Program-made: the position numbers and the translations under genes
From: Coriobacteriia bacterium
GTDB lineage: Bacteria > Actinomycetota > Coriobacteriia > Anaerosomatales > JAAXUF01
Direction of reading: 5' to 3'
Length of the DNA: 40,830 nucleotides
NCBI GenBank assembly: GCA_013336165.1
Contig: JAAXUF010000014.1
Span: 1 to 40,830, forward strand
Shown here: positions 1 through 40,830 of the stretch, piece after piece
Numbering within the stretch: position 1 is the stretch's first letter
Layout of the letters: each line of letters begins with the position of its first letter
Notes under the pieces: generated by a model
Databases searched by the model: none
What the model saw: the letters and a program-made list of their open reading frames with translations, nothing else
Told to the model about the DNA's origin: nothing

Positions 1-739
1 CCGAGTCCGAAATGACGGTTGCCGGGATGAACGGCCCGTTCGCGCCTCCGTTGGCAGCCGCTGCCGCCGATGCGGCTGCTGCTGAGGCGGCCGCAGCGGC
101 TGCCTTTGCTGCCTCCTGCTGCCGCACCAGTGTGGCGATCTCGCTGTTGAGCGACTTCATGTACGCCTGCTGCTTCGCCATGGAGGTCTCGATCTGTACT
201 CGGCCGGCATCCGCCTGGCGTTGCAGATCGCTCAACGTTTGAGCCTGTGCTTCCTGCTGCCCTTTGAGATAGGCGATCTCTGCGCGCGTCTTGCGCACGT
301 CGGCAAGAACCAGGGTGTCACGTTCTTGCATGTCCACCAAGAAGGAGATCCTTGAGACCAGATCCGATATGGACTTACTCCCCAGGACGACTTCAAGCGT
401 GCTGAGCCCACCGGACTTGTACATCTGAACGGCCCGCGAGCCCAGCTGTTCGAGACGCATCTGAGCCGAAGCGTCCAACTCGGCGAGCTTGTTGTTCGAG
501 GCCACAATATCCTGACGGGCGGCATCCACCTGCGCATTGATCTTCGCCAGCTCCGCCAGCTGGTTGCCGAGATCCACGCGCATCGCTTCGAGCTGGACCT
601 GGGCGTCGGCTGCCTGCGCCTGCTTCTCGGCGATACTCGAGGCCAGAGAGGCAGGCGCAGCCCAGACAAGTGACGGCATCAACGCAGAGGCAAGCAGAAT
701 CGCTGCCATGCAAAGAGCCGCTAGACGGTGTGAGTGCAT
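1..739 (-). CDS. Secreted coiled-coil protein, N-terminal part (PcsB/CwlO-like), truncated by window edge
   Basis: Read on the minus strand, a frame opens at an ATG at 737-739 and stays open to base 1, giving at least 246 residues; the C-terminus is outside the window. Residues 1-27 form a signal peptide (hydrophobic core followed by LVWA-AP). Residues about 30-125 and 150-205 are heptad-rich coiled coil (Gln/Ala/Glu/Leu), separated by a KSGGLSTLEVVLG-type segment near 103-115 that is typical of the PcsB/CwlO coiled-coil domain of peptidoglycan hydrolases. An almost pure Ala stretch (about residues 212-237) acts as a linker. In this family a NlpC/P60, M23 or similar wall hydrolase domain usually follows; here that is inference. 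An AGGAG lies about 15 bases before the ATG, a long spacing, so the exact start is slightly uncertain. Confidence 0.8.
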   Translation of the reverse strand, partial: MHSHRLAALCMAAILLASALMPSLVWAAPASLASSIAEKQAQAADAQVQLEAMRVDLGNQLAELAKINAQVDAARQDIVASNNKLAELDASAQMRLEQLGSRAVQMYKSGGLSTLEVVLGSKSISDLVSRISFLVDMQERDTLVLADVRKTRAEIAYLKGQQEAQAQTLSDLQRQADAGRVQIETSMAKQQAYMKSLNSEIATLVRQQEAAKAAAAAASAAAASAAAAANGGANGPFIPATVISDS

Positions 740-815
740 GCGCCTGATATGAGACTCCTGCGTGCGTGGCGGGCGAGACCGTGCCCCACCATTCTACGCT
801 ACTGCGTTTCGTCAA

Positions 816-1412
816 TCACTTGGAGACCGACACCGCCCCGGTTCTGGCGTCGACATCGTACTCGCCCACCGTTGACTCATCAATCGAATCCGGGTTGAAG
901 ATGACCTTCCACACCATCGGCGATATGGTCGAAGTGTCGTCCGCAGACAGGTACGACACAAACCCCATCACGTACGGGGTGTTCGCGTTGCCGGACTTGA
1001 ACTGAGCCAGGGCGTTCTTGTACGCCGTGTCGCTGTTGATCTTCCACTCGCTGGTAGACGGTATAGCGGCCCACTCCGTCGCAGTCAGAGAAGCTTCACC
1101 ATACTCGTACGAATACGGCTGACCATTCTCAACGAAGACGAGGTAGGTCATACCACTCGACGGAGAGCCGAATACATACGCCCACACGGGTGTCGACGTT
1201 GTGGTGACCACGTCCGCAGTCTGGACGACCAGCAGTTTGGCATCCGGCGCCATCGTAGAAAGCGTCGACTGAGCGATAGACAGAGAGCCCAACGCGGTCG
1301 ACGTGTCCACCGTGGCCTTCTTGCTGCACCCTACGATCGCGGCGGCAAGAGCCAGCACGAACACCACCACTAGGGCTGACTTCATGAACCTGATCACTCG
1401 TGCCTCGGGCAT
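816..1412 (-). CDS. Small lipoprotein of unknown function
   Basis: 198 residues from the ATG at 1410-1412, chosen because AAAGGGG lies seven bases upstream; an upstream in-frame extension of 13 codons lacks this. Residues 10-28 are a hydrophobic signal ending in the lipobox IVGC, so Cys29 should be lipidated and the protein anchored outside the membrane. The mature part has an aromatic-rich mixed fold (VWAYVFGSPSSGMTYLVF, then an acidic C-terminus ending near VGEYDVDARTGAV). The last segment looks like the end of a PepSY-like domain, but I do not recognise the family with confidence. It is followed downstream by the secreted coiled-coil gene on the same strand, 76 bases away. Overall design (lipoprotein, about 200 residues, ending in a beta-rich module) resembles the lipoprotein at 15782-16414, without clear sequence similarity. 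Confidence 0.8.
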   Translation of the reverse strand: MPEARVIRFMKSALVVVFVLALAAAIVGCSKKATVDTSTALGSLSIAQSTLSTMAPDAKLLVVQTADVVTTTSTPVWAYVFGSPSSGMTYLVFVENGQPYSYEYGEASLTATEWAAIPSTSEWKINSDTAYKNALAQFKSGNANTPYVMGFVSYLSADDTSTISPMVWKVIFNPDSIDESTVGEYDVDARTGAVSVSK

Positions 1413-1571
1413 ACGTGCACCCCTTTCGTCGCGAAAACTACTGGCCCCCATGGTACGTCACCTTGCCGCCATGCGCGTACGCTCAAAGATGTATTTGGCG
1501 CTGCGCCACAGGACGTATGGCCGGCAACGCGGGGAGAGTATGCCCAACAAGCACCTCCCCCACCTACATTG

Positions 1572-1577
1572 TATAAT
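1572..1577 (+). promoter_or_regulatory. Candidate -10 box (TATAAT) for the substrate-binding lipoprotein gene
   Basis: A perfect TATAAT sits 41 bases before the ATG at 1619, inside an unusually AT-rich stretch. The hexamer 17 bases upstream (AAGCAC) is a poor -35, so the promoter is either weak or activated. Confidence 0.5.
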
Positions 1578-1618
1578 TCCGTGCGCCTATTTCTCCGGCA
1601 AGAAGAGGAGCTCTTCAG

Positions 1619-2611
1619 ATGGCTCGAACAAATCGTCTCTTCCGTGCGACCGTGGCCGCGCTCCTCATGGCCGCTTTCGCCCTCACGGGTTGTTCCGCGA
1701 ACTCCACGACCACACAACCCGGGTCCGCCGTAACCCCCGCTGCCATCAAAATCGGCACGCTGGCAACGTCCGACTCCCTACCGCTCTGGGTAGCCGAGCA
1801 GAAGGGCTATTTCACGTCTCAGGGGCTCCCCAAGGTTGAAATCGTCGTCTTCCAGAGTGCTCAAGAGCGCGAGGCGGCATTCGCCTCCGGCGCGATCCAG
1901 GCGTCGATGACAGACATCATGAGCGCGGCCAATCTGCAGGCCGGCGGAATCCCTGTGAAGCTCCCGACCGTGATGCTCGGCGCCAATCCCAGCCAGGGGC
2001 GGTTCGCGGTTGTCGCGGCCCCAAACTCAGGCATCAAGTCGATGGCCGACCTCAAGGGCGTGGCTGTGGGCACCGCATCTTCCACGATCACGGAGTACGT
2101 CCTCGACGAGTTGATGTCTCAGGTCGGCATCTCGCAGAGCGACGTCAAGGCCGAGCAGGTCCCGAAAGTCCCCGTGCGCTTCCAACTCATGATGGCCGGC
2201 CAGCTCAAGGCGGCTGTGCTTCCTGAACCGTTCATCACACTCGCGCTCCAGCAGGGAGCAACAATCGTGTCGGGTGGCGACGACACCAAGTCCAAGACCA
2301 ACCTGTCCGCAAGCGTCCTAGCCGTCAACGCCAAGTTCATCGGCACCCCGGAAGGCTCGGCTTCGGTTGATGCGCTTCTGAGAGCGTGGAACCTCGCCGT
2401 CGCCGACATCAACGCCAACCCGGACTCGTTCCGTCAGCTGTTGGTCGACAAGGCGCAGCTTCCGGCATCGCTTGCCACCAGCTACAAGGTGGACACGTAC
2501 CCGATGGCTGCGCCCCCCTCGGCAGCCGACATCCAGGGCGTGCTGGACTGGATGAAAGCCAGGGGCTACCTGAAGGCCGACGTCAAGCCGCAGGATCTTC
2601 TCGGCAAGTAA
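1619..2611 (+). CDS. ABC transporter substrate-binding lipoprotein (SsuA/ThiY/NMT1-like)
   Basis: 330 residues. The signal peptide ends in LTGC, so Cys25 is the lipidated residue. The mature protein begins IKIGTLATSDSLPLWVAEQK, the classical opening of periplasmic-binding-like type II proteins of the SsuA/TauA/ThiY group, followed by KGYF and a variable-specificity lobe with LKGVAVGTASSTI near residue 143. Family members bind sulfonates, nitrate, pyrimidine precursors or related small molecules and deliver them to an ABC permease. No permease or ATPase gene is next to it, so the ligand and partner cannot be told from context; it may use components encoded elsewhere. AGAGGAG lies nine bases before the ATG. 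It converges with menA, the stop codons being three bases apart. Confidence 0.88.
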   Translation: MARTNRLFRATVAALLMAAFALTGCSANSTTTQPGSAVTPAAIKIGTLATSDSLPLWVAEQKGYFTSQGLPKVEIVVFQSAQEREAAFASGAIQASMTDIMSAANLQAGGIPVKLPTVMLGANPSQGRFAVVAAPNSGIKSMADLKGVAVGTASSTITEYVLDELMSQVGISQSDVKAEQVPKVPVRFQLMMAGQLKAAVLPEPFITLALQQGATIVSGGDDTKSKTNLSASVLAVNAKFIGTPEGSASVDALLRAWNLAVADINANPDSFRQLLVDKAQLPASLATSYKVDTYPMAAPPSAADIQGVLDWMKARGYLKADVKPQDLLGK

Positions 2612-2614
2612 GCG

Positions 2615-3538
2615 CTACGGAAGCAGCATGCTGAGGGCGAAGAGGACGCTGAAGATGAGCGCGATCTGGCCGGTGGAGGCTAGGGCGGCGTTGAGCGCCC
2701 TGCCCGGGCGCGTGTAGACGATGCGCGCCGTTCGGATCGCCAACGGCGCCGAGAACCACGTGGCGAGGGCGGCCAGCGGAAGCATCCGCACCGCGACGAG
2801 CGCGGCCACAAGCGCATAGGCGACCACAAGGCAGACTGCGTACTCGACCTTGGCCGCAGGCGCGCCGACGCGCACGGCGATCGTGCGTTTGTTGGCGACG
2901 CGGTCCTGTTCGATGTCGCGCAGGTTGTTCACGATGATGATGGCCGTGACGATCAGGCCCGGCGGCACCGCCATCAGCCACACCAGCGGCGTGGTGGAGC
3001 CGGTCTGAACCCAATAGGTGCCCACCACCGCGGCCAGGCCGAAGAACACAAAGACGAACACCTCGCCCAACCCGTGATAGCCCAGCGGATACGGGCCGCC
3101 CGTGTAGGCGATCGCCGAGACGATCGCGGCCAGGCCGATCACCAGCGTCACCCAGCCGCGCACGTACGTGAGGTAGAGCCCGGCCGCAAATGCGAGGACC
3201 AGTACGACCTTCATGCCGCGCTTGACCTGATCGCGCCGCAGGAGGCCCGCCTGCGTCACCCTCAGCGGGCCGAGGCGCTCGGCGGTGTCGGCGCCGCGCT
3301 CGTCGTCGTAGACGTCGTTAGCGAGGTTGCTGGCGATCTGCAGCAGCACCGCAACCACCAGCGCGGCAAGCGCGGGCCCGAGCGCGAAACCGCCGTCGCG
3401 CCACGCCAGTACCGTGCCCACGATAACGCCGGAAGCTGCTGCCGGCAGCGTCTTGGGCCTGATGGCGAGCCACCACGTGCGCAGCGGACCCGGCACCTCG
3501 GCTTCTGAGGAGGTGTCGGCACTTTCAGGCGGGGTCAT
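2615..3538 (-). CDS. menA: 1,4-dihydroxy-2-naphthoate polyprenyltransferase (MenA), UbiA superfamily
   Basis: 307 residues from the ATG at 3536-3538 (GAAGAAGG just upstream). It transfers a polyprenyl chain onto 1,4-dihydroxy-2-naphthoate in the membrane step of menaquinone synthesis. Both Asp-rich prenyl-diphosphate/Mg sites are present: NLANDVYDDERGAD at residues 71-84 and NNLRDIEQD at 204-212. WWLAIRPKTLPAA near residue 22 is the usual MenA N-terminal signature. Eight to nine hydrophobic helices fit the UbiA fold. No other men gene is adjacent. The gene implies a menaquinone-based respiratory chain, consistent with Actinobacteria. Distinguishing MenA from other UbiA enzymes rests on the IRPKTLPA and NNLRD motifs and I consider it likely. 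Confidence 0.88.
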   Translation of the reverse strand: MTPPESADTSSEAEVPGPLRTWWLAIRPKTLPAAASGVIVGTVLAWRDGGFALGPALAALVVAVLLQIASNLANDVYDDERGADTAERLGPLRVTQAGLLRRDQVKRGMKVVLVLAFAAGLYLTYVRGWVTLVIGLAAIVSAIAYTGGPYPLGYHGLGEVFVFVFFGLAAVVGTYWVQTGSTTPLVWLMAVPPGLIVTAIIIVNNLRDIEQDRVANKRTIAVRVGAPAAKVEYAVCLVVAYALVAALVAVRMLPLAALATWFSAPLAIRTARIVYTRPGRALNAALASTGQIALIFSVLFALSMLLP

Positions 3539-3604
3539 GGCGCCTTCTTCGCGAGATCGAATGTGACGCCGAATACTGTAGCGCAGATGCACTGCAAACG
3601 CGCT

Positions 3605-4525
3605 CTACCTCGCCATCTCCCTCAACTTCGCTATGCGGACGGCCGGATCCGGATGAGTGTCGAACAACCGCGCAAGCCATCCGCGCGTATGCCCACTCTC
3701 GTCATGCAGCGGGTTGGCGATCCACAAGTGCGACGTCGCCTTGTTCACGCGACGCATCGGAATGGGATCGGCAGTGATCTTGGCAAGCGCGTCGGCAAGC
3801 CCATCGGGGTTGCGTGTGAGCAGGACGCCGCTCGCGTCGGCCAAGAGTTCGCGCCTCCGCGAAACCGCCAGCTGGATGAGCATGGCGAACAGCGGCGAGA
3901 GCAGCGCGAGCACAATGCCCACGAGCATCAGGATCGCCCCGGCCTGACCACCGCCCTGGTCGCCGCCCCGCCTGCGCCCGCCGCCAAACCAGAACGTGTA
4001 GCGCAGGAAGAAGTCCGCCAGCAGCACCACAAAACCCACCAGCACCACGACCACGCTTGAGAGCCGGATGTCGTAGTTCTCGACATGCGCCAGCTCGTGC
4101 GCGAGCACGCCTTCAAGTTCAGCCCTGTCCAGCTTGCCGAGCAACCCGGTCGTGACGGCCACCGCCGCATGCGCGGGATCCCGACCGGTGGCAAACGCAT
4201 TGGGCGATGGGTCATCGATGATGTAGACACGGGGCGTAGGCAGTCCGCCGGTGATCGACAGGTTCTCGACGAGGAGGTAGAGCTCGGGCGCCGCGGCCTT
4301 GTCGACCTCACGCGCACCCGATACCGCCAGCGCGAGCTTGTCGCTCCACCAGTACGAGGCAAACGACTGGACGATCGCCACCAATATGGCAAGTGGCAGC
4401 AACCATGGGAGATCCAGCGCCACGCCAAACACGTAGCCGAGCGCGATGACCAGCGCGACGAAGATCGTCATGACCACGACAGTCCGCCGCTTGTTCGATG
4501 AGATCTCGGTATAGGTGGTCGCCAT
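3605..4525 (-). CDS. htpX: HtpX-like M48 membrane zinc metalloprotease
   Basis: 306 residues. The zinc-site motif HELAH is at residues 143-147 and a third ligand Glu lies in RRRELLADASG near 228. There are two hydrophobic segments at the N-terminus (about 15-35 and 40-58) and two more flanking a Gly/Arg-rich cytosolic loop after the catalytic helix, matching HtpX topology. HtpX degrades misfolded membrane proteins from the cytoplasmic face. It lies two bases downstream of lemA, the common lemA-htpX pairing, so the two are almost certainly co-transcribed. The C-terminal region with FDTHPDPAVRIAKLR is the standard end of M48B proteins. The length fits the family. Confidence 0.93.
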   Translation of the reverse strand: MATTYTEISSNKRRTVVVMTIFVALVIALGYVFGVALDLPWLLPLAILVAIVQSFASYWWSDKLALAVSGAREVDKAAAPELYLLVENLSITGGLPTPRVYIIDDPSPNAFATGRDPAHAAVAVTTGLLGKLDRAELEGVLAHELAHVENYDIRLSSVVVVLVGFVVLLADFFLRYTFWFGGGRRRGGDQGGGQAGAILMLVGIVLALLSPLFAMLIQLAVSRRRELLADASGVLLTRNPDGLADALAKITADPIPMRRVNKATSHLWIANPLHDESGHTRGWLARLFDTHPDPAVRIAKLREMAR

Positions 4526-4527
4526 TG

Positions 4528-5076
4528 CTAGAAGTTGACCTGGACGTTCTGGGTCTCGGTCGGGGTGGCCTCGATGAACTCAAATGCAGAGAAGCCCAGA
4601 GGGGCCGCAAGCAGGTTGGTGGGAAACACCTGGATCGCCGTGTTGAAGTCCCGCACGTTGGAGTTGTAGAAGCGCTGCGCGGCCATGATCTTATCCTGTG
4701 TGTCGGTCAGCTCGACCTGCAGTGAGAGGAAGTTCTGGTTGGCCTTCAGGTCAGGGTAGGCTTCCGCGACGGCGAAGAGGGACTTCAGCGTCTCGGTGAG
4801 CTGGTTGCTTGCAGCGATCTTCTCTCCCGTGGTGCCGGTCATGAGGCCGGCGCGTTCGGCGGTGACCTTCTCAAAGAGCTCCCGCTCGTGTGTCGCGTAA
4901 CCCTTCACGGTGTTGACGAGGTTGGGAATGAGGTCGTAGCGACGTTTGAGCTGGACGTCGATGTCGCTCAAGGCCTCGAACACGCGGTTCCTGCGGGTGA
5001 TCAGCCCGTTATAGACCGCTACGAGCGCGATCACGATCACAACGACGATGGCCAGCACGATCCAGAGTCCGGTCAT
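4528..5076 (-). CDS. lemA: LemA family protein
   Basis: 182 residues from the ATG at 5074-5076, which has AGGAGGA eight bases upstream; a longer in-frame reading lacks such a site. One N-terminal transmembrane helix (residues 3-23, ending VYNGLITRRNRV) is followed by the all-helical LemA domain: DVQLKRRYDLIPNLVNTVKG near residue 42 and FYNSNVRDFNTAIQVFPTN near 140 are family signatures. LemA proteins are membrane-anchored helical bundles of unclear function, frequently encoded with HtpX as here, two bases apart. Confidence 0.93.
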   Translation of the reverse strand: MTGLWIVLAIVVVIVIALVAVYNGLITRRNRVFEALSDIDVQLKRRYDLIPNLVNTVKGYATHERELFEKVTAERAGLMTGTTGEKIAASNQLTETLKSLFAVAEAYPDLKANQNFLSLQVELTDTQDKIMAAQRFYNSNVRDFNTAIQVFPTNLLAAPLGFSAFEFIEATPTETQNVQVNF

Positions 5077-5179
5077 GACAGTTCCTCCTGATAACGAGTT
5101 GGCATGCAGAGTGGATATATTCCCCACCGCGAGACCGGCGGAACAACAGACCCGCGTGACGCACGCGCCGCAGTGTGCG

Positions 5180-5185
5180 CATACT
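5180..5185 (+). promoter_or_regulatory. Candidate -10 box of a leaderless promoter
   Basis: CATACT at 5180-5185 is preceded after 17 bases by TGACGC (5157-5162), a fair -35. Transcription would start at about 5192-5193, the A of the downstream ATG. No ribosome binding site is visible there, so a leaderless mRNA fits both observations. Confidence 0.4.
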
Positions 5186-5192
5186 TCTCCGC

Positions 5193-6056
5193 ATGAACAC
5201 CACGATCACGCCTTCAGGCGCAATCCACATCACCGGCGACACTTGGTATCTGCCCGGACTCACCAACGCTGGCCTGATCGGCGGCTTGGGTATCGACACG
5301 GCGGCCGATGAAGCGGCGTACGAGGGCATCGCACTCGACCGGCTCGTGATAACGCACGGCCACACCGACCATTTCGCTTGCGCGGCCGAGCTGCGTGCGC
5401 GCGGGGCCGCCGTCCACGTCGCGCGCGACGACGCCGCGCTCGTCGAGAACCCCGAGGTCAACATCCGCGGCATGTTCTCGTGGGCCAAACCGACCGACGC
5501 ACTCGTGACACGTCTGTTCCGCGGTGATCCCTGCCCTGTGGACGGCTACATCGAGAGCCTCAGCGACGCGCGCGTAACCGCGATCCGGCTGCCTGGCCAC
5601 ACCCTCGGCCACACGGGATTCCTCACCGCCGACAACGTGCTCTTCACCGGCGACGCGCTCTACATCACGGAGTTGTGGGAGCGTCACCGCCTCCCGTACT
5701 GCATCGATCCCACGCTGGTTGCCGAGTCCCTCGAGCGCATCCGCGAAACGGACGCCGACTGGCTCCTACCTGCGCATGGCCGCCCGGTCGCGCACGAGGA
5801 GGCCGCATCGCACATCGACCATCATCTCGCCGAGCTAGCCGAGATCGAGGCGCTCTTGCTGGACCGGCTCGTGTGCGAGCAGACCACCGAGGAGGCGGTC
5901 GCGCTCGTCTCGGCTGCACGCGACCTAGGCGACAACTCGGCGCAGTACTGGCTCGCGGTCACCACCGTGAAGGGCTTCTTGGGAAGCCTACTCACGCAAG
6001 GGCAGATCGAGTTCTTCGTGCGCGATCACGCCGGCTGGTGGCGGACGGTCCGGTAG
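5193..6056 (+). CDS. MBL-fold metallo-hydrolase
   Basis: 287 residues from the ATG at 5193; a GTG 18 bases upstream is an alternative. The zinc motif THGHTDH is at residues 54-60, followed by the second His in LPGHTLGHTG, the bridging Asp in LFTGDALY and the last His in LLPAHGRP. This is the glyoxalase II-like/metallo-beta-lactamase fold. The C-terminal 90 residues are helical and resemble the extension of RNase Z-unrelated hydrolases (LACTB2/glyoxalase-type), often acting on thioesters, but substrate cannot be assigned. It is divergent from lemA. No Shine-Dalgarno is visible; see the promoter entry for a leaderless reading. Confidence 0.88.
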   Translation: MNTTITPSGAIHITGDTWYLPGLTNAGLIGGLGIDTAADEAAYEGIALDRLVITHGHTDHFACAAELRARGAAVHVARDDAALVENPEVNIRGMFSWAKPTDALVTRLFRGDPCPVDGYIESLSDARVTAIRLPGHTLGHTGFLTADNVLFTGDALYITELWERHRLPYCIDPTLVAESLERIRETDADWLLPAHGRPVAHEEAASHIDHHLAELAEIEALLLDRLVCEQTTEEAVALVSAARDLGDNSAQYWLAVTTVKGFLGSLLTQGQIEFFVRDHAGWWRTVR

Positions 6057-6217
6057 GCGCGAGCGCGGGCGCGGGGTCAGGCTTCTCGCGTCGACACGCA
6101 CAAGCCACACAGGAGGCAGTCTGACGCCCGTTGGTGCCGATTTTGCAGTGTCAGAGACTGCGAGCGGTGCCAAGTGGAGTACTGTTGGGCAACGCACGAC
6201 TGGGCGACGAGGGGCTC

Positions 6218-7045
6218 ATGTACAGGATCAACGACAGGCTCGCCGAATGGCTTCTGCGCTTCCTGAATGAATTCAGGCGGTTCTACCACCGCGCGGAGAT
6301 CAGATTCGCCGAGAGGCTGCCAGCCAGCGGCGGAGCTCTGATCGTCAGCAACCACGGGCGCATGGACGTCGAATACCTGCTGCTTGCCGGGATGGTCTGC
6401 CGGTCTTCGGGGCGCGTGGCACGCATCATGGTCCATCACATCTGGTACCGGTACCCGATCATCCCCCGCATTTTGGCGCTGGTCGGAGCGGTTCGCGGTA
6501 CGCGGGAGAACGCGGTGCGTCACCTCAGCGCCGGCGAAATGGTGCTCACGTACCCGGGTGGGGTCACCGAGATCCTGAGCAGCCGACACGGCCATGAGCA
6601 CATTGACTGGCAGAATCGAACCGGCTTTGCCCACGTCGCGATAGCGACCGGCGTGCCGGTGATCCCGATCGTTGGCGTGGGCGTCAACGACGGGCTTCAC
6701 TTCCTGACCAGCGGCCGGCTGTTTGGAAAGTTCTGGTTCCAGAAGATACTGCGAATCGGACCCGCGCACGCCGAGCACAGAGACCCGTTGGCGATCGGCC
6801 TACTACCAATCCCCCTGCCGTTCTCAATCGCGATTCACTTCCCACTTCCAGTCAAAGTGCGCTACTTTGTTGGCGAGCCCATCTACCCCGTCAGCGCCGA
6901 GGGGACGCCGGAAGACGAGGACTCGTTTGCGCAGCATGTCGAGGATGCGATGCGGGCACTTATCGAGGAGTACGGTCGGCCTCAGACCGACGTCTCGCCC
7001 GCGTGCAGAATCGCCAACCTTACGCTTCCCGCCACTCAGCGGTAG
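6218..7045 (+). CDS. Lysophospholipid/diacylglycerol acyltransferase-like protein
   Basis: 275 residues from the ATG at 6218 (GAGGGG just upstream); TTG/GTG starts up to 29 codons earlier are possible. GGALIVSNHGRMDVEYLLLA (about residues 38-57) is the acyltransferase block I, with a shortened HX3D spacing (His46, Asp50) rather than the HX4D of PlsC. TYPGGVTEIL at 111-120 replaces the usual EGTR block and matches the DGAT2/MGAT-like branch (cd07987-type). VPVIPIVGVGVND follows. Proteins of this branch move acyl chains onto glycerolipids or phytol-type alcohols at the membrane. There is no clear operon partner; a trigger-factor-like gene starts 33 bases later and may be co-transcribed. Confidence 0.8.
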   Translation: MYRINDRLAEWLLRFLNEFRRFYHRAEIRFAERLPASGGALIVSNHGRMDVEYLLLAGMVCRSSGRVARIMVHHIWYRYPIIPRILALVGAVRGTRENAVRHLSAGEMVLTYPGGVTEILSSRHGHEHIDWQNRTGFAHVAIATGVPVIPIVGVGVNDGLHFLTSGRLFGKFWFQKILRIGPAHAEHRDPLAIGLLPIPLPFSIAIHFPLPVKVRYFVGEPIYPVSAEGTPEDEDSFAQHVEDAMRALIEEYGRPQTDVSPACRIANLTLPATQR

Positions 7046-7078
7046 CATGCAATCAACACAATCACTCAAGGAGGAACC

Positions 7079-8080
7079 ATGACCGACGAAGACGCCACAA
7101 CACCGGAGCCAAACGCTCCCGACCACCAATTCACGCTCTCCTCTTACGAACCCGTCACGATCACTCTGCCTGTGATCGACGTGCCTGACTCTGCCGTTGA
7201 CGAACAGCTCCTGAAGATCGCGGAGGGGTACGCGTCATACGAGAAGATCGAGGATCGGGAAATTCGACCGACAGACGCGCTCTTGCTGGCCGTCTCGGCG
7301 ACCGAGAACGGCGAGCCATTCCCGGGACTTACCACGGATGGCCGTGTGGTCCAGCTGGGACAGAACCTCATGCCCGACGAGTTCGAGCAGCAGGTTGCCT
7401 CCATGAGCGTCGGCGAAACCAAAACGTTCGACTTTGAGGGTCCCACGTACGAGACTGGCGAAGACGGAATGCCGATCATGAGCAAGGTCACCGCGACCGT
7501 AACCGTCCTTGAGATTCAGCAGCCAATTATCCCGGCCATCACCGACATCTGGGTCTCCGCGAATATCCCAGGGGCCAAGACCGTCCCCGAGTTTCGCGAG
7601 ATGCTAAAGAAGCAAATGGCCTCACAGATGGCACCTAAGGTTGAGGAATACAAGTACTTCCAGTGCGCCTCTGCACTCGCACAGCGCCTTGAGGGGCGCA
7701 TTCCCGACGACCTCTTCGAGAAGGGCATGGCCGCGGCCAATGCGAGTTTCGAGGCGGCATTGGCTCAGCAGAAGATGACCAAGCAGGAGTTCCTCGAGAA
7801 GCAGGGCATGGACCAGAACCAGTTCGATATTCAGCTGCTCATGCAGGCTCGGCAGATGATTGCTCAGCAGGAAGCACTAGGTGCGCTGGCGGATCACCTC
7901 AAAATCGAGGTAACTGACGAGGACATCAACGCCGTGTTCGGCGGCAAGACAGCCGAGCAGAACGCGGCCGCACGCAAAGCATGCGAAGAAGCCGGCCAGC
8001 TTGATGACGCACGCAAGGCTGCCCAAGGCGGCAAGGCGCTCAAGTGGCTGGTCGATACCGCCAAGATCGAGTACAAGTAG
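7079..8080 (+). CDS. Trigger-factor-like peptidyl-prolyl isomerase/chaperone lacking the ribosome-binding domain
   Basis: 333 residues against about 430-480 for ordinary trigger factor. The reading starts at the ATG preceded by AAGGAGGA. Residues about 30-150 match the linker and FKBP-type PPIase domain (DALLLAVSATENGEPF, then ASMSVGETKTFDFEGPTYE and VTATVTVLEIQQP). Residues 155-333 match the helical C-terminal chaperone arms (SEEM-like FREMLKKQM, RIPDDLFEKGM, LKIEVTDEDINAVF). The N-terminal ribosome-docking domain with its GFRxGKxP signature is missing, and there is an acidic Thr/Pro-rich leader instead. No signal peptide is seen, so it should be cytosolic. It could act as a ribosome-free holdase. 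The genome may hold a full-length tig elsewhere. Confidence 0.82.
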   Translation: MTDEDATTPEPNAPDHQFTLSSYEPVTITLPVIDVPDSAVDEQLLKIAEGYASYEKIEDREIRPTDALLLAVSATENGEPFPGLTTDGRVVQLGQNLMPDEFEQQVASMSVGETKTFDFEGPTYETGEDGMPIMSKVTATVTVLEIQQPIIPAITDIWVSANIPGAKTVPEFREMLKKQMASQMAPKVEEYKYFQCASALAQRLEGRIPDDLFEKGMAAANASFEAALAQQKMTKQEFLEKQGMDQNQFDIQLLMQARQMIAQQEALGALADHLKIEVTDEDINAVFGGKTAEQNAAARKACEEAGQLDDARKAAQGGKALKWLVDTAKIEYK

Positions 8081-8110
8081 TCGCTCACCAAATAGATCCC
8101 CGAAATGTGC

Positions 8111-8140
8111 GAGGCCGGCTCCGTTTTCGGAACCGGCCTC
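8111..8140. terminator. Hairpin terminator between convergent genes
   Basis: A 13-bp stem (8111-8123 with 8128-8140, one mismatch) closes on a TTTT loop, right after the trigger-factor-like gene and before the 3' end of the DUF5658 gene. The U-tract is weak on both sides, but position suggests a bidirectional terminator. Confidence 0.65.
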
Positions 8141-8159
8141 GGTGTTTCCCCAGCGCAGG

Positions 8160-8594
8160 TCATAGCCACCCGAGGCCGTTCAGACTGCCAAGATGATAGC
8201 CGAGCACCATGGCGTAGATCGCGAGCGTGATAGGCGCGAGTACTAGAACCGCTCGGTACCGCCGGCCCCTCCAGATGCCGTAGGAGACGACGATCATGAC
8301 GGCCACCTTGAACCAGGCCGCAAGCAGCGGACTGGCGCCGAGGATGCTTCCAAGAACCGGGTTGCCCTCCTTGGCGATGCCGAGCCACAGCGAAAACGCC
8401 GTGAGGAGCCCGTCAGCCAGCGACATGACATTGAGCAGCACGAGCAGGCCGACAAGCACCCACCGGCTGTCGCGCAGGGCGGCAAAGAGCGGATCCGACT
8501 TTCGGCGGTCGAAGCCACTGCGGCGGTTGAAGAACCGGTAATGCCGAGCAACGCGCCGGTCTTTTCCACTCCGGTGTTCCGGACGTATCTCCAC
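8160..8594 (-). CDS. DUF5658 family membrane protein
   Basis: 144 residues from a GTG at 8592-8594 with GAGAGG eight bases upstream. The first 35 residues are strongly basic (repeated DRR/NRR), followed by four hydrophobic segments at about 45-65, 78-100, 105-120 and 122-138. The phrase ADGLLTAFSLWLGIAKEGNP followed by a helix with WFKV is what I associate with DUF5658. The function of this family is unknown. It converges with the trigger-factor-like gene. A divergent start relative to the giant activase gene leaves 198 bases of upstream region. Confidence 0.75.
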   Translation of the reverse strand: MEIRPEHRSGKDRRVARHYRFFNRRSGFDRRKSDPLFAALRDSRWVLVGLLVLLNVMSLADGLLTAFSLWLGIAKEGNPVLGSILGASPLLAAWFKVAVMIVVSYGIWRGRRYRAVLVLAPITLAIYAMVLGYHLGSLNGLGWL

Positions 8595-8792
8595 AGCGTG
8601 CGCCTCTCAACAAAGGACAGGGTACGTGTGCGACGTGACTTCCGTAACGATACGCCATCGCGCGGTGGCCTGCTCTGAACACCCCGCCCGCCACCTTCGA
8701 CAGAAATACTCTCGCCGACGTGAATCCTATTCGGCATACTTGAGCCGATGCCGCGATACACTCGCGGTGCCCATGGAAGAGGAACGTGCTGA

Positions 8793-11700
8793 ATGCCCGA
8801 TGAAGAACCCCTGCTGCTGGGGATTGACGCCGGCTCGACGACCATCAAGCTGGTTTTGCTCGATCCGCTCGGAAACGTCATCAGAACGAGCTACCAGAAG
8901 CACGCATTAAACATCAAAGAGACCGTCGCGCAGGCGGTCCACAACATGCTCTACATCGAGGGCGACAGACGAGTTTCGGTCGCCGTGACCGGATCTGCCG
9001 GCATGCTGCTCTCTGAGATACTGGGATTCCCTCACATCCAGGAAGTAGTCGCAACCAAACTCACGGTCGAGAAGATCTACCCGCAGGCTGACGTTGTCAT
9101 CGAACTCGGCGGCGAGGACGCTATGATCGTCTACCTGACCGATGGCGTCGAGCAGCGCATGAATTCATCGTGTGCGGGCGGCACCGGCGGGTTTCTGGAT
9201 CTGCTTTCAGGCACCATCGGCATCCGCCGCCGCGACTTCTCGGCCAAGACGTTGGGTTCGATAACGACCTACCCCATCGCGTCGCGTTGCGCGGTGTTTG
9301 CTCGCACGGACGTACGTGGCCTGCTCAATCAGGGAGCCCGCAAGCAAGACATCGTTCTCTCAATGTACAAGGCGATCGTCACCCAGACCATATCCGGCTT
9401 GGCGTGCGGCCGTCCCATCAAAGGCACCGTCGTGTACCTTGGTGGGCCGTTCTTCTACAACCCGCTGCTCGCCAAGTACTACGAAAAGGGCCTCGGGCTT
9501 ACTCGGGAGCAAACCATCGTTCCCAAGGAACCCCACACGTTCGTCGCACGCGGCGTGGCGTGGCATTCCAGAGGCAAGAACACCTTCATGCTCTCGGAGA
9601 TTGAGAACATGGTGAAGAGCACTCCGGTCGCGTTCGAGGAGAGCGCCGAGTACCTCTCACCGCTGCTGGACTACGGCATGACCAAGGACCGGTTCGTCTC
9701 GGAGCACAAGAACTGCCTGGCAAAACGCAGGCAGTTCCGCGAGCTGATGAAGGACATCAGCACCAAGTCCCGTGACCTGTATCTGGGAATCGATGCAGGA
9801 TCGACCACCGTCAAGGTCGTACTGGTGGACGAGGACGGATACATCGTCGCCTCCGAGTACCAGCGCCATCGCGGCGAATTCATCGCCAAGACCATAGAGT
9901 TGCTGGGCAAGGTGTTCCACTCAATCCCAAATCCGAAGTACAGCAGCTGCGAGATGCACATCAGGCGCTGCGTGGTCACCGGGTACGGCGAGCACGCCCT
10001 GCTCGTCGCGATCGGCGCGGATGAGGGCGTCGTGGAAACCAGCGCGCATCTGCGCGCGAGCCAGGAGCTTGTCGGCGACGTCGACTCGATCCTGGACATC
10101 GGTGGGCAGGACATCAAGTACATCCGCATTGTCGACGGGGCGGTCGACGACATCGTCATCAACGAGGCCTGCTCATCCGGTTGTGGCGCGCTGATCGAGA
10201 GCTTTGCGAAGCAGTTCCAGCGCTCCCGCTACCTGTTCTCCGACGACGGCTTGGCAGCACGGCACCCCGTCGATCTGGGAACCCGCTGCACGGTGTTCAT
10301 GACGTCGCGCGTTCGCCACGCCCAGAAGGAGGGTATCCCGCGTGAGGACATCTCGGCAGGGTTGGCGTACTCGGTCGTGCGCAATGCTCTGTACAAGGTC
10401 ATCGGCTTCTCGAACCTCGACAAGCTCGGCGACCGCGTCATGGTCCAGGGTGGCTGCTTCACCTCCGATGCCGTCTTGGCCGCCTTCGAGCGAATCACCG
10501 GCAGGCAGGCGCTGCGCCCCGACATCTCCGGTCTGATGGGTGCATACGGTTGCGCGCTGATCGCGCGCGACTCCTACGTGCGCAATCCCGTTCCTTCGAC
10601 GGTGATCTCGTCGAAGAGGCTGGGGAGTTTCGAGACCCGGCAGAAGACCGCGGTCTGTAAAGGCTGCACGAACCAGTGCCGCCTGACCATCTGCCACTTC
10701 AGCAACGGCGGCGACAGGCCGCGCCAGTTCATCACGGGTAACCGCTGCGAGAAGCCGATCAGCGGGCAGGCTGCGGCGGCCAAGCTGCCCAACACCTTCA
10801 AGCTCGAGCAGGACCTGCTCGCGGACTACCGCAAAGGCAGCGTCGCGCCGGCCCCGGCCAAGACCGTCGGCCTCACCTGCGCGCGCGAGCTCTTCGAGAC
10901 GCTGCCGTTCTGGACGACCTTCATCGCCAGCCTCGGCTACAACGTGGTCGTCTCCGACTTCTCATCCACCGACCAGTTCCGCAAGGGCATCTCGGCAATC
11001 CCCGCCGAGGGCGCCTGCTACCCGTCAAAGCTCCTGTTCGGCCAGATCGCCGAGGTAATCGAGCGCGGCGCCGAGATGGTCTTCCTGCCGCAGATCGACG
11101 CCGGGTTCAAGTTGCGGACCGAGGCCGAGTTCTCCTGCCCGGTCGCGTCGCGCTACGGCGACGTCGTCCGCAACAACCCGGTCGACGAGACGACGCCGGT
11201 CATCTCGCCCGACCTGGTGGGCATGAACGTCGACCGTGACAGGCAGGCGATCTGCGACGCGCTCCTTGGGAGCCTGTGCGCCCTCGGAGACGAGGTCTCT
11301 GCCGAGAGCATCGGGCGCGCGTTCGACGCTGCCGTGGCCGAGCAGCGGGCCTTCGAGGGCAGACTGCACGCCGCTGCCGACGAGGCGCTGGGCTACATGG
11401 AGGACAACGACGCCAGCGGCGCACTGCTGGCCTGCCACTCCTACCATGTTGACCCTGGCTTGAGCCACGGCATCGACGAGCTGCTGTGCAGCCTCGGGTT
11501 CGTCGTCTTCTCGCCGCTCTCCCTGTCCCACAAGATCCCGCGGACCGTGCACGAGGACGCCTGCGCGCGCGGGTGGCACCAGCCGGCGTTCCTGTACGAC
11601 ATGTGCGACTACGTCGTCTCCAAGCCGCTCATGGAGCTCATACACCTGTACTCGTTCGGGTGTGGCGTCGACTCCCTCGCGATCGACACAGCGAGCGAGA

Positions 11701-12713
11701 TCTTGCGTTCGAACGGCAAGCTCTACACCGGGCTGAAGCTCGACGAGATGGCCAACCTCGCGACGATCAGGATCCGCCTCCGCTCGCTTCGCGCTGCCAT
11801 CGACCGCCGCCGGCAACGCAGCTGCCGCGTGATCCCCAAGGAGCTCGCCGAGCAGACCGCGGGGCCAGTCCGGGCGCTGAGCCGATACATCGTCCCCGGC
11901 ACCGCCCCCGCCCACATGGCGAAGGCGGCCGCGGCCCTGAAGTCGTTCGGATACGACCTGACGCTACTGCCCGAGGTCACCGCGACGAGCGCCGACACGG
12001 GCCTGCGGTACTGCAACAACGACCTGTGCTACTCGACGGTCTCCCTCGTCGGCAATGTCATCGAGCACCTCGGCGAGATCGAAGACATCGAGAACACGGG
12101 CATCCTCGTCGCGCAGACCTGCTACTTGTGCCGCGGCATGGAAAACGAGATCGTCCTGCGCGACGGCCTCGCCAAGACCGAAGGCGCCACACTGCCTATC
12201 GTCGCGTTCCCCTCCACGCGCGCCGGCCTCGATCTGTCGCCTGAGGCGCTGAAGGCCGTGCGAGATGCGTTCGCCGAAGCCGACGTAGAGCTCAGGGAAG
12301 CGGTCAACCGACGCGCCGACGAGGCAGGCTGCCAGATCCCCATCGGCGTGCTGGGCAACTTCAACCTGCTCTACACCCCATCGCTCAACAACCACATCTT
12401 CGACGTGCTCATCTCGGAAGGTGCGCGCCCGGTGTTCCCGGACTCCAACGACGTCCTGCCGACAAACGCTCCCCTGCTTGCGCTGGTCGACCAACTGTAC
12501 GAGCAGGGCGTGCGCGACATCATCTACCTGCAGGCGTTTGGCTGCCTGACCGGCAACATCTACGGGAGCGGCGCCGCGAAGGTCGTCAAGAAGAAGTACC
12601 CGGAGATGACGCTAACCTTCATCGACTACGATCCGGGCGTATCCGAGACCAACCAGATCAACCGCATCAAGCTCGCGCTCGCTATCGCACGCGAGCGCTA
12701 TGGCCTGAGTTGA
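8793..12713 (+). CDS. Giant acyl-CoA dehydratase activase (two BadF/HgdC ATPase domains + DUF2229 + HgdB-like region)
   Basis: 1306 residues; GAAGAGGA lies 11 bases before the ATG. Domain 1 (about 7-270) and domain 2 (about 330-590) are both BcrAD/BadFG ASKHA ATPases, each opening with GIDAGSTT (residues 10 and 332). In domain 1, Cys127 (SSCAGGTGG) and Cys166 (SRCAVFA) match the cysteines that hold the dimer-bridging [4Fe-4S] cluster of HgdC-type activators. In domain 2 the equivalents are ACSSGCGA near 458 and TRCTVFM. A CxxCxxxC cluster (CKGCTNQC, about 622) starts the DUF2229 region, and the C-terminal third has HgdB-like features (QTCYLCRGME, FGCLTGNIYG). Family members pass ATP-driven low-potential electrons to 2-hydroxyacyl-CoA dehydratases or related reductases. 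No dehydratase gene is adjacent. Such proteins are typical of strict anaerobes; substrate unknown. Confidence 0.88.
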   Translation: MPDEEPLLLGIDAGSTTIKLVLLDPLGNVIRTSYQKHALNIKETVAQAVHNMLYIEGDRRVSVAVTGSAGMLLSEILGFPHIQEVVATKLTVEKIYPQADVVIELGGEDAMIVYLTDGVEQRMNSSCAGGTGGFLDLLSGTIGIRRRDFSAKTLGSITTYPIASRCAVFARTDVRGLLNQGARKQDIVLSMYKAIVTQTISGLACGRPIKGTVVYLGGPFFYNPLLAKYYEKGLGLTREQTIVPKEPHTFVARGVAWHSRGKNTFMLSEIENMVKSTPVAFEESAEYLSPLLDYGMTKDRFVSEHKNCLAKRRQFRELMKDISTKSRDLYLGIDAGSTTVKVVLVDEDGYIVASEYQRHRGEFIAKTIELLGKVFHSIPNPKYSSCEMHIRRCVVTGYGEHALLVAIGADEGVVETSAHLRASQELVGDVDSILDIGGQDIKYIRIVDGAVDDIVINEACSSGCGALIESFAKQFQRSRYLFSDDGLAARHPVDLGTRCTVFMTSRVRHAQKEGIPREDISAGLAYSVVRNALYKVIGFSNLDKLGDRVMVQGGCFTSDAVLAAFERITGRQALRPDISGLMGAYGCALIARDSYVRNPVPSTVISSKRLGSFETRQKTAVCKGCTNQCRLTICHFSNGGDRPRQFITGNRCEKPISGQAAAAKLPNTFKLEQDLLADYRKGSVAPAPAKTVGLTCARELFETLPFWTTFIASLGYNVVVSDFSSTDQFRKGISAIPAEGACYPSKLLFGQIAEVIERGAEMVFLPQIDAGFKLRTEAEFSCPVASRYGDVVRNNPVDETTPVISPDLVGMNVDRDRQAICDALLGSLCALGDEVSAESIGRAFDAAVAEQRAFEGRLHAAADEALGYMEDNDASGALLACHSYHVDPGLSHGIDELLCSLGFVVFSPLSLSHKIPRTVHEDACARGWHQPAFLYDMCDYVVSKPLMELIHLYSFGCGVDSLAIDTASEILRSNGKLYTGLKLDEMANLATIRIRLRSLRAAIDRRRQRSCRVIPKELAEQTAGPVRALSRYIVPGTAPAHMAKAAAALKSFGYDLTLLPEVTATSADTGLRYCNNDLCYSTVSLVGNVIEHLGEIEDIENTGILVAQTCYLCRGMENEIVLRDGLAKTEGATLPIVAFPSTRAGLDLSPEALKAVRDAFAEADVELREAVNRRADEAGCQIPIGVLGNFNLLYTPSLNNHIFDVLISEGARPVFPDSNDVLPTNAPLLALVDQLYEQGVRDIIYLQAFGCLTGNIYGSGAAKVVKKKYPEMTLTFIDYDPGVSETNQINRIKLALAIARERYGLS

Positions 12714-12791
12714 GGCCGGATGACGGCGATACCCTGTTCGGACACCATAAGGACGCCTGGTACTCGCCGGAGACAGCCGCCTATGCAACCC

Positions 12792-13127
12792 TCACGCGGA
12801 TCCACTCGGACGGCGAAGCTTCGGCTCTGGCTCAGGCAAGTCCTGAGCGGTGAGTTGAACAAGCTGCGACAGCCAATCCCGATCATCGAGCCGATCAATG
12901 AGGAAGTAGTGCTTCGCGCCAGTGTAGGGAGGCGCCTCGACGGGTTCGCCTAGGAACGCGCGGCCGCCTGGTGTTGGCTTGACGAAGAGCTGATCGTCGC
13001 ACACGAGGGCGACCACCTTGTCGTCACAGTAGATCGCGAACTCGCCAAACATTTTTCGGTAGCGGATCGCGCCGGCATCGCGCATCTGGTCACACACGTA
13101 ATCGACGAAGCTCAATTCTGACGACAA
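12792..13127 (-). CDS. TfoX/Sxy N-terminal domain protein
   Basis: 111 residues from a TTG at 13125-13127, chosen because GGAGG lies five bases upstream; a TTG four codons earlier would place that motif inside the gene. SFVDYVCDQM, then RYRKMFGEFAIYCDDKVVALVCDDQLFVKPT is the TfoX N-terminal domain. Only the N-domain is present, as in many short family members outside the proteobacteria, where no role in competence has been shown. C-terminal residues are Pro/Glu-rich. It converges with the activase gene. Confidence 0.85.
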   Translation of the reverse strand: MSSELSFVDYVCDQMRDAGAIRYRKMFGEFAIYCDDKVVALVCDDQLFVKPTPGGRAFLGEPVEAPPYTGAKHYFLIDRLDDRDWLSQLVQLTAQDLPEPEPKLRRPSGSA

Positions 13128-13273
13128 TGACTCCTCCAATCACCCGAGGCTGCGGACGCCTGAGTATCTAACTGCATGTACTTCGAAACACCGGAAATTA
13201 CCCGTGACGCGCTCGCCGACCCGGAAGCTAGGCAAGCCGCAGAGAATCGGGTGCGAGCTGGATGCACCAAGGC

Positions 13274-14131
13274 TCAACCCACGCGCGCCAAGTACTGTGA
13301 CGGCTCCAAATTGCACGCAACATCAAGAGCGCCACTGACCGCGAAGAGGCGGGGGTCTGTGCGAAAGTCGAAGACCCTGTAGAGCTGATAGTTGGACGAC
13401 TTCTGTCTAGAGACATTCAACTCGTTGGGAGAGAGAAAGAAAGGTGTCAGCTTCCCGTAGCCGGTGGTCTTCACTTCGATGAGCAGCTCTGAGCCGCCGC
13501 TGTCAAACGAACGCACGTCGTAGCCTAGGCCGTCGCCCACGGTCAGTGAGACATGTTCGACTCTGTCAACAAAACGATCCGCACCGGCTCGCAGTAGTCT
13601 CGCCCTCTCGAAGTTCACAACGAACTCCTCGCCCGCAAGACCAAGTGAGCTGTTCCGTGCTTCTCTCTCCAAATAGTTCGTACCACGCCGAACGCGCCAG
13701 GCGACCGCATGCTCACGAACGACTGGGGCAGCCGGGGTAGAAGGCATGGGGGCATCAACAAGTCGAGCGAGTATGTCTGAAACTGAGGGAACCTGGGCCA
13801 CGGCTGTCGTTGATGCCTGAACTGATGCCTCAAGTTCCCCGTCAGCGGACAGTCTCTCGACAACGGCATCTACCAGCGCCCGCTGATAGTTGTACAGCGG
13901 CTTGTATCCGCGCAGGTATGGATGATCCAACTCGACGAGCACGGCGCTGATGTTTGAGTGCTTCCGTTCAACTGAACCGTCCGTGCGCTGATCCAACATG
14001 GTTAGCAGGGCCCGGCGATGTACAGACTTGTTGAACGCTTCGCCTCGCAACTCCTTCTGGAGCATGGCGAAGTAGTCCGCTACCACCGCCTCGACTTCAA
14101 CCTGTGACCAGTCTCTCGACACCAGCTTCAT
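13274..14131 (-). CDS. DUF3883 domain protein, nuclease-like, possible defence accessory
   Basis: 285 residues from the ATG at 14129-14131; this start puts WSQVEVEAVVADYF at residue 7, as in relatives. The N-terminal 90 residues (NKSVHRRALLTML, KHSNISAVLVELDHPYLRGY) form a helical module commonly found before DUF3883. Residues about 200-275 are DUF3883: GLGYDVRSFD, then ELLIEVKTTGYGKLTPFFLS resembles a PD-(D/E)xK core, with Asp and the E-x-K pair visible. Such proteins occur in restriction and other defence loci and also alone. Here no methylase, helicase or other defence gene is near. Its base composition seems slightly lower in GC than its neighbours and it sits immediately downstream of a tRNA, which fits horizontal gain; that is inference. 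Confidence 0.82.
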   Translation of the reverse strand: MKLVSRDWSQVEVEAVVADYFAMLQKELRGEAFNKSVHRRALLTMLDQRTDGSVERKHSNISAVLVELDHPYLRGYKPLYNYQRALVDAVVERLSADGELEASVQASTTAVAQVPSVSDILARLVDAPMPSTPAAPVVREHAVAWRVRRGTNYLEREARNSSLGLAGEEFVVNFERARLLRAGADRFVDRVEHVSLTVGDGLGYDVRSFDSGGSELLIEVKTTGYGKLTPFFLSPNELNVSRQKSSNYQLYRVFDFRTDPRLFAVSGALDVACNLEPSQYLARVG

Positions 14132-14251
14132 CCCCTCGAAGGTCAGACAACACTCCTGCAGTCTAGGGAAGCGGACGCCAGACTCCTCAGCAGTGTATCG
14201 CGTATCCCCAGGCCCGAGAATCCCGTAGACAATCGGTTGACACGGGCCCCG

Positions 14252-14291
14252 CAAACAAAACAGGCCCGATCGCTTTCGCGTCTCGGACCTG
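14252..14291 (-). terminator. Rho-independent terminator of the initiator tRNA gene
   Basis: On the minus strand a 9-bp stem (14283-14291 with 14261-14269, one G-U) contains an inner CGC-GAAA-GCG hairpin and is followed by TTTTGTTT. It begins nine bases after the encoded CCA end of the tRNA. Confidence 0.8.
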
Positions 14292-14300
14292 CATATTCTT

Positions 14301-14377
<77 letters not shown>

Positions 14378-14404
14378 ATAATGCCGCGCCAAACGCGGAC
14401 TGCC

Positions 14405-14434
14405 TTTATATCATACCCCGCTCGCACTCGTCCA
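14405..14434 (-). promoter_or_regulatory. Candidate promoter of the initiator tRNA gene
   Basis: On the minus strand TGGACG (14429-14434) and TATAAA (14405-14410) are separated by 18 bases, in an AT-rich break. The start would be about 20 bases before the tRNA 5' end. Confidence 0.5.
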
Positions 14435-14510
14435 CAGATTCCGCAAAACTCAGGGCGCACCTCAGAGACTCCTTGAACTGGCCTCTGCATTTCGCGAAGC
14501 GACATCCGAT

Positions 14511-15701
14511 CTAGTTCCACCAGCCCATTTGGTTCAGCCACTGGATCGCCTGAGTCCTGTCCATGAACTGACTGACGGGATTTCCCACCTGATCGACCAC
14601 GTCGGACTGCAGGTAGAGCTCGGCGTTGTACGCGTTTTGCAGCTGGGCGTTGATCTGGGCTGCCTGCGCCGCCGTGAGCCGCTCCTTGCTCGCCGAGGCG
14701 AACAGTGCCTCCGCCGCCGATCGGGCGGTCGTACGGGCCTTCACGATGCGCGCGACATCGGCCGCGCCTCCGTAGGTAATCTGCCCCGTTCCAATCGGGA
14801 TCGTCTGCGGCTGCGATATCAGCCTCATGCCGCCCGAATACTCCCCGGGTACGTCCGTGACGTATGCGGGCGATGTCGTCTCAAGGAAGAGGTAACCCAA
14901 CGCGCCGTACGCCACGCCCGGCCCCTTCACGCCCACCGCCATATGCTTCTCCGTCGCAAAATCGAGCAGGGCGACCGCGTATCCCTCGTGGGCCAGAAGC
15001 GCAGCCAGGAGCACGGACTTGTCCGAACACACACCCTTGCCCTCAACGATCGTCTCAACAGGGAACAACGGTGCCGAGCCCCCCGCATCAGCCTTCGCGT
15101 TGTCATAAGGAATCGACTGGACGTACTTGGCGATCAACTCAAGATACTGGTCGCTGGAAAGCCCGGCCTTCGCCGAGATGGCACGCAACTGCTCGCATGC
15201 GGAGTCGATGACGGGTTGGCCTTCGGGATCCGTCGCGAAAAACCGATAGTAGGCATCCACCCACTGGACGTGAGTCTCGCCGGAAAGCAGGCTCATCGAG
15301 CGCTCTGCTTTCTTCGCCCCCCAGTAGATGGCTCCGTCGACATTCGGCGTCACGGAGTACTTGGCGCCGTTGAACATGAACGTCTGAGTCGGCACGGTGA
15401 TCTGACTGCCGGACGTCGGAACGATTCGCGGGTAGGTTCCCAGCCGAACAGCTGAAGCCGTGGTGTTCTCGGCTGGCGATGCGGAACGTGTCAAGGTGCC
15501 GACAACGTCGACGATCTGCGTGGCCACCGACTTCGCATTGGATGCGACAGATTCGAGTTCCCTCAAGAACCCGCCGGAGAACACACCTACGGCAAGCGCG
15601 ACCACGAGCAGCCCGGCGACCAGCACGCCGGCGGATTTCGCCGACAATCGGTCTGACCAGCGCTTACCGCTATCGCTCATGTGTTTGTCTGGGTCGAGCA
15701 C
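14511..15701 (-). CDS. Membrane-anchored transglutaminase-like protein
   Basis: 396 residues from a GTG at 15699-15701 (GGAG close upstream); an ATG seven codons later at 15680 is the alternative. One membrane helix at about 24-42 anchors it; the rest should be extracytoplasmic. Residues 180-280 hold the transglutaminase/papain-like core: nucleophile Cys225 in GKGVCSDKSVLLAALL, His253 in EKHMAVGV, and an acidic residue in YLFLETTSP (about 269-277). The signature KG-C-D-KS-LLAALL-GY is typical of the DUF/transglut_core lipoprotein and secreted group in anaerobic Actinobacteria and Firmicutes. Its substrate is unknown; protein cross-linking or peptidolytic roles are both possible. The C-terminal 90 residues are helical, ending in an aromatic tail (QMGWWN). 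Confidence 0.82.
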   Translation of the reverse strand: MLDPDKHMSDSGKRWSDRLSAKSAGVLVAGLLVVALAVGVFSGGFLRELESVASNAKSVATQIVDVVGTLTRSASPAENTTASAVRLGTYPRIVPTSGSQITVPTQTFMFNGAKYSVTPNVDGAIYWGAKKAERSMSLLSGETHVQWVDAYYRFFATDPEGQPVIDSACEQLRAISAKAGLSSDQYLELIAKYVQSIPYDNAKADAGGSAPLFPVETIVEGKGVCSDKSVLLAALLAHEGYAVALLDFATEKHMAVGVKGPGVAYGALGYLFLETTSPAYVTDVPGEYSGGMRLISQPQTIPIGTGQITYGGAADVARIVKARTTARSAAEALFASASKERLTAAQAAQINAQLQNAYNAELYLQSDVVDQVGNPVSQFMDRTQAIQWLNQMGWWN

Positions 15702-15781
15702 TCTCCAACGCTCCGATCCACGTGTTTTCGAACATGCTTCGCGTGAAAGATATCAGCGAAAACCGCGCCGCCTTCGAAGGC

Positions 15782-16414
15782 CTAGCGGTACTGTGTCCCA
15801 CCCGAGGCGATGCCGTCCGTGGTGACGCCCGGCACTGCATAGACCGTGACGTGCGGGTAGTATCCGCCCGCGGCGTTATTGACGAAGGGGAAGAACACGA
15901 TGAACTGGCCAGTGCCGCCCGGTTTCGCGTTGGGCGCGACATCCTTGATGGCGGCTTGTGCTGCGGCGACGGCGGCTTCCTGGTTCTTTGAGGCCGCCGA
16001 AACTGCGGTATTGTATCCGTCGTTTGCGCTCTTCACATACATCGGACCGGTCTTACCGGTAAACGGAACCGCGACCCCGTTGAGCACCCAGACCTGATAG
16101 AACGAGCTCCCGTCGATCAGGTACACGCTGTAGCCCGCAAGGAACGGATCGCCCGCGGCGGACTCCGTACCGTTCGGGTTGCCTGCCGCCCATTTGCGGC
16201 CTTGCGGCGTCGCTGCCGAGACGAGAGCGTTCTTCTCGGCGGTGGTCTCGGCGGTCATCGCCTTGACGCTGCCGCCCTTCGCGGCATCAGCCGATCCGGA
16301 GGACGTATTTGCGGGTTGGGTAGCGCCGGACGTCTCAGACTTGGATGCGCAGCCGGCTGTCACCGTCGTCGCCAATGCGAGCGCAAGCAGAGCCACGATC
16401 TTCCTATTTGCCAC
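15782..16414 (-). CDS. Lipoprotein of unknown function
   Basis: 210 residues from a GTG at 16412-16414 with AAGGGG six bases upstream; a longer in-frame reading would run into the preceding gene and has no site. The signal peptide ends VTAGC, so Cys22 is lipidated. A Ser/Gly/Ala/Thr-rich linker (residues 24-55) precedes a globular part with SVYLIDGSSFYQVWVLNGVAVPFTGK-type strands. I do not recognise the domain. It lies 40 bases downstream of the SulP gene on the same strand and may be co-transcribed with it. Confidence 0.78.
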   Translation of the reverse strand: MANRKIVALLALALATTVTAGCASKSETSGATQPANTSSGSADAAKGGSVKAMTAETTAEKNALVSAATPQGRKWAAGNPNGTESAAGDPFLAGYSVYLIDGSSFYQVWVLNGVAVPFTGKTGPMYVKSANDGYNTAVSAASKNQEAAVAAAQAAIKDVAPNAKPGGTGQFIVFFPFVNNAAGGYYPHVTVYAVPGVTTDGIASGGTQYR

Positions 16415-16454
16415 TTGAAGCCCCTTCTCCCGTAGGTTGGCCCGATTGTAACTC

Positions 16455-18098
16455 TCAAGCTGGGGTTCCAGCCACCGCCGCCTCAACGGCGTCGAGCGCC
16501 TCGTCGAGCGTCTCTGTCGCAGACAGGCCGAAGTCTCCCATGATGCCGGCGCGCTCGAGCTTCTCGGCGACGGAGGCGTTCGCGCCACACAGGATCACGG
16601 TGACGCCGCGAGCATGAAACCTCTCGGCGGCCTCGCGCAACGCGACGATCGACGACAGGTCGACGAACGGCACGCGGGAGAGGTCAAGAACGATGGCATT
16701 CGGATCGGTCTTCGTGTGCGCCAACGCGCCCTCGAACTCCTCGACCGCACCAAAGAAGAAGGGGCCATCGATGCTGTAGACCAGCACGCCGTGCGGCACG
16801 CGGCGCGATCTTCCCTCGGCGAGTTCACCGCCCTCGAGAGTGCGAACCTCAACCGCCGAGATCATCCGGCGGAACAGGTTGAGCAGCGCCAGAACGACGC
16901 CGACCTCCACGGCCAGCGACAGGTCGGCGAATACCGCCAGCACGAAGGTGACGAGCATGACGCCCACATCGGATTTAGGGGCGCGGCGCACCGTGCGCAC
17001 AAGGCGCCCGAGATCGCTCATGTTGTACGCGACGACCCACAGCACCGCCGCCAGCGTCGCAAGCGGCACGTAGGCGGCAAGCGGCGCAAGCGCCACCAGC
17101 ACCAAAGCGAGCACGGCAGCGTGAGCGATGCCCGCGAGCGGGCTGTTGCCGCCGTGCCGCACGTTGGTTGCGGTGCGCGCGAGGGCCCCTGTCGCCGCAA
17201 ACCCGCCGAAGAGCCCCGAGCCCATGTTGGCGAGCCCCTGGCCGATGAGCTCCTGGTTCGCATCGTGTTTCTGCCCCGTCATGCCATCGGCGACCGTCGC
17301 CGAGAGCAACGACTCGATGCCGCCGAGAAGCGCCACCGCGAACGCCGGCTGCAGCAGCTGCGTCACCGTGGAGAGCGTGGTATGCGGGATCGTCAGAGGA
17401 GGAAGGCCCCGCGGAATGCCGCCAAACGCAGAGCCGATCGTCGCCACGCCGTCCGGATGCACCAGCGCGACAAAACCGGTCCCCACCACGAGGGCAACCA
17501 GTGGTCCGGGTATCTCTCCCACCACCGGAATCTTCGGCCACAGGGCCACGATGACGACACCGGCAACCGCGAGCGCAGTCGTGGCCGGATGCAGCTGTGG
17601 CAGCACCGCGATGAGACGGGCGAGATGCTCAAGGAACGTTCCGTTCGCAACCTGTGGCAGACCGAAGAAGTTCTGCCACTGGCCGACCCACATCACGACG
17701 GCAATTCCGGCCGTGAATCCGAGGATGACCGACTCGGGGATTACGCGAATCACCCCGCCGAGACGTGCAAGGCCGAAGAGAAGCAGCATCGCGCCGGCGA
17801 GCATCGTCACGATCTGCAATCCGGAGTAGCCGTACTTCGCGGTGATACCGACGAGCAGAACCACGAAGGCACCTGTAGGCCCGGCAATCTGGACGCGGCT
17901 GCCGCCAAACAGGGTCACGATCACTCCGGCTATGAGCGCCGTGTAGAGGCCCTGCTCGGGTTTCGCGCCGGACGCGATCGCAAACCCCATAGCCAGCGGC
18001 ATAGCGACAATGCCCACGATGACGCCGGCAAGCACGTTTTGCATGATATTGCCGCGTCGGAAGAGTCCGGCGCGCCACGCTTCAATGAACGAAGGCAC
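16455..18098 (-). CDS. SulP family anion transporter with C-terminal STAS domain
   Basis: 547 residues, starting at a GTG (18096-18098) with only a weak upstream site. The N-terminal region has LAGVIVGIVAMPLAMGFAIA near residue 25 and GPTGAFVVLLVGI near 73, both standard SulP signatures of the UraA-like fold with about 12-14 helices up to residue 410. Residues about 430-545 are a STAS domain (GVLVYSIDGPFFFGA, then AIVLDLSRVPFVDLSS). Family members import sulfate, bicarbonate, or dicarboxylates; no specificity can be assigned here. No carbonic anhydrase gene neighbours it, so a bicarbonate role has no contextual support. Confidence 0.93.
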   Translation of the reverse strand: MPSFIEAWRAGLFRRGNIMQNVLAGVIVGIVAMPLAMGFAIASGAKPEQGLYTALIAGVIVTLFGGSRVQIAGPTGAFVVLLVGITAKYGYSGLQIVTMLAGAMLLLFGLARLGGVIRVIPESVILGFTAGIAVVMWVGQWQNFFGLPQVANGTFLEHLARLIAVLPQLHPATTALAVAGVVIVALWPKIPVVGEIPGPLVALVVGTGFVALVHPDGVATIGSAFGGIPRGLPPLTIPHTTLSTVTQLLQPAFAVALLGGIESLLSATVADGMTGQKHDANQELIGQGLANMGSGLFGGFAATGALARTATNVRHGGNSPLAGIAHAAVLALVLVALAPLAAYVPLATLAAVLWVVAYNMSDLGRLVRTVRRAPKSDVGVMLVTFVLAVFADLSLAVEVGVVLALLNLFRRMISAVEVRTLEGGELAEGRSRRVPHGVLVYSIDGPFFFGAVEEFEGALAHTKTDPNAIVLDLSRVPFVDLSSIVALREAAERFHARGVTVILCGANASVAEKLERAGIMGDFGLSATETLDEALDAVEAAVAGTPA

Positions 18099-18216
18099 GT
18101 TGTTCCAAGGATCGCTGCAGTGGGATGGCCTGCAATCGTACCAGAGTGCGAGGCCCGCTACGGCTGCGGTCGGTCACGGGTTGGTTACGAATGCGTCACC
18201 GACAACGGGTACTCGT

Positions 18217-19173
18217 CTACTTCAGCGAAGCGGCGAAGGTGCTTATACTCTCGCCCCTGCCAACCCATATCCGCTTGAGCTTGTAGGGCTCTATGCTCTT
18301 CGCGAAGCCGAACTGTATGCTCGTTGCCCCGAGGTACCCGGCGGCGCGCACAGCAGTCTCTACCCTGGTGTCAAACTTCCCATACGGATAACAGAAGAAG
18401 TTGACGGGCACGCCGAACATCTCCTGTAGCCGCCGCCGGGACTCGGCGACCTCGCGCGTGAGTTGCTCCGAAGAAACCTTGGTCAGATCGACATGATGGA
18501 TTGTATGGGCGTCTATCTCCCATCCGGCCTCGACGAGCGCCCTGACCTGAGCCACGTCCATGCTCGTAGTCCCCGGGGTCTCCCCTGCAATGAGGGCGAG
18601 ACACGCCGGCCAGCCCATGCTCTTCAGGAGCGGCGCTGCGATGGTGAAATCTGACTCGAACCCGTCGTCGATCGAGATCACGATGGGATTCTCCGGCAGA
18701 GTGCCCTGCCCGGACCAGCAGTCGTACACCTGCTGAAGCGTCACAGCATGATATCCGGCGGACTGCAGATAGCGGAGCTGCGCAACGAACTCCTCAGTGC
18801 GCACATAGATTTCCGGCGCCATCTCATTGGAGGGCGGCGTGCCAAACGCATGGTAATAAAGGATAGGCACGGCGATCGCAGCGGAAGGGCCGATGCTCGA
18901 GGATGGAGGAACCGCCTCGAAAGCCGCGACCGGAGCGGGCATTTCCGCAACGGGCAGAATTGGGGCGGAGGGCGGTTCGACAATGGCCGATGCTTCGGTG
19001 GAATTCAAAGGTTCATCGGCAGGCTCAAGCACGAGCGTCGCTGCTTCGGGCGCCTTGCGCGCAGGTATGCCGCTATCGGAAAACACCCCTTGGCATCCCG
19101 CCACCATCAGGACAACAACGACGCCCGCCAGCAACACCGCAAGCTCGATTTCGTGCCGAGAGATCCGTTTCAC
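18217..19173 (-). CDS. Polysaccharide deacetylase lipoprotein, copy 1 of 3
   Basis: 318 residues from a GTG at 19171-19173 with AGAGGG upstream; a TTG 11 codons earlier is less likely. The lipobox MVAGC gives lipidated Cys27. A Pro/Ala/Glu-rich linker (about 35-95) leads to the NodB domain: VPILYYHAFG (103-112), SIDDGFESDF with Asp169/Asp170 (catalytic base and metal ligand), HTIHH (223-227, metal ligands) and FCYPYGKFD, the IcaB/PgaB-like form of motif 3. Such enzymes deacetylate N-acetylglucosamine polymers outside the cell. It is the last gene of a same-strand tandem array, 41 bases after copy 2. Ends in the shared FAASLK tail. Confidence 0.9.
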   Translation of the reverse strand: MKRISRHEIELAVLLAGVVVVLMVAGCQGVFSDSGIPARKAPEAATLVLEPADEPLNSTEASAIVEPPSAPILPVAEMPAPVAAFEAVPPSSSIGPSAAIAVPILYYHAFGTPPSNEMAPEIYVRTEEFVAQLRYLQSAGYHAVTLQQVYDCWSGQGTLPENPIVISIDDGFESDFTIAAPLLKSMGWPACLALIAGETPGTTSMDVAQVRALVEAGWEIDAHTIHHVDLTKVSSEQLTREVAESRRRLQEMFGVPVNFFCYPYGKFDTRVETAVRAAGYLGATSIQFGFAKSIEPYKLKRIWVGRGESISTFAASLK

Positions 19174-19214
19174 CGGCCCTCTTCTCGGTTCGCACCACCC
19201 ACACAAGAACCTTG

Positions 19215-20201
19215 CTACTTCAGAGAGGCCGCAAACGCGCTTATGCTCTCTCCTCTGGTAACTCTTACCCTTTTCAGAGTATAAGGATCTGCGCTTTTCG
19301 CAAGGCCGGGTTGTGTCGTTGTCGCGCCGAGATACCCGGCGGCGCGCACTGCGGCAACCGTAGCGGCGTTGTACTTGCCTGCGGGATAGCAGAAGAAGTT
19401 GACCGGCACGCCGAACATCTCCTGAAGCCGTCGGCGTGACTCAGCGGTCTCGCGCGCAAGTTGTGCCGCGGAGACCGTGGTCAGATCGGGATGGCGAATC
19501 GTGTGCGAGTCGATCTCCCAGCCGGCGGCGATCATAGCCCGAACCTCGGCCAGGTCCATGCTCGTGGTACCCGTCGTTTCACCTGCGATGAGGTTGAGGA
19601 CGCCGGGCCAGCCCATGCTCTTCATGAGAGGCGCGGCGATCGAGAAGTCCGACGCGAACCCGTCGTCAACCGAGATCACCACGGGCTTGGCCGGCAACAT
19701 CCCACTCCCGTACCAGCAGTCGTAGACCTGTTGAAGCGTGACCGCCTGATAGCCGTTGGACTGAAGATAGCGAAGCTGCGCGACGAACTCGTCAGCGCGC
19801 ACGTAGATGTCGGGATACGATTCATTCGCCGGGGGTGTGCCAAACCCGTGGTACATGAGAATGGGGACTGAGATCGCCGGCGAAGGGCCGATACTCAACA
19901 CGGATGGCAAGTTCTCAAGCGAGGCAATGGGTGCGGGCATCGTCGCGATCGGAAGGGCGGGAGCAATCGGAGCGGGAGTCGGCTTGATCGCCGAGGACGT
20001 CTCGGATGAGTTGACCGGTTCCACAGCAGAAGACTCCGGTGTGGCTTGCGCGTTGCGTGCCACGTCCCTGTGGGAGAACGTTCCCAGACAACCAGCGGTA
20101 ATGAGCGCTGCAAACACGACAAGCAGCAGCGCCGCGAATTGAACCTTTCGCCGAGTTGCCTGCCTGGCAGAGTTCTTCCTGTATGAAGCGCGCCTCGCCA
20201 T
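19215..20201 (-). CDS. Polysaccharide deacetylase lipoprotein, copy 2 of 3
   Basis: 328 residues from the ATG at 20199-20201; the codon just before is an in-frame TTG. A basic N-terminus longer than in the sister copies precedes the lipobox ITAGC (Cys38). The linker is Ser/Pro/Ala-rich. NodB motifs are intact: VPILMYHGFG, SVDDGFASDF, HTIRH and FCYPAGKYN. It shares long blocks with copies 1 and 3 (FVAQLRYLQSNGYQAVTLQQ, ESRRRLQEMFGVPVNFFCYP) while the linkers have diverged. Predicted extracytoplasmic poly-GlcNAc or peptidoglycan deacetylase. Confidence 0.9.
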   Translation of the reverse strand: MARRASYRKNSARQATRRKVQFAALLLVVFAALITAGCLGTFSHRDVARNAQATPESSAVEPVNSSETSSAIKPTPAPIAPALPIATMPAPIASLENLPSVLSIGPSPAISVPILMYHGFGTPPANESYPDIYVRADEFVAQLRYLQSNGYQAVTLQQVYDCWYGSGMLPAKPVVISVDDGFASDFSIAAPLMKSMGWPGVLNLIAGETTGTTSMDLAEVRAMIAAGWEIDSHTIRHPDLTTVSAAQLARETAESRRRLQEMFGVPVNFFCYPAGKYNAATVAAVRAAGYLGATTTQPGLAKSADPYTLKRVRVTRGESISAFAASLK

Positions 20202-20226
20202 CAATACGTTCCGATCACGCCGAGGT

Positions 20227-21156
20227 TTATCGAAGGGACGCCGCGAAAGTGGTCATGGTCATCCCGCCGGAAACATACACTCGCGTGAGTCTATATGGAT
20301 CCGCGCTCTTCGCAATACCCTTGTTGCACGTTGTTGCCCCAAGGTATCCCGCAGCGCGCACGGCCGCGACCGTGGTCGCGTCGTACTTTCCTGAGGGATA
20401 GCAGAAGAAATTGACCGGCACGCCGAATTGCTCCTGGAGCAGGCGCCGCGACTCAGTCAGTTCATGAGTAAGTTGACTCGCAGAGATCTTGTTCAGGTCA
20501 GGGTGAGTCACAGAGTGCGAGTCGATCTCCCAGCCGTCAGCGATCAAAGCACGGATCTTGGAGGCCTCCATGCGGGTTGCACCCGGCTTGTCGCCGGTAA
20601 TCATATTGAGCACAGCGGGCCAGCCCATGCTTTTCAAGAGCGGCGCAGCGAACATAAACGCGGAGTCGTTTCCGTCGTCTATCGAAATGACCACCGGCTT
20701 CGACGGGAGAGTCCCCTTCCCGTACCAGCAGTCGTAGACCTGCTGCAGCGTGACGGCGTGGTAGCCATTGGACTGAAGGTAGCGAAGCTGGGCGACGAAG
20801 TCGTTTTGGCGGGTGAACAGCTCAGAATCAGATGCTTTCTGAGGCGTACCGAACTCGTGGTACATGAGGATCGGCACACCGATCGATGCCGACGGACCGA
20901 CACTCGATGTCAAAGGAACGCTTGAGAAGGCGGCAAACGGCGCGGGCATTACCGCAACCGGAGCGACAGGCGCCTCGGCGGGCGCCTCTTTCGACGATTT
21001 GTGAGAATCCATGCCTGAGCTTGATAGGGACTGGGGGTCTTCCGCCTTCTGCGAAGAAGAGCCGAGCACGCGCAGACAACCGGCTGTCACGAGGACGGCG
21101 CCGACTGCCAGCAGCAGGACAACAACCTGCATTCTTTTGCGACTCAACGACTTCAT
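20227..21156 (-). CDS. Polysaccharide deacetylase lipoprotein, copy 3 of 3 (first in transcription)
   Basis: 309 residues from the ATG at 21154-21156 with AGAAGGG upstream. Lipobox VTAGC gives Cys27; a Ser/Glu/Lys-rich linker follows. NodB motifs: VPILMYHEFG, SIDDGNDSAF, HSVTH and FCYPSGKYD. The first motif differs from the sisters in having Asn for Phe after DDG, and the lid region has NMITGDKPGATRM in place of LIAGETTGTTSM. This is the upstream gene of the three-gene run; the others follow after 25 and 41 bases, so one transcript is likely. A C-terminal TFAASLR tail is shared. Confidence 0.9.
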   Translation of the reverse strand: MKSLSRKRMQVVVLLLAVGAVLVTAGCLRVLGSSSQKAEDPQSLSSSGMDSHKSSKEAPAEAPVAPVAVMPAPFAAFSSVPLTSSVGPSASIGVPILMYHEFGTPQKASDSELFTRQNDFVAQLRYLQSNGYHAVTLQQVYDCWYGKGTLPSKPVVISIDDGNDSAFMFAAPLLKSMGWPAVLNMITGDKPGATRMEASKIRALIADGWEIDSHSVTHPDLNKISASQLTHELTESRRLLQEQFGVPVNFFCYPSGKYDATTVAAVRAAGYLGATTCNKGIAKSADPYRLTRVYVSGGMTMTTFAASLR

Positions 21157-21401
21157 GAAACCCTTCTCTGCAAGAACCGTTCCGACATGTGGTCCATACG
21201 AAATTCGCCGAAACAACACACTTCCCGTGCAATCTATCATGATAGCGAAATTTGGCGTCACTCAACAGAAGCAAAGGACACGGCTCTCCATGCGAAAGGC
21301 ATCCCCTTTGCTTGATGCAAAGAGCCCAGCCACTGCACCGCGGTCAATTCCGTTGTAGACTTGGCCAAAGGACGACTGAAGGAACCACTCTCGGAGGAAT
21401 C

Positions 21402-21671
21402 ATGAAGCTCTTCGAACCGCAGGTACTGATCATCATTCTCGTCATCGCCCTCCTCATCTTCGGCCCCAAGCAGCTTCCGGCGCTCGGCAAGATGTTCGGC
21501 AAGACAGCCAAGGAGTTCCGCGAAGGCGTCGCCGACATGACTGAGGACGTCAAAGCAACGCAAGAATCCGTCGAGAACGTGGCGAAACCCGCAGAGAGCG
21601 CAGTCTCTGCACCTGCAGAAGCCGCCGATGCGTCCACGGCAGCTGAACCCGAGGCTCCCGCGAAGGTGTAG
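21402..21671 (+). CDS. tatA: TatA-type twin-arginine translocase subunit
   Basis: 89 residues from the ATG at 21402, preceded by TCGGAGGA. One hydrophobic helix (about 6-22) is followed directly by LIFGPKQLPALGKMFGKTA, the amphipathic hinge signature (FGPKxLP, LGK) of TatA/TatE. The remainder is an acidic Ala/Glu/Pro-rich tail. TatA oligomerises to form the protein-conducting part of the Tat export path for folded proteins. No tatC or tatB is in this window. The frame upstream of this ATG is open but not supported by a ribosome site. Confidence 0.92.
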   Translation: MKLFEPQVLIIILVIALLIFGPKQLPALGKMFGKTAKEFREGVADMTEDVKATQESVENVAKPAESAVSAPAEAADASTAAEPEAPAKV

Positions 21672-21704
21672 TCCGGCAGTACCTCAGGCGCCGCTGTCGG
21701 AATC

Positions 21705-22949
21705 CTATCCGCGCTGGACGGCCAACGCCTCCCCGACTCCGTTCACAACATCACGCACGAACCACGCGGCCTCGACGATCAGCCGAGAATCCGCAAGATC
21801 GAGCGTGTCGCGCTCGGTGTGCGCATAGTTGGCCATGAAGCTTGCTATCTCACTCGACGCGAGCGCGATAGCCGGGCGCCCATACAGGCCGAGAATCGAG
21901 TGATCGCCCTGGAACCACTGCGGCCCCTCGGCGAAGTGAGGGCTACCCGCGATCAGACGGCGCACTGTCTCGGCGATGTCGGGCGGACAGCCGTAGAGCG
22001 ACACATGGTTGAGCGAATCTCGCATGCCGAGATCGTCGACGTTGATCCCGAGGATGATGTCGTCGAACCGGCCGTCATTCTCCTCGACCCACAGGATCTC
22101 GCCGGGGTTGGCGTAGTTGTCCTCGCCATTGAACGGCATGATCTCGATCGTTGGCCCGGAGCGGTGACGGTCGGCCGCGAGCAACTCCGCAACGCCGAGC
22201 AACACCGCAACGCCACTTGCATTGTCCAGCGCACCGGGTGAGCCTTCACGGCTGTCGATGTGGGCAGAGACCACAATGCGGCCCGGCAAGTCTCCCGGCA
22301 GCGTTGCGACCACGTGCTCGGCGCTCGCCAGAATGCGGCCGGAGTCAAGACACAGCGATACGACGGAGGCGGATTCCGACACGCACGCCAGAAGGCGCCC
22401 ACCTTCGGTATCTGTCATGTAGGCGTTCGGGACGTCGAGGTCGCCGTCTTCAAAGAGCGGGAACGGGTACTGGCCGCCCACCATCTGCGGGTCTCGGCCG
22501 GTCGCGGCGATCACGGCGGCGGGTGCGTACCGCTCAAGCGCACGGATAATGCGCTGGTGGCTCGCTGGGTTGTAGAACCGGAAGTTCTTGGGCATGACCT
22601 GACTTCGCGCGATCTCGCCGTGGAGAAGGACAATCGCTCCTCGGATCGCATCGGACTCGAGCCCCTCCACGCAGGTCACCGCCACCAGCGGAGCGGTTAC
22701 GTCGCACGGAAGCGAGTACGGTCCAACGCGCACATCGAAACGCTCGTCACCCGCGGCCAATACCGCATCGTGGCGCTCCCACTCGATGCAGGCGAAGGTG
22801 CTGCGTCGAACCTCGAAGCCCAAGCGCGCGACCGTCTCGGCGAAGAACGCCGTCGCAGCCAAGTTACCGGGGCCGCCGACATGCCGGTCCGGATACGCCG
22901 TCAGTTCGCTAAGGTACCCGGCGATGTGCTCGGCCAGCGGTTCGCTCAC
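21705..22949 (-). CDS. M28 family zinc aminopeptidase-like protein
   Basis: 414 residues from the GTG at 22947-22949, which overlaps the stop of the upstream yqhA-like gene by three bases (GTGA), implying translational coupling. Zinc-site residues of M28 are visible: His in VVSAHIDSREGSPGALDNA with the bridging Asp in ALDNASG, the catalytic Glu pair region MPFNGEDNY, Asp in GINVDDLG, and a terminal His in YAHTERDT. A PA-like domain insertion probably covers about 65-185. No signal peptide is seen, so it may be cytosolic. Substrate is unknown. Confidence 0.9.
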   Translation of the reverse strand: MSEPLAEHIAGYLSELTAYPDRHVGGPGNLAATAFFAETVARLGFEVRRSTFACIEWERHDAVLAAGDERFDVRVGPYSLPCDVTAPLVAVTCVEGLESDAIRGAIVLLHGEIARSQVMPKNFRFYNPASHQRIIRALERYAPAAVIAATGRDPQMVGGQYPFPLFEDGDLDVPNAYMTDTEGGRLLACVSESASVVSLCLDSGRILASAEHVVATLPGDLPGRIVVSAHIDSREGSPGALDNASGVAVLLGVAELLAADRHRSGPTIEIMPFNGEDNYANPGEILWVEENDGRFDDIILGINVDDLGMRDSLNHVSLYGCPPDIAETVRRLIAGSPHFAEGPQWFQGDHSILGLYGRPAIALASSEIASFMANYAHTERDTLDLADSRLIVEAAWFVRDVVNGVGEALAVQRG

Positions 22950-23467
22950 GCTTCTTCGCCTTCCTCCTTGGGATTCGCCGCGCCCTTCCCATGCCTCGTC
23001 ATCTGCCACAGGAATGCGGAAAGCGCCAGAACCACCGCAGCGATCGCCAGCCCGGGATGCAGGAGCTCGGCGGGATTCTCGGTCTTGATCACGATGCCGA
23101 GAAACAGCACTGCAAGCACCACGATCACAACGCCGACCAGCTTCTCCTTGAGGTCATCGAGATCGTGGATCTCAAGCCACTTGGGCAGGACCAGCCGATC
23201 GTCTATGAAGAGTTCGTAGAAGCCCATCGCAATGATGTAGAGCACGGTCGAGAGCAGGAACACGTCGGCCAGCGAGATAAACTCGAGTACGGCCTCTTTC
23301 TCGGCAAGTTCACCGCGAACAATCTCGATGATCACGCGCACGGTATCGACCGCGCCGACCGCTATGAGCGTGACGGCTCCCAAGAACAGCGCGACCACGG
23401 GCACGCCGATCAGATACCGCGACCAACCCAGCACCCTGCGCACCACTGATGTCTCCCGTTCCGCCAT
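22946..23467 (-). CDS. YqhA family (UPF0114) membrane protein
   Basis: 173 residues from the ATG at 23465-23467; AAAGG lies upstream at long spacing. Three to four hydrophobic segments: RYLIGVPVVALFLGAVTLIA (about 16-38), SLADVFLLSTVLYIIAMGFY (about 63-84), VGVVIVVLAVLFLGIVI and a final helix before a charged tail. FISLADVFLLSTVLYI and ELFIDD are UPF0114 signatures. The family has no established function. It ends in GTGA overlap with the M28 peptidase gene. Confidence 0.88.
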   Translation of the reverse strand: MAERETSVVRRVLGWSRYLIGVPVVALFLGAVTLIAVGAVDTVRVIIEIVRGELAEKEAVLEFISLADVFLLSTVLYIIAMGFYELFIDDRLVLPKWLEIHDLDDLKEKLVGVVIVVLAVLFLGIVIKTENPAELLHPGLAIAAVVLALSAFLWQMTRHGKGAANPKEEGEEA

Positions 23468-23644
23468 GTTCTCGCAGCCTTTCGCTCGTACCGCTTCGCG
23501 GCGCCATATAACGCTCATGATACCGTCATCACGCCGCGGCGGGGCGTTCATCGCCTCCCCGCTGCACATTCACACGGTATTCACCCCGCGAGGTCATCTT
23601 CTTGTTGTAGGCAAAACCAAACCTGATCTAGAAGGAGGCACACC

Positions 23645-24217
23645 ATGAACAAGAAACGCATCTTCGCAGCGATTGCAGGAGTCGCCGTGGCCGGGCTCGT
23701 GTTCGGCACCGCCGTCTCAGGCTTCGCTGCACCGGCTCCCGCTGCGAACCAGCCCGTCGCCGGAGCAACGGCGGTCGCACCAAGCGCAAACCTGGCCATG
23801 CACATGGGCTCGGCAATGCGCGATGCAGGCGGACGGATTCTCGACATCGTCGCGAAGCTGACCGGTAAGAGCACGGACGCCATCGTCGCCGACCGCCAGG
23901 CCGGCAAGACAATGGCACAGATCGCCGAGGCAAACGGCGTTGACTCTTCGGTCGTCGTAGCCGAGGCGCTCAAGGTCCGCGAGCAGGCCGTCGCCGCGCA
24001 GCTTGCTGCCGGCACGATCACCCAGGCTCAGGCTGACGCGGCACTGGCCCAGATGCAGACTCGGCTTGCCGATCGCATCGAGACCGTGAACACCAGCTGC
24101 ACCGGTCTTGGTACCGGTCTTGGTACCGGTCTTGGTGCCGGTAGCGGTGCCGGTAGCGGTGCCGGTAACGGCGCTGGCGGCATGGGTCGCGGACTGGGAA
24201 CGGGAGTCTGCAAGTAA
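23645..24217 (+). CDS. Secreted protein with C-terminal Gly-rich repeats
   Basis: 190 residues; AGAAGGAGG lies before the ATG. Signal peptide residues 1-29 (ending SGFAA-PAP). The core has a helical part, KLTGKSTDAIVADRQAGKTM near residue 72, and AGTITQAQADAALAQMQTRL near 122, a module I recognise from DUF2680-like secreted proteins of Actinobacteria and Firmicutes. From about residue 153 to the end is a Gly-rich repeat region, encoded by a 12-bp tandem repeat. A response regulator and sensor kinase follow downstream, and the kinase has a similar Gly-rich external loop, so this is likely part of the same regulon. Two cysteines flank the repeat. Confidence 0.85.
   Translation: MNKKRIFAAIAGVAVAGLVFGTAVSGFAAPAPAANQPVAGATAVAPSANLAMHMGSAMRDAGGRILDIVAKLTGKSTDAIVADRQAGKTMAQIAEANGVDSSVVVAEALKVREQAVAAQLAAGTITQAQADAALAQMQTRLADRIETVNTSCTGLGTGLGTGLGAGSGAGSGAGNGAGGMGRGLGTGVCK
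24101..24172 (+). repeat. Six tandem 12-bp units in the Gly-rich protein gene
   Basis: Three exact copies of ACCGGTCTTGGT (24101-24136) are followed by two of GCCGGTAGCGGT and one degenerate copy. In frame each unit encodes four residues (TGLG/AGSG). A candidate length-variable repeat. Confidence 0.95.
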
Positions 24218-24237
24218 CCCTGACGGGAGCAGCATCG

Positions 24238-24265
24238 CGGGACGAGCGCGCAAGCGCTCGTCCCG
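24238..24265. terminator. Hairpin terminator downstream of the Gly-rich protein gene
   Basis: A perfect 12-bp stem (24238-24249 with 24254-24265) closes on a GCAA tetraloop, 20 bases after the stop codon. The following sequence (TTCGTAT) is only a weak U-tract. It may separate the effector transcript from the two-component genes. Confidence 0.7.
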
Positions 24266-24291
24266 TTCGTATACGGTAAGCACCACGTAAG

Positions 24292-24300
24292 TGGGATACT
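24292..24300 (+). promoter_or_regulatory. Candidate extended -10 promoter of the two-component system
   Basis: TGGGATACT combines a TG dinucleotide one base before GATACT, as in extended -10 promoters, 36 bases before the response regulator start. No good -35 is visible. Confidence 0.4.
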
Positions 24301-24335
24301 AGAATGACGGTATCGACAACTCGGGAAGCGGCACC

Positions 24336-25010
24336 ATGACAACCATACTTGTGGTCGATGACAATACGAAGATCGTCTCGGTGCTGGCCGAATACCTGCG
24401 AGCCGACCACTTCACCGCGATCACGGCGACCGATGGCCCATCGGCACTCGAAGCGGCAGCTTCCCACCGCCCCGACCTCGCGCTCGTCGACATCATGCTG
24501 CCGGGTATCGACGGACTCGAGCTCACCCGGCGCTTCCAGGCCGACGGCATCCCAGTGATTCTCGTCACTGCGCGAAGCGACGAGGTCGACCGGCTCGTGG
24601 GGCTCGAAATCGGCGCCGACGACTACATCACCAAGCCGTTCAGCCCGCGCGAAGTCGTTGCGCGGGTCAAGGCCGTGCTTCGCCGATGTGAGCGCTCGAA
24701 TGCACCGGCTCCGGTCATCTCCGTGGGCGACCTCACAATCGATCGAGATCGCCGAGAAGTACGCGTGGGCGACCAGGTCGCAGATGTCACCCGCACCGAG
24801 TTCGACATCCTAGCGATGCTGGCGGCCCACCCGGGCCGGGTCTACAGCCGTCTGCAGCTGCTCGAAGCGGCGTCGGGCGATGCATATGAGGGCTATGAGC
24901 GTACCGTGGACGCCCACGTGAAGAACATCCGCAGGAAGCTTGGCGACGATCCGCGTCATCCCAGCTACATCCGCACCGTGATCGGCGTCGGCTATAAACT
25001 GGAGGCGTGA
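24336..25010 (+). CDS. OmpR/PhoB-family response regulator
   Basis: 224 residues. Receiver domain 1-118 with Asp8/Asp9 (VVDDN), phospho-acceptor Asp52 (ALVDIMLPG) and switch Lys in ITKPFSP. Residues about 128-222 form the winged-helix DNA-binding domain, with DVTRTEFDILAMLAAHPGRV and a terminal YIRTVIGVGYKLE, the winged beta-hairpin. It should be phosphorylated by the kinase encoded next, whose ATG overlaps its stop by one base. Likely targets include the secreted Gly-rich gene just upstream. The family usually binds tandem direct repeats. Confidence 0.95.
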   Translation: MTTILVVDDNTKIVSVLAEYLRADHFTAITATDGPSALEAAASHRPDLALVDIMLPGIDGLELTRRFQADGIPVILVTARSDEVDRLVGLEIGADDYITKPFSPREVVARVKAVLRRCERSNAPAPVISVGDLTIDRDRREVRVGDQVADVTRTEFDILAMLAAHPGRVYSRLQLLEAASGDAYEGYERTVDAHVKNIRRKLGDDPRHPSYIRTVIGVGYKLEA

Positions 25011-26200
25011 TGAGCCGTCGATTCCCACGCATCAACCTTGGACTGCAGGTCTTCCTGTCGGTACTCTCAGTGGCACTCGGCTCCGTACTCGCCGTCGGGC
25101 TGATCACTCGCAGCACGCTCGCCGCGGCATTCGATGCCTATCTCGCGACCGCCGCTGCCGGAACCGGCACGGGCGCTGGTGCGGGCGCGGGCTCTGGTTC
25201 GGGATCGGGGTTGGGCGGCGGAGGCATGGGCAAGATGATGCTCGGCGCCGCCGAGAACACGTTCCTCTCGACCGTCGACACGAGCGTCATCATCGGGGCG
25301 CTTGCGGCAATCGTCGTCGCCGGTGTGGTCGCGGTGTTGCTCGCGCGGCACATGAGCCGTCCGCTCGGCAAGCTGCAAACCGCAGCCGAGGGCCTGTCGC
25401 GAGGCGAGCTAAACCATCGCGCGGAGGTGTCGGGGCCTTCGGAAGTCGCAGCGCTCGGAGCTGCGTTCAACCGGATGGCCGGCTCGCTCGAGGAAGCCGA
25501 GGGCCTGCGGCAGCGGCTCGTGGCCGACGTCTCCCATGAGTTGCGCAACCCCATCGCCGCCGCCCGCGCCCAAGCGGAAGGCATGGCCGACGGTGTCCTG
25601 GTTGCCGACCCTGCCAGACTGAACTCGCTCGTCGAGGACTTGCAGCACCTCTCGGCCCTCGTCGACGATCTGCAGGTGCTCGCGACCGCTGAAGCCGGGC
25701 GGCTGCGCTACACGATGCACACGATCGACCTCGCCGAGTTGGTCAGGCGCGAGACGGAACGCGCAGCGGCCGGGGCACCGGCGCGTACGCGCGTATCCTT
25801 TGCAGGGAAGAGTTCAGCCGTGTGGGTCACCGGCGACGAACTGCGCCTGTCCGAGGTGCTGCGCAACCTACTTTCCAACGCTGTGCGCCATACGACGGAC
25901 GGCACCGTCGTAACGTCGATCGAAGCATTGCCCGACGGCCAAGCGGAGATACGGGTCACCGACACCGGCGAGGGTATCCCCGCCCGGGATCTGCCCTACG
26001 TGTTCGAGCGCCTCTACCGGGCCGACACGGCTAGGGCTGCACACACGGGCGGCGCCGGGCTTGGACTCGCGATCACTCGGCGCATCGTAGAAGACCACGG
26101 CGGCGAGGTCTTCGCCACAAGCCAGCCGGGTCGTCAGACTGTGGTCGGTTTCCGGCTGGCGCGATCCGCGCCCCCTGCGGCTGCGGCTCGGTTCTTGTAA
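25010..26200 (+). CDS. Sensor histidine kinase with Gly-rich extracytoplasmic loop
   Basis: 396 residues from the ATG at 25010, with GGAGG four bases upstream; stop and start overlap as TGATG. Topology: TM1 about 11-36, external loop 37-90, TM2 about 92-113, then HAMP (114-165), HisKA with His176 in ADVSHELRNP, and HATPase with NLLSNAVRH (N box), VTDTGEGIP (G1) and GGAGLGLAI (G2). The loop contains a Gly/Ser/Ala stretch at 50-72 and a GGGGMGKMM segment. It is short for a ligand-binding domain and looks like the C-terminal repeat of the secreted protein at 23645-24217. The C-terminus is Ala/Pro-rich. Confidence 0.93.
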   Translation: MSRRFPRINLGLQVFLSVLSVALGSVLAVGLITRSTLAAAFDAYLATAAAGTGTGAGAGAGSGSGSGLGGGGMGKMMLGAAENTFLSTVDTSVIIGALAAIVVAGVVAVLLARHMSRPLGKLQTAAEGLSRGELNHRAEVSGPSEVAALGAAFNRMAGSLEEAEGLRQRLVADVSHELRNPIAAARAQAEGMADGVLVADPARLNSLVEDLQHLSALVDDLQVLATAEAGRLRYTMHTIDLAELVRRETERAAAGAPARTRVSFAGKSSAVWVTGDELRLSEVLRNLLSNAVRHTTDGTVVTSIEALPDGQAEIRVTDTGEGIPARDLPYVFERLYRADTARAAHTGGAGLGLAITRRIVEDHGGEVFATSQPGRQTVVGFRLARSAPPAAAARFL

Positions 26201-26329
26201 CGACCGCATGAGAGTCGCCGGGGGTCTACCGTCGTGTCCTAGACGCTGCTCGACTTGCCTGTTGGCGCTGACGTTGCTACCATCACGACACATTCGCGAT
26301 ATATCTTTATCTCCTAGAAGAGGCCTGCG

Positions 26330-26779
26330 ATGTTCCGCGTCGGCGTTCGAACACAGCTGGTGGCCGCTGCATCCATGTGGCTTGTCGGCGCATCGGTTCT
26401 GCTCTCCCGTGGCACTCTATACGCACGCACTCCGCGCTGGGACGTTTGGGCACTTGCCGCAGGGCTCGTGCTCGGCGCGGTCAAGGCCCGACTGCTGCTC
26501 AAGCGCGTCGCCCGAAAGGCTGTGATCCGCATTCAGGAGCGCGGGCGCGGGACGTTCTTCGGCTTCTTCTCGGCGAAGTCTTGGCTGCTTATCGGCACCA
26601 TGATCGGAAGTGGCATCGCGCTGCGGCACGTGTTCGTGAATCCGGGTCTGATCGAGGCCGGGATACTCGGAGCGATCTACATCGGTGTCGGCGCTGCTCT
26701 GTTGATCGCCGACAGAATCTTCTGGCGCGCCGTCTTCGCTCCGTCCAAGAAGGATACGCCCACTCGACGACCGACATGA
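26330..26779 (+). CDS. Membrane protein of unknown function
   Basis: 149 residues from the ATG at 26330 with AAGAGG upstream. Four hydrophobic segments at about 8-27, 39-57, 85-102 and 108-127; a basic loop (RLLLKRVARKAVIRIQERG) between the second and third should face the cytoplasm. The motif GFFSAKSWLLIGTMIGSGIALRH recurs, in my memory, in small four-helix proteins of Actinobacteria, but I cannot name the family. It stands alone between the two-component system and the Tag-like gene, with a tail of Lys/Arg/Thr. Confidence 0.75.
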   Translation: MFRVGVRTQLVAAASMWLVGASVLLSRGTLYARTPRWDVWALAAGLVLGAVKARLLLKRVARKAVIRIQERGRGTFFGFFSAKSWLLIGTMIGSGIALRHVFVNPGLIEAGILGAIYIGVGAALLIADRIFWRAVFAPSKKDTPTRRPT

Positions 26780-26782
26780 CCT

Positions 26783-26861
26783 GAGGCTCCCGGCCTGTCA
26801 TCAAGCGTGGAGGCGCCCAACGGGTATGTAGATCTAGCCAGCGCCCGCCGAGAGGAGCCTC
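26783..26861 (+). promoter_or_regulatory. Inverted repeat that could mask the ribosome binding site of the Tag-like gene
   Basis: GAGGCTCC (26783-26790) is exactly complementary to GGAGCCTC (26854-26861), and the right arm overlaps the AGAGGAG site of the gene starting at 26863. The arms are 63 bases apart, so pairing in the mRNA is possible but not assured. Confidence 0.3.
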
Positions 26862-26862
26862 C

Positions 26863-27327
26863 ATGAACGCACCCGCACGCATCACCCCGGTTTCTCTTTC
26901 GGACTACCTCGACGCCATGTCGCGAGCCGTGTTCAGTTCGGGGATCAGCTGGGCGGTCATCGAGGCAAAATGGGACGGCATCCGCGAAGCTTTCAACGAT
27001 TTCGATCCCGAGAAAGTCGCCGCCTACCACCCGGACGACGTCGAACGCCTGATGTCGGATACGCACGTCGTGCGCAATAGGAAGAAGATCGAGGCCACGA
27101 TCGCCAACGCAGGCGAGTTGATCGTGACGGATCGCGAGTTCGGCGGATTCAAGAACTACCTCGCATCGTTTGCAGACAACGACGCCCTGGTGCAAGATCT
27201 GCATGTGCGCTTCAGGTTCCTGGGAGAGTCGGTCGCCCACTTCTTCCTCTTCGCGATCGGCTTCAACATACCGGCTCAGGAGGCATGGGCTCACCAGCAC
27301 TTCGCCGGTACGCACCACCACGGCTAG
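26863..27327 (+). CDS. Divergent DNA-3-methyladenine glycosylase I (Tag)-like protein
   Basis: 154 residues, with AGAGGAG five bases before the ATG. Residues 25-90 align with Tag: GISWAVIEAKWDGIREAF, FNDFDPEKVA, VERLMSDTHVVRNRKKIEATIANA and then GGFKNYLASF. Tag removes 3-methyladenine from DNA. However the N-terminal zinc ligands and the residues before GISW, where E. coli Tag has its key Glu (GQQAGLSW context), are not recognisable: here the stretch is SRAVFSSGISW. The C-terminus lacks the paired zinc ligands of true Tag and instead has a hydrophobic segment and a His-rich tail (HQHFAGTHHHG). Probably catalytically altered; starts 10 bases before the YghO-like gene's start and is likely co-transcribed. 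Confidence 0.75.
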   Translation: MNAPARITPVSLSDYLDAMSRAVFSSGISWAVIEAKWDGIREAFNDFDPEKVAAYHPDDVERLMSDTHVVRNRKKIEATIANAGELIVTDREFGGFKNYLASFADNDALVQDLHVRFRFLGESVAHFFLFAIGFNIPAQEAWAHQHFAGTHHHG

Positions 27328-27336
27328 GAGCCGCAC

Positions 27337-28506
27337 ATGCAGTCTCTCAGCATCGAGGAGTTCGGGCTCGGAGATGTGCGCATACGGGAGTTCGCGCTGC
27401 TCCCCTGGCGCCTCTACCGAGGCGATCCTTACTGGACACCACCACTCAACGCAGATCTTCTCGGCAACCGGCTGCTGGGCACCAAGGGCCTGCTGACCGC
27501 CGCGCACCCCTATCACAAGCATGCCGAGGTCACGCACTTCCTGGCGCGACGCGGCGGCAAGGCCGTTGGCCGGATCTCCGCTGCGATCAACAGACGCTTC
27601 AACGACTATTACGGAGCGTATTCGGCGCTGGGCTCGTTCGGTTTCTTCGAGGTCGAGGACGACTACGAGGCCGCATCTGCGCTCCTTGATGCCGCGCGTG
27701 ACTGGATCGCAGCCCGGGGAATGACAGCCATGCGCGGCCCCGGCGAGTATTCGAATGCGACCCATGAGCGCCAGGGTGTCCTCATCGACGGCTTCGACAC
27801 GCCACCTACCGTCGACTGCACACACAACCCGCCATTCTATGGGGAGTTCCTCGAACGCTGGGGTCTTTCCAAGGTCAAGGACTACCATGCGTACATAGTT
27901 GACATGGCAACCGTGCCCGCCGAGCGCCTGGCGGCTGTCGCAGATGCCGTGCGCGAACGCAGTCACGTGCAGACGCGCACCGTTAACATGAAGGACTTCA
28001 ATGCCGAGGTCGGGCGCATCATCGATGTCTATAACCGCGCATGGGCCAACAACTGGGGCTTCCTCCCGGTGACGCCAGAGGAGGCCGATACGGTCGCCGA
28101 TACCCTCAGGCCCATCGTTGACCCGGGACTCATCCGCTTCGCCACAGTCGACGATGAGGTCGTTGCCAGTCTCGGCGCCTTCCCGGATCCCAATTGGGCG
28201 CTGCGGCCACGGTGGGGACTTCTCGGCGATTCTGACCCCGTGCGCTTGGCGCGATTGCTGGCGATGCGGCGGCACATCCCAAGGGTTCGGCTCATGTTCT
28301 TCGGAATCGCACCCGGCTACAGGATGGCCGGTATCGATGCGCTCCTCTTCGACGAGACGTATCGGTATGCGGTCACACGCGGCTACAAGACGATCGAAGC
28401 CTCTCTGCTCCTAGAGGACAACGACCTGATCCTGCGGCCGTCACAGTATGTCGGAGGACGGCGATACAAGACATGGCGCATCTACGAACGAAGCCTAGAG
28501 TCCTGA
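27337..28506 (+). CDS. YghO-like GNAT-fold acyltransferase
   Basis: 389 residues. The N-terminus (REFALLPWRLYRGDPYWTPPL) is the signature of the COG-level YghO group. The central part has GRISAAINRRFNDYY and SALGSFGFFEVEDD, and the C-terminal half (NRAWANNWGFLPVTPEE, FGIAPGYRMAGIDALLFDE) is a GNAT-like fold. The function of E. coli YghO is unsettled; I recall that a related protein in Caulobacter takes part in ceramide acylation. The gene overlaps the following PAP2_C gene by 34 bases, so a shared lipid substrate is plausible. No membrane helix is seen. The Tag-like gene lies directly upstream. Confidence 0.82.
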   Translation: MQSLSIEEFGLGDVRIREFALLPWRLYRGDPYWTPPLNADLLGNRLLGTKGLLTAAHPYHKHAEVTHFLARRGGKAVGRISAAINRRFNDYYGAYSALGSFGFFEVEDDYEAASALLDAARDWIAARGMTAMRGPGEYSNATHERQGVLIDGFDTPPTVDCTHNPPFYGEFLERWGLSKVKDYHAYIVDMATVPAERLAAVADAVRERSHVQTRTVNMKDFNAEVGRIIDVYNRAWANNWGFLPVTPEEADTVADTLRPIVDPGLIRFATVDDEVVASLGAFPDPNWALRPRWGLLGDSDPVRLARLLAMRRHIPRVRLMFFGIAPGYRMAGIDALLFDETYRYAVTRGYKTIEASLLLEDNDLILRPSQYVGGRRYKTWRIYERSLES

Positions 28507-29153
28507 GCGGCCCGGAGACTCACGGTTCCATCTTCCGAGACCCCCGGTGGGTTGGCCGGGCGGCGGCCGGGTTGACATTCCTGGTGCTGTCTCTGCTCTT
28601 CTCGTTCTTGATGAGTGCTTTCATCGCCGGCCATTTCCCCGATCGCCCAACGCCTCGCGACCTGCTCTTCGAAACGCTGCCGTACTTCGACACGTGCCAG
28701 TACACCACGGATATCGCCCTGTTCAGCGCCATCGCCTTGGCGGCGTTCTATTCCTTGCGAACAGTCCCCGAGAAGTTCCCCAGCTTCCTCGCGATGTTCG
28801 GCACGATGTACACGCTGCGAGCACTCATCATGGTACTCACCCCACTTGCCAGTGCCCACGGGAACGGTGAACGTTTCGGGCTCGTCCCTCTCATCCAAAA
28901 CGGCATGTTCCCTTCAGGGCACGCCGCCTGCGCACTGCTCTGCTTCCTGATCATCGATCCCAAGCTCGCGCCTAATCTGCGCCGCATCGTTCTGGCGTTA
29001 GCGTGCATCACTTGGTTGTCGCTGCTTCTCTCCCACTCACACTACTCAATCGACATCGTGGGAGGACCGCTTCTGTCGTACTTCGTGTGGCGGGAATGGA
29101 CGGTCGGCACTCTGTTGAATCCGCTCAAACGCTTCTTCAGAATGCCTCTCTAG
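28473..29153 (+). CDS. PAP2_C/sphingomyelin-synthase-like membrane enzyme
   Basis: 226 residues, with its ATG inside the end of the preceding gene (34-base overlap). Six hydrophobic segments at about 30-52, 78-95, 102-123, 146-160, 170-186 and 192-205. The active-site triad of the sphingomyelin synthase/PAP2_C family is visible: His150 in MFPSGHAACALL and His190 with Asp194 in SHSHYSIDIVGG, closer to HYTID of sphingomyelin synthases than to the HYPSD of phosphatidate phosphatases. Enzymes of this group transfer or hydrolyse phospho-head groups of lipids at the membrane surface. Substrate is unknown. It converges with trxA, ten bases apart. Confidence 0.82.
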   Translation: MAHLRTKPRVLSGPETHGSIFRDPRWVGRAAAGLTFLVLSLLFSFLMSAFIAGHFPDRPTPRDLLFETLPYFDTCQYTTDIALFSAIALAAFYSLRTVPEKFPSFLAMFGTMYTLRALIMVLTPLASAHGNGERFGLVPLIQNGMFPSGHAACALLCFLIIDPKLAPNLRRIVLALACITWLSLLLSHSHYSIDIVGGPLLSYFVWREWTVGTLLNPLKRFFRMPL

Positions 29154-29163
29154 CCCACACGGC

Positions 29164-29481
29164 CTACAGCTTCAGTTCCCTGCTCAGATCGTCTGCCCCG
29201 CGGGCTCCGACTACTCTTGCCGTCATCTTACCGGCCTCGAACTTCGCGATCGTCGGAATGCTCATGACGTCGTATCGAACCGCAAGATCATGGTTTTCGT
29301 CGATGTTGAGTTTTACGAACTTGACCGCGCCCGCGCTGCGCTCGGCGAGCTTGTCGATCTCAGGCGCCACCATTCGGCACGGACCACACCACGCTGCCCA
29401 GAAGTCAACGACCACGGGAACCGCGGAATTCGTGACCTCGGCATCCCAAGTTGCGGCGGTAACGTCAATTGCACTGCTCAT
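29164..29481 (-). CDS. trxA: Thioredoxin
   Basis: 105 residues from the ATG at 29479-29481, with AGGGAGG eight bases upstream. The active site WCGPC is at residues 31-35, preceded by VVDFWAAW, followed by the cis-Pro segment MSIPTIAKF. Length and motifs are those of classical thioredoxin; no extra domain. The frame upstream of this ATG is open but unsupported. Its promoter contains a CsoR/CstR-like operator, which would tie expression to copper, persulfide or similar stress. Confidence 0.94.
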   Translation of the reverse strand: MSSAIDVTAATWDAEVTNSAVPVVVDFWAAWCGPCRMVAPEIDKLAERSAGAVKFVKLNIDENHDLAVRYDVMSIPTIAKFEAGKMTARVVGARGADDLSRELKL

Positions 29482-29522
29482 TTGTTGTGCCTCCCTGCGT
29501 TCAAGAAAGAACTCCTTGGTGA

Positions 29523-29552
29523 AGGATACCCTACGGGGTATATCGCACGCAA
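29523..29552 (-). promoter_or_regulatory. Candidate trxA promoter
   Basis: On the minus strand TTGCGT (29547-29552) and TATCCT (29523-29528) are separated by 18 bases, and transcription would begin about 35 bases before the trxA ATG. The spacer and the start of the -10 box are occupied by the inverted repeat reported separately. Confidence 0.55.
29526..29541. promoter_or_regulatory. CsoR/CstR-family-like operator (ATACCC-N4-GGGTAT) in the trxA promoter
   Basis: A perfect 16-bp inverted repeat, ATACCC-TACG-GGGTAT, lies between the -35 and -10 hexamers of trxA. The pattern of A/T-rich ends around C- and G-runs matches operators of the copper/persulfide-sensing CsoR/CstR repressors as I remember them. 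No such repressor gene is in the window. Confidence 0.55.
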
Positions 29553-29560
29553 GAGGCCGG

Positions 29561-30529
29561 TCAACTTGGCGGCATCTCTTGGGCCGTCTTGGCCTGCTGA
29601 TACTCATCGTAAGGCTCCAGGTGCACGATGGCGTCGGCGATCTGGTCGAACGACTCGACCAGCATGCGCTCGACCGTCTCGGCGATCTCGTGCCCCTCGG
29701 CCACCGTCTTGGACGAGTCGACCTGGATGTGCAGGTCCGCGTACACCTCTGCCTCGGAACCGCGAGTCCGGATGTGATGGCAGCCCAGAACCCCAGGAAC
29801 CTTCATGACCGCAGCGCAGATCTCGGCAACCGGAATGCGCGCCGAGTCGGAGAGTGTGTTGCTGGCCTGCTTGAATACTCCCCATGCCGTGTAGACGATC
29901 GCGAGCGCCACCAGAAGCGCGACAATCGGGTCCGCCAGCGGCAGATGGAAGAACTTCACCAGCACCAGCGACACAATGACGCCGAGACTGACCAAGACAT
30001 CGGAGCCGGTGTGGCTCGCATCGGCAACGAGTATCTGGCTGCCGAGCTTCTTGCCGACTCGCCGCTCCCATGTGGTGACGAAGATGTTCACGGCAAGCGT
30101 GCCGATCATCACGACGAAGGAACCGACATCGACCCGTGGGGACTCGCCACCCCCGACAATCTGCGCGACGGCGCTCGAGCCGATACGATAGGCCGCGAGC
30201 ACGAGCATTCCGGCGATGAGAGCGGATGCATACGTCTCGTACTTGCTGTGGCCGTAGGGGTGATCCTCATCGGCCGGACGCGCCGCAAACGCCATTCCCA
30301 CGAGTCCCACGACGTTGCTGGCCCCGTCGAAAAGCGAATGGAAACCATCGGCCTGCATGGCGTCCGAGTTGGTGAAGATGCCCCAGAACAACTTGGCCAG
30401 CGCCACCGCGATATTCAGAATCAGGATTACCCAGAGTACGCGCCGGATGTCCCTGACGCGCCGCGCGCCCTGGCCGGCACCAACAACACGCGAATACCCC
30501 ACGCCTGCCCCCCGTAGAAAGGTCGTCAT
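29561..30529 (-). CDS. Cation diffusion facilitator (CDF) family transporter
   Basis: 322 residues from the ATG at 30527-30529; the ribosome site is weak, and a GTG at codon 10 is a possible alternative. Six hydrophobic segments; the metal site is seen as GFHSLFDGASN in TM2 and DASHTGSDVLVS in TM5 (HxxxD pairs). The C-terminal region from about 235 forms the cytosolic ferredoxin-like domain (HHIRTRGSEAEVYADLHI, then AEGHEIAETVERML). The HxxxD arrangement with D at both sites is common in Fe/Mn/Zn exporters, so specificity is open. Lies 79 bases upstream of trxA on the same strand. Confidence 0.93.
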   Translation of the reverse strand: MTTFLRGAGVGYSRVVGAGQGARRVRDIRRVLWVILILNIAVALAKLFWGIFTNSDAMQADGFHSLFDGASNVVGLVGMAFAARPADEDHPYGHSKYETYASALIAGMLVLAAYRIGSSAVAQIVGGGESPRVDVGSFVVMIGTLAVNIFVTTWERRVGKKLGSQILVADASHTGSDVLVSLGVIVSLVLVKFFHLPLADPIVALLVALAIVYTAWGVFKQASNTLSDSARIPVAEICAAVMKVPGVLGCHHIRTRGSEAEVYADLHIQVDSSKTVAEGHEIAETVERMLVESFDQIADAIVHLEPYDEYQQAKTAQEMPPS

Positions 30530-30587
30530 ACGATCTCATTATGATGCACTAAATACCTATCGCACGGTAGCAGATCGCGAAGGAGGC

Positions 30588-31346
30588 CTACGTCGGTATC
30601 AGGGTGTTCGCGAAAACCAGCCAAGCGAGCAAGGACTTCGAGACCAGACTCAGTAGGACGTAGACGTACTCCCCGAAGATGTAGTCGCGCCACCGGCCGA
30701 TCTTCTTGTACTGCAGGACCATGTTGATCGCAAAACTGTTGAAGAAGAGGAACATCGAAATGAAGATAGCGTAGACGAAGCCTGGCGCATGTACCGTGGA
30801 ACCCGGGCTCCAGAGATACACGCCCAATGCAAGCCAAGGCACGATTCCGGCGATACACCCAAAGATAAACGGCATCCAATTGGGCCTGCCTGGTTCTTCG
30901 TAGTGCTCCATGAGCAGGCCGAAGAGGATCATCGATGCGTTGGCGCCGAACACCGCGATGATTGCCGCGATGTCGAAGACGCCCGGCAACAGACCGATGA
31001 GCACCATCATGAGCGACGAAGATACCGAGTACTCGATCCAGCGGGCGTAATTGCGATTGCGTTTCAGGTTCTTCACGTACCAGTCGAAGACCCCTGGTGA
31101 GACGATGATGAAATGCGCCAACGCCGACAGGAATATGAAAGCCGCGACCGCCAGCCCCAGCGGAACCTCGAAGAGGACCTTCGGCGCGCCCGGAGGCGTA
31201 CCGGGAGGGCCTGCTAGGAAGCTGGCTGTTATCGGCAGTTTGAAGCTGTTGGAGAGCGCGACGATTGCAATACCCTGCCCGAGATGAAACAGGCCCATCA
31301 CGAAGTTGTATGACCTCAGACGTCTGAACTGCCGCTCATTAGCCAC
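30588..31346 (-). CDS. Heliorhodopsin
   Basis: 252 residues from the GTG at 31344-31346; AAGGGG lies five bases upstream, better than the ATG five codons earlier. Seven hydrophobic helices. Key residues match the heliorhodopsin founder (48C12) closely: Lys237 in LLSLVSKSLLAW (retinal Schiff base, founder Lys241), Glu105 in RWIEYSVSSSLM (counter-ion, founder Glu107), His21 in LFHLGQG and His78 in LAHFIIV (founder His23 and His80). The N-terminal Arg/Asn-rich end is predicted cytosolic, which is the inverted heliorhodopsin topology. Heliorhodopsins are light-sensing rather than pumping. No carotenoid or retinal synthesis gene is in the window. Downstream of the glutamate synthase gene on the same strand but after a terminator-like hairpin, so it probably has its own transcript. 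Confidence 0.95.
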   Translation of the reverse strand: MANERQFRRLRSYNFVMGLFHLGQGIAIVALSNSFKLPITASFLAGPPGTPPGAPKVLFEVPLGLAVAAFIFLSALAHFIIVSPGVFDWYVKNLKRNRNYARWIEYSVSSSLMMVLIGLLPGVFDIAAIIAVFGANASMILFGLLMEHYEEPGRPNWMPFIFGCIAGIVPWLALGVYLWSPGSTVHAPGFVYAIFISMFLFFNSFAINMVLQYKKIGRWRDYIFGEYVYVLLSLVSKSLLAWLVFANTLIPT

Positions 31347-31433
31347 TTGGTCCCCTTCCATCGGAATCCGTGTCGGAGAGTGACTACCCCAGCAGCCCTC
31401 TGCCTAACTGCGAAACGGACTCCGGACACACAA

Positions 31434-31459
31434 AAGCCCGCTTCTGCCAGAGCGGGCTT
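31434..31459 (-). terminator. Rho-independent terminator upstream of the heliorhodopsin gene
   Basis: On the minus strand a 9-bp stem AAGCCCGCT (31451-31459 with 31434-31442) and an 8-base loop is followed by TTTTGTGTGT, the proper intrinsic terminator form. It lies between the glutamate synthase stop and the heliorhodopsin start, so would end the glutamate synthase transcript or act as an attenuator in a longer leader. Confidence 0.65.
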
Positions 31460-31571
31460 CCGTGTAATGCAAGAAGGAGAGGGAGAGAAGAACTGAGTTC
31501 ATCATGCAACACCCTGATGGATGCCTCGTGTCTTGCGTGTGGGCTACCTATGCCTTGTGTGTGGAGGAATC

Positions 31572-31610
31572 GTGAGGACCCTTCTCCCTGTCGGGGAAAA
31601 GGGTCCTCAC
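31572..31610. terminator. Long hairpin downstream of the glutamate synthase gene
   Basis: A perfect 12-bp stem (31572-31583 with 31599-31610) extends inwards by a further 4 bp after one mismatch, and outwards by AATCG against CGATT with a two-base bulge. It begins 22 bases after the stop. No U-tract follows on either strand, so it may be an RNA-stabilising structure instead of a terminator. Confidence 0.6.
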
Positions 31611-31632
31611 GCGATTCTGACTGAGACGCCCT

Positions 31633-33225
31633 CTAGCCTTCGATTATGCGCATAGCCTCATCGCGATAGGCGTCCATGACGTAGGGAACCCCTGAGACCT
31701 CGGAAGCATCCCGGGTCAGGGCCATGAGATCACTGCGACTGATAGTATCCAGTCTCATGTTGCGTGAACCGCTCATCAGCTGCTGGAGGCCGACCCTGAT
31801 CTTGTCGGAATACGTGTAGACAGCGATCGCTCCCAGCGGGAACTTGTCGACTTCCGCACCGTACTTAGCCTTGAGGGTCTCGTACGTGACGAAGATCTCC
31901 TCCTTCGTGCCCCCAAATGCCGAGATGGACTTCGGAAGGTCCTGCTCCTTCATCCACACTTCGATGTTCTTGCCGACAAACCCCGGGATCATCAGCGCCC
32001 GGCCCATGCAGACCGCCTTGGTGTGCGGTGCCCCAAGCGCCAGGACCTTGAACACGTGATCTTCGGTGGAGAACCCGCCCGCGATGGCGATGTCGGGAAC
32101 GTAGGCCCCCTGTTGCGCAAGCTTCTCGGCGAGCTGGTTGGCCATGCTCTGCAGATAGAATGTCGGAACGCCCCACTCCTCCATCATCCGCCACGGGCTC
32201 ATGCCGGTGCCGCCGGGCGCGCCATCGATGGTGAGAAGGTCGATCTTGGCGTTGCTGGCCCACTTCATGGCCATGGCAAGTTCGCGCATCGGGTAAGCGC
32301 CCGTCTTGAGAGTCACCCGTTGGGCTCCCAGATCGCGCAGGCGCTGGACTTCGTTGTAGAACGACTCCTCGTCAACGAAACCAAGGCGGCTGTGACGCTC
32401 GAACTGACGAATCGCGCCGTCCTTGTATGCGGCCTGAATGGCCGGATCGGATGGGTCGGGCGTCACAAGGTATCCGCGTGCCTGCAGTTCAAGGGCGCGC
32501 TCGATGTTGTTGACTTTGATCTCGCCGCCGATGCACTTGGCACCCTGTCCCCACTTCAATTCCATCGTAGTCACGCCGAGTTTCTCGACGACGTACTCGG
32601 CAACGCCGAGACGGGTGTCCTCGACGTTCATCTGGACGAGAATGTCGCCGTAGCCGTCCTCCTGGTAGCGGCGGAACAACTCGACGCGGCGCTCCATGTC
32701 GGGAGCCTTGGTGACCTTGCCCTTGCTGCTAAGCTCGAGGCCAGGGTCGATGCCGCAAACGTTCTCGCCGCACACGATCGAGATTCCTGAGATCGCGGCG
32801 CCGATCGCGAAATTCTCCCAGTTCTTGCGAGCGATTTCTGTGGATCCGAGCGCGCCCGTGAAGATCGGCGTGCGCATTTTCACCTTGTTCGTGTAGCCGA
32901 ACTCGGTTTCGGTGTCGACCATCGGGAACAGGGTGTTATCAGGATTGCCCTCCACTCCCTCGGCAAGACCTTTTGCTCCCAGGGCGTATCCCATGATGTT
33001 GAGGTGCGAGTAGTCGATCGGGTAATCCTTGTCCCCGCCGGCCGTCACTTCGCCGAACGGACCCGGGTAGATGACCTCTCTACCGCGAAAGGAAGCCTTG
33101 AATACCTCGCAGTTGCCGCGGCATCCGTCAAGGCAGCGGCTACAAAGACCCGAGCCCGGAACAACGTTCTTGGAGCGATTCGCCGTCTGTGTTGCATCAT
33201 TGCCGCTTGGACATTGCAGATTCAT
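31633..33225 (-). CDS. FMN-binding glutamate synthase family protein (archaeal-type GltB core)
   Basis: 530 residues from the ATG at 33223-33225 with AGAAGGG upstream; an earlier in-frame ATG lacks a site. After a short N-terminus there is a Cys cluster (GLCSRCLDGCRGNCEVF, about 26-42), unlike classical GltB, then the FMN/2-oxoglutarate synthase domain: IDGAPGGTGMSPWRMMEEWG near 336, IAIAGGFSTEDHVFKVLALG near 378 and GRALMIPGF. GIDPGLELSSKGKV and VCGENVCG lie in the substrate and Fe-S-binding region. Glutamate synthase makes glutamate from glutamine and 2-oxoglutarate; this core-only form lacks the GATase domain, which would have to be supplied in trans, so the actual reaction is uncertain. 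It is divergent from the glutamine synthetase. Confidence 0.9.
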   Translation of the reverse strand: MNLQCPSGNDATQTANRSKNVVPGSGLCSRCLDGCRGNCEVFKASFRGREVIYPGPFGEVTAGGDKDYPIDYSHLNIMGYALGAKGLAEGVEGNPDNTLFPMVDTETEFGYTNKVKMRTPIFTGALGSTEIARKNWENFAIGAAISGISIVCGENVCGIDPGLELSSKGKVTKAPDMERRVELFRRYQEDGYGDILVQMNVEDTRLGVAEYVVEKLGVTTMELKWGQGAKCIGGEIKVNNIERALELQARGYLVTPDPSDPAIQAAYKDGAIRQFERHSRLGFVDEESFYNEVQRLRDLGAQRVTLKTGAYPMRELAMAMKWASNAKIDLLTIDGAPGGTGMSPWRMMEEWGVPTFYLQSMANQLAEKLAQQGAYVPDIAIAGGFSTEDHVFKVLALGAPHTKAVCMGRALMIPGFVGKNIEVWMKEQDLPKSISAFGGTKEEIFVTYETLKAKYGAEVDKFPLGAIAVYTYSDKIRVGLQQLMSGSRNMRLDTISRSDLMALTRDASEVSGVPYVMDAYRDEAMRIIEG

Positions 33226-33275
33226 GGAACTATGCCCTTCTCTCATTCCGGATTCGCACGGATTGCGTGTATCGC

Positions 33276-33304
33276 ATTTATGCTGCATTTTGGTCAGGTA
33301 CGCA
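33276..33304 (-). promoter_or_regulatory. Candidate promoter of the glutamate synthase gene
   Basis: On the minus strand TTGCGT and CATAAA are separated by 17 bases (ACCTGACCAAAATGCAG), about 50 bases before the ATG. It lies next to the glnA-side repeats, so one regulator could act on both genes. Confidence 0.4.
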
Positions 33305-33310
33305 ATATCT

Positions 33311-33343
33311 CAGAAATATATTCGAAATAAGTCCGAAACATAT
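33311..33343 (+). promoter_or_regulatory. Three 11-bp-phased GAAAY repeats, candidate GlnR-type binding site
   Basis: Consecutive 11-mers CAGAAATATAT, TCGAAATAAGT and CCGAAACATAT run from 33311 to 33343, with GAAA at 33313, 33324 and 33335. A degenerate fourth unit precedes at 33300-33310. GlnR of Actinobacteria binds direct repeats of GTnAC/GAAAC-type half-sites at 11-bp spacing, so this is a candidate nitrogen-control site in the shared upstream region of glutamate synthase and glnA. Confidence 0.5.
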
Positions 33344-33358
33344 GGAAGGATGCGAATC

Positions 33359-34687
33359 ATGCCGCAGCAGCTTCGGTCAGATGCGATTGCGTCGATCAAG
33401 GGGAAGGACATCGAGTTCATTCACCTTTGGTTCACAGACGTTCTCGGCTTCCTGAAGACGTTCATCATCACTGCGGACGAACTCGAGACAGCCATCACTG
33501 AAGGTATGGGCTTCGATGGCTCGTCGATCCAAGGCTTCGCCCGTATCCAGGAGTCCGACATGATCGCGCTCCCCGATCCCACAACGCTTCAGATCCTGCC
33601 TTGGCGCCAGGACGGCCAGTTGGTGGCCACGATGTTTTGCGACATCGTGAGGCCCGATGGCACGCCGTACGAGGGTGATCCGCGCTACGTGCTTAAGCGC
33701 GTGCTGAAAAAGGCGGCCGAAAAGGGCTACACCTTCTACGTTGGCCCGGAGCTCGAGTACTACTACTTCAAAAATGACACGAGCACCGAACTGCTCGACC
33801 GGGGCGGCTATTTCGACATGACGACGCGCGATCTCGCGGTCGACCTGCGCAAGCAGACCGTGCGCTCTCTCAAAGATTTCGGCATTCGCGTTGAGTACAG
33901 CCATCACGAGGTCGGCCCCAGTCAACACGAGATCGACCTCCGCTATGACGAGGCCCTGCGAATGGCCGACGCCGTCATGACCTACAAGATCGTCGTCAAG
34001 GAAGTCGCACAACTCAATGGGCTGTACGCATCATTCATGCCCAAGCCGATGTTTGGCGAGGCGGGCAGCGGAATGCACGTACACCAGTCGCTTTTTGAGG
34101 GAGATCGCAACGCGTTTCACGATCCAGCAGACGAGTATCACCTCTCCGCGGCTGCAAAGCACTACATGGCGGGACTGCTTCATCATGCTCCTGCGTTCTC
34201 GGCAGTCACAAACCAGTGGGTCAACTCGTACAAGAGGCTGGTCTCGGGCTTCGAGGCACCCGTCTACATCTGCTGGGCACACAGGAACCGCTCGGCGCTC
34301 GTGCGCGTTCCGATGTACAAACCGGGCAAAGAGAAGGCGACCCGCATCGAGTTGCGTTCGCCCGATCCGGCGTGCAACCCGTACCTCGCCTTTGCCGTGA
34401 TGCTGGCGGCCGGTCTTGATGGCATAGAACGCAAACTCGAATTGCCGGCTGGTGTCGTGGACGACGTCTATGAGATGACTGACAGCGAGCGTACGGCACA
34501 CGGAATCGGGCAGCTCCCCGAGAACCTGCGCTCGGCCACTGACGCGCTCGAAAGCAGCGAACTCATGCGTGAGACGCTTGGCGCCCCGGTCATCGACTGG
34601 CTTGTTCGCAACCAGCGGATGGAGTGGCATCAGTACCGGACACGCGTCACGTCGTGGGAGCTGGAATCGTATCTGCCGTTGCTGTAG
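33359..34687 (+). CDS. glnA: Type I glutamine synthetase
   Basis: 442 residues from the ATG at 33359 (GAAGG nine bases upstream); an ATG three codons earlier sits too close to the site. It makes glutamine from glutamate, ammonia and ATP. Seen: GFDGSSIQGF (GS signature 1, about 51-60), FYVGPELEYYYF with the metal Glu residues, EVGPSQHEIDLRY, the ATP signature region KPMFGEAGSGMHVHQSLF and RIELRSPDPACNPYLAF. The Tyr adenylylation signature (NLYDLPP) is not present: the equivalent stretch reads VVDDVYEMTDSERTAHG, as in GSI-alpha enzymes, so adenylylation control is unlikely. Divergent from glutamate synthase and two genes from heliorhodopsin. A hairpin follows its stop. Confidence 0.96.
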   Translation: MPQQLRSDAIASIKGKDIEFIHLWFTDVLGFLKTFIITADELETAITEGMGFDGSSIQGFARIQESDMIALPDPTTLQILPWRQDGQLVATMFCDIVRPDGTPYEGDPRYVLKRVLKKAAEKGYTFYVGPELEYYYFKNDTSTELLDRGGYFDMTTRDLAVDLRKQTVRSLKDFGIRVEYSHHEVGPSQHEIDLRYDEALRMADAVMTYKIVVKEVAQLNGLYASFMPKPMFGEAGSGMHVHQSLFEGDRNAFHDPADEYHLSAAAKHYMAGLLHHAPAFSAVTNQWVNSYKRLVSGFEAPVYICWAHRNRSALVRVPMYKPGKEKATRIELRSPDPACNPYLAFAVMLAAGLDGIERKLELPAGVVDDVYEMTDSERTAHGIGQLPENLRSATDALESSELMRETLGAPVIDWLVRNQRMEWHQYRTRVTSWELESYLPLL

Positions 34688-34698
34688 TAGTCGCAGCT

Positions 34699-34744
34699 CC
34701 ACCGTTCCCGCGGAGGCGAATCTCAGAACTCCGGGGAACGGTGG
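34699..34744. terminator. Hairpin between glnA and the NapH-like gene
   Basis: An 11-bp perfect stem (34699-34709 with 34734-34744), then one bulged G and a further 5-bp CGGAG/CTCCG stem inside, sits 11 bases after the glnA stop and 34 bases before the end of the convergent gene. No clear U-tract. Likely bidirectional terminator. Confidence 0.65.
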
Positions 34745-34778
34745 GCGGCGACGCACGTGGGCTCGCCGAACGTGGGGA

Positions 34779-35990
34779 CTACTTGGCCAGTTTCTCCTCG
34801 ACCCAGAGTCGCACGTCTTCGGGTTCGAAAACGTATTTCGTCTTGATGTCCTTCATAGACTTGCCGAGGTCGGATGCCGGAACACCCCATCGATCCGTGA
34901 ATGCTGCCGCGGGAATACCGGTGGCATCAATGATCTCCTGCATCGAGGTGGATCCCTTGATAAGAGAGGTGTCGAAGCTTGAGGTAACGCCGCTGGAAGG
35001 ATCGGTGGAAGCGCCTCCTGACCCGCTGGTCGTCTGACTGGCGTTGATCGCCTCTGCAAGCGATGGCAAGCGCCAATCGAACTGCCCTGTCATTGTCGTT
35101 ACCGCGATGAGAGCGGCTATGGCCAGAGTGACCATGCCTGTCATGAACAGTGGGGAGGCTTTGCGCCCTCTCGGCGCTTTGATGACGAGCGCGCCAGCCG
35201 CAGGACACGCATTGACGCACTCGTTGCACGAAATGCATTCGGACGACTTCACTGTGTCGGCCTCAGAGACGATGATGTTCATCGGGCACGCCTTGTCACA
35301 GCGCTTACAGCCGATGCACGTATCGGCGTCACGCTTGATGCCAAAGAGGCTGATCTTGGAGAACACGCCGAGCACCGCACCCATCGGGCACAGGTACTTG
35401 CAGAAGAAGCGGTCGTAGACAATGGACCCGACCAGAGAGACGCCGAGCACCGCAACGCCAACAGCCAGGTCCGTGAAGAGCTCCGCTGACGTGATGTGCG
35501 CCCAAGCCGCCCAAGGATCGTAGGGGCGCATGACGAGTTCGGCCGCCCTCCAAGTCCAGATCGCGAAGACGGCTAGCACTACGTACTTGAGCCAGCGCGC
35601 AATCCGATCCACTTTCGGTGGTATGTGGGGACGGTTTTTGAACACTCTTCTTCCCAGAGAGCCGAATGCTCCTTGTAGGGTGCCGAGCGGGCAAATCTGG
35701 CCGCAGAAGGAACGGCGGAAGACCAGAGCGATGGCGAGCGATCCAATGAGCAGGATCACCGAACTCACCGCGACACGCTGGATGACTCCCGCACCCGTCA
35801 ACAGGGAAAAGAGCGTCTCAATTCCACCAAACGGGCAAAGAGCGTCGACTCCGGGAGGCTTGGCAAAGCCGCTCACGTACTGATGTGCCGTGACTATCGC
35901 GGTCAGGCCGACGAGTACGACACCCAACACGCCCCACCTCAGCCAGCGCGATCGTTTCTGTGCTGTGCGGTCACTACGCTCGTAGGTCAT
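34779..35990 (-). CDS. NapH/MauN-like 4Fe-4S membrane ferredoxin protein with extracytoplasmic C-terminal domain
   Basis: 403 residues from the ATG at 35988-35990 with AAGGG six bases upstream; a GTG 10 codons earlier is less likely. Membrane helices at about 20-40, 85-105, 130-150 and 175-200 surround two CxxxCP motifs, SFCGQICPLG and FFCKYLCPMG, as in NapH/MauN. Two classical 4Fe-4S motifs follow (CIGCKRCDKACP and CISCNECVNACP), then a further helix. The C-terminal 100 residues (Ser/Gly linker, then STSMQEIIDATGIPAAAF and DLGKSMKDIKTKY) look like a small helical external module, as seen in membrane polyferredoxins of anaerobes. Moves electrons between quinol and an unknown acceptor. No partner oxidoreductase is adjacent. 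Confidence 0.88.
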   Translation of the reverse strand: MTYERSDRTAQKRSRWLRWGVLGVVLVGLTAIVTAHQYVSGFAKPPGVDALCPFGGIETLFSLLTGAGVIQRVAVSSVILLIGSLAIALVFRRSFCGQICPLGTLQGAFGSLGRRVFKNRPHIPPKVDRIARWLKYVVLAVFAIWTWRAAELVMRPYDPWAAWAHITSAELFTDLAVGVAVLGVSLVGSIVYDRFFCKYLCPMGAVLGVFSKISLFGIKRDADTCIGCKRCDKACPMNIIVSEADTVKSSECISCNECVNACPAAGALVIKAPRGRKASPLFMTGMVTLAIAALIAVTTMTGQFDWRLPSLAEAINASQTTSGSGGASTDPSSGVTSSFDTSLIKGSTSMQEIIDATGIPAAAFTDRWGVPASDLGKSMKDIKTKYVFEPEDVRLWVEEKLAK

Positions 35991-36236
35991 CGTCGGCCCT
36001 TTCGTTGCGTTCTTGGACACTGCGCTCCGAATCTTAGCCCTAACGATATGGGTGGCCTATGAACACTGTGTGAATGGCTGGCGCGCAAGCTGTGAACTGG
36101 CGACGAAGGCCGAAAGCGTCGAATTGCGCACCGACGCCCTCGAGTATTGACCCGCAGAACGCCGATGGCGTAGGCTCCGTGAGCCGCCCGCCGAGTGAGT
36201 CTGATGACTCCGCCGAAATGCCGAGAGGTTCAAAGC

Positions 36237-36902
36237 GTGACCTATATCTTCCTTGTGGCGCTCATCCTGATCATGATCGGTGAGTTGGCGGACAAATCCC
36301 AGCTCCTCGCCTTGATCCTAGCGACACGCTACAAGGCATGGCAGGTACTCATCGGCATCTTCATTGCGACCTTCGTGGTGCACTTCTTCACCACGCTCGC
36401 AGGCCAACTCGTCGGCTCGGCCATACCTGCGGGCGTGATTCCTTGGATAACGGGACTGATGTTCATCGGCTTCGGTGTGTGGACGCTACGCGGAGACAAA
36501 GTCGAGGACGCCGAGGCGGACAAGGGGGTTCGCTTCGGTCCGATCATCGCTACCACGATCGCGTTCTTCTTCGCCGAATTAGGCGACAAGACGCAGATCA
36601 TGACGCTGGCAATCGCCGTTGACCCGGGATCGGCACTTCTGAACACCCTCAAAGACGCTGGGCCTGCCGTGCAGCAGTGGCTCTCGACCGTGGGCTCCCC
36701 CGACAACGTCAGCCAAGTTGGCCGCTTCTGGGCGGTAACGCTTGGTTCGACGACCGGCATGGTGATAGCGGATGCGATCGCCATCGCGATCGGCAGGCTT
36801 GTGGGCAAACACATGCCTGAACTGCTTATGCGGCGCATCTCCGGTGTGCTGTTCCTGCTGTTCGGCATCGCGAGTATCGCGTCGGCACTGCTCGGAACCT
36901 AG
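36237..36902 (+). CDS. GDT1/TMEM165 (UPF0016) family cation transporter
   Basis: 221 residues from a GTG at 36237 with GAGAGG upstream; longer readings are open but place the first helix oddly. The two family signatures are present: GELADKSQ at residues 15-22 and AELGDKTQ at 113-120, with Glu16/Asp19 and Glu114/Asp117 as the cation-binding acids; each opens a three-helix half. The family transports Mn2+ or Ca2+. The first motif is ELADKS rather than ELGDKT, a conservative variation. I looked for a yybP-ykoY manganese riboswitch upstream and saw none. Confidence 0.9.
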   Translation: MTYIFLVALILIMIGELADKSQLLALILATRYKAWQVLIGIFIATFVVHFFTTLAGQLVGSAIPAGVIPWITGLMFIGFGVWTLRGDKVEDAEADKGVRFGPIIATTIAFFFAELGDKTQIMTLAIAVDPGSALLNTLKDAGPAVQQWLSTVGSPDNVSQVGRFWAVTLGSTTGMVIADAIAIAIGRLVGKHMPELLMRRISGVLFLLFGIASIASALLGT

Positions 36903-36982
36903 GTACGGCGCATCCGCGGACTGCGCCCGCCCATTCTTGGGTACACCAGACTCATCACCCAAGTCGTCCCTTTGGAGCAGAA

Positions 36983-37996
36983 TTGAGTCCCGTGCACCGC
37001 ATATGGAATCCCGCGGCTTTCCAGGGCACCGGGGTACGTCGCCGCTATTTTGAGGGCTGGTACTTCAAGAACGTGGACGCTGCGGAGCGCCACACCGTCG
37101 CAGTAATCCCGGGCATTTCCTACTCGGCCGACGGTGCTCTAAAACACGCTTTCGTTCAGATCATGCCCTCCAACGGCGAGACGCACTACTACGCCTATCC
37201 CGCCGAGCAGTTCAACTCGGACCCCAACTCGCCATTCGATATCCGTATCGGCGACAATGCCTTCACGAGCGAGGGTATGACGCTCAATCTCAAGGACGGG
37301 GTGCACGAGGTACATGGTGCGCTACGGTTCGAACCCTGGCGGCCGTGGCCGGTCACGACATTCTCGCCCGGAATCATGGGATGGTACCGTTTCGTGCCTG
37401 GTATGGAGACCTACCACGGCGTGCTGTCGATGGATCACGGAATCTCCGGCTCGCTTTCGATCGATGGCGAACAGATCGTCTTCGACGGTGGCCGCGGATA
37501 TGTCGAGAAAGACTGGGGACGCAGCTTCCCGAGTTCGTGGGTCTGGGCACAGTCAAACAGCTTCGGGCGCCCGAGAGTCTCTCTCACCCTCTCGGTGGCC
37601 AAAGTGCCGTGGCTGACGGGGGCGTTTGTCGGCACCATTGCGGGCCTTCTTGTCGACGGCGAGCTGCACAGGTTCGCGACGTACACGGGCGCGCAACTCA
37701 CCTGCATCGAGACAGCCGCTAACGAGGCGCGCATCACGCTCGCCGACAAGCGAGAGGAACTCGACGTCCACGTACGGGGTTGCGAGACTCTCATTCTCAA
37801 GTCCCCTGTACTGGGCTCAATGGAGGGCCGTGACGCGGAGTCGCTGGGCGGAAGCATCGAGGTGCGGCTGCGCGACCTGCGCGGCGGACGGCCGCGCATC
37901 GTGTTCGAGGGCGTCGGTCGGCAAGCCGGCGTCGAGGTGATGAACGATCGGGACGAGCTGGGTCACATCCCCTGCACGGGGACATCGGGTCAGTAG
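36983..37996 (+). CDS. Tocopherol cyclase-like family protein
   Basis: 337 residues from a TTG at 36983; GGAG lies five bases upstream, and a GTG nine bases later is too far from it. RRYFEGWYFKNVDAAE near residue 19, ALKHAFVQIMPS, FSPGIMGWYRFVPGMETYHG near 128 and GYVEKDWGRSFPSSWVWAQSN near 172 are the signatures of the tocopherol cyclase domain (PF14249-type), which forms a paired beta-barrel/lipocalin-like fold. In plants it closes the chroman ring of tocopherol; bacterial members mostly have unknown substrates. No other tocopherol genes are near. No signal peptide is seen. Confidence 0.85.
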   Translation: MSPVHRIWNPAAFQGTGVRRRYFEGWYFKNVDAAERHTVAVIPGISYSADGALKHAFVQIMPSNGETHYYAYPAEQFNSDPNSPFDIRIGDNAFTSEGMTLNLKDGVHEVHGALRFEPWRPWPVTTFSPGIMGWYRFVPGMETYHGVLSMDHGISGSLSIDGEQIVFDGGRGYVEKDWGRSFPSSWVWAQSNSFGRPRVSLTLSVAKVPWLTGAFVGTIAGLLVDGELHRFATYTGAQLTCIETAANEARITLADKREELDVHVRGCETLILKSPVLGSMEGRDAESLGGSIEVRLRDLRGGRPRIVFEGVGRQAGVEVMNDRDELGHIPCTGTSGQ

Positions 37997-38619
37997 GCGA
38001 CGGCCACACTCTCGTGCACGTGACTTCTCTTCTCCACCGCATCGAGCAGGAACTCGGCGAGATCCGCTCGCGAGATCCGCAGCCCGCCACGGACCACAGC
38101 GCCGACCGCGGTCCTGTAGCGTCCGCGTGGTCTTCCATTCGTCAGGATCGCCGGACGCACGACAGTCCAGTCGAGATTGACGCGCGCTCTCAACTCGGCC
38201 TCCATCCTCGCGATGTCCGGATATAGTCTCGCCACCACGGGGATTCGCAGCACGAGGCGGTATCCTGTGGCCAACTCCTTGGGGTCAACCCCGGCCCCCT
38301 CGGCGGAGACCACCACGATCCTGAGTACGCCGGCCCCCTCGGCCGCATCCGCAAGATTGCGCGTACCCTCGACATACACGCGTCCGCTCGTGCGCGGCCT
38401 AGGCGCGAGCACGGACACGACCGCGTCCTGTCCTTCAATCGCCGCCTTCAGCGTACTGGGTTCCAAGACGTCGCCGACAAGTATTCGCATTCGATCGCCC
38501 ATTTGCGAGATACGCGAAGCATCGCGAACCAGCGCCGTGACATCGTGCCCGTGCACTATCGCGAGTTGCGTCAGCAGACACCCGGTCCGCCCGCTTGCAC
38601 CTGCGATCAGCAGCCGCAC
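37990..38619 (-). CDS. NAD(P)-binding atypical SDR (NmrA-like)
   Basis: 209 residues from a GTG at 38617-38619 with AGGGG seven bases upstream. LLIAGASGRTGCLLTQLA at the N-terminus is the Rossmann glycine motif (GASGxTG); VLEPSTLKAAIEGQDAVVSVL and VVSAEGAG follow; there is DWTVVRPAILTNG near residue 150 typical of NmrA/atypical-5 SDR proteins. The YxxxK pair is not evident, so it may be a regulator or binding protein rather than a reductase. It starts two bases after the glycosyltransferase stop and overlaps the convergent tocopherol-cyclase-like gene by seven bases. Confidence 0.85.
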   Translation of the reverse strand: MRLLIAGASGRTGCLLTQLAIVHGHDVTALVRDASRISQMGDRMRILVGDVLEPSTLKAAIEGQDAVVSVLAPRPRTSGRVYVEGTRNLADAAEGAGVLRIVVVSAEGAGVDPKELATGYRLVLRIPVVARLYPDIARMEAELRARVNLDWTVVRPAILTNGRPRGRYRTAVGAVVRGGLRISRADLAEFLLDAVEKRSHVHESVAVAY

Positions 38620-38620
38620 G

Positions 38621-40183
38621 CTAGGACCCCTCACTTGGAAGCGAATCCCTCAGGAGCGATCCGGACGTCTGAGCCGTCGCCACCGGGGTTGTCTTCAGTC
38701 GCAGGCGCTCCAGATCGCGAGTGACCCGGTCTATCTGTATGTCCAACGCCGCCTTGAACTCTTCGCCAGCAAACTTCTCTTTGCTGATCAGAGCCATCTT
38801 CAATCGCCCCAAATCCGACGATCTGTCTCTGCCGGTCAGCTTGCCCATGCGGCGCAGAAGCAGCCGTTTCTGCACCCTGTTCACAACGTCGAGCTCCGGG
38901 GGATTCGGTACCTCATCAAAACCCATCTTCAAGAGCAGCCCCACGAGATCCGACCTTGCTGTAACGTATTTGGTGTCCGCGTAAAACGCATCTGCCATGT
39001 CGTCCGACATGGCCCGCATCCCCCGAAGGGCATCAAGCGAGATCGTCAACCGTCCTGCCAGACCTTGTCGGCTGAGTTGGGACATGCGCGCCAAGTGGCT
39101 TATCACATGCAGTTCGCTCACCTCGTCAACGCCTTTTCGGATGAGCGTCCGGCCCGACGCGTCCCTGATATCGTCGCTCGCGACCACCGGTGACGACACG
39201 AAGAACTCACCGTAGTGCCTCTCGAATCGCATCTTACGCAGGCTCACGTATGCCGATACCACCGCGACCAAGAGCGCTACGCCTGCAAACGAGAGGTAGA
39301 TTTCCGGACCGAAACCGACAGAAGCCAGAACGGGCGTTATCACAGCGCCCGCCACCACCGACACAGAGAGAGCGCCTATTGCGTCGCCCTGCACCTCCGT
39401 AGACGGCTTCTGCAGAATCCGTTGGAGACGCCGGACCAGGCTCGCATCGCTGGCAGCCCGAGCATCCACCTCACCCTCGCCGAGGGTGGTGGAGGCGTAT
39501 TCGAACGGGATCGCGCGAATCGGAGTACCTTTCAGCGTGAGGCGCTCGGAGTAGATGTACTTGCGGGCCAGAGGAAGCCAGTCCTCCCCCTCCCACCTGC
39601 GCATCGAAACCATAATGTCATCGTTTGTGAACACGCCGAACTTGCCGATCTCCGCGACGCGCCGCGCATAGTTGTGATCCTCGGCAAGCACCAAGGACTC
39701 GTCGAAGCCGCCCAATCGCTCATGAATGGAGCGCCACACGAGTATGCAGCACCCCGACGCGTGAGGGGCAATGTGCCGGGTGAGCCACTGGTAGAGGTTC
39801 CACAGACCGCAAGCAACCAAATAATGCGGCCGCCGGTCGCTCGGCTGTGGACGGGCAGTCGCCGCCGAGTAGCCACGCTCGATGAATTCCGCAACGACCG
39901 ACGCGATGAACGCATCGGCAAGCTCGGTGTCGGCGTCGAGGAACATGATCAGATCGCCGCTCGTGGCCGCAGCCCCAGCATTCCTGCCGAGACCAGGGTG
40001 ACCACCGGGGACTACGCAGATACCGCGGGCTTCCGCGATACGCAGCGTCCCGTCGGTGGAGCCTGCGTCTGCGATGACGATCTCATCGGGCCGACGCGTC
40101 TGCCTATCGAGCGAGTCCAGAAGCGTTGGGAGATGGCGCGCCTCATTCAGTGAGGGAATCACTACCGAAAGCCTGAGGGTCAC
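38621..40183 (-). CDS. Family 2 glycosyltransferase with C-terminal membrane and helical region
   Basis: 520 residues from a GTG at 40181-40183 (GGGGG just upstream). Residues 5-230 are a GT2 fold: VVIPSLNEARHLPTLLDSL, ADAGSTDGTL, MFLDADTELAD (metal DxD), and LAEDHNYARR with the acidic catalytic region. Two hydrophobic helices at about 275-300 and 305-325 follow. Residues 330-520 are an alpha-helical charged region (SFDEVPNPPELDVV, RMGKLTGRDRSSDLGRLK) with no obvious relatives to me. The sugar donor is unknown. The next gene on this strand (SDR) is two bases away; overall a possible cell-wall glycan locus. Confidence 0.85.
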   Translation of the reverse strand: MTLRLSVVIPSLNEARHLPTLLDSLDRQTRRPDEIVIADAGSTDGTLRIAEARGICVVPGGHPGLGRNAGAAATSGDLIMFLDADTELADAFIASVVAEFIERGYSAATARPQPSDRRPHYLVACGLWNLYQWLTRHIAPHASGCCILVWRSIHERLGGFDESLVLAEDHNYARRVAEIGKFGVFTNDDIMVSMRRWEGEDWLPLARKYIYSERLTLKGTPIRAIPFEYASTTLGEGEVDARAASDASLVRRLQRILQKPSTEVQGDAIGALSVSVVAGAVITPVLASVGFGPEIYLSFAGVALLVAVVSAYVSLRKMRFERHYGEFFVSSPVVASDDIRDASGRTLIRKGVDEVSELHVISHLARMSQLSRQGLAGRLTISLDALRGMRAMSDDMADAFYADTKYVTARSDLVGLLLKMGFDEVPNPPELDVVNRVQKRLLLRRMGKLTGRDRSSDLGRLKMALISKEKFAGEEFKAALDIQIDRVTRDLERLRLKTTPVATAQTSGSLLRDSLPSEGS

Positions 40184-40222
40184 TGCCTCCCCCTGATGTC
40201 GAAACCTGTCAGCGTCATAAGG

Positions 40223-40654
40223 TCACTCCCCCCGAGATGTCGCGTACCCAGAATTATGCGCGCCGCCAGATTCGCTTCTCTTGACCACGCTAAGGATCAT
40301 TGTTCCCACACATAGTACAACGAACCAGAGCTTGAGCTGGATAGGGGGCACCAGATGGAAGGTTCGTCTCCGTCGGCAAACGCACCGACAACGTCTCCTC
40401 ACTGCCTGTTTGCACGGTGCGCGGGGCTCGGACCATAGGAGCCGGACAATCCAGCTGAGGTCATCCTGCTTCCAGTACGTGCGCGAGAGCGGGTATACAT
40501 GCCACATGTATTTGTGCACATCTGGAAGCTCGGAGGGCATCAATGAGCCAAGATGCAAGGGAACCTGTCCGCAAACCTCCAGAGCCCCCACATCAGTGGC
40601 GACGTGTACTCCTCGGCGCGGAGTCGCAGCGGTTCTGGTCGCACGCGCGGTCAA
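40223..40654 (-). CDS. Uncertain ORF with one membrane helix
   Basis: An open frame of up to 143 residues upstream of the glycosyltransferase, on the same strand. The most plausible start is an ATG at 40538-40540 giving about 105 residues; no ribosome site supports any start. A hydrophobic stretch near the C-terminus (LKLWFVVLCVGTMILSVV) could be a membrane helix and the middle is Arg/Cys-rich. Composition is less GC-biased than the neighbours, and codon use is poor. It may be non-coding or a decayed gene beside the IS element. The stretch 40184-40703 otherwise holds nothing I can support. Confidence 0.25.
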   Translation of the reverse strand: MTARATRTAATPRRGVHVATDVGALEVCGQVPLHLGSLMPSELPDVHKYMWHVYPLSRTYWKQDDLSWIVRLLWSEPRAPCKQAVRRRCRCVCRRRRTFHLVPPIQLKLWFVVLCVGTMILSVVKRSESGGAHNSGYATSRGE

Positions 40655-40703
40655 TATCGCACAAGGATAGGGCCTTGAGCATCAACAGAAGAGGAGCCGG
40701 GGT

Positions 40704-40830
40704 TGTGAACTAGACCCCAAAAGCTGGACGGCTTAATAGGGGTCTCAAGCGGCGTCCACGGACTGGGTCCGGAATTGTTCCGGGCTCAGCCCTTTCAGTT
40801 TCGGCTGGTACCTCTTGGTGTTCCAGTAGC
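40704..40830 (-). mobile_element. End of an IS3-family element, continuing past the window
   Basis: The end starts TGTGAACTAGACCCCAAAAG, which resembles IS3-family terminal inverted repeats, and is followed after about 40 bases by the 3' end of a transposase reading frame (40745-40830) pointing away from the terminus. The other end is beyond the window. Confidence 0.8.
40745..40830 (-). CDS. IS3-family transposase OrfB, C-terminal fragment (cut by window edge)
   Basis: 28 residues are visible to the TGA at 40745-40747. They read YWNTKRYQPKLKGLSPEQFRTQS then VDAA, matching the conserved C-terminus of IS3-type OrfB integrases (YN-x-R-IQ-KLKGMSP-x-Q-x-R). The gene continues off the window at its 5' side; no judgement on intactness is possible. 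Confidence 0.85.
   Translation of the reverse strand, partial: YWNTKRYQPKLKGLSPEQFRTQSVDAA

Follow-up and report, generated by a model that had tools for sequence, protein, structure and literature searches.

A putative CstR-type operator in the thioredoxin promoter of a Coriobacteriia bacterium and the reductive sulfane-sulfur regulon predicted for its order

The thioredoxin gene trxA of a Coriobacteriia bacterium of the order Anaerosomatales is preceded by an inverted repeat, which raises the question of whether this repeat is the binding site of a regulator and, if so, to which signal that regulator would respond. The DNA analysed here, referred to as the window, is the whole stretch of 40,830 nucleotides of contig JAAXUF010000014.1 (assembly GCA_013336165.1). 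An earlier note made from the letters of the window had taken the repeat for an operator of the CsoR/CstR type and had proposed a persulfide or copper sensor as its owner. The explanation that we consider likely is that the palindrome serves as operator for the only CsoR-family repressor of this genome, one of CstR type, through which sulfane sulfur would release trxA together with a wider regulon. The features on which the argument depends are as follows, in window positions.

29164 to 29481, minus strand: trxA, thioredoxin 1, 105 aa, WCGPC, the predicted regulated gene (Pfam PF00085, 1.5e-29)
29490 to 29495, minus strand: ribosome-binding site of trxA, GGGAGG (from sequence)
29523 to 29528, minus strand: probable -10 box TATCCT (promoter alignment; TATAAT or TATACT in relatives)
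29526 to 29541, no strand: predicted CstR-type operator ATACCCTACGGGGTAT, a perfect inverted repeat conserved in trxA orthologues
29547 to 29552, minus strand: probable -35 box TTGCGT (alignment of 30 orthologous promoters; TTGACA at the same place in relatives)
29559 to 29564, minus strand: alternative -35 box TTGACC (from sequence; out of register with the conserved -35 of relatives)
29561 to 30529, minus strand: gene of a cation-efflux (CDF) transporter, lying upstream of trxA (Pfam PF01545, 2.6e-43)

The perfect palindrome reported at trxA was confirmed at 29526-29541, where ATACCCTACGGGGTAT forms a 6+6 inverted repeat around a 4-nt centre with no mismatch, and the span originally noted for it, 29523-29552, proved to be exactly the promoter. 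Its placement between the -35 and -10 boxes held in part: the operator lies inside the 18-nt spacer between TTGCGT and TATCCT, but it is not strictly between the boxes, as it overlaps the -10 by three bases. The distance from the operator to the trxA ATG (29481) is 44 nt, and the trxA product also scores above the cut-off for TIGR01068. The automatic promoter scan of the window called no promoter at trxA, because the hexamers of the window genome (G000) are weak. Alignment of the 30 orthologous trxA promoters gave the consensus TTGACA - operator - TATAAT; in relatives, TTGAC(A) directly precedes the operator, and TAT-AAT or TAT-ACT is composed of the last three bases of the operator and the next three. 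This fixed register of -35 and -10 across the alignment puts the operator in the core promoter of trxA. TATCCT also stands at the -10 place in 5 of the 118 loci listed from other taxa, which are described below, and in an alternative pair, TTGACC with TATACC 16 nt downstream, TATACC likewise falls under the operator.

The end of the CDF gene, which is context only here, abuts the operator region. The repeat lies 20 bp past the CDF stop codon and its RNA could pair into a 6-bp stem closed by a 4-nt loop, so it might have arisen by chance or might be a hairpin that terminates transcription of that gene. This explanation was nevertheless rejected as exceedingly improbable: there is no U-run, the terminator scan called none, the bases are conserved exactly before trxA throughout the order, also where no CDF gene lies upstream, and what is conserved is a DNA-level consensus with -35 and -10 in fixed register.

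Site counts point the same way. The window has three palindrome matches at up to two mismatches against 0.37 expected, and the genome (1.99 Mb, 99.5% complete) holds three perfect ATACCCNNNNGGGTAT (N4) sites and one perfect N5 site, four altogether, while a reversed control pattern gave none at zero or one mismatch in the whole genome. Allowing two mismatches raises the genome matches to about 28-32, not far from the 21 of the reversed control; perfect sites alone are therefore informative, and two-mismatch sites were left unused. Perfect N4/N5 sites number 4-9 in each of fourteen relatives, and none of these genomes has a control match. The earlier note had named loss of the palindrome in close relatives as evidence against it; it is kept at trxA in all 30 orthologues of the order, being perfect just upstream of the gene in 29 and carrying one mismatch in the other (L035). 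At most of these loci another operator, that of a CsoR-family gene, stands some 0.8-1.4 kb away. Judged by these sequence comparisons, the palindrome is a genuine regulatory site.

Which regulator would bind it? The search for a CsoR/CstR gene that the earlier note had called for found exactly one in the genome (C4:42065-42370; PF02583, DUF156, 3.2e-25, above cut-off), and this gene has a matching operator of its own, ATACCCCTAGGGGGTAT, 51 bp before its start, which together support the proposed CsoR/CstR class. One PF02583 match is also the rule in most of the 25 relatives checked; in G003 and G016 a single tandem reading frame contains two matches, and G037 shows an additional sub-threshold match. 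The tandem two-domain frame of G016 and G003 (L237-L240), about 205 aa long, could encode a fused dimer repressor. When the protein is aligned to solved structures, C45 and C74 are kept and Ser70 occupies the position of the copper-ligand His, a position that is His in CsoR and InrS and Asn in 7mq1, which we take to be S. pneumoniae CstR (its PDB record names it csoR). Among 42 distinct CsoR-family sequences of the order, 34 have Ser at this position, seven have Ala and none has His; one of the 42 is a fragment without the first column, and all 41 readable sequences are Cys-(Ser/Ala)-Cys. In a tree of the 80-residue domain, which is short, support is low and the grouping of the protein with the CstR references is not secure; NCBIfam gives RicR as the best match, far below threshold, and FrmR as a further sub-threshold match. 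The residue pattern supports a predicted repressor of CstR type, sensing reactive sulfur rather than copper.

Copper nonetheless deserves weighing, as a repressor of the CsoR/RicR type could own the operator and thioredoxin could belong to a copper-stress response. RicR is the best, though far sub-threshold, family match, similar sites were noted for G. thermodenitrificans CsoR and M. tuberculosis RicR in the S. coelicolor study (PMC7533328), and in relatives an HMA (CopZ-like) gene stands just before the CcdA operator. That gene, however, is on the wrong side of the operator in relatives and has no operator in the window genome, the window genome encodes six P-type ATPases, all without an operator nearby, and the approximately 50 operators read in eight relatives have no P-type ATPase among their flanking genes. 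Since the ligand His is also missing, replaced by Ser or Ala in 41/41 readable members of the order, copper sensing is unlikely. Between the two signals first proposed, persulfide is therefore favoured, while copper lost ground for want of a ligand His and of operators at copper-efflux genes; the matching operators anticipated near copZ were not observed, as the CopZ-like HMA gene of the window genome has none.

To define the regulon predicted for this CstR-type repressor, we called the genes next to the operators of eight relatives, clustered them and matched them to Pfam. The flanking genes include cstR and trxA, a CbiX/ferrochelatase-like gene divergent from trxA, a DsbD_TM/CcdA gene with the HMA gene before it, a membrane-anchored rhodanese-thioredoxin in 8/8 relatives, and an SBF-family transporter and a CDF transporter in 6/8 each; one further operator lies between an MCP-like gene and genes for a small 4Fe-4S ferredoxin and a DUF1462 protein. 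In the window genome, the ferredoxin at the C3:138387 operator is the orthologue of the ferredoxin found at eight operator loci of relatives, and the C4:10652 operator separates a gene for a 1023-aa FAD_binding_4/CCG oxidoreductase from a HAD-family gene, an arrangement shared with G032. No clear sulfur role is apparent for some members, namely the MCP-like protein, the SBF-type transporter and CDF. The relatives' regulon, with trxA, ferredoxin, CcdA and a rhodanese-thioredoxin with an in-frame UGA, looks like a reductive sulfane-sulfur defence. Whole-genome domain search of the window genome (99.5% complete) found no rhodanese or TusA domain, so the support from rhodanese comes from relatives, where operators do lie next to rhodanese genes, one of the two sulfur-gene types that the earlier note had named along with TusA-like genes.

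Several details of these loci can be added. The CbiX/ferrochelatase-like protein (L006:6393-7628 and relatives) has an N-terminal hydrophobic stretch and is always in the CstR regulon, and its chelatase-like fold has no known sulfur link. Eight loci (L060, L064, L066, L073, L077, L086, L090 and L093) have the operator between a membrane MCP-like gene and the 4Fe-4S ferredoxin, and in most of them the DUF1462 (YuzD-like) protein is beside the ferredoxin. At L007:3175-6566 (minus strand) a 1023-aa FAD_binding_4/Fer4/CCG oxidoreductase precedes a 75-aa cytochrome b5-like protein, and the oxidoreductase is likewise at an operator in G032 (L091).

The composition of the regulon also bears on whether some other thiol-reactive signal, such as formaldehyde, disulfide or electrophile stress, or nitric oxide, could act on the repressor, with trxA as part of a general thiol-redox response. 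FrmR belongs to the same family and gives a sub-threshold NCBIfam match, and trxA, CcdA and ferredoxin would suit thiol-redox regulation in general. Yet the rhodanese-thioredoxin is in the regulon of all eight relatives, no formaldehyde dehydrogenase adjoins any operator read, and two cysteines without His are the signature of persulfide sensors, e.g., S. pneumoniae CstR and ScCsoR, which leaves this signal about as improbable as copper and sulfane sulfur as the preferred ligand.

In all eight relatives a TGA interrupts the rhodanese-thioredoxin frame where the first Cys of the thioredoxin CxxC would be encoded (U-P-x-C), the frame continues for 79-80 codons, and a 6-bp hairpin with two covarying pairs follows 23 nt past the first TGA base. 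SelA was detected in 17/19 genomes searched, including all eight with the rhodanese-thioredoxin, and was not found in the window genome by whole-genome search. These sequence features make the fusion a strong candidate selenoprotein, putatively under persulfide control; at its loci (L059, L063, L068, L069, L079, L083, L088 and L095) the operator is near base 2500 in each. The parts consulted of a recent selenoprotein catalogue have entries for rhodanese and for thioredoxin selenoproteins as well as for TsoB, in which rhodanese is fused to DsbD, and did not yield a rhodanese-thioredoxin fusion (PMC13188914); the TsoB model matches our fusion only far below cut-off. The window genome is without rhodanese, TusA and SelA, though its relatives use selenium and rhodanese.

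Gene order offers a glimpse of how trxA reached its present place. In G002, from the same family, the order is EamA<-[op]->cstR-> <-trxA[op]CbiX->, while C4 of the window genome reads EamA<-[op]->cstR->CbiX->, with the CbiX-like gene directly after cstR, and trxA with its operator is found on C14 behind the CDF transporter. Since excising both from the G002 arrangement yields the C4 arrangement, trxA and its operator appear to have moved together. The second full-length trxA paralogue of the genome (C12:37394) has no perfect operator. Beside CDF and trxA the window also contains a heliorhodopsin gene (30588-31361, minus strand), a gene present in 36/61 genomes of the set. A functional link to it was rejected: none of 19 other heliorhodopsin loci examined has an operator, so this neighbourhood probably reflects the relocation of trxA.

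According to the above results, the control of trxA would probably work as follows. Without a signal, a tetrameric CstR-type repressor would sit on ATACCC-N4-GGGTAT, covering the spacer and the -10, and would deny RNA polymerase access to this promoter. Once persulfides or polysulfides had modified C45 and C74, probably into a di-, tri- or tetrasulfide bridge, the repressor would leave the DNA and thioredoxin would be made, which would then convert persulfides to thiols and H2S; thioredoxins are known to reduce reactive sulfur to H2S (PMC9952706). In the window genome the same repressor would also control itself (through ATACCCCTAGGGGGTAT), the small 4Fe-4S ferredoxin and the FAD/Fe-S oxidoreductase, and in relatives additionally CcdA and the membrane rhodanese-thioredoxin with its in-frame UGA. 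DNA binding, repression, ligand and persulfide-reducing role are thus predicted parts of this scheme. The conserved gene set of these anaerobic actinobacteria is probably switched on to clear toxic sulfur by chemical reduction. It is an evenly balanced proposition that the order as a whole runs a reductive CstR response, in which electron-delivery proteins are induced (thioredoxin, ferredoxin, CcdA and a membrane-anchored rhodanese-thioredoxin with selenocysteine for its active-site Cys, specified by UGA and a SECIS-like hairpin), as against oxidation of sulfane sulfur by quinone reductase and dioxygenase, and that the window genome is a minimal version that lost selenium use, rhodanese and TusA and kept the repressor, trxA and ferredoxin.

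The earlier note had called a link between such an operator and thioredoxin unusual, which does not hold beyond this order. Scanning species genomes for the operator followed after 118-148 nt by WCGPC codons recovered at least 118 matching stretches in Actinomycetota, Chloroflexota, Bacillota and a few other taxa, for which chance, by a rough estimate (~3.4e5 thioredoxin motifs x 62 placements / 4^12), would supply about one. Among the matches listed, 53 CsoR-family domains occur within the matched 8-kb loci, 44 without the His and seven with it. Given at least 118 stretches in several phyla and 44/53 regulators without His, thioredoxin under a predicted CstR-type operator is a widespread design. 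Thioredoxin, usually seen as a housekeeping or oxidative-stress protein, would thereby be tied directly to a sulfane-sulfur sensor, here in a deep-branching anaerobic lineage in which respiration of sulfur or thiosulfate is probable for some cultivated members; cultivated OPB41/Anaerosomatales include a sulfur/thiosulfate reducer (PMC9686372). The recurrence across three phyla points to persulfide induction of thioredoxin as a general design, of which we found no description in the literature consulted on the topic, and the order-wide operator map makes the regulon readable and testable.

Compared with known systems, the repressor shares with CstR of S. aureus, S. pneumoniae and E. faecalis the DUF156 fold, the two cysteines and the lack of a copper-ligand His, as well as, by prediction here, autoregulation and a sulfur-handling regulon. 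The regulon of E. faecalis CstR is an operon with rhodaneses and a CoA-persulfide reductase, whereas here it is scattered over single promoters, and rhodanese and TusA, the usual CstR partners, are absent from the window genome. Copper sensors of the CsoR/RicR type share the fold and recognise an almost identical operator, but they possess the His ligand that is lacking here, and the window genome has no operator at copper-efflux genes. YrkD of B. licheniformis, a CstR homologue, controls a cluster including the thioredoxin YdfQ (PMC9918477); that thioredoxin is embedded in a long sqr/pdo/tusA/rhodanese cluster, while trxA here stands under an operator and a promoter of its own. TTHA1953 of T. 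thermophilus (PMC10318464) is likewise a CsoR-family protein with a sulfur-handling regulon scattered over the genome, but it controls Sox oxidation and has another consensus. Within the same phylum, Actinomycetota, ScCsoR of S. coelicolor (SCO0620) is of the same two-Cys type and binds ATACC-n6-GGTAT, a consensus to which the site at trxA conforms; it senses sulfane sulfur via Cys37/Cys66, is released by polysulfide, and controls a persulfide dioxygenase, a rhodanese and a sulfite transporter (PMC7533328), an oxidative route unlike that of the order studied here, and S. coelicolor thioredoxins have been reported under AdpA control (PMC9952706). The repressor mechanism predicted here would thus be of an already known kind, serving a regulon that is weighted to reduction.
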